DNA of 26,683 nt, taken from positions 1-26,683 of the IMG/VR virus record IMGVR_UViG_3300042465_004203; one strand, given 5' to 3'. Position numbers and translations under genes: made by a program. Shown here piece by piece: positions 1 to 26,683 of this stretch. Within the stretch, counting starts at the first letter, position 1. Every line of letters begins with the position of its first letter. The DNA comes from a virus. The notes beneath the pieces are model-generated. The model had not been told where the DNA came from, made no database searches, and saw only the letters and a program-made list of their open reading frames with translations.

Positions 1-37
1 TCTCTTTGTGTAGTACCGCGAAACTAAAGCTTTTTGG

Positions 38-49
38 TAAGCTATAAAA
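38..49 (+). promoter_or_regulatory. Leaderless promoter -10 box before the methyltransferase gene
   Basis: TAAGCT at 38-43 fits the actinobacterial -10 pattern TANNNT and is followed by exactly 6 nt and then the ATG at 50, so transcription would begin at or next to the start codon. There is no Shine-Dalgarno sequence before this gene. No convincing -35 box is visible. The same geometry recurs at four other genes in the window. Confidence 0.5.
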
Positions 50-1324
50 ATGAAGCTTGAAAACCTACGCATCGCAGATCTCACCCCTGACCCCCAAAAC
101 GCAAGGCAACATGACGACAAGAACCTCAAAGCAATCATGGGCAGCCTCAAAGAGTTCGGTCAGCGCAAGCCGATAGTCATTACTGAAGCCGGAATCATAG
201 TCGCCGGCAACGGAACAGTTGAGGCAGCTAAAAGATTAGGCTGGTCTCACATTGAAGCTGTTAGAGTTCCGGCTGACTGGACAGCCGATCAAGTCAAAGC
301 CTTTGCTCTTGCCGACAACCGCACAGCCGAGCTTGCTTCTTGGGATGACAAGGTTCTTTATGAACAGCTTGCAGAGCTTGAGCAAGCAGGTTTTGAAATA
401 GCTGAGTTTGGCTTTGAACTCCCAGATATTCCGATACTTGATATTGAAACCTATGAAGATGTTGCACCTGAGATACCTGAGCAACCTAACACTGAACTTG
501 GCAATGTTTACCTGTTAGGTCAGCACCGGCTAGTCTGTGGCGACAGCACTGACTCAAATGTTATTAGAGCTGCATTAGATGGAAATTTAGCTGACTGTGT
601 TTTCACTGACCCACCATACAATGTCGCTTACGAAGGTGGAACAAAAGACAAGCTGACTATAAAAAATGACGACATGGATGACGCTCAATTTGACAAGTTT
701 CTTTTTGGCTTCTATTCAGCTGCTTTAGAAAACACCAAAGCTGGTGGCCCAATTTATGTTTGCTACCCAGGCGAACACATCTCAAACGGGGCCTTTGGAG
801 TGCAGATGACAAAGTCCGGCTGGCTTGTAAAGCAGGTTTTGATTTGGGCTAAAGACAGCCTTGTTCTAAGTCGGCAAGACTACAACTGGCAACATGAAGC
901 AATACTTTATGGCTGGAAGCCTGGTGCTGCTCACTCTTGGTACGGTCCTTTTACTAACACGACAGTTATTAAACAAGAAAAAAGAGATTGGGAAAAATTA
1001 ACAAAACAAGAATTGCTTGATTTTATTACCGATTCATTTTCAACTAGCACAGTCATTCAGGAAAAGCGACCAAGAAGGAATGACATTCATCCAACGATGA
1101 AACCAATAGCACTAGTTTCTAAGATGCTAAAAAATAGTTGTGCCTCTGGAAACCTTGTGCTTGATCCATTTGCAGGTAGCGGTTCAACCTTGATTGCTTG
1201 TGAACAGCTTGGCTTAAGGGCAGGACTTGTTGAGCTAGACCCTAAGTATTGCGATGTAATCATTGAACGCTGGGAGAAGCTAACAGGACAGAAAGCCGAG
1301 CTACTGCCAGCTAAGGCAGATTAG
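50..1324 (+). CDS. ParB-domain / DNA methyltransferase fusion (beta-class N6-A or N4-C)
   Basis: A 424-residue protein in two parts. Residues about 1-75 form a ParB/sulfiredoxin-like domain (conserved pattern around NARQHDDKNLKAI and IVAGNGTVEAA). Residues about 150-420 form a DNA methyltransferase with the catalytic DPPY motif at 187-190 and the AdoMet-binding motif DPFAGSGST at 372-380. DPPY before FxGxG is the order of beta-class amino-methyltransferases, which methylate N6 of adenine or N4 of cytosine. This fusion is common in phages and often lies beside terminase genes. No restriction enzyme gene is next to it, so it is probably a solitary methylase that protects phage DNA from host restriction or marks it for packaging or regulation (inference). 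The target sequence cannot be read from the protein. ATG at 50 is the first in-frame start and agrees with the upstream -10 box. Confidence 0.88.
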   Translation: MKLENLRIADLTPDPQNARQHDDKNLKAIMGSLKEFGQRKPIVITEAGIIVAGNGTVEAAKRLGWSHIEAVRVPADWTADQVKAFALADNRTAELASWDDKVLYEQLAELEQAGFEIAEFGFELPDIPILDIETYEDVAPEIPEQPNTELGNVYLLGQHRLVCGDSTDSNVIRAALDGNLADCVFTDPPYNVAYEGGTKDKLTIKNDDMDDAQFDKFLFGFYSAALENTKAGGPIYVCYPGEHISNGAFGVQMTKSGWLVKQVLIWAKDSLVLSRQDYNWQHEAILYGWKPGAAHSWYGPFTNTTVIKQEKRDWEKLTKQELLDFITDSFSTSTVIQEKRPRRNDIHPTMKPIALVSKMLKNSCASGNLVLDPFAGSGSTLIACEQLGLRAGLVELDPKYCDVIIERWEKLTGQKAELLPAKAD

Positions 1325-1326
1325 TC

Positions 1327-1779
1327 ATGGCACAGGTTGGAAGGCCACCAGTCCCAACTGAGGTCAAAAGGCTCACCGGCAACCCTGGCAAGCGAGCATT
1401 ACCTGACCAGTCAACTGTCATGCTCATACCTCAAGCCTTATCTACACCTGAGCCAGCTCGACCCTTACTGAAGTATGGCAAGGAACTCTGGGACAGAGTG
1501 TGGGAATCAGGCATCGCTTGGATTAGCCCCAACAGCGACATTGAGATTCTGCTGATGACCTGTGAGATGGTTGACGAACGCTGGAACTTGAGGGTGAGGG
1601 TTATGACCGACAACAACCCCAAGGATCGCAGGGGTTTGAGAGAGCTAGAAAAGTCAATCTACTCAAACCTTTCCCTGCTCGGTTTCACCCCAACAGATAG
1701 AAGCAGACTCGGCGTTGCTGAGGTCAAAAAGATGAGCAAGCTAGAGGAACTTATGACCAGGAAGGCTCATCGTGAATAG
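1327..1779 (+). CDS. terS: Terminase small subunit, P27 family
   Basis: 150 residues. The N-terminus has the signature of P27-type small terminases: RPPVPTEVKRLTGNPGKR, close to the family form G-R-P-P-x-P-x-x-x-K-x-L-x-G-N-P-G-K-R. The remainder is mostly helical and charged. Small terminase recognises the packaging site on phage DNA and regulates the large subunit at the portal. The gene starts 2 nt after the methyltransferase stop, and its end overlaps the large terminase gene by 8 nt, so the two subunits are translationally coupled. The length is normal for the family. Confidence 0.88.
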   Translation: MAQVGRPPVPTEVKRLTGNPGKRALPDQSTVMLIPQALSTPEPARPLLKYGKELWDRVWESGIAWISPNSDIEILLMTCEMVDERWNLRVRVMTDNNPKDRRGLRELEKSIYSNLSLLGFTPTDRSRLGVAEVKKMSKLEELMTRKAHRE

Positions 1780-3289
1780 CTGGCCCCCACGCTGGCTGAC
1801 CCCTGTCCCAGATGAAGCTATCGAAGCTGGTGATGGTGAATATGCCATTGAGTTTGCTGAGGCGTTTGGAACTATCGGTAAAGACGGAATCGCTGGTCGA
1901 GTCGGTGATGCGCTAGTTCTAAGACCCTGGCAAAAGGAACTGGTCAGGCGCATCTTTGCAAGAGATGCCGATGGTGGACTAACCGCAAGAGTCGCACTTG
2001 TAGGCACTCCTAGGAAATCAGGTAAGTCAGCCCTAGCCTCAACTCTTGCCCTTTACAGCCTGATTGCTGAGGGCATTGAAGGAGGGGAAGTTGTGGTGGC
2101 GGCTGCCGAGAAAGAACAAGCTCGCATTATCTTTGGTGAAGCTAAGCGCATGGTTGAATCAAGCGAGCTATCTGAGATGTGTACGCTTTACCGCGATGCT
2201 ATTTATGTTCCAAGCACCAACTCAGTAATGAAAGTCCTATCTGCCGAGGCTTACTCCAAAGAAGGTCTGAATGTTAGCCGAGCGATTGTGGATGAGATTC
2301 ACGCCCACAAGAACCGAGAACTCTGGGATGTGCTTTCACTATCTATGGGTAACAGAGGAAAGCTTGCGCAATTACTCGCAGTGACCACAGCAGGGCAAAA
2401 GACAGACATGACCGGACAAGACTCAATCGCTTACAGCCTCTACCAATACGGCAAGCGCGTGTCAACAGGTGAGATAGATGACCCGACTTTCTTTATGTCT
2501 TGGTGGGAAGCAGAGCCAGAGGCAGACCACAGACTTGAATCAACTTGGGAATCAGCTAACCCTGGCTACAACGATCTAGTATCCAAGGATGACTTTGCCT
2601 CAGCAGTCAATAGAACACCCGAGCCAGAGTTTAGAACCAAGCGACTCAATCAATGGGTAAGCTCGCTAAACGCTTGGCTACCAACTGGTAAGTGGGAGCA
2701 ACTAGATGCAGACATAGAACTTGACCCTGACCAACCGGTCATTGTTGGCTTTGACGGCTCGTTCAATGGTGACTGCACAGCCCTTGCTTATTGCACAATC
2801 CCTAAAGAGGATGAGCTACCTCATGTTGGACTGATTAGGGTTTGGGAGAAACAACCAGAGGATACCGATGATTGGCGTGTAAGCACCTCAGAAGTTGAGG
2901 ATGAGATTATCCAATTTTGCCAGAAATACAATGTAAAAGAGATAGCCTGTGACCCTTTCCGCTGGCAACGATCTATGGAAGCTATGCAAGACCTAGGCTT
3001 ACCAGTAGTCGAATACAACTCAAGCTCACCATCGCGCATGGTTCCAGCTTGCTCAAAGGTCTATCAGGCTGTAACTGAAGGACAGCTAACCCATGATGGC
3101 AACCCAACCCTTGCAAGGCACTTGACTAACGCTGTTATCAAGACTGACCGCTTAGGGCCAAGAATTGTAAAAGAGCACAGAGGCTCACCGCGCAAGATTG
3201 ACGCTGCTGTCGCTGCTGTCATAGCCTTTGATAGAGCAACTGTTGGTAGAGTAGAAGCTGAGCAACTGAGTCCTCAATTCTTTATTTAG
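1772..3289 (+). CDS. terL: Terminase large subunit (packaging ATPase and nuclease)
   Basis: 505 residues beginning at a GTG inside the end of terS. The ATPase domain has a Walker A-type loop GTPRKSGKS at 78-86 and a Walker B AIVDEIH at 171-177 with catalytic Glu175. The C-terminal RNase H-like nuclease has acidic residues in the expected order: Asp328 in GFDGSFNGD, Asp394 in ACDPFRW and Asp477 in RKIDAAVAA. The protein pumps DNA into the prohead and cuts the concatemer. Length and domain order match the Terminase_1 family of HK97-like actinophages. GTG is preferred because no other start gives the complete N-terminal domain, and coupling to terS supplies initiation. Confidence 0.95.
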   Translation: MNSWPPRWLTPVPDEAIEAGDGEYAIEFAEAFGTIGKDGIAGRVGDALVLRPWQKELVRRIFARDADGGLTARVALVGTPRKSGKSALASTLALYSLIAEGIEGGEVVVAAAEKEQARIIFGEAKRMVESSELSEMCTLYRDAIYVPSTNSVMKVLSAEAYSKEGLNVSRAIVDEIHAHKNRELWDVLSLSMGNRGKLAQLLAVTTAGQKTDMTGQDSIAYSLYQYGKRVSTGEIDDPTFFMSWWEAEPEADHRLESTWESANPGYNDLVSKDDFASAVNRTPEPEFRTKRLNQWVSSLNAWLPTGKWEQLDADIELDPDQPVIVGFDGSFNGDCTALAYCTIPKEDELPHVGLIRVWEKQPEDTDDWRVSTSEVEDEIIQFCQKYNVKEIACDPFRWQRSMEAMQDLGLPVVEYNSSSPSRMVPACSKVYQAVTEGQLTHDGNPTLARHLTNAVIKTDRLGPRIVKEHRGSPRKIDAAVAAVIAFDRATVGRVEAEQLSPQFFI

Positions 3290-3296
3290 GTTGGTA

Positions 3297-3434
3297 ATGA
3301 CAGCGACAATACTTCAAGCAACAGGCGTGTTTGCTATTGCACTAGGAGCATCTTTTATTTATCCACCGGCAGGGATAATTCTGCTTGGTATCGGACTGCT
3401 CGTATTCGGTATAGCCATTGAAAGAAGTAAGTAA
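3297..3434 (+). CDS. Small two-helix membrane protein between terminase and portal
   Basis: 45 residues, too short for a normal ORF cutoff. Starting at ATG 3297, two hydrophobic stretches (about residues 4-20 and 24-41) are separated by a YPPAG turn, with a basic tail ERSK. The stop codon TAA shares its last A with the ATG of the portal gene, a tight coupling that supports real translation. A weak Shine-Dalgarno (AGG) lies just upstream. The function is unknown. A small membrane protein here could be a virion or membrane-anchoring component, but nothing in the sequence proves this. Confidence 0.65.
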   Translation: MTATILQATGVFAIALGASFIYPPAGIILLGIGLLVFGIAIERSK

Positions 3435-4771
3435 TGCTAGGTAATCTTTTTGAACAACGAGCTGTAAGCTTCCAAACTATTTGGGGTGCAGGTGAGCCTT
3501 TTGGATTACAGTCTGAGGCTGGCGTAAATGTCACCACTAAGAAATCTTTTGAGATTGTCGCGTTCTTCTCAGCAGTCAGCCTTATCTCTGACACCATCTC
3601 GACTTTGCCATGTGGGGCGTATCTAAGGATCGGTGCAACTCGCAGACCCTTGAACCCCAGACCTGTTTGGTTAGACCAGCCTGACATTGACCTAAGCACA
3701 AGAGCAGCGTTCTTTCAGCAGGTCTTTTCAAGCTTGCTTGTACATGGCAATTCTTATACTCGCGTGTTCCGCGATGCACAAGGTCAAGTTGTAAACCTTG
3801 TAAACCTAAACCCTGAGAAGGTAGAGATTGAGCGTTCCAAGGTTGGTCGCAAAATCTTTAGGTATGAAGGCGAAAACAGACCACTATCAAACGATGAGAT
3901 TATTCACATCGTTGACCTTATTCTTCCAGGTGACCTAAAAGGACTTAGCCGAGTTGAAACTCTAAAGCAGTCACTAGGACTAAACATCGCGCTAAGCGAC
4001 TACGCTGCTAGATTCTTTGGAACAGGTGCATCCACCGCAGGAGTCATCGAGTTTCCAGGGAATCTCACGAGCACCCAGGCTAGAGAGTTAGCAGATGGCT
4101 TCGACGCTCGGCACCGCAACGGATCAAGACGAGCACATAAGACAGGCGTTCTATCTGGTGGAGCTAAGTTTGTTGCAACCCAACTAGACCCTGAAGCCTC
4201 ACAAGCACTAGAGTCACGCAAGTTTGCAGTCGAGGAAATCGCAAGAGCTTTCAATGTCCCACTTCACTTGCTAGGTGTACCAGGAACAGCAAGCTACGCA
4301 TCGGTTGAGCAAAACAATCTTCAGTTTGTTTCCATGACCCTCAGACCACTAACGGAAAAGGTAGAGGCAGCGTTCTCACGCCTACTACCAGGCGATGCTT
4401 TCATAAAGTTCCAGTTCGGTGACTTGCTAAGAGCTGACCTAACCGCAAGAGTGCAGTCTTACTCAGTTGGAGCCCAAGCTGGTTTCTACTCGACCAACGA
4501 CATCCGCAGACTTGAGGACATGGAGCCAGTTGAAGAAGGCGACCAATACAGAGTGCCACTTGCAAACATCGCGCTCGCAGACACCGCTGTCATCACAGAG
4601 GAAAAGCGCGTCAAGATGGTTCAGCAACTTGTAATCTCAGGCTTCACACCTGCCGAGGCATTAGCCGCTGTTGGCTTGCCACCAATCGGACACACCGGTT
4701 TACCAAGCACCCAGTTGCAACCAGTCGCACAAATTGACCCTAATGACCCTGAAGCTGTATACGAGGTCTGA
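3434..4771 (+). CDS. Portal protein, HK97 family
   Basis: 445 residues. It has the layout of HK97-type portals: an N-terminal segment with FEIVAFFSAVSLISDTISTLP, a central wing with LVHGNSYTRVFRD, a stem/clip region with IIHIVDLILPGDLKGLS, and a C-terminal segment with FAVEEIARAFNVPLHLLG, the best-conserved motif of the family. Twelve copies form the channel at one capsid vertex through which DNA enters and leaves and on which terminase docks. The start overlaps the stop of the preceding small gene by one base (TAATG), and the stop overlaps the next ATG by one base (TGATG). Confidence 0.93.
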   Translation: MLGNLFEQRAVSFQTIWGAGEPFGLQSEAGVNVTTKKSFEIVAFFSAVSLISDTISTLPCGAYLRIGATRRPLNPRPVWLDQPDIDLSTRAAFFQQVFSSLLVHGNSYTRVFRDAQGQVVNLVNLNPEKVEIERSKVGRKIFRYEGENRPLSNDEIIHIVDLILPGDLKGLSRVETLKQSLGLNIALSDYAARFFGTGASTAGVIEFPGNLTSTQARELADGFDARHRNGSRRAHKTGVLSGGAKFVATQLDPEASQALESRKFAVEEIARAFNVPLHLLGVPGTASYASVEQNNLQFVSMTLRPLTEKVEAAFSRLLPGDAFIKFQFGDLLRADLTARVQSYSVGAQAGFYSTNDIRRLEDMEPVEEGDQYRVPLANIALADTAVITEEKRVKMVQQLVISGFTPAEALAAVGLPPIGHTGLPSTQLQPVAQIDPNDPEAVYEV

Positions 4772-5040
4772 TGCTAGAAACTAAACAAGTCACAGTTGGA
4801 ACCGCAGCAGTTCAAATCTTTGGAACACGCAACAACCCAACTCATGTCATTCTGCACAATGCCGAGAAGTCAAGCAACGAGTTTATTTGGTTTGGTGGTG
4901 GCTCGGCTGTGACTACAAGCACAGGCGCACACCTTGACAACTCAGAAACTTACCAACTTATTCTTTGGGCAGGTAGTGAGCTTTGGGCAATTACTAACTC
5001 AGGCACAAAAGACCTTCATGTTATGTGGCAGGACAACTAA
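4771..5040 (+). CDS. Small beta-rich phage protein, possible head decoration or fibre module
   Basis: 89 residues, not confidently assigned. The sequence alternates short hydrophobic strands with turns (QIFGTRNNPTHVILHN, FIWFGGGSAV, LILWAGSELWAITNSG, LHVMWQD), a pattern I recall from small beta-sandwich domains in phage structural proteins: a strand about replacing missing values, then GGxxVTxxxG, then an aromatic strand with ELWAI. It lies between portal and protease in a one-base-overlap chain, so it is expressed with the head genes and may be a head decoration or accessory virion protein. No enzymatic motif is visible. Confidence 0.7.
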   Translation: MLETKQVTVGTAAVQIFGTRNNPTHVILHNAEKSSNEFIWFGGGSAVTTSTGAHLDNSETYQLILWAGSELWAITNSGTKDLHVMWQDN

Positions 5041-6773
5041 TGGCTCCTTACTTTATTTCACAGACCACAGATTGCCCAGGTTGGGCAGTAGTCAAAGAGG
5101 ATAACTCAGTCGTATCCTGCCAAGACTCTAAAGACGATGCAATCGCGCAGATGGTCGCGCTATCCCTAGCCGAGAACATTGAGCCAGGTGGAGAGCTAAG
5201 AGCTGAGCCTGATGAGCTTGAGGTCGGTGACTTTGTTCGCTGGGGTTCCGGTGACAATGTTGCACAGGGCCGAATTACTCGCATTGTTAGAGATGGCGAA
5301 ATAAATGTGCCTAACTCTAGCTTTACAATTACCGGCACACCTGATGACCCTGCTGCCCTTATTAGAATTTACCGCGAAGGCGAAGAAGGCTGGAATGAAA
5401 CAGACACACTCGTTGGGCACAAGTTTTCAACCCTAAGCAAGATTGATGAGCTAAGAGCTGTCACTAGAGAGCTACCTGACAATTACAGACCTGCACTTGC
5501 CGAGGATGTCCCAGAGGGTAGAGCTTGTGGCAACTGTTTCTTCTTCAACGAGGACAGACAAAACGAGGATGGCACTAAAGCTTGGTGTGAGAAGTGGATG
5601 GACTTTGTCGATGGTGGTTACTACTGCAACGCATGGCAACCAGATCAAGAGGAAAGGGACATAGACCAAGAAGCCCCTGCTTACATGAGAGCAGCAGCTC
5701 GGCGTGGACTTGAGTATTACGAGGAAGGTCTTGCTGGTGATGGCGTAACCGCTGGCACTATCCGCGAGGCTAGAGAGATGGCTGAAGGTCGCGTGTCGGA
5801 TGATAAGTGGATTCGCATTGCCGCTTGGATTGCTCGCCATTTAGTTGACCTTGACTCACCAGATGCAAACCCTGACTCTGACAACTATCCTTCTGCCGGT
5901 GTGGTTGCACACTTGCTTTGGGGATCAGGGCCAAGCAAGCGAGCAGCGCAAAGAACCAAAGACTACGCTGATTCGGTAGTTGCTAGAATTAGACAAGAGG
6001 AAACTAACAGCATGGACAACAAAAACAAGTGGCTTGATGTCGCAAGAGCTATCGCCCTAAAGATTGACGGCCCACAGCCTGAGTCTAAAGAGCAAGAAGT
6101 TAGAACCAACACCGTTGACTTCGAGGTCAGGGCTGAGGGTGACGGCATGACTTTTACCGGCTACGCATCTGTTTTCAATTCACCATCCGAGGATTTGGGT
6201 GGCTTTGTTGAGTATGTTGCTCCAGGTGCTTTCAAGCGTTCGCTACAATCTCGCAACGAGGTAAAGCTACTTTGGAACCATGACGCCGGTGAACCCCTAG
6301 CATCGCTAAGAGGTGGCACTATGCAACTTGTCGAGGATGAGCGTGGCCTAAAGGTTACAGCTCAGTTGCCACAAACTTCGCGCGGGAAAGACGTTGCAGA
6401 GCTTCTTCGCACTAATGTCATCGATAGTATGTCTTTTGGATTCAATGTCATCAAAGACTCTTGGGCCAGAGATGGCAAGACACGCACACTTGAATCAGTC
6501 CGTTTATTTGAGGTCAGCATCGTTAGCTTCCCAGCTTATGAAGCCACAGTTGCTCAGGTTAGATCAGCCCCAACGATCAACCCAGATGAGCTAGCAGACG
6601 CCTTACTTAGATTAGAGTCGGGCGAAGAACTTGACCCTAAGAGTGCAGAGCTAATCACCGATGTTGTGAACAAGCTCAAGGCACAGCCAGAGATTGAGGA
6701 AGTAATTGACAACGGCCTTGACCTGCTAGACCTAAAGAAAAAGCAGTTTGACCTTCTATTGAAAAGGATATAA
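5040..6773 (+). CDS. Multidomain prohead protease (HK97 U35-like) with N-terminal accessory domains
   Basis: 577 residues from ATG 5040, which overlaps the previous TAA (TAATG); an ATG 15 nt earlier has less support. Domains in order: residues 1-50, a short WAVVKEDNSVVSCQDS module; about 60-135, a DUF2945/Tudor-like domain (LEVGDFVRWGS...GRITRIV); 161-200, a four-cysteine knot (Cys163, Cys166, Cys183, Cys196) spaced as in high-potential iron-sulfur proteins; about 212-320, a helical domain (RRGLEYYEEGLAGDG, IAAWIARHLVDLD, GVVAHLLWGSG); about 345-520, the HK97-type maturation protease with GYASVFNSP, catalytic His414 in LLWNHD and nucleophile Ser465 in DSMSFGF, ending with the SIVSFPAYE strand. 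The protease removes scaffold or delta segments from capsid subunits. Ordinary family members are about 200-250 residues, so the 320-residue extension is unusual. An internal ATG at 6012 could yield a protease-only product. Confidence 0.88.
   Translation: MAPYFISQTTDCPGWAVVKEDNSVVSCQDSKDDAIAQMVALSLAENIEPGGELRAEPDELEVGDFVRWGSGDNVAQGRITRIVRDGEINVPNSSFTITGTPDDPAALIRIYREGEEGWNETDTLVGHKFSTLSKIDELRAVTRELPDNYRPALAEDVPEGRACGNCFFFNEDRQNEDGTKAWCEKWMDFVDGGYYCNAWQPDQEERDIDQEAPAYMRAAARRGLEYYEEGLAGDGVTAGTIREAREMAEGRVSDDKWIRIAAWIARHLVDLDSPDANPDSDNYPSAGVVAHLLWGSGPSKRAAQRTKDYADSVVARIRQEETNSMDNKNKWLDVARAIALKIDGPQPESKEQEVRTNTVDFEVRAEGDGMTFTGYASVFNSPSEDLGGFVEYVAPGAFKRSLQSRNEVKLLWNHDAGEPLASLRGGTMQLVEDERGLKVTAQLPQTSRGKDVAELLRTNVIDSMSFGFNVIKDSWARDGKTRTLESVRLFEVSIVSFPAYEATVAQVRSAPTINPDELADALLRLESGEELDPKSAELITDVVNKLKAQPEIEEVIDNGLDLLDLKKKQFDLLLKRI
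5997..6014 (+). promoter_or_regulatory. Possible internal ribosome site and start for a short protease form
   Basis: GAGGA at 5997-6001 lies 10 nt before an in-frame ATG at 6012 (codon 325). Starting here gives a 253-residue protein beginning MDNKNKWLDVARA that holds only the protease domain, which is the usual size for stand-alone prohead proteases. The spacing is slightly long and use of the site is unproven. Confidence 0.35.
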
Positions 6774-6775
6774 AC

Positions 6776-6952
6776 ATGGCAAGCAAAGATGACATCAAGA
6801 GAGCAATCCTAAAGGTTGCCGGTAACCCATCAGTAGGCGTAATCGCTGACATCGCTGATGACCTAGCTACCGCAGTTTGGGAACTAGACAACACAAACTC
6901 ATACAACCCAGCCAAAGAAGCAAGGGTTGTTGACAGTAAAGAAACCCGATAG
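6776..6952 (+). CDS. Small conserved-type phage protein before the capsid gene
   Basis: 58 residues, starting at an ATG 2 nt after the protease stop. Sequence features are a basic N-terminus (MASKDDIKRA), an AGNPSVGVIADIADDLA helix and a C-terminal RVVDSKETR tail. Small proteins with a GNPSVG turn and an R-V-V-x-S-x-E-T-R ending occur beside capsid genes in other actinophages as far as I recall, but no function is known to me. The gene ends 11 nt before a strong terminator, so it closes the head-assembly operon. No signal peptide, membrane segment or enzyme motif is visible. Confidence 0.7.
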   Translation: MASKDDIKRAILKVAGNPSVGVIADIADDLATAVWELDNTNSYNPAKEARVVDSKETR

Positions 6953-6963
6953 AGTTTCTTTAG

Positions 6964-7002
6964 CCCCAGCTCAATCCCCTTTCTGAGCTGGGGTTTTCTT
7001 TT
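6964..7002 (+). terminator. Strong Rho-independent terminator after the protease operon
   Basis: A perfect 10-bp stem CCCCAGCTCA (6964-6973) with TGAGCTGGGG (6984-6993), loop of 10 nt, followed by TTTTCTTTT. It separates the terminase-portal-protease transcript from the capsid gene, which then needs its own promoter. Confidence 0.92.
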
Positions 7003-7007
7003 GCCTA

Positions 7008-7013
7008 TAAACT
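7008..7013 (+). promoter_or_regulatory. Candidate -10 box for the major capsid gene
   Basis: TAAACT, a TANNNT hexamer, directly follows the terminator and would start a leader of about 85 nt that contains the direct repeat and an AGGAG ribosome site. The same hexamer recurs in the gaps before genes at 11644, 16047, 16284 and 18784. No clear -35 box. Confidence 0.4.
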
Positions 7014-7024
7014 TGTAGCTAACA

Positions 7025-7069
7025 GTTGAGTGTAAGCACCGCTGTATCTGTTGAGTGTCAGCACCGCAG
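7025..7069 (+). repeat. Two-copy direct repeat in the capsid leader
   Basis: GTTGAGTGTAAGCACCGCTG (7025-7044) and GTTGAGTGTCAGCACCGCAG (7050-7069) match at 18 of 20 positions with a 25-nt period. They lie between the terminator and the AGGAG ribosome site of the capsid gene. They could bind a regulator in DNA or form part of the mRNA leader; no CDS covers them. Confidence 0.75.
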
Positions 7070-7103
7070 AAATCCAACAACTCAATCAATCTAGGAGATA
7101 TAC

Positions 7104-8240
7104 ATGTCTGACTTTATCAAGTCACAGATGGATGCTCGCAACAACCTCATCGCACAGGCAAGAGAAGTCTTGAACTCTGCTGAGGCTGAAAAGCGTGGCC
7201 TATCCGCTGAAGAAAACACCAAGATTGCTCGTATCGAAGCTGACATTGACTCAGCCGACACAGCTATCGAAACCGCACGCAAGCTAGCAGACCGCGAAGC
7301 TCGTGCATCTGAGGCAGCAGCTTCATTCACACCATCCGCACCAACAACTCAGAACAACGATGCAGAAATCTTGCGCTCGATTGCTATGGGTGAAATGCGT
7401 GGTTACGAGTTCGCTCGCGAAGCTCGCACTCTAGTACCAAGCTCGAACACTGTGGGTCAAAGTTTTTTTGATCGCGTTTTTGAAATCGCTCAACTGGTCG
7501 GTCCTATGCTTACCACTTCTGAGGTCTTGAACACACAGAGTGGAGAAAATCTAGTAATTCCGACTGTCACCGCGACTTCAACCTCTGGTTCAGTAGCAGC
7601 AGCAGGAACAATCTCTGAGTCCAACCCAACATTCTCATCCATCACCCTTGGTGCTGAGAAGTACGGTGCTCTAGTACAGGTTGCTCAGGAACTTGTTACT
7701 GATGCTGGATTCGACATCACCCAGTACATCGCCCAAAACCTCGGAACATCCTTGGGTCTAAAGGCTAACGATGTTCTAACAACCAAACTAGCTGGAGCAG
7801 CTGGTTCAGTAGTTCGTGGAACTGCAACAGCAGCCACTTACGAGAACCTAGTTGACCTAGTGTACGGAATCGCAGACGGCGCAAGAGTATTGCCAGGTCT
7901 TGGTTTCTACATGAGCAAGTCCGGTATCGCAGCAGCTCGTAAGATGAAGGATGGATCAGGTGCATTTATTTGGACCGAGTCCGCAGTACCAGGTCAGCCA
8001 GCAACATTGCTTGGTTACCCAGTCTATGAAAATCCGAATATTGCGGCAGTGGGATCAGCGGCCAAGAGCGTGCTCTTCGGACACCTCCCATCGTTTGTTG
8101 TTCGTGTTGCCGGTGGAATCCGTGTAGACCAGTCATCTGACTACGCATTTAACACCGACACAGTTACCTACCGAGGCCTAATCCGTCTTGATGGTGGACT
8201 AACTCACGCAAGCCACATCGGCTTCTTCCAGGGAGTCTAG
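7104..8240 (+). CDS. Major capsid protein, HK97 fold
   Basis: 378 residues. Residues about 1-75 are a charged helical segment (AREVLNSAEAEKRGLSAEENTKI) typical of the delta scaffold domain that the prohead protease removes. The rest reads as an HK97 shell protein: E-loop and spine region (SEVLNTQSGENLVIPTVT), P-domain strands (AEKYGALVQVAQELVTDAG), A-domain (GLGFYMSKSGIAAARKMKD, LLGYPVYENPNIA) and a C-terminal strand pair (FVVRVAGGIRVDQSSDYAFN). It has a good ribosome site (AGGAG) 8 nt before ATG 7104 and is the only gene between two terminators, as expected for a highly expressed virion protein. No separate scaffold gene is present, consistent with a fused delta domain. Confidence 0.94.
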   Translation: MSDFIKSQMDARNNLIAQAREVLNSAEAEKRGLSAEENTKIARIEADIDSADTAIETARKLADREARASEAAASFTPSAPTTQNNDAEILRSIAMGEMRGYEFAREARTLVPSSNTVGQSFFDRVFEIAQLVGPMLTTSEVLNTQSGENLVIPTVTATSTSGSVAAAGTISESNPTFSSITLGAEKYGALVQVAQELVTDAGFDITQYIAQNLGTSLGLKANDVLTTKLAGAAGSVVRGTATAATYENLVDLVYGIADGARVLPGLGFYMSKSGIAAARKMKDGSGAFIWTESAVPGQPATLLGYPVYENPNIAAVGSAAKSVLFGHLPSFVVRVAGGIRVDQSSDYAFNTDTVTYRGLIRLDGGLTHASHIGFFQGV

Positions 8241-8262
8241 TAACACCCTGAAGTAAAAAGCT

Positions 8263-8306
8263 GGCGGGGAACACAGAGCGTAGGACTGTGTTCCCTGCCT
8301 TTTTTT
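8263..8306 (+). terminator. Rho-independent terminator after the capsid gene
   Basis: A 14-bp stem, GGCGGGGAACACAG (8263-8276) with CTGTGTTCCCTGCC (8286-8299), containing one G-T pair, loop of 9 nt, then seven Ts. It isolates the capsid transcript from the glycosyltransferase cassette. Confidence 0.92.
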
Positions 8307-8308
8307 GC

Positions 8309-8320
8309 TAAGGTTTATGT
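8309..8320 (+). promoter_or_regulatory. Leaderless promoter -10 box for the glycosyltransferase cassette
   Basis: TAAGGT (8309-8314) plus exactly 6 nt leads to ATG 8321, directly behind the terminator T-run. There is no Shine-Dalgarno sequence, so a leaderless transcript is the simplest reading. Confidence 0.5.
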
Positions 8321-9511
8321 ATGCCTACGAATAAAGAGAAACTGACCGGAGCAGTAAGCGTCTGGTCCAACAGCTACAACGCACCAACTGGCTATGGTCA
8401 ACAGGCCACAATGCTAGTTGACAGACTCAAGCGAGCAGACCTCGATGTTGCCATGTTGTCAAACTATGGCCTTGAAGGTATCCCCAGCGTAATCAAAACC
8501 CCTTACGGCAAGATACCTCATTATCCCAGAGGAATAGACCAATACAGCAACGACTCTGGGCCACAGGATCACAAGACCTTCATCGCAAACTTTGACAAGC
8601 CCAATTTGTTTATCAGCCTTTACGATGTTTGGGTAATGAGGTCAGCTCAATACGATGACTTTCCAATCGCAGCATGGACACCGCTTGACCATGTAACCTT
8701 GCCACCAGGAGTTGAGAAGTTTCTACGCAAAGAAAATGTCACACCGATAGCTATGTCACCTCACGGAGTTAGACAGCTAAACGGCAAGGGCATTGAGTGT
8801 GAATACGCACCTCATGGAATAGATACCAAGGTTTACAAACCAACATACAAAATCGGCGGGCATGACATAAACGAGTATCTAGGTCTAACACCTGAAACCT
8901 TTGTAGTCGGAGTAGTGGCGGCTAACAAAGCATCTGGCCTAGTTCATCGCAAAGCCTATGGTGAGCTCATTCTTGCTTTCAGCATTTTTGCCAAAGACAG
9001 GCCCGATGCAGTTTTATACCTACACACAGACAGCTTTGGTTTCTCGGGTGGTTGGAACTTGCTGAACATCCTTAGCTCGCTGGGAGTAAAGAAGGAACAG
9101 GTTATCTTTCCAAACCCACAAGACTACCGGTTTGGTTTAGCTCAAACTAACCTTGCTGCACTTTACACAAGGATGGATGTCTTGCTTGCACCCAGCTTGG
9201 GTGAAGGCTTTGGGGTTCCATCAGTCGAGGCTCAAGCCTGTGGCACTAGGGTTATCGGTTCTAACTGGGCAGCGACACCTGACCTAATCAGCGAGGACTC
9301 ATGGCTAACCGATGGACAGCTAACTTGGGATGCTGGTCAAGACGCTTGGTGGATGACACCCAATGTGTCCAGCTTGGTCAATGCTCTCGAAGAATCTTAC
9401 AAGGCAGAGCGTGGCACATCACAAGTTGCGATTGACTTTGCTAGCCAGTTTGATGTCGAGAAGGTTTGGGATGAGAGCTGGGTTCCGATTCTAAAGAAGT
9501 TACTTAAGTGA
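8321..9511 (+). CDS. Glycosyltransferase, GT-B fold, GT4-like
   Basis: 396 residues. The C-terminal half contains SLGEGFGVPSVEAQACG (about 292-308) with the E-x7-E signature (Glu295 and Glu303) that retaining GT4 enzymes use to hold the nucleotide-sugar donor, and the flanking LYTRMDVLLAPS and GTRVIGSNWAATPDLI strands fit the family. The N-terminal half has a GYGQQATML loop that could contact the acceptor. It would transfer a sugar from a nucleotide-sugar donor to an unknown acceptor. Its place next to the capsid and before the connector, with its own promoter, suggests sugar addition to virion proteins; cell-surface or DNA modification remain possible. The stop overlaps the next gene's GTG (GTGA), so the two transferases are coupled. 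Confidence 0.85.
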   Translation: MPTNKEKLTGAVSVWSNSYNAPTGYGQQATMLVDRLKRADLDVAMLSNYGLEGIPSVIKTPYGKIPHYPRGIDQYSNDSGPQDHKTFIANFDKPNLFISLYDVWVMRSAQYDDFPIAAWTPLDHVTLPPGVEKFLRKENVTPIAMSPHGVRQLNGKGIECEYAPHGIDTKVYKPTYKIGGHDINEYLGLTPETFVVGVVAANKASGLVHRKAYGELILAFSIFAKDRPDAVLYLHTDSFGFSGGWNLLNILSSLGVKKEQVIFPNPQDYRFGLAQTNLAALYTRMDVLLAPSLGEGFGVPSVEAQACGTRVIGSNWAATPDLISEDSWLTDGQLTWDAGQDAWWMTPNVSSLVNALEESYKAERGTSQVAIDFASQFDVEKVWDESWVPILKKLLK

Positions 9512-10155
9512 TTCCTGTCCTAGCCTTCCCAACTTATGCAAGGCACGATCTAGCCCAGCGAATGATTGACTCGATTGATTACCCAGTCGAACATTTAGTC
9601 ATTGTTGACAATTCTGGCAAGCGAGTCTTTGAGCCTGTCAAACCTGACATAGTGGAGAACCTTTGGCTGATACAAGTGCCCTATGGTTTAGGCCCAGTTG
9701 CCGCCATGAACTTTGTAATCAAGTCAACACCTCACGCTAAGTATTGGGTCTTTGCTAGTGAGGATACTTGGTGTGCACCTGGCAGCCTTGAGAAGATAGC
9801 CAATGAGGTTGACACCGAGGCCCTGAACTTTACTGATGCTGTGCCTGACTGGTGTTTCGTTGCTATTGGTGAAGGTGTAATCCTAAACGCTGGACTACAA
9901 AGCGAGCTGTTTCATCCCCTTTACTTTGATGACAACGACTACGAGCGAATGATTGATGCACGCGGAATACCTAAGAAGCGTATACATGCCAAGATTCACC
10001 ATGACAACAGCTCGACCCTAGCCGCTGGTTATGGGGAAAAGAACTCTAGGACTTTTGGCATAAACCAAAGGCTCTACGAGCAGAGAAGGTCTGAGAACAA
10101 CATGACCGGTGGGGAATGGTCACTTAGAATTAGACGAGAGAACTCTTGGGACTAG
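9508..10155 (+). CDS. Putative GT-A fold glycosyltransferase, GT2-like
   Basis: 215 residues from GTG 9508, overlapping the preceding stop by 3 nt. The layout fits a small GT-A enzyme: an N-terminal strand VLAFPTYARHDLAQRMI, the strand LVIVDNSG (30-37), GLGPVAAMNFVIKS, and WVFASEDTW (80-88), whose Glu85-Asp86 stands where the metal-binding DxD motif lies. Later HPLYFDDNDYERMI resembles the acceptor-side motif of GT2 enzymes. It is likely to act with the upstream GT4-like enzyme, for example one adding the first sugar and the other extending it (inference). The acceptor is unknown. Identity as a glycosyltransferase is weaker than for its neighbour, since the acidic motif is SED rather than a strict DxD. 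Confidence 0.7.
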   Translation: MIPVLAFPTYARHDLAQRMIDSIDYPVEHLVIVDNSGKRVFEPVKPDIVENLWLIQVPYGLGPVAAMNFVIKSTPHAKYWVFASEDTWCAPGSLEKIANEVDTEALNFTDAVPDWCFVAIGEGVILNAGLQSELFHPLYFDDNDYERMIDARGIPKKRIHAKIHHDNSSTLAAGYGEKNSRTFGINQRLYEQRRSENNMTGGEWSLRIRRENSWD

Positions 10156-10184
10156 ACGGCTTTTTTAGTATCCTTTCCAGCCAG

Positions 10185-10190
10185 TAGAAT
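10185..10190 (+). promoter_or_regulatory. Candidate -10 box before the connector gene
   Basis: TAGAAT at 10185-10190 lies 10 nt before ATG 10201, giving an almost leaderless message. The same hexamer occurs at 12087 before the gp10-like gene. The -35 region is not recognisable. Confidence 0.45.
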
Positions 10191-10200
10191 AGAGAACATT

Positions 10201-10800
10201 ATGGCTATATCAAACGGATATGCGACCCTTCAAGAAGTCAAGGCATCGCTACGCATCACAGACGCTATTGATGACTCACTACTAGAAACCGCTATCGAGT
10301 CTGCATCACGCATGATTGACGGCTTCACAGCTCGCACCTTCTCCAACGCTGGCACAGCAACTCGCAACTTTGCTGCCACCGATGCGCTAAACCTTATTAT
10401 TGACGATGCAATCTCTGTCTCTGTGGTTTCATCTACCGATGAGGTCGGTGACACTTATGTTGTTTGGGGAGCTAACGACTTTCAGCTTGAGCCTCTAAAC
10501 AGTCGCTCAGACGGACTTTATATGCCATTCACAGGCATTAGGGCTGTTGGTGATTACACTTGGCCTGTTGTTGACCAGCAAGCACTTTGTCGAATCACAG
10601 GTGTTTGGGGTTGGCCTTCAATTCCTACCGCAATCAAGCAAGCAACTGTAATCCAGTCATCAAGACTTTACAAAAGACTAGACAGCCCTCTAGGTGTTGC
10701 TGGCTTCGGTGACATGGGAGCAATCCGAGTTGGTCGCTACCTTGACCCAGATGTTGAACAGCTTGCAATGCCTTTTAGAATTATGAGAACCTTCGGCTAA
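10201..10800 (+). CDS. Head-tail connector (gp6-like adaptor)
   Basis: 199 residues. The N-terminus, ATLQEVKASLRITDAIDDSLLETAIESASRMID, is split over several helices and is the characteristic start of HK97 gp6-like adaptor proteins, which form a ring under the portal and seal the filled head. After it come the aromatic strands and the ITGVWGWPSIPTAIKQATVI helix that are also usual for the family. It is the first gene of the tail-side block, opened by its own -10 box, and overlaps the next ATG by one base (TAATG). Confidence 0.85.
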   Translation: MAISNGYATLQEVKASLRITDAIDDSLLETAIESASRMIDGFTARTFSNAGTATRNFAATDALNLIIDDAISVSVVSSTDEVGDTYVVWGANDFQLEPLNSRSDGLYMPFTGIRAVGDYTWPVVDQQALCRITGVWGWPSIPTAIKQATVIQSSRLYKRLDSPLGVAGFGDMGAIRVGRYLDPDVEQLAMPFRIMRTFG

Positions 10801-11201
10801 TGAGCATCAGTCAGATAAGAACTCGACTAGCTGCTAACCTTGCAACCATTCCAGGGCTACGCACAGCCGCTGAGGTTCCTGATCTACCCAATCCACCCAT
10901 CGCCATTGTTGCACTAAACAATGTCAGCTATGACAGAGCCTTTGCCGATGGACTAACTAACTACACTTTTGTTATCACCGCAATAGTTGGCAGGTCTGCC
11001 GAGCGAGAGGCACAGCGCAAGCTAGATGCCTACATCTCGCCAGGGGCAAACAGTGTCAAAAATGCAGTAGAATCAGATAAGACTCTTGGTGGATATGCCT
11101 ACGACTGCCGAGTTGTGTCTATGGACTCAGTTGGTTCATTGACAATTAGCGACACCACATACCTGGCTGCTGACTTTACAGTCACAGTCATAGCAAACTA
11201 G
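10800..11201 (+). CDS. Tail terminator / head-tail joining protein
   Basis: 133 residues. The pattern is that of actinophage tail terminators: an N-terminal helix (IRTRLAANLATIPGLRT), a PPIAIVALNNVSYD strand, a long strand LTNYTFVITAIVGRSAE, then the LDAYISPGANSVKNAVESD segment and a closing strand near LAADFTVTVIAN. Such proteins cap the tail tube and join it to the head. The position directly before the tail tube gene supports the call. The start overlaps the connector stop. Confidence 0.78.
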   Translation: MSISQIRTRLAANLATIPGLRTAAEVPDLPNPPIAIVALNNVSYDRAFADGLTNYTFVITAIVGRSAEREAQRKLDAYISPGANSVKNAVESDKTLGGYAYDCRVVSMDSVGSLTISDTTYLAADFTVTVIAN

Positions 11202-11210
11202 GAGAATAAA

Positions 11211-11627
11211 TTGGCAAAGTTTTACGCACAAGACTACAAGGTCACAATCGGAACTGCTATCCTAAGCACTTCGATTGCCTCTGTAACCCTTGACATCTCA
11301 GCAGATGAAATCGAGACGACCAGTTTTGGGTCATCTTATCGCACAAGGATCGGCGGGCTTCGTGATGCATCTGTATCATTCGACTTCCACCAAGACTTCG
11401 CAGCTGGAGCAGTTGACGCTCTACTATTCCCACTAATGGGAACTCTAGTAGATGTAAAGATTGCACCTACCTCTGGAACAGTCACCGCAACAAACCCTGA
11501 ATATAGATTCCAGGCTTTGTGCACCCAGTATCAACCATACGCGGGAGCAGTCGGCGATTTAGCTACCCTATCTGTCACTTGGCCGGTATCCGGCGATGTT
11601 GTCAGAGGCACCGCTCCATCTGCATAA
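11211..11627 (+). CDS. Major tail tube protein
   Basis: 138 residues from a TTG at 11211, preceded by GGAG with good spacing. The sequence DEIETTSFGSSYRTRIGGL, then a VSFDFHQDF strand and later ATNPEYRFQALCTQYQPYAGAVG closely follow short actinophage tail tube proteins, which stack as hexamers to form the tube. There is no C-terminal Ig-like extension, so the protein is near the minimum size for the family. Position between tail terminator and assembly chaperones is canonical. The TTG context GGAGAATAAATTG is shared, base for base, with the helicase start at 23151-23163. Confidence 0.87.
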   Translation: MAKFYAQDYKVTIGTAILSTSIASVTLDISADEIETTSFGSSYRTRIGGLRDASVSFDFHQDFAAGAVDALLFPLMGTLVDVKIAPTSGTVTATNPEYRFQALCTQYQPYAGAVGDLATLSVTWPVSGDVVRGTAPSA

Positions 11628-11631
11628 CCAC

Positions 11632-11643
11632 TAAACTAAAAAC
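11632..11643 (+). promoter_or_regulatory. Leaderless promoter -10 box for the tail chaperone gene
   Basis: TAAACT (11632-11637) plus exactly 6 nt leads to ATG 11644. No Shine-Dalgarno is present in the 16-nt gap after the tail tube gene. Confidence 0.45.
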
Positions 11644-11910
11644 ATGAAGATAATCCTACAAATCGAGCTAACTGACAAGCCTGGCGAAACCAAAGAGGTC
11701 ACTTGTCTAGCGTCTGACATGGTCAAGTTTGAATCACACTTTAACTTGTCTATTGCAAACCTAGAAAAAGAACTCAAGATAACTCACCTCTTGTTCTTAG
11801 CTTGGGCAAGCGAAACACGCACAAAGTCAACAGCTAAACCTTTTGATGAGTGGGTGGATGAGGTAGTTACTATTACTGCCGCAGACGACCCAAAAGCATC
11901 AAAGGGCTAG
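11644..11910 (+). CDS. Tail assembly chaperone, short form (G-like)
   Basis: 88 residues when read without frameshift. It carries a helix-rich sequence (ASDMVKFESHFNLSIANLEKE, split over turns, then ITHLLFLAWASETRTK and FDEWVDEVVTIT). The position just before a gp10-like gene and the tape measure, and the slippery sequence near its 3' end, identify it as the lambda gpG-type chaperone, which coats the tape measure during tail assembly. The short form normally greatly outnumbers the frameshifted long form. Confidence 0.82.
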   Translation: MKIILQIELTDKPGETKEVTCLASDMVKFESHFNLSIANLEKELKITHLLFLAWASETRTKSTAKPFDEWVDEVVTITAADDPKASKG

Positions 11911-12059
11911 GCGACCAATCCGCGCATTGGTTCATCGCTTCACTAGCAGTTGAGTCGGGCATCAGTCCACTCGAGCTTATGAAGTTAGATGAACGGATGC
12001 TCTGGACTATCAGCCGATACCTAGTGTCGAGGAACCAAAGCCAATCTCCAAAAAGATAG
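11644..12059 (+). CDS. Tail assembly chaperone, long form made by -1 frameshift (GT-like)
   Basis: The heptamer CCCAAAA at 11889-11895 sits in the correct phase for -1 slippage (zero-frame codons CCA AAA at 11890-11895). After slipping, the ribosome reads an open frame from 11895 to the TAG at 12057-12059, adding 54 residues to the first 84 for a product of 138. The added part includes GDQSAHWFIASLAVESGI and SPLELMKLDERMLWTISRY, the helix-rich C-terminal domain usual in long-form chaperones. This frame has no good start codon of its own at the right place, and no other gene covers 11911-12059. A hairpin, ACCAAT (11914-11919) with ATTGGT (11926-11931), follows 18 nt downstream, farther than usual. 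The long form is expected to link tape measure and tail tube subunits. Confidence 0.8.
11889..11895 (+). other. -1 ribosomal frameshift site
   Basis: CCCAAAA fits the X XXY YYZ rule with X=C, Y=A and Z=A. Both tRNAs can re-pair after a one-base backward slip (CCA to CCC, AAA to AAA). Confidence 0.8.
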
Positions 12060-12083
12060 CCCCCGAAAGGGGGTTTTTCTTTT
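12060..12083 (+). terminator. Rho-independent terminator after the tail chaperones
   Basis: CCCCC (12060-12064), GAAA tetraloop, GGGGG (12069-12073), then TTTTTCTTTT. It begins at the base after the long-form chaperone stop, which further supports 12059 as the true end of that gene. Confidence 0.9.
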
Positions 12084-12086
12084 GGG

Positions 12087-12092
12087 TAGAAT
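12087..12092 (+). promoter_or_regulatory. Candidate -10 box before the gp10-like gene
   Basis: TAGAAT immediately after the terminator. It would start a leader of about 25 nt that contains the AGGAG ribosome site (about 12111-12115) used by the TTG start at 12123. Confidence 0.45.
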
Positions 12093-12122
12093 TGTAAGAG
12101 TTATTCAATCTAGGAGTCGTTC

Positions 12123-12740
12123 TTGTTTGACCCAATCCGCATTACAGGTGTAAAGGAAACTTTGCAACTACTTGACGCTGTGCAACCTGGCTCAATCAAA
12201 GAACTACGCAAGGATGTCAGGCGAATAGCTGAGCCAGCAGTTACAGCTATACGATCTAACCTGCCAGCAACCGCACCCCTATCGGGCATGATGCACTATG
12301 GTCGGACACGCTATGCCGGTGCAAAGGTAAAGGCCGAGCTACAGACTAGAGATAGCAAATTCAACAACACTTCATCCCTCATTAGGCTGTCAGTTCAGTC
12401 CCCTGGAGATGCTGCTGGTCTTGAAATCGCTGACATGGCTGGTCGAAAGACTCAAGGTGGTGGCGTTCAACTGCCATACGAATACAAGGGACTTGGTCGC
12501 AAGGGTGGCTCTGGCAGACAAAGCCCTACACGCTCAAGACCGGTAACAAGACGAGGTAATGCTGCACCCTTTAGCTATCGCATAAATGGACAAGGCCAAG
12601 CAATGATTCGCAACCTAAAGGGACAAGCATCACGCTATGTTTACCCACCGCTAACAATCGCAATCGTTGGTGTAAGAGATCAGATGGTCAAAACCCTCGA
12701 TGAGTATGTAGGCCGAATCAACCAGAAACTTAAGGTATAA
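12123..12740 (+). CDS. HK97 gp10-like tail completion / neck protein
   Basis: 205 residues from TTG 12123, with AGGAG 7 nt before it. The N-terminal pattern ITGVKETLQLLDAVQPGSI followed by ELRKDVRRIAEPAVTAIRSNLP fits gp10-like proteins, in which an initial strand is followed by a helix ending in a basic face. The middle is rich in Gly, Arg and Ser (about residues 110-160). In many phages the gp10-like gene lies between connector and tail terminator; here it is downstream of the chaperones and directly before the tape measure. It most likely works at the head-tail interface or in tail completion, but a minor tail role is possible. Confidence 0.68.
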   Translation: MFDPIRITGVKETLQLLDAVQPGSIKELRKDVRRIAEPAVTAIRSNLPATAPLSGMMHYGRTRYAGAKVKAELQTRDSKFNNTSSLIRLSVQSPGDAAGLEIADMAGRKTQGGGVQLPYEYKGLGRKGGSGRQSPTRSRPVTRRGNAAPFSYRINGQGQAMIRNLKGQASRYVYPPLTIAIVGVRDQMVKTLDEYVGRINQKLKV

Positions 12741-12742
12741 AA

Positions 12743-14767
12743 ATGGCAATTAGAATCCCAATCCTCACCAGCTTTGACCCTAAAGGACTAAAGGCTGCCA
12801 ATGCGTCGTTTGCTAATCTCAGCAATCAAGTTAGTTCTTTAGGCCGTAACTTTGCTGTAGCAGGTGCAGCCGCCGTTGGCATAGGTGCTTTTCTCGGTAA
12901 GGCTGTTGGGTCTGCTTCGGATTTACAAGAGTCTGTAAACGCTGTAAATGTTGCGTTCGGAAGCTCTGCTGCTGGAATCCTTAAGTTTGGTGAAACAGCC
13001 GCTACAAGTCTTGGTACATCTCAAGTTGCTTTTAACCAAGCAGCTGTTAGATTTTCAGCTTTTGCTGACAGAATAGTAGGGCAGGGAGGTGATGTTGCTG
13101 GTTTTATTGGAGATATTTCAGTAAGGGCCAGTGACTTTGCATCTGTTTTTAACATCGAGGTATCTGAGGCTTTAGGTGTATTCCAGTCTGGTCTTGCAGG
13201 TGAGGCTGAACCACTAAAGCGTTTTGGTATTAACCTACTCGATAACGAGGTCAAAGCTTACGCTGCTGCAAATAGCATCGGTGAGGTCGGTCGCCAGCTA
13301 ACTGAAACTGAAAAAGTTCAGGCCCGTTATGGCCTTCTTATGCAAGAAACTAGCAAGACTTCTGGTGACTTTGCTAACACCTCTGGCGGTTTAGCTAACA
13401 GCATGAGAATTATGAAAGCAACGATTGCAGATACTCAAGCTGAAATTGGTCAACAGCTTTTACCAGTCCTTGAAGAAATTATTCCGGTTGTTAGAGAAAT
13501 GGTTAGTGAATTTGGAGACAAGCTACTTGTCGCGGTTAAGGCTGTTGACTGGAAAACATTACTAACACAAGTTGCTGGCGTAACGCAGTTTCTTATTACG
13601 AATATCGAAACAATTACAAGAGTTATTGCGGCATTTTGGGCACTTTCCACAATAGTCAAAACCGTAACCCTAGTTCTTGCTTTAGGTAAAGTTGCTGCCG
13701 ATCTTTATGCATGGGGAATGGCAAATCTCACGACAAAAACAGCCATTGCTACTGTTGCAACCAATTTGTTTAGTGCCGCCATGAGGCTTATTCCTATCGT
13801 GGCTGTTGCTGCTGGGTTATGGGCAATAGCCGATGGTTTCAATAGAACTAAGTTATCTATTGAGCAAACCCTGCCAGGTCTAGGGCTCTTTGAAACTAAC
13901 ACAATCGCGGCAGCTGATTCAGCATCAAGATTGATACCTGCCGGTGGTGTATTTAGAATTTTTGCTCTGCAAGTCCTTGAGGCTACCGGTGCTTTGGAGC
14001 GTTTCAACCAGGCAAGAGCTGGGGCAACTAAAACCTCCTCCTCTACTAATCCAACACTAAGAGCAGCAGATGAAGCCTTAATTAGACGTCATGGTGAGAG
14101 GCTTCGTGCACCTGTGCTGCCACCTATGCCTGACTTTTCACAGTTGGGTGCTGGTGCTGCTGCTGCTCTTGCTGCAATTCCTGCATTGGACACTTCAGCG
14201 ATAGATGGGCTTGTTGCCGCACAGCAACAAGCAGCTAATCAAGAACAAAGCATACTTAATGAGCGATTATCTGCATTTCAGTCTTTCAACAGCGCGGTAA
14301 AGACTCTGTTTGGTCAAATCAAAGATTCAATAATGTCTAGCTTTGAATTACCTAAACTTGGCAGCTCAGTCAACAGCATTACTCGCAACATTGCCAAGCT
14401 ATTAGAACGCACTAAGAAGTTCGCTAGCAGTATCTCCCAGCTATCAGGTATGGGCCTGAACTCGGCACTACTTCAGCAGGTTATTCAAGCTGGCCCTATG
14501 GCTGGCAGTCAATTAGCGGCTGCTCTAGTAAGTGGTGGCAGTGCTTTTGTTGGACAACTAAATCAGGCTTACAGCGAGTTTGGAAGCGTTGCATCTGCTA
14601 TCGCAGGGACAGGAACAGGCGCAGCATTTAACAATCCAACAGTGGAGAACACTTACAACATCGAGGTAAACGGCGGCGTAGGCTCTGGCCCTTCAATCGG
14701 AAAAGCAATCGTTGACGCTATAAAGTCCTACGAGCGCACCTCTGGTGCTGTCTGGCAGGGCGCATAA
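12743..14767 (+). CDS. Tape measure protein
   Basis: 674 residues, the longest gene in the window, at the tape measure position after the chaperones. The N-terminal region is helix-rich with many Ala, Gly, Ser and Asn residues and short repeats (SNQVSSLGRNFAVAGAAAVG, ALGVFQSGLAGEAEPLKRFG). A hydrophobic block at about 275-375 could insert into or cross the host membrane during DNA entry. The C-terminus is rich in Ala, Gln and Ser. From the usual rule of about 0.15 nm per residue, the tail would be near 100 nm long (inference). No lysozyme or peptidase domain was recognised inside it. The ATG starts 2 nt after the previous stop, and the TAA shares one base with the next ATG. Confidence 0.9.
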   Translation: MAIRIPILTSFDPKGLKAANASFANLSNQVSSLGRNFAVAGAAAVGIGAFLGKAVGSASDLQESVNAVNVAFGSSAAGILKFGETAATSLGTSQVAFNQAAVRFSAFADRIVGQGGDVAGFIGDISVRASDFASVFNIEVSEALGVFQSGLAGEAEPLKRFGINLLDNEVKAYAAANSIGEVGRQLTETEKVQARYGLLMQETSKTSGDFANTSGGLANSMRIMKATIADTQAEIGQQLLPVLEEIIPVVREMVSEFGDKLLVAVKAVDWKTLLTQVAGVTQFLITNIETITRVIAAFWALSTIVKTVTLVLALGKVAADLYAWGMANLTTKTAIATVATNLFSAAMRLIPIVAVAAGLWAIADGFNRTKLSIEQTLPGLGLFETNTIAAADSASRLIPAGGVFRIFALQVLEATGALERFNQARAGATKTSSSTNPTLRAADEALIRRHGERLRAPVLPPMPDFSQLGAGAAAALAAIPALDTSAIDGLVAAQQQAANQEQSILNERLSAFQSFNSAVKTLFGQIKDSIMSSFELPKLGSSVNSITRNIAKLLERTKKFASSISQLSGMGLNSALLQQVIQAGPMAGSQLAAALVSGGSAFVGQLNQAYSEFGSVASAIAGTGTGAAFNNPTVENTYNIEVNGGVGSGPSIGKAIVDAIKSYERTSGAVWQGA

Positions 14768-16011
14768 TGCCATCCCCAGTTGTCAAGGTTGAACTTGGTG
14801 CTGACTTAGGTGCTAGAGATCCAAACACCTTTATCCTTGATGACGCGACTAGAGGTGTATTAGACAACACTTCTTTTACCTTGTCTGGTGACAGATTTTT
14901 TGACATTACTGACCGGCTTGTATCAGCCGATACATCAAGGGGTAAGAACCAAGCCCTAGACCGCATTGACGCAGGTAATCTGACCATTGTTGTAGATAAC
15001 TTTGACCGGCTATTTGACCCTCTTTATGCAAGTGGTTTTTACTTTGGTCAGCTTATTCCTGGCAAAGAAATACGAATCAGTTGTAACGGCTTCCCTGTTA
15101 TTCATGCAACTGTGGATGACATTGACATCGCTTATGAGCCAGGCAATCGCTCTGTTGTTAGCTTCCAAGCAACCGATGGACTTAGCACTCTTACACAAAA
15201 CAACCTGCCCGAAGTGTCCCCTGATGTGGAACTATCTGGAGCAAGAGTAGAGCGCATCCTTGACTTGCCAGAGGTAGATTGGCCTGTTGACAAGCGAAGC
15301 ATTGATGTCGGTGATAGCTCACTATCAGACACAACCATTGCCGAGGGAACACAGGCAATTAGTTACCTTCAGCTCGTTGCAACTAGCGAGGGTGGTGAGG
15401 TGTTTGTTTCAAAAGATAACAACTTTGTTTTCAAGGAGCGAAACTCAACCCCTAGACTTCCCGACATCATCTTTACCGATGAGCAATCTATTCCTGGATA
15501 CACTGTCATACCATTCGCTGAGCTGGGCGTTGTCTTTGGGACAGAAGAACTATTCAACAGAATTGTTATCAGCAATGATCAAGAGTTCCCCGATGAGGCT
15601 ATTGCCGAGGATGCAGAGTCACAGCTACTGTTTGGGCCACGCTCATACACAATTAGTGGCTTGCTAAACAATGACCCTAGTGAGCTTCAGTTTTTAGCTA
15701 ACTTCTTGCTGGAAAGATTTAAGCAGCCTCAGTATCGCTTCAGCGCACTTTCGGTTGTTATGGACATTTTGAGCGAAGCCCAACAGGATGAGGTGCTAGA
15801 GCTTGAGATTGGGGACATTGTGCAGGTTCGCTTTACCCCTTCCGGCATCCCCCCAGCCATTGAGCAGTATGTCAGGGTAATCGGCATTAGCCATGACTGG
15901 TCTAATGATGAGAAGCGTATTGAACTAGCCCTAGAGCGTTTGGACTTTAGCCTCTTTGTTCTTGACAACCCTGTTTTGGGTGTCCTTGACGAAGACCGCC
16001 TAAGTTACTAA
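14767..16011 (+). CDS. Minor tail / baseplate hub-like protein
   Basis: 414 residues. The segment DAGNLTIVVDNFDRLFDPLY and then FGQLIPGKEIRIS is a recurring motif of actinophage minor tail proteins downstream of the tape measure (a variable-length N-domain, then the pattern of T-V-x-L-x-N-x-D-x-x-F-D-P, then L-x-P-G-x-x-V-R-I). It is followed by repeated beta-rich stretches, including VVSFQATDGLSTL and VRVIGISHDWSNDEKRIEL, the latter typical of tail hub proteins that carry a Gp37-like core. It probably forms part of the tail tip and links the tube to the fibres encoded next. No Dit-type protein is recognisable as a separate gene, so this protein may combine several tip roles. Confidence 0.75.
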   Translation: MPSPVVKVELGADLGARDPNTFILDDATRGVLDNTSFTLSGDRFFDITDRLVSADTSRGKNQALDRIDAGNLTIVVDNFDRLFDPLYASGFYFGQLIPGKEIRISCNGFPVIHATVDDIDIAYEPGNRSVVSFQATDGLSTLTQNNLPEVSPDVELSGARVERILDLPEVDWPVDKRSIDVGDSSLSDTTIAEGTQAISYLQLVATSEGGEVFVSKDNNFVFKERNSTPRLPDIIFTDEQSIPGYTVIPFAELGVVFGTEELFNRIVISNDQEFPDEAIAEDAESQLLFGPRSYTISGLLNNDPSELQFLANFLLERFKQPQYRFSALSVVMDILSEAQQDEVLELEIGDIVQVRFTPSGIPPAIEQYVRVIGISHDWSNDEKRIELALERLDFSLFVLDNPVLGVLDEDRLSY

Positions 16012-16015
16012 CTGC

Positions 16016-16021
16016 TAAACT
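16016..16021 (+). promoter_or_regulatory. Candidate -10 box before the short fibre-module gene
   Basis: TAAACT, 25 nt before ATG 16047. A transcript starting about 7 nt after it would carry the AAGGA ribosome site. The same hexamer occurs 21 nt before the duplicated gene at 16284. Confidence 0.35.
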
Positions 16022-16046
16022 TTGATTAGGACAAACAAGGAAAACA

Positions 16047-16250
16047 ATGCCAAGAAAAGTATTTACCTCTGGTGAGGTTCTATCAGCCTCAGATGTAAAC
16101 GAATTTTTACAAGACCAAATGGTTATGACCTTTGCTGGAACGGCTGCTAGAGGATCGGCTATCGGCACAGCCACAGAGGGTATGCTGACATACCTAGCTG
16201 ATTCTAATACTTTTGAGTTTTGGAACGGCACAGCTTATGTTCAACTATAA
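16047..16250 (+). CDS. Short stand-alone copy of the tail-fibre N-terminal module
   Basis: 67 residues. It matches the first 67 residues of the next gene at 58 positions and stops where the other protein goes on into its glycine-rich part. Shared segments include MPRKVFT, DVNEFLQDQ, TFAGTAARGSAIGTATEG and TFEFWNGTAY; the last resembles the FWNGTAW ends of fibre attachment domains. It has its own ribosome site (AAGGA). It may be a small capping or attachment subunit at the tail tip, or a relic of a fibre that lost its C-terminus. The reading frame is intact. Confidence 0.75.
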   Translation: MPRKVFTSGEVLSASDVNEFLQDQMVMTFAGTAARGSAIGTATEGMLTYLADSNTFEFWNGTAYVQL

Positions 16251-16256
16251 AAAGTT

Positions 16257-16262
16257 TAAACT
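16257..16262 (+). promoter_or_regulatory. Candidate -10 box before the glycine-rich fibre gene
   Basis: TAAACT, 21 nt before ATG 16284, with AAGGA between. Duplicated counterpart of the site at 16016. Confidence 0.35.
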
Positions 16263-16283
16263 AGATAAAGACTAAGGAAAACA

Positions 16284-17330
16284 ATGCCAAGAAAAGTATT
16301 TACCCCAGGCGAAGTTCTCGCGGCAGCGGATGTAAACGAATTTTTGCAGGATCAGGCGATTATGACCTTTGCCGGCACAGCAGCCAGGGGTTCTGCAATC
16401 GGAACAGCTACCGAGGGAATGGTTACTTACCTAGCTGATTCCGACACCTTTGAGTTTTGGAATGGCACAGCCTACGCACCTCTATCAACTCCTGGTATAG
16501 AAGGAATCCTTGTTGAATTTCTTGTCATCGCTGGTGGCGGTGGTGGTGCTGCAACTATTGGTGGCGGTGGAGGAGCTGGTGCTTGTACCGACTCAAGCAA
16601 TGTTTTTCAAAAGAGTACAAACTACGCTGTCGCTGTTGGAGCTGGTGGCGCTCGCGGTGTTAGCAATTCGCAAAATGGTTCAAACGGAGTTAATTCATCA
16701 TTCTCGGTATTTACTGCTAATGGCGGTGGCGGTGGTGGAGCATTGACAAAAAATGGTTTAGCTGGTGGTTCTGGTGGTGGCGGTGGCGCAAGCGGCAGTA
16801 GTTCATTACAGGCAGCAGGTGTATTACAAGCATCATCTCCAACTTTTGGCTTCAATGGCGGTGCTGGTAGAGGTACTGGCGGTGCTGCTGCTGGCGGTGG
16901 TGGTGGTGGTGCTTCTCAGGCTGGCGCTGATGTTGCGAATGTTAACCCAGGCCCTGGTGGTAAAGGTGGTGACGGACGCGCTTCGACCATAACTGGTTCA
17001 TCGGTGACTAGAGCCGGTGGCGGTGGTGGTGGTTCAAACGGAACTTCCTCTGGTGGTGCTGGTGGAACTGGTGGTGGTGGAACTGGCGGATACCAAACAG
17101 CAGCTACGGCTGGGACAGCAAATACTGGCGGCGGTGGCGGCGGCGGTGGAAACCAAGACTCAAATCCTGCTTACATTGCAGCTGCTGGTGGCTCTGGTAT
17201 TGTAATTCTTAGATACCCTGCCAGTCTTACAATTACAATCGGAGCAGGACTAACTGGTTCGACAGCAACTGATGGCGATGACGAAGTAACCACGATTACC
17301 GCTGGTTCTGGAAATGTGAGTTGGGCATAA
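16284..17330 (+). CDS. Glycine-rich tail fibre / adhesin-like protein
   Basis: 348 residues. Residues 1-67 form the attachment module also encoded on its own just upstream. A stretch starting near VEFLVIAGGGGGAATIGGGG begins a long region (about 76-300) of Gly runs (up to seven or eight in a row) separated by Ala, Ser, Thr and Asn. The final 40 residues (ITIGAGLTGSTATDGDDEV) resume a strand-rich sequence. Gly-rich domains of this type in phage adhesins such as T4-like Gp38 pack as polyglycine-II helices, with loops contacting the receptor. The protein is therefore a good candidate for host recognition. GGT/GGC codon runs make the locus prone to slippage, which could change loop lengths. Stop overlaps the next ATG (TAATG). 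Confidence 0.8.
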   Translation: MPRKVFTPGEVLAAADVNEFLQDQAIMTFAGTAARGSAIGTATEGMVTYLADSDTFEFWNGTAYAPLSTPGIEGILVEFLVIAGGGGGAATIGGGGGAGACTDSSNVFQKSTNYAVAVGAGGARGVSNSQNGSNGVNSSFSVFTANGGGGGGALTKNGLAGGSGGGGGASGSSSLQAAGVLQASSPTFGFNGGAGRGTGGAAAGGGGGGASQAGADVANVNPGPGGKGGDGRASTITGSSVTRAGGGGGGSNGTSSGGAGGTGGGGTGGYQTAATAGTANTGGGGGGGGNQDSNPAYIAAAGGSGIVILRYPASLTITIGAGLTGSTATDGDDEVTTITAGSGNVSWA

Positions 17331-17689
17331 TGGCACATTACGCTTTTTTGAATAACAACAACATCGTTACCGAGGTCATTGTCGGAATAGACGAAACAGA
17401 GCTAATTGAGGGTCTTGACCCTGAAACTTGGTACGGCAATTTTAGAGGTCAAACCTGTAAAAGAACAAGCTACAACGGCAACATAAGAAAAAACTACGCG
17501 GGTATCGGTTATACCTACGATGCTGGGCGTGACGCTTTTATTGAGCCTAAGCCTTTTGACTCTTGGCTACTTGACGAGGAAACTTGTCTATGGAATGCAC
17601 CTGTCCCTTACCCAACTGACGGCTTTATTTACCTATGGAATGAATCAGAAACAGACTGGGAGCTTCAGGACTTTTCTGAAGGCGCATAA
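17330..17689 (+). CDS. Tail-associated protein of a marine-phage-like family
   Basis: 119 residues from ATG 17330, coupled to the fibre gene. The signature SYNGNIRKNYAGIGYTYD followed by RDAFIEPKPFDSW and NAPVPYP, along with the opening MAHYAFLNNNNIVTEVIVG, matches a small family I recall as frequent in marine cyanophages and related viruses, usually near tail-fibre genes. Its molecular role is not known to me; the position argues for a fibre-linked structural or assembly function. Aromatic residues and acidic tail (WELQDFSEGA) are conspicuous. The start at 17321 would add only three residues and has no support. Confidence 0.72.
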   Translation: MAHYAFLNNNNIVTEVIVGIDETELIEGLDPETWYGNFRGQTCKRTSYNGNIRKNYAGIGYTYDAGRDAFIEPKPFDSWLLDEETCLWNAPVPYPTDGFIYLWNESETDWELQDFSEGA

Positions 17690-17934
17690 TGGCGGAAGAA
17701 ACAACTTCAGTACGCATTACGCAAGCTGACATCTACAAAAAGCAACTCGAACACGGCGAGATTCTAGTAAAGGTACTACAGAAACTAGATCACCTTGACG
17801 ATGTGCCAGACCGCATAAGAGAAGTAGAACTTACCTTGGCGCGACTTGCTTGGATCGAGCGCATAGCCTACACAGGGCTTACAGCTTCCTTTGTTTCAAT
17901 CATCGGTCTTATCTTCGCAACTGTAAGTAAATAA
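17689..17934 (+). CDS. XhlA-like membrane protein, possible lysis accessory or holin
   Basis: 81 residues. The N-terminal two thirds is a soluble, charged helix likely to coil (YKKQLEHGEILVKVLQKLDH and IREVELTLARLAW), and the C-terminal end is a single hydrophobic helix (AYTGLTASFVSIIGLIFATV). This layout is that of XhlA-type lysis proteins. It overlaps both neighbours by one base (TAATG), the next being the endolysin, so a role in releasing or activating the endolysin at the membrane is plausible. Its membrane helix may also make it a holin. Confidence 0.7.
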   Translation: MAEETTSVRITQADIYKKQLEHGEILVKVLQKLDHLDDVPDRIREVELTLARLAWIERIAYTGLTASFVSIIGLIFATVSK

Positions 17935-18614
17935 TGCCAACCTGGATTAGAGCAGTCGAGGGCAAAATTACAGACAGCTTCGATGGACATAAAAACAGGA
18001 AGGTAAACCCTTCAAGAAACCCTGGCACAGACTACGGAGTCCCAACCGGCACACCTGTCAAGGCAATAGCTGACGGAACCATCACCGGCGTTATCCCAAC
18101 CTTCACCGGCTCAGGTGGTCGCATGATATTCCAGAGCTTCCCATCGGGTCATAACGCTGACTATCTTCACCTATCGCGCATTGATGTTGTCGCAGGTCAG
18201 CAAGTCAAGCAAGGTCAGATTATCGGTCTTACCGGTGCATCGGGTCTTGGCAAAGAAAACGGCTATGGCCCACACCTTCACCTATCGGTTAGATTCGGTG
18301 GCAAGCCAACAATGGGAGCTGGCAACCTTGACTTCGAGAAGCTACTAGCCGAGCAAGGTGTTGCACCTGCCAAACCTGCTTTACCTGCCAAGCCAATAAA
18401 GCCAGCAACAGGATCAAGACCTTACCCTGGCAAACTACTTAGGCAAGGACAGCCAACCAGCCCCGATGTTGCTTACCTGCAAGCCAAGCTTGGAGTCAAT
18501 CCCCCTGGCCCATTCGGGCCTCTGACTCATAAGGCTGTGGTTGCTTTTCAACGGAAGCACAAGCTACTGGCAGACGGCATTGTTGGCCCCCTAACTTGGT
18601 CAAAACTGGGCTGA
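17934..18614 (+). CDS. Endolysin: M23-type peptidase with peptidoglycan-binding domain
   Basis: 226 residues. Residues about 10-135 form an M23/LytM-type domain: NPGTDYGVPTGTPV (29-42) with Asp33, YLHLS (77-81) with His79, and GPHLHLS (112-118) with His114 and His116. Residues 143-162 are a Pro/Ala/Lys linker. Residues about 163-226 are a PG_binding_1 domain (SPDVAYLQAKLG, FGPLTHKAVVAFQRKHKL, DGIVGPLTW). It would cut cross-bridge peptides of peptidoglycan at lysis. One oddity: the first zinc ligand of classical M23 enzymes (His in HxGxD) is Asn29 here, so metal binding must differ or use another residue such as His19. No signal peptide is present, so holin-dependent release is expected. Confidence 0.88.
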   Translation: MPTWIRAVEGKITDSFDGHKNRKVNPSRNPGTDYGVPTGTPVKAIADGTITGVIPTFTGSGGRMIFQSFPSGHNADYLHLSRIDVVAGQQVKQGQIIGLTGASGLGKENGYGPHLHLSVRFGGKPTMGAGNLDFEKLLAEQGVAPAKPALPAKPIKPATGSRPYPGKLLRQGQPTSPDVAYLQAKLGVNPPGPFGPLTHKAVVAFQRKHKLLADGIVGPLTWSKLG

Positions 18615-18783
18615 ATAGCCACACAAGGCCTCTACAGGGCTTTAGGGCTTAGATAAGGGAATCACTAGCCAGAGGTAATTTCAGGGCTCCTACGAGCCTT
18701 ACAGGGCTTCAAACCTGACCTGACTGGCATAAAATCAAGGCAGTAAACTAGACACAACCTACGCTCAAGCGAAGGAACCCTAA
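18615..18783 (+). promoter_or_regulatory. Non-coding gap with AGGGCT repeats, hairpin and promoter-like boxes
   Basis: No gene fits in these 169 nt. The motif AGGGCT occurs at 18636, 18644, 18683 and 18703, twice within the longer ACAGGGCTT (18634-18642 and 18701-18709). A hairpin GGGCTC (18684-18689) with GAGCCT (18694-18699) uses one copy. Promoter-like boxes follow: TTCAAA (18708-18713) with TAAAAT (18730-18735) at 16-nt spacing, and TAAACT (18744-18749). A GAAGGAA ribosome site precedes ATG 18784. The repeats could be regulator binding sites or part of a small RNA. Confidence 0.45.
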
Positions 18784-19068
18784 ATGAACTGGCTAGACTC
18801 CGTATTCCTGCTAAAAGATGAGCAAGCAAGCAGCTCAGGCCCTTCTTGGAACTTTAGACGCAAGCTAATCTTTGGCTCTTACCGCGTTGGTGTGGTCATG
18901 ATTGCCTTTGGGATGATTACATTTGTCTGGGATAGGCAAGTTAGCGTGCAAATGGTCATCGGTGGAGTCGCGCTAATCTCGATAATCCTCACGGCCTACA
19001 CAGCTAGTGCTACCTTTGAAGATGTAAAGCTTTACAAACCAATAGATGAGGATAACCAAAATGTTTGA
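18784..19068 (+). CDS. Small membrane protein in the lysis region
   Basis: 94 residues with a basic, Ser-rich N-terminal part (residues 1-30) and two hydrophobic helices (VGVVMIAFGMITFVW and MVIGGVALISIILTAYTA), then a short acidic tail. It follows the endolysin and its gap and has a good ribosome site (GAAGGAA). Its place and topology fit a holin or other lysis-linked membrane protein, though the two later small membrane proteins are equally plausible, and a virion or superinfection role cannot be excluded. The end overlaps the next start by 8 nt. Confidence 0.72.
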   Translation: MNWLDSVFLLKDEQASSSGPSWNFRRKLIFGSYRVGVVMIAFGMITFVWDRQVSVQMVIGGVALISIILTAYTASATFEDVKLYKPIDEDNQNV

Positions 19069-19246
19069 CCTAAAACCTGAAGTAAGAAAATGGATCTACG
19101 GAATTATTGCCGCGACTGTACCCCTGCTTATTAGCCTTGGAACTATCACAGGCGAGCTAGGCACTCAGATTCTAAATGTGGCTGCTGCTATCTTGTCAGT
19201 TGGTGGCTCAATCCTTGCCATCAAGAATGTCCCAGACCAAGACTAA
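19061..19246 (+). CDS. Small two-helix membrane protein, holin candidate
   Basis: 61 residues from ATG 19061, preceded by GAGGA. A basic N-terminus (KPEVRKWIYG) leads to two hydrophobic segments (IAATVPLLISLGTIT and LNVAAAILSVGGSILAI) with a short loop, ending in KNVPDQD. Short proteins with K-P-E-x-R-K-x-I-Y at the start and N-V-P at the end occur in many actinophage lysis cassettes as far as I recall, so this is the best holin candidate here. A start at 19046 would add five residues but places the ribosome site inside the gene. The stop codon shares two bases with the WhiB gene stop on the other strand. Confidence 0.75.
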   Translation: MFDLKPEVRKWIYGIIAATVPLLISLGTITGELGTQILNVAAAILSVGGSILAIKNVPDQD

Positions 19247-19512
19247 GACCTTAGTTTCTGGCGTTCCTCATAGGTAGTGCCACCCCAAATGCCCTGCATC
19301 CCTGCTGATAGTGCATAGTCAAAGCACCTTAGCCTGACTGGGCAATCGTTACAAATCTGCTTAGCTACATCTATCATGACCTGCCTAGACTCTAGGTCTG
19401 GCTCATCATTGGGGAAGAATACCCCTGGCAACTCTGCACATTGGACACCATCATTGTTTCTTATGGCTTCTTGCAACTCAATATATTTGCGCTCAATCTG
19501 GCGTAATGTCAT
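19243..19512 (-). CDS. WhiB-like iron-sulfur transcription regulator
   Basis: 89 residues read leftward from 19512. Four cysteines in the Wbl pattern (Cys25, then Cys54-x2-Cys57-x5-Cys63) would hold a 4Fe-4S cluster, and GIWGG (74-78) followed by TTYEERQKLR is the conserved turn and basic DNA-contact segment. Family members bind sigma factor region 4 and change promoter choice in actinobacteria; phage versions can override host WhiB. An upstream ATG at 19584 would add 24 residues with a hydrophobic character atypical of Wbl proteins, whereas ATG 19512 has a TATGGT box exactly 6 nt upstream. The gene is the only leftward one found, lying between lysis and replication blocks. Its stop overlaps the stop of the convergent gene. 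Confidence 0.92.
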   Translation of the reverse strand: MTLRQIERKYIELQEAIRNNDGVQCAELPGVFFPNDEPDLESRQVMIDVAKQICNDCPVRLRCFDYALSAGMQGIWGGTTYEERQKLRS

Positions 19513-19524
19513 AGGGTAACCATA
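19513..19524 (-). promoter_or_regulatory. Leaderless promoter -10 box for the WhiB gene
   Basis: On the minus strand TATGGT (19524-19519) is followed by 6 nt and ATG at 19512. An acceptable -35 box, TTGCTA, lies 18 nt farther upstream on that strand (plus-strand 19543-19548). Plus-strand TAGAGT at 19523-19528 overlaps it and could be part of an opposing promoter. Confidence 0.55.
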
Positions 19525-19549
19525 GAGTAATACCAAGGCAAATAGCAAA

Positions 19550-19586
19550 GCCACGCCGAGAGAGTTAGCGTGGCCTTGCGACAAGG
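19550..19586 (+). promoter_or_regulatory. Two adjacent inverted repeats in the divergent region
   Basis: GCCACGC (19550-19556) and GCGTGGC (19568-19574) form a perfect 7-bp inverted repeat with an 11-nt spacer. Touching it, CCTTG (19574-19578) and CAAGG (19582-19586) form a 5-bp hairpin with CGA loop. They lie between the WhiB start and the exonuclease start, so they may be an operator for one or both directions, or a leader structure ahead of the TTG start at 19603. Confidence 0.5.
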
Positions 19587-19602
19587 AAAAGAGAGGGAAA
19601 CC

Positions 19603-20493
19603 TTGCCAGTAAATAAACTACCAGCAGAAACAGACACACTACTTGAAGCAGTCCTACTGGGTGACTTTGCAAACGGCAGCCAAGAGTGGCATGACCTAAG
19701 AGATGAACCAGGTGCAGTAGGTGGATCAGACATCGCGCCTATCGCCGGATTATCACAATGGGAATCAGCAATAACTAAGTGGGCAAAGAAAACAAAACAG
19801 ATACCTGATGAAGTCACGCCGAATATGTCAATGCGACTAGGCACAAAACTAGAAGCACCAATCCTTGACATCTTCACAGAGGAACATCCTGAGCTAACTG
19901 TTTACGAAACAGGAACATGGGCTAACAAAGAAAACCCTTGGGCTAGGTCTAACCCTGACGGACTGTATCAGACTGAAGATGGTGAGTGGGGAATTGTCGA
20001 GGTGAAGTTCTCACGCGATTACTGGACTGCTGTCCCACAGGCTTACCGCGCTCAAGTGCTTTGGTACATGAAGGTATTTGGAATCAGACAAGCAAAGCTA
20101 GTCGCGCTCGCTGGGTCAAGCTATCAAGAGTATGACATCGAGTGGGATGAGTTTGAGGCTCAGATTCTTTGGGATGCTGCTATCAGATTCAGAGAGGCTT
20201 GCCTACAGCTAAAGATGCCTTACTGGGATGGAAGCAACTCGACACTAGAAACCATCAGGGCACTATCGCCAGGTATCTCAGACAGCGAGGTTGACCTTGA
20301 CGATTTAGGGATGCACTACATAAACTCGGTCACAGAATACGAGAAGGCTAACGCCAAAATGACAGACCTAAAGGCTAGAGTGATAAACGCAATGGATGGA
20401 GCAAAACGAGGTCTAATCTTTGGTGAGCATATGCTCAGTCTTAGATCAAGAGCTGGCGGAGCACCTTACCTACACCACGAGAAAGGGAAATAG
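19603..20493 (+). CDS. YqaJ-type viral recombinase exonuclease (lambda Exo-like)
   Basis: 296 residues from TTG 19603, which has GAGGG 7 nt before it; a GTG at 19570 is in frame but lies inside an inverted repeat and lacks a ribosome site. Motifs of the PD-(D/E)XK exonuclease fold are present in order: SQEWHDLR (26-33), GGSDIAPI (40-47), GTKLEAPI with Glu84, NPDG with Asp119, VEVK with Glu133 and Lys135, then QAYRAQVLWYM (about 146-156). These enzymes degrade one strand of duplex ends to expose ssDNA for annealing. The annealing partner is probably encoded at 20618. It is the first gene of the rightward replication and recombination block. Confidence 0.9.
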   Translation: MPVNKLPAETDTLLEAVLLGDFANGSQEWHDLRDEPGAVGGSDIAPIAGLSQWESAITKWAKKTKQIPDEVTPNMSMRLGTKLEAPILDIFTEEHPELTVYETGTWANKENPWARSNPDGLYQTEDGEWGIVEVKFSRDYWTAVPQAYRAQVLWYMKVFGIRQAKLVALAGSSYQEYDIEWDEFEAQILWDAAIRFREACLQLKMPYWDGSNSTLETIRALSPGISDSEVDLDDLGMHYINSVTEYEKANAKMTDLKARVINAMDGAKRGLIFGEHMLSLRSRAGGAPYLHHEKGK

Positions 20494-20496
20494 AAA

Positions 20497-20640
20497 ATGG
20501 CACTAACAGACGCACACCCAGGTCAGGGTGGACAAACTCACCGAATAGCTAAAAAACGATATGTCCTTATGTTGCTAGCAAAACAAAAAGCTAAACAAGA
20601 AAAGAAAGGGAAAGACAATGGCACAATTCAACCTAAATGA
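20497..20640 (+). CDS. Small basic protein
   Basis: 47 residues, below normal length cutoffs. ATG 20497 lies 3 nt after the exonuclease stop and behind AAGGGAAA. The sequence is strongly basic, with HRIAKKRYVLMLLAKQK then KQEKKGKDNG, and its last 23 nt overlap the next gene in another frame. It may bind nucleic acid, but no family was recognised. Overlap and good ribosome site favour a real gene. Confidence 0.5.
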   Translation: MALTDAHPGQGGQTHRIAKKRYVLMLLAKQKAKQEKKGKDNGTIQPK

Positions 20641-21157
20641 TTATGAGCCGGTGGAGCAGCGAATCAAAAGGCTGTATAAAGATCACAAAGATGCTCGCAT
20701 AGTTACCGACAACATCACCACAGCTCAAGACCGACAAGTTGGAACTTGGGTTACTAAGAGCTACATCTACCTAACCGCTGAGGACCAAGAGAAGGGTTTG
20801 CCTAAAGCAACTGGCCTAGCGTTTGAGGTTGATTCAGCTAAAGGTCCACAGGCAACATCGGCATTAGAGGTATGTGAAACCAGCAGCATCGGTAGAGCAT
20901 TAGCTAACGCAAACTATTCGGGCAACAAGAGGGCTAGTCGAGAGGAGATGGAAAAGGTTGCCAGAGATGCAAGACCAAAGGCAACAGCTAAAGATTGGTC
21001 AGCGATGGCAGACGCATTAGGCGATGACATTGAGGGTTTACGATTGTTATACAGCGAAGCCAAAACAGGTGGAGCAACAACGGACACACTCGACAAGATC
21101 AAGGCAATCGCTAATGGACTCGCAAGCAAAAAGGATTCTGATTCAATCAATTCTTGA
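20618..21157 (+). CDS. Probable ssDNA-annealing / recombination protein
   Basis: 179 residues with GGGAAAG before ATG 20618. The opening LNDYEPVEQRIKRLYKDH, the central strand region and especially SALEVCETSSIGRALANANY followed by KRASREEMEKVARDA match a family common in actinophages next to YqaJ exonucleases. The G-R-A-L-A helix resembles the conserved helix of Erf/Sak-type annealing proteins, so single-strand annealing is the most likely role, acting on 3' tails made by the exonuclease. This assignment rests on neighbourhood plus that motif, not on a catalytic signature. Residues 120-179 are a helical, low-complexity C-terminus. Confidence 0.68.
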   Translation: MAQFNLNDYEPVEQRIKRLYKDHKDARIVTDNITTAQDRQVGTWVTKSYIYLTAEDQEKGLPKATGLAFEVDSAKGPQATSALEVCETSSIGRALANANYSGNKRASREEMEKVARDARPKATAKDWSAMADALGDDIEGLRLLYSEAKTGGATTDTLDKIKAIANGLASKKDSDSINS

Positions 21158-21329
21158 GTTACAAGAGTGCCTACAAGAACAATACAAAGAGGGACACCTA
21201 ACGAAAGTTAGCATCTTATGGGAACTACAAAGGGAACGAGCAGAGAGGCTCAAGCATGGAAATTATTACACCAGGCCACATAGTCGAGGAACTTCAAAGG
21301 CTGACAAGGGAGATGGACAAGGGAGCTAA
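21114..21329 (+). CDS. Possible small overlapping gene
   Basis: 71 residues from ATG 21114, overlapping the end of the annealing gene by 44 nt and the start of the next gene by 74 nt. It fills the 98-nt gap between them. The first two thirds is a charged helix (ILELQECLQEQYKEGH and ILWELQRERAERLKHG), and the rest, in the overlap, is polar. Only AAGG lies upstream at a long distance. It may instead be spacer; confidence is low. Confidence 0.32.
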   Translation: MDSQAKRILIQSILELQECLQEQYKEGHLTKVSILWELQRERAERLKHGNYYTRPHSRGTSKADKGDGQGS

Positions 21330-21594
21330 CGCTCTCTACGATGCCGAGTGCAAGCTGGCAGACGCTGATTCGGCTTATGACAGGGCAATCTCACTAGCCT
21401 TCATCAATAACTCTGGGACTGTGGCAGACCGGCAAGCTGTGGCTAAGTTACAAGCAGTAGAGGAAAAGCTAAAGGCTGACCTAGCAAGGGCTGAATACAA
21501 CAGGGTAAAGACCAAGATGAGGGCCTTATCCGACCAAGCGACCATGATGGCTGTAATTAGCAAGAATGTCGAACTCCAATGGAGAAACGCTTAG
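21256..21594 (+). CDS. Helical coiled-coil phage protein of the recombination block
   Basis: 112 residues, ATG preceded by GAGAGG. Nearly all helix with heptad-like spacing: HIVEELQRLTREMDKG, AECKLADADSAYDRAI, NSGTVADRQAVAKLQAVEEK and later YNRVKTKMRALSDQATMM. This fits a small family that I recall beside phage exonuclease and annealing genes, with a conserved G-T-V-x-D-R turn, but its biochemical role is unknown to me. It could serve as a structural or binding partner of the recombination proteins. No membrane segment or cysteine is present. Confidence 0.72.
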   Translation: MEIITPGHIVEELQRLTREMDKGANALYDAECKLADADSAYDRAISLAFINNSGTVADRQAVAKLQAVEEKLKADLARAEYNRVKTKMRALSDQATMMAVISKNVELQWRNA

Positions 21595-21610
21595 CTGGTA
21601 GCCTAGGCAG

Positions 21611-21835
21611 GTGATAGCCGAATCTTGCTCTTGTGGGGCCAAAATAAAGACTGATGATGCTCAGGCAATCAAACTTGTCCGAGAATGGCGGCGTAAGCAC
21701 ACCTGTATAACCGACAACTCCGACAACACCGACATAATCGAAGCGGTCAATGGTGGGATGGCAGACACCACAATCGCTTTAGGCTTCCAACCTGGTGAGA
21801 TGCCGGCCAAGATTTACGATCCCTTCGATGACTAA
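21611..21835 (+). CDS. Small cysteine-containing protein
   Basis: 74 residues from GTG 21611 behind a weak AGG site. Near the start ESCSCGAKI gives two close cysteines and RKHTC a third about 22 residues on, a spacing that could bind one zinc or be a small treble-clef-like fold. The second half is acidic with no known motif (DIIEAVNGGMADT). The gene overlaps the HNH-like gene by 8 nt, so it probably is translated with it. No function can be assigned. Confidence 0.6.
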   Translation: MIAESCSCGAKIKTDDAQAIKLVREWRRKHTCITDNSDNTDIIEAVNGGMADTTIALGFQPGEMPAKIYDPFDD

Positions 21836-22169
21836 AAAACAGTTCCAGAAATACCTAGAGCGCGACCTTGGCTGTTGGCATTGTGGCACTCAAGGCGATG
21901 ACCTAATTCCACATCACCGATTGAATCGCGGCATGGGAAGTAAAAATCACCTAGCTAGTCAGCCAAGCAACATCATCCCGCTATGCGCTGAGGCTAACTT
22001 CAGGCTAGAGGCTGACTCTGGTTTTGCCGAGCTAGGGCGCAAGTACGGCTGGAAGCTAAGAAACTATGAAACACCTAATGAAGTGCCTATCTTTGGGCAT
22101 GGCGGCTGGTGGCTACTAAATGACGACTTTACAAAAGACTTGCTCGAAATGGAGCCTGAATACTTTTAA
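21828..22169 (+). CDS. HNH-like zinc protein
   Basis: 113 residues from ATG 21828; an in-frame start at 21795 is less likely because it lies deep in the previous gene. Cys16-x2-Cys19 (GCWHCG), His29-His30 (PHHRLNRGMG) and later NIIPLCAEANFRLEADS follow the layout of HNH/His-Me finger proteins of actinophages, in which the first C pair binds zinc and the HH dipeptide starts the catalytic beta-beta-alpha fold. The usual final histidine is not obvious (Asn57 or Glu61 instead), so nuclease activity is uncertain. It might be a nicking endonuclease or a DNA-binding derivative. Confidence 0.65.
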   Translation: MTKKQFQKYLERDLGCWHCGTQGDDLIPHHRLNRGMGSKNHLASQPSNIIPLCAEANFRLEADSGFAELGRKYGWKLRNYETPNEVPIFGHGGWWLLNDDFTKDLLEMEPEYF

Positions 22170-22189
22170 GCTGATACTGTAAAGCCATA

Positions 22190-22307
22190 ACTGAATAAAA
22201 AAGTGCCGCCCAAGGATCGGAACCCTTGAACGGCAAGATACCAACAATCATGCTGTTGGCATCATTACCAAGTGTAGTGTGCCAACCTAATTTAGGAGGC
22301 ACATTTA
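22190..22307 (+). promoter_or_regulatory. Structured leader of the 22308 gene, possible RNA switch
   Basis: Three hairpins fill this gap. Hairpin 1: TGCCG (22204-22208) and CAAGG (22211-22215) pair with CCTTG (22224-22228) and CGGCA (22231-22235). Hairpin 2: CCAACA (22241-22246) pairs with TGTTGG (22254-22259). Hairpin 3: TGTGCC (22278-22283) and CCTA (22286-22289) pair with TAGG (22293-22296) and GGCACA (22298-22303), burying the AGGAGG ribosome site (22294-22299) of the GTG start at 22308. The segment GTGCCGCC (22203-22210) can instead pair with GGAGGCAC (22295-22302), 7 of 8 positions, which would open hairpins 1 and 3. A -10-like TACTGT lies at 22175-22180. Confidence 0.5.
22197..22235 (-). 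terminator. Possible leftward intrinsic terminator
   Basis: Read on the minus strand, hairpin 1 (22235-22204) is followed by C and TTTTTT (22202-22197), an intrinsic-terminator layout for leftward transcription. No leftward coding gene is visible just upstream of it, so it would end an antisense or non-coding transcript from the 22240-22310 area, if one exists. Confidence 0.45.
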
Positions 22308-22505
22308 GTGTTTAACTGGGAAAATAAAAACCTTGCCGAGGTTCTAGAAATGTACGGCGGTAACATCTTCATGGCTGAGATGGACTATCGAGCTATGGGC
22401 CTTGATGCAGGTCAATGGGTAATGCTCATCAAAGACGCTTATGATAAAGGTCAGGTCAGCCCAACAGTAATGATGCTGATGACTGAGAGAGCAGCAGCAA
22501 GATGA
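22308..22505 (+). CDS. Small protein under a structured leader
   Basis: 65 residues from GTG 22308 with AGGAGG 8 nt before it, inside hairpin 3 of the leader. Sequence is acidic to neutral, helical and rich in methionine (NKNLAEVLEMYGGNIFMAEMD, MLIKDAYDKGQ, TVMMLMTERAAAR). No known motif, signal peptide or membrane segment. It overlaps the initiator gene by 4 nt (ATGA), so control of this gene would also affect initiator synthesis by coupling. Confidence 0.65.
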   Translation: MFNWENKNLAEVLEMYGGNIFMAEMDYRAMGLDAGQWVMLIKDAYDKGQVSPTVMMLMTERAAAR

Positions 22506-23164
22506 GCATCGAAGCAGTCGCATTAGTCCTAAACAAATCCAAGGCCACCGGTAGGGCAAAACTTGTCTTGCTTGGTATTGCGAATCACCTTGGGGATCAG
22601 GGGGCATGGCCGGCAATAAGCACCCTGGCTCGCTATGCCAATGCCTCAGAGCGTTCCGTTAAGCGTGACATTCAAGAACTGATTGACCTTGGTGAGCTTC
22701 GAGTTGAGCTACAAAACGCACCAACTCAAAACCAATACAAGACAAACCTTTACTGGATAACAATTCAGGCAGGGGTGACAGATTCGGCATCAGGGGTGAC
22801 AGCTCAGGTAAGCAGGGGTGACAGCTCAGGTAAATCAGGGGTGACACCTGTTGGCACGCAAAACATCAATATAACCATCAAAGAACCATCAATAGAAACC
22901 AGCAATAATGACTTTGATAAATTCTGGAATCTTTACCCAAAAAAGATAGCTAAAGCTGATGCCCTAAAAGCTTGGAACAAAGCAATCAAAAGAAAACCTG
23001 CTGATGAGCTGTTGAAACTAGCTAAGGTTTACTCAGAGGGAAAGCTACCAGACCAAACTTACATACCCTACCCAGCCTCATGGCTAAACAAGGAACTCTA
23101 TGAGAGTGTTGAACTGGCTCAGGCAAAACCATTAGCTAAGTTGTTTGTAGGGAGAATAAATTGA
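22502..23164 (+). CDS. O-like replication initiator with N-terminal winged helix
   Basis: 220 residues. Residues about 1-75 look like the DnaA/O-type winged-helix found in phage replication proteins: a helical start (KATGRAKLVLLGIANHLGDQ), then AWPAISTLARYANASERSVKRDI with the recognition helix and ELIDLGELRV as wing. A Ser/Gly/Thr-rich linker (about 88-125) follows, encoded by the iteron DNA. The C-terminal domain (FWNLYPKKIAKADALKAW, YIPYPASWLNKELYE) is the helicase-recruiting part usual in these proteins. The initiator probably binds iterons inside its own gene and loads the DnaB-like helicase encoded next, as lambda O does with its ori. ATGA overlap at the start, 4-nt overlap with the helicase. 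Confidence 0.84.
   Translation: MSIEAVALVLNKSKATGRAKLVLLGIANHLGDQGAWPAISTLARYANASERSVKRDIQELIDLGELRVELQNAPTQNQYKTNLYWITIQAGVTDSASGVTAQVSRGDSSGKSGVTPVGTQNINITIKEPSIETSNNDFDKFWNLYPKKIAKADALKAWNKAIKRKPADELLKLAKVYSEGKLPDQTYIPYPASWLNKELYESVELAQAKPLAKLFVGRIN
22770..22847 (+). repeat. Four iterons inside the initiator gene, candidate replication origin
   Basis: CAGGGGTGACA occurs four times, starting at 22770, 22791, 22813 and 22836, with spacings of 21, 22 and 23 nt (about two helical turns). Because the spacings are not multiples of three, copy 3 is read in a different frame from the others (GVT in copies 1, 2 and 4, RGD in copy 3), so the repeat is kept as DNA, not as protein. An AT-rich stretch (about 22857-22926) follows directly, as an unwinding element would. 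Confidence 0.78.
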
Positions 23165-24390
23165 CACAGTTCGAGCAGTCAGTAATCGGATCAGTCCTAC
23201 TGACAAACGGCAAGGCACTTGAGAACCTGACACTCGCGCCTAAAGACTTTGATGACTTGCAAAACGAGCACATCTACAAAACCCTGCTAGAGATGAAGGC
23301 TAATCGCCAGCCGATTGATGTGATGACTGTTGGTGCAGCCCTTCCAAAACTTGCCAGCTATCTGCATGACATCGTTACGGCAACACCAACAGCAGCTTCA
23401 GTCAACTTCTATGCCAGCAAGGTAATCGAGGAAGCAACCAGGCGCAGACTCGCTATTGCCGGCACAATGATTCACAGCAAAGCTCAGCATGAAGATTTAG
23501 CAACAGTATTTGACACAGCCAAAAAAGAGATTGATGACCTGATTGATCGCAACTCCGCAGTCAAGCCAAGCTATGTCGCAGACGAACTACTGGCCTACAT
23601 GGATGAGATTGACAAACCAAAACTCTACCCAATAAGCCCTTGGGAATTACTGAACGACATTATCGGTGGCTTTAGGCCGGGTGCACTTTACATTGTCGGA
23701 GCAAGGCCTGGCGTTGGTAAAACCATCGTTGGTTTACAGATTGCTTGGGAGTTGTCAAAGATTGGCCCTGTATCTTTTCACAGCTTGGAGATGGGCAAGC
23801 ATGAACTTTACAATCGCATCGTTGCAAGTCAGGCAGAGGTCTATCTTGGAAGCATTGAGAAGGGGAACCTGCAAGAGTGGGAATGGGAACGCATCCTAAA
23901 AGTCCGAACCGAAATCCAATCGCATCGGTTAGCTATCCATGACAAGTCAGGCCAAAACCTATTACAGATTCGAGCATCGGCAAACAGCGTAAAAGGCTCA
24001 GGCGACCTAAAAGCAATTGTTGTTGACTACCTTGGACTAATCCAAGATACAGAAAAGGGGCGCAAGCGTTACGAGATGATCACAGACATCAGCATCGGCC
24101 TCAAGAACCTTGCCAGAGATTTGAATGTCCCAGTCATAGCCCTTGCTCAGCTAAACCGAGGCCCAGAGCAAAGACGCGACTCAAAGCCTGACATGGCAGA
24201 CTTAAGAGATTCAGGTGGAATTGAGCAGGATGCCGATGTCGTTATCTTGTTGCACCGCGAACAAGTCGAGGAAGATAAGTTTGATTGGCAAAAGAGCCAG
24301 ATGATTATGAAGGTCGCAAAGAACAGACATGGTGGACTCGGTGAGGTAGCACTACGCTTCGAGGGCCACCTTGCCAGAGTAGTTAGCTAA
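23161..24390 (+). CDS. Replicative DNA helicase, DnaB family
   Basis: 409 residues from a TTG at 23161 that follows GGAG. Residues 1-105 are a DnaB N-terminal domain (EQSVIGSVLLTNG, DFDDLQNEHIYKTLLEM). The RecA-type core has Walker A GARPGVGKT (180-188), a Walker B with Asp289 in AIVVDYLGLI, the sensor region AQLNRGPEQR (329-338), and a KNRHG arginine-finger loop at 387-391, as in active hexameric helicases. It unwinds the fork on one strand and is probably loaded by the O-like protein made just before it. The stop codon TAA is also the start of the -10 box of the next gene. Confidence 0.94.
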   Translation: MTQFEQSVIGSVLLTNGKALENLTLAPKDFDDLQNEHIYKTLLEMKANRQPIDVMTVGAALPKLASYLHDIVTATPTAASVNFYASKVIEEATRRRLAIAGTMIHSKAQHEDLATVFDTAKKEIDDLIDRNSAVKPSYVADELLAYMDEIDKPKLYPISPWELLNDIIGGFRPGALYIVGARPGVGKTIVGLQIAWELSKIGPVSFHSLEMGKHELYNRIVASQAEVYLGSIEKGNLQEWEWERILKVRTEIQSHRLAIHDKSGQNLLQIRASANSVKGSGDLKAIVVDYLGLIQDTEKGRKRYEMITDISIGLKNLARDLNVPVIALAQLNRGPEQRRDSKPDMADLRDSGGIEQDADVVILLHREQVEEDKFDWQKSQMIMKVAKNRHGGLGEVALRFEGHLARVVS

Positions 24391-24399
24391 GATTATGGC
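24388..24399 (+). promoter_or_regulatory. Leaderless promoter -10 box for the zinc protein gene
   Basis: TAAGAT (24388-24393) uses the helicase stop codon, and 6 nt later lies GTG 24400. This is the fifth case of TANNNT-6-start in the window and the only one with GTG. Confidence 0.45.
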
Positions 24400-24675
24400 G
24401 TGGATGACAATGTTGCACTATGTTGCAGATGTGGTGCTACCTGGAAGGTCAACACCCATAAGCGCAAGCGAAAAGACCTCAAGTGTCAGTCCTGCCGGAT
24501 GCACCGAGCCTTGGTTATCAAGTACGGCTCCGAGAAGTGCATACCTTGGCAGGGGGACTTTGACAAGCAGACGCTCAGCATCCCTATCTTTGACGGCAAG
24601 CCAGTCTTGCCAGGAATACGATCTTGTGGACACCTTGACTGCACCAATCCCAACCATGTCATAGGTGAGCACTAG
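24400..24675 (+). CDS. Zinc-binding HNH-like protein
   Basis: 91 residues from GTG 24400. Cys8, Cys9 and Cys11, then Cys29-x2-Cys32 form a zinc ribbon; the second half has Cys47, Cys76-GHLD-Cys81 and NPNH86, which resembles the C-x4-C-x-N-P-x-H part of small HNH nucleases (pattern C-I-P-W-x-G-x-F-D before it is also usual). Enough of the HNH pattern is present for a nuclease or DNA-binding role, but catalysis is unproven. A second frame beginning at 24395 runs over the same bases; cysteine order and the leaderless box favour the frame given. Confidence 0.68.
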   Translation: MDDNVALCCRCGATWKVNTHKRKRKDLKCQSCRMHRALVIKYGSEKCIPWQGDFDKQTLSIPIFDGKPVLPGIRSCGHLDCTNPNHVIGEH

Positions 24676-24707
24676 AGTAAAACAACAAATCGAAAGGAAA
24701 CAAAGAG

Positions 24708-25037
24708 ATGGCAACAATCAAAGTAAAGGGCACTATCAGCCGAGTCTTCTATGAAGGCAAAGGCATCGAGGTAGTCGAGTCATACGAAACTAAGACCGGC
24801 GACACAATCAACAAGCGTTACACAGTCTGGCTAAAGCAGCCAACAACGCTTGACGCAGGTGACACAGTCCAAGTCGAGGGCCTATACAGCTCAGAGATTG
24901 ACAACTGGACAAACAAAGAGGGCGAGGCCAAGCAGTCAATCAAGGTCAGCATAAACAACCCTCTAGTAGTACCTGCTGAACCAATGCAAATCATAAAGGG
25001 AATCTTCGAGCCAACACACGAGCCAAGTCCCTTTTGA
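24708..25037 (+). CDS. OB-fold ssDNA-binding-like protein
   Basis: 109 residues with GAAAGGAAA and good spacing before ATG 24708. It opens with KVKGTISRVFYEGKGIEVVE, then KRYTVWLKQ and DTVQVEGLYSSEIDNW, strands typical of a small OB fold, and ends in EPTHEPSPF, whose Pro-Phe tip recalls the interaction tail of bacterial SSB. It likely covers ssDNA during replication or recombination and contacts partner proteins by its tail. It lies between helicase and RusA genes, which fits. It lacks the full length of host SSB (about 150 or more residues) and long acidic linker. Confidence 0.72.
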   Translation: MATIKVKGTISRVFYEGKGIEVVESYETKTGDTINKRYTVWLKQPTTLDAGDTVQVEGLYSSEIDNWTNKEGEAKQSIKVSINNPLVVPAEPMQIIKGIFEPTHEPSPF

Positions 25038-25201
25038 AAAATCTCCGATGGCTAGTCCCTGCCTTCACCGCCGGCATACTACTGAACCTATCGCTTCATG
25101 AAACTAGCGTTCTTGATGGCGTGGGACTAGCTCTCGGTTTATTTTACGCTTGGGCTGCCATGATGGGAGCATGGGAACTGTATGGCAGAGGTAAGCCTTA
25201 G
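25034..25201 (+). CDS. Small membrane protein overlapping SSB-like and RusA genes
   Basis: 55 residues from TTG 25034 (TTGA overlap with the previous stop), ending inside the RusA gene. Two hydrophobic segments (WLVPAFTAGILLNLS and GVGLALGLFYAWAAMMGAW) flank a short polar loop (HETSVLD); a short basic end follows. It fills the otherwise empty 144 nt between the two neighbours. The start is a TTG without a clear ribosome site, so coupling would be required. Function unknown. Confidence 0.5.
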   Translation: MKNLRWLVPAFTAGILLNLSLHETSVLDGVGLALGLFYAWAAMMGAWELYGRGKP

Positions 25202-25580
25202 CGTTACAGGCGACCCAGCTAGCCAAGGATCACACGCCATCATGCAAGGGCGAATAGTTCAAGTCAATAGCTCAAAGCACAAGGCATGGCGTAAGGCCAT
25301 AGTCCAAGAAGCAATTGCAACCCTGCCAGATGACTGGCAACCAATAGACGAGCCCTGTGAGCTAATCGTCAACTTCTATCTACCCAAGCCCAAGACAGTA
25401 GATCGCCAGCTCCCAAGCGTGTCACCTGACCTAGACAAGCTCATCAGGGCAGTCGGGGACAGCCTGACCGATTCAGGGGTAGTCATTGATGACAGCCGAA
25501 TAGTTCGAATCTCAGCCCGTAAGCTCTACGCCGAGGGCATCGCGCCAGGTGCCACAATTCAGGTAAAAACCCTCAACTAG
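25182..25580 (+). CDS. rusA: RusA-type Holliday junction resolvase
   Basis: 132 residues. The C-terminal half carries PDLDKLIRAVGDSL (82-95) and VIDDSRIV (101-108). The acidic residues Asp83, Asp85 and Asp104 stand at the spacing of the three catalytic aspartates of E. coli RusA (70, 72, 91), and Lys86 follows. The N-terminal GDPASQGSH and the strand LIVNFYLPKPK are also usual. A dimer binds four-way junctions and cuts two strands to resolve recombination or replication intermediates before packaging. It closes the replication and recombination block; ATG 25182 overlaps the small membrane gene by 20 nt. Confidence 0.9.
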   Translation: MAEVSLSVTGDPASQGSHAIMQGRIVQVNSSKHKAWRKAIVQEAIATLPDDWQPIDEPCELIVNFYLPKPKTVDRQLPSVSPDLDKLIRAVGDSLTDSGVVIDDSRIVRISARKLYAEGIAPGATIQVKTLN

Positions 25581-25613
25581 TCCTTTAGCGCGACACGCCG
25601 ATAAACAGGGAAA

Positions 25614-25679
25614 TTTGCCAAAATTGCCAGAAAAAGGCAAAAACTGTGCTATCTTGAATACATGGCCCAAGGGGGGCCA
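25614..25679 (+). promoter_or_regulatory. Promoter/operator-like gap with inverted repeats
   Basis: TTGCC occurs at 25615-25619 and 25624-25628, the second forming an inverted repeat with GGCAA (25636-25640) across 7 nt. TATCTT (25650-25655) is a TANNNT -10 candidate but no -35 has normal spacing (TTGCCA is 20 nt away). A hairpin TGGCCC (25663-25668) with GGGCCA (25674-25679) lies in the leader just before the AGGGAG ribosome site. Confidence 0.45.
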
Positions 25680-25695
25680 GATAGGGAGAAGCAAG

Positions 25696-25896
25696 ATGAA
25701 CGAGAACATTACACAGCTACTAGAAGAAATTGAAGAGCTGATTGAAGAGCGTGACGAGAAGCAAGAGTTTTTTGATGAGGCCACCGAAAAAGGCGAGGCT
25801 GAAGAAGCTGACGCAATCTATGAAACCATTGCCGAGCTCAACGAAAACATTGAATCAATCAAAGCAAACTTGATCAGACTCGTTAGCAAAATCTAG
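25696..25896 (+). CDS. Small acidic coiled-coil protein
   Basis: 66 residues from ATG 25696 with AGGGAG before it; the in-frame region from 25615 is promoter and leader. Strongly acidic and helical (QLLEEIEELIEERDEKQEFF, EAEEADAIYETIAELNENIE), with heptad spacing that predicts coiled coil, and a short basic end. Such proteins may mimic DNA or bind a host partner, but no known family was recognised. It is the first gene of a new small-gene operon with its own promoter-like region. Confidence 0.72.
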   Translation: MNENITQLLEEIEELIEERDEKQEFFDEATEKGEAEEADAIYETIAELNENIESIKANLIRLVSKI

Positions 25897-25908
25897 GAAG
25901 GCAAGCAA

Positions 25909-26073
25909 ATGAAAACGATAATCCTTTACCTATTCGCACTAACCGGCATCCTGATTGCAAGCTGGCAGATTCAAGAGATACATCTTGGCTGGGGATACAC
26001 ACTCGGCATCTTGGGTTTGTTAGTTGCCTTCTTTGGAGTGATAAACGAGCTAACAAAGGATAGACGCAGATGA
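25909..26073 (+). CDS. Small two-helix membrane protein
   Basis: 54 residues, short for common cutoffs. ATG 25909 follows AGGAAGG with good spacing. Two hydrophobic stretches (IILYLFALTGILIASW and GYTLGILGLLVAFFGVI) are separated by a loop IQEIHLGW and followed by a basic tail KDRRR. Its stop overlaps the next ATG (ATGA). A role in superinfection exclusion or membrane modification is conceivable but not shown. Confidence 0.7.
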   Translation: MKTIILYLFALTGILIASWQIQEIHLGWGYTLGILGLLVAFFGVINELTKDRRR

Positions 26074-26252
26074 ACGAACAAGAACTAGCTGAAAGCATTA
26101 TTGCCGAGGCTCAGCGATGGACTCAAAACCAATACACTCTCCAGGTTGGAATACCATTCAGAGATTCGACAACCGAGAACGAAGCCAAGGCTCGCATAGA
26201 GCTAATCCAACACATCAAGCAAACACTAAAAGAAATGAGAGAAAATGCCTAA
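26070..26252 (+). CDS. Small helical protein of unknown function
   Basis: 60 residues, coupled to the preceding gene by ATGA. Mostly helix with charged faces (NEQELAESIIAEAQRW, ENEAKARIELIQHIKQTLKEM); a central turn VGIPFRDS. No recognisable motif. It overlaps the next gene by 8 nt, so it belongs to the same translation chain. Confidence 0.62.
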   Translation: MNEQELAESIIAEAQRWTQNQYTLQVGIPFRDSTTENEAKARIELIQHIKQTLKEMRENA

Positions 26253-26487
26253 CTACAATCCAGAGCCTCTTGAGTTCGCAGTCAAGGACTTCCAGCCACA
26301 CCAATACAACTTTGGAGTAGCTAAGTCAGACGGAATCTACATGGGCAGGATGCTTATGAAGAACGAGGTGCTAAGTCTTATCAAGGCAGCGTACCCAATC
26401 CCAACCAAGGCAATCGCTAAGGTCATTGACATCGTGGACAGCATTGAAATCTATGTTGACCCTGAATACAACATCTCATCGAGGTAA
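26245..26487 (+). CDS. Small protein of unknown function
   Basis: 80 residues, ATG at 26245 preceded by GAGAG. The centre has NFGVAKSDGIYMGRMLMKNE followed by a helix (VLSLIKAAYPIPTKAIAKVIDI), then an acidic strand EIYVDPEYN. The family was not recognised; no membrane helix or metal site is visible. Confidence 0.62.
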   Translation: MPNYNPEPLEFAVKDFQPHQYNFGVAKSDGIYMGRMLMKNEVLSLIKAAYPIPTKAIAKVIDIVDSIEIYVDPEYNISSR

Positions 26488-26489
26488 CC

Positions 26490-26683
26490 ATGACTCTTTC
26501 ACCCTACGCAGAAGGCTTTTACGCCGGCATCCGCTACCAGCGCGACAACATCCTTGACTATATATCTATTCACTTAGATCAGGGCTACATCCCAACAGCC
26601 GAGGACATCGTTGCTGAGATAAACGGACAATACAAAAGAGACATGGACAACCAGGTCAACGCCATGATGGATGGCAGCCTTGA
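26490..26683 (+). CDS. Partial gene at the window edge, unknown function
   Basis: The first 64 codons are visible from ATG 26490 (GAGG upstream); the stop lies beyond the window. The visible part begins MTLSPYAEGFYAGIRYQRDN and continues with helices, including PTAEDIVAEINGQYKRDMD. There is no other start for this frame and no stop, so the gene probably continues. Family not recognised. Confidence 0.6.
   Translation, partial: MTLSPYAEGFYAGIRYQRDNILDYISIHLDQGYIPTAEDIVAEINGQYKRDMDNQVNAMMDGSL

Follow-up and report, generated by a model that had tools for sequence, protein, structure and literature searches.

Most phage replication origins are unmapped. Among the systems closest to the locus described here, lambda has iterons that are 18-bp inverted repeats and bind dimers of the O protein (PMC5043065). 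In Salmonella phage L, one report describes six imprecise 11-bp repeats, TGTCCAACGGA, within gene 18, and suggests that the initiators of lambda, P22 and L each bind their own internal iterons (PMC8022706). In the iteron plasmids RK2 (oriV, with TrfA) and F (oriS, with RepE), direct and helically phased sites adjoin an AT-rich element that has repeats of its own and is bound in single-stranded form by the initiator (PMC4081077, PMC5043065). This binding is sequence-specific for one strand of the unwinding element in the case of TrfA and RepE (PMC4081077), and AT-rich origin DNA in single-stranded form is also bound by lambda-type O proteins (PMC7466680). A review still lists the opening of DNA and the loading of DnaB by phage initiators as an open question (PMC5043065).

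The window analysed here is a stretch of 26,683 bases from an IMG/VR virus record, and it contains terminase, portal, capsid and tail genes. Within it we identified four iterons inside a replication initiator gene, followed by an AT-rich segment and a gene for a DnaB-like replicative helicase (Table 1). We propose that this region is a theta-type phage origin located within the initiator gene, the iterons of which would be bound by the winged helix that the same gene encodes, and we place the probability of this reading at roughly 0.87. A probable intragenic origin had been suggested in a preliminary description of the sequence, and the suggestion now draws support from DNA-level conservation, helical spacing, position, the AT-rich segment and covariation between the repeats and the protein. 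Elsewhere in the window, a gene next to the terminase genes (positions 50-1324) encodes a protein of phrog_498 that is ParB-like in its N-terminal part and a DNA methyltransferase in its C-terminal part, and a glycosyltransferase-like gene (phrog_2170) lies at 8321-9511 between capsid and tail genes.

Table 1. Features of the putative origin region, in window coordinates.
Feature	Position	Strand	Details
Initiator gene	22502..23164	+	220 aa; PF13730 E=7.8e-9; phrog_270 E=7.3e-31
Recognition helix, codons 49-62	22646..22687	+	covariation; model helix 50-62
Arg51 codon and Arg55 codon	22652-22654 and 22664-22666	+	two residues covarying with the iteron
Iteron 1, CAGGGGTGACA	22770..22780	+	exact; invariant in 39 relatives
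Iteron 2, CAGGGGTGACA	22791..22801	+	exact; invariant in 39 relatives
Iteron 3, CAGGGGTGACA	22813..22823	+	exact; different reading frame; invariant in 39 relatives
Iteron 4, CAGGGGTGACA	22836..22846	+	exact; invariant in 39 relatives
AT-rich segment, likely DNA unwinding element (predicted)	22863..22922	.	72% AT
Second repeat element, AACCATCAAAGAACCATCAATAGAAACC	22873..22900	+	AACC at 22873, 22884 and 22897
DnaB-like replicative helicase gene	23161..24390	+	TTG start; PF03796 E=9.7e-74, PF00772

The initiator protein scores 35.6 bits against HTH_36 (PF13730), above the curated cut-off of 25, and residues 8-203, which make up most of its length, match the phrog_270 family 'replication initiation protein'. 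HTH_36 is the sole winged helix found in the protein, and no match to a plasmid Rep family was found. In an AlphaFold2 model the winged helix (residues 1-90) is confidently predicted, the linker that follows (about 90-132) has low pLDDT and is predicted to be disordered, and a helical C-terminal domain occupies residues 134-197. A sequence search found no close solved structure, and a fold search returned generic winged helices only (best E about 0.01), the DnaD N-terminal domain among them. The repeats had earlier been assigned to the linker-encoding part of an O-like gene. The first half of that assignment stands, as the iterons form codons for residues about 90-116 within the linker predicted to be disordered; the product of the gene, however, belongs to HTH_36 and not to Phage_rep_O. 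The start of the helicase gene overlaps the stop of the initiator gene by 4 nt. A DnaB-like gene is also located downstream in 16 of the 70 clusters of relatives with enough sequence, a search that is limited by short flanks.

All four copies of CAGGGGTGACA begin where the preliminary description had located them, and their spacings of 21, 22 and 23 nt are confirmed, so that they are direct repeats in helical phase. The window contains no further exact copy, and a single copy with one mismatch is found at 79-89 on the minus strand. No inverted repeat was found within the iterons of the window. A dyad reading of these iterons was considered and rejected, and the wider family has just a weak dyad signal at 19-21 nt. 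Near-perfect dyad iterons (GGTGAAG-CCCA-CTTCACC) are present in some relatives (L588:4671-5411, L554 and L541), and half-site and dyad forms coexist in the family. GC skew, which is uninformative on a partial genome such as this one, shows no clear switch at the iteron site.

We assembled a nonredundant set of 266 related genes, fetched by protein or by motif, that covers phages, prophages and viral contigs from two bacterial phyla; in 232 of them the linker repeats exceed every codon-shuffled control. The fairer figure is 67 of 92, obtained for the genome-derived subset fetched by family alone, because the larger set mixes protein-fetched and motif-fetched loci. Repeat spacings in the relatives are mostly 21-24 nt, with some of about 12 and 30-36 nt, values that correspond to multiples of about 11 nt. 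Relatives retrieved by protein rather than by motif have repeats at the same position, often in a different sequence, and all copies change together. Such concerted variants include CAGGGGTGTCA in L063, CAGGGGGTTCA in L079, GGGGTGAAC in Arthrobacter phages and GGGGTGCAA in Pseudomonas phages. These comparisons show that the iteron sequence changes in step with the initiator. In addition, four MAG contigs titled Rickettsia, Coxiellaceae, Chromatiaceae and Gemmatimonadetes (L210, L209, L222 and L224) carry GGGGTGAC repeats spaced about 20-23 nt apart in arrays that no open frame spans, and a Phycisphaerae MAG (L214, around 5225) has an open frame with tandem RGDNANVRPENAIV repeats.

Two residues of the recognition helix covary with the iteron. 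For the discovery set, which comprised 172 genes with GGGTG-core repeats in 32 clusters, we compared the two bases following the core with every column of the winged helix, and mutual information singled out residues 51 and 55 (0 of 500 permutations for each). Residue 55 is usually Arg where the iteron is GGGTG-N-C and almost never where it is GGGTG-N-A, and residue 51 varies with whether N is A or T. All 13 clusters with GGGTGAC have Arg at both positions. We then took contigs fetched by triplets of GGGGTGTC or GGGGTGAA alone, a motif-first test that is largely, though not wholly, independent because some contigs (for example phages of the L063 and L293 types) overlap the discovery set. Among GGGGTGAA arrays (20 clusters) residue 55 is Arg in none and residue 51 is Arg in 19, whereas among GGGGTGTC arrays (23 clusters) residue 55 is Arg in 17 and residue 51 is a residue other than Arg in 15, nine of these being Ser. 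Fisher tests on the motif-first sets alone give p=2e-7 for residue 55 and p=8e-5 for residue 51. Exceptions include eight of the 23 GGGGTGTC (TC) clusters, in which Arg51 accompanies the array; two of these eight carry GGGTGAC on the other strand.

Kinship was controlled with a tree built without the recognition helix. Bases are numbered so that, once CAGGGGTGACA is aligned to GGGGTG-N-N, the A of GAC is the 8th. In this numbering, 64 of 71 rows of the tree set show agreement between base 9 and residue 55, and 54 of 62 show it between base 8 and residue 51. About 4.8 of five well-supported independent pairs agree for residue 55 and 3.7 of five for residue 51; neither result is significant, because five independent pairs cannot reach significance. 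At 22 loci (L448, L495, L461 and others) the iteron array and the initiator gene that contains it are on opposite strands; the residue-51 trend is kept there, but Arg55 is present in two of six GGGGTGAA cases. The two residues are four apart on the modelled recognition helix (50-62). From these patterns, residues 51 and 55 appear to choose the iteron site.

The AT-rich stretch and the helicase gene that had been reported to follow the iterons are both located as described. The AT-rich segment is the best 60-mer of this stretch and lies at the 99.8th percentile of the window for AT content. In 89% of 53 clusters of relatives, the 60 nt that follow the iterons have a higher AT content than the remainder of the gene. 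The segment also contains AACC repeats, which the preliminary description lacked and which form a second phased set beside the iterons. The copies in the window are 11-13 nt apart and mostly invariant among close relatives. Across the family, the spacing of AACC within the AT-rich stretch peaks at 11-12 and 22-24 nt, and the extended consensus is roughly GAACCRTCAA. Pairs 11 nt apart number 44 against 8.7 expected from recoding the same proteins (maximum 16 in 100), in the same data in which the periodicity was noticed; a partial answer is the split into viral, genome, GGGTG and non-GGGTG subsets, in each of which the excess recurs. Pairs at 11 nt use all three frames, and none are found on the reverse strand. 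The element is common to relatives with different, unrelated iterons, and pairs at 11-12 nt are found in 54 of 126 clusters only.

Covariation shows recognition, not purpose, and iteron initiators often repress their own genes. Both points would suit an operator, at which the initiator binds its own gene and limits how far that gene and the helicase gene are transcribed or translated, while the origin lies elsewhere. We consider this unlikely, as the sites are in the middle of the gene and not at a promoter, the region has no more promoter-like matches than chance would give, the AT-rich flank bearing AACC and the helicase gene fit an origin, and the annotated lambda iterons and P22 origin occupy the same place. 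Less likely again is a role in copy control or incompatibility, with the iterons binding the initiator and initiation occurring at another site of the genome. The window is part of a phage genome and another array could lie outside it; however, the window has no other exact array, and this one is flanked by the AT-rich repeat element.

It had been claimed from the sequence that the repeats are kept as DNA and not for the protein. No iteron column varies among 39 distinct collinear close relatives, and this holds for all 13 fourfold-degenerate sites; fourfold sites outside the linker in the same relatives average about 1.15 bits, and two of 80 show no variation. Strong constraint continues 3' of iteron 4 as far as about 22890. 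Judged from these alignments, the constraint on the iterons acts at the DNA level, and the claim is upheld. The third copy is likewise in another frame, as had been noted: it is read as SRGDS, and copies 1, 2 and 4 are read as [A/S]GVT. That selection on GVT motifs in the linker created the DNA repeats, as the coding of three of the four copies might suggest, is scarcely credible, given that copy 3 encodes RGD, that the 22-nt spacing in Arthrobacter and Pseudomonas phages takes the repeats through all three frames, that frozen fourfold sites are confined to the repeats and the sequence next to them, that the linker is predicted to be disordered, and that 20,000 synonymous recodings of the initiator protein never gave four copies of any 11-mer (the maximum of three was reached twice). 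Codon shuffling that kept repeated codons gave at least four copies in 7 of 20,000 trials.

In cellular genomes, exact iteron pairs lie mostly outside initiator genes, and those clearly within them are matches in Microbacterium, Curtobacterium and Tersicoccus only; for this reason the idea that the exact iteron is universal across phyla was dropped. The iterons might also be dispersed repeats with no relation to the gene in which they lie by chance, such as REP-like sites or sites for packaging or recombination, and in some genomes pairs of the GGGGTGAC type do occur outside initiator genes. We regard this explanation as negligible: relatives retrieved by protein alone again have repeats in the same place, and these vary with the protein.

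We infer binding, melting, helicase loading and origin activity as follows. The winged helix would bind the four 11-bp iterons, which share one face of the DNA at intervals of about two helical turns and coincide with codons for a disordered linker in which their sequence would be tolerated. In the recognition helix, Arg51 and Arg55 are separated by one turn and would recognise the two variable bases at the end of GGGGTG-A-C. The complex assembled on the iterons may strain the adjoining AT-rich segment, in which the phased AACC repeats would act as a sequence-specific unwinding element, perhaps held single-stranded by the initiator, and the DnaB-like helicase encoded next door would be loaded onto the opened AACC segment.

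A broader proposal seems to us to have slightly better than even odds: that HTH_36 initiators spanning phyla carry their own binding sites, that two bases of these sites are mostly determined by residues 51 and 55, and that the initiators share an AACC element for unwinding or helicase loading. As part of the same joint proposal, this element would be strand-specific, phased at 11-12 nt, and independent of iteron type in its action. If this picture is correct, the initiator gene of many phages and prophages would directly reveal the origin and the sequence recognised there, two residues would allow part of the specificity to be predicted, and the AACC element would offer a defined target for studying how phage initiators open DNA and load DnaB. 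The intragenic-origin arrangement is of a known type. The residue code and the AACC element are new points, provisionally so because the literature searched leaves out most subscription papers; within that literature we found no description of the iteron motif, the AACC repeat or the residue code.

Several known systems share parts of this arrangement. The Pseudomonas and Arthrobacter phage initiators (phrog_270/phrog_1032) resemble that of the window in having HTH_36, iterons in the same linker and downstream repeats of the AACC type. However, their iterons are GGGGTGCAA or GGGGTGAAC, and in the Arthrobacter phages the next gene encodes a methyltransferase and not a helicase. The window iterons are asymmetric single sites arranged as direct repeats, as in plasmids, but unlike RK2 and F the putative origin lies inside the initiator gene, and the only domain matched is HTH_36. 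The phage L gene 18 repeat differs from that of the window, and no residue-to-base correspondence is given in the accessible part of the report (PMC8022706).

The lambda origin, in gene O, has four annotated mid-gene iterons in shifting frames at intervals of 20-24 nt, followed by an AT-rich stretch. The likeness to lambda ori pointed out in the preliminary description thus extends to intragenic iterons and an AT-rich flank, but not to the protein family (lambda O is Phage_rep_O, PF04492, whereas the window protein matches only HTH_36), to iteron symmetry (the lambda iterons are dyads) or to the next gene, which encodes the loader P in lambda and a DnaB-like helicase in the window, as in P22. 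Lambda O (L597) and P22 gene 18 (L598), the iterons of which are quite unlike each other, also share repeats of the ACAAAAGA type, which follow the iterons at intervals of 14-15 nt and are a parallel to the AACC element. Genes 18 and 12 of P22 share with the window an annotated internal origin, repeats in shifting frames and an adjacent DnaB-like helicase gene, and P22 gp18 weakly matches phrog_270 (3.5e-9). However, gp18 is a Phage_rep_O (PF04492) protein in Pfam whereas the window protein is HTH_36, the P22 repeat is TCGGTAAAAC, and its downstream repeat is ACAAAAGACAATA at 14 nt where the window has AACC. The comparison with lambda holds for layout only, and the layout of the window is lambda-like and closest to that of P22.
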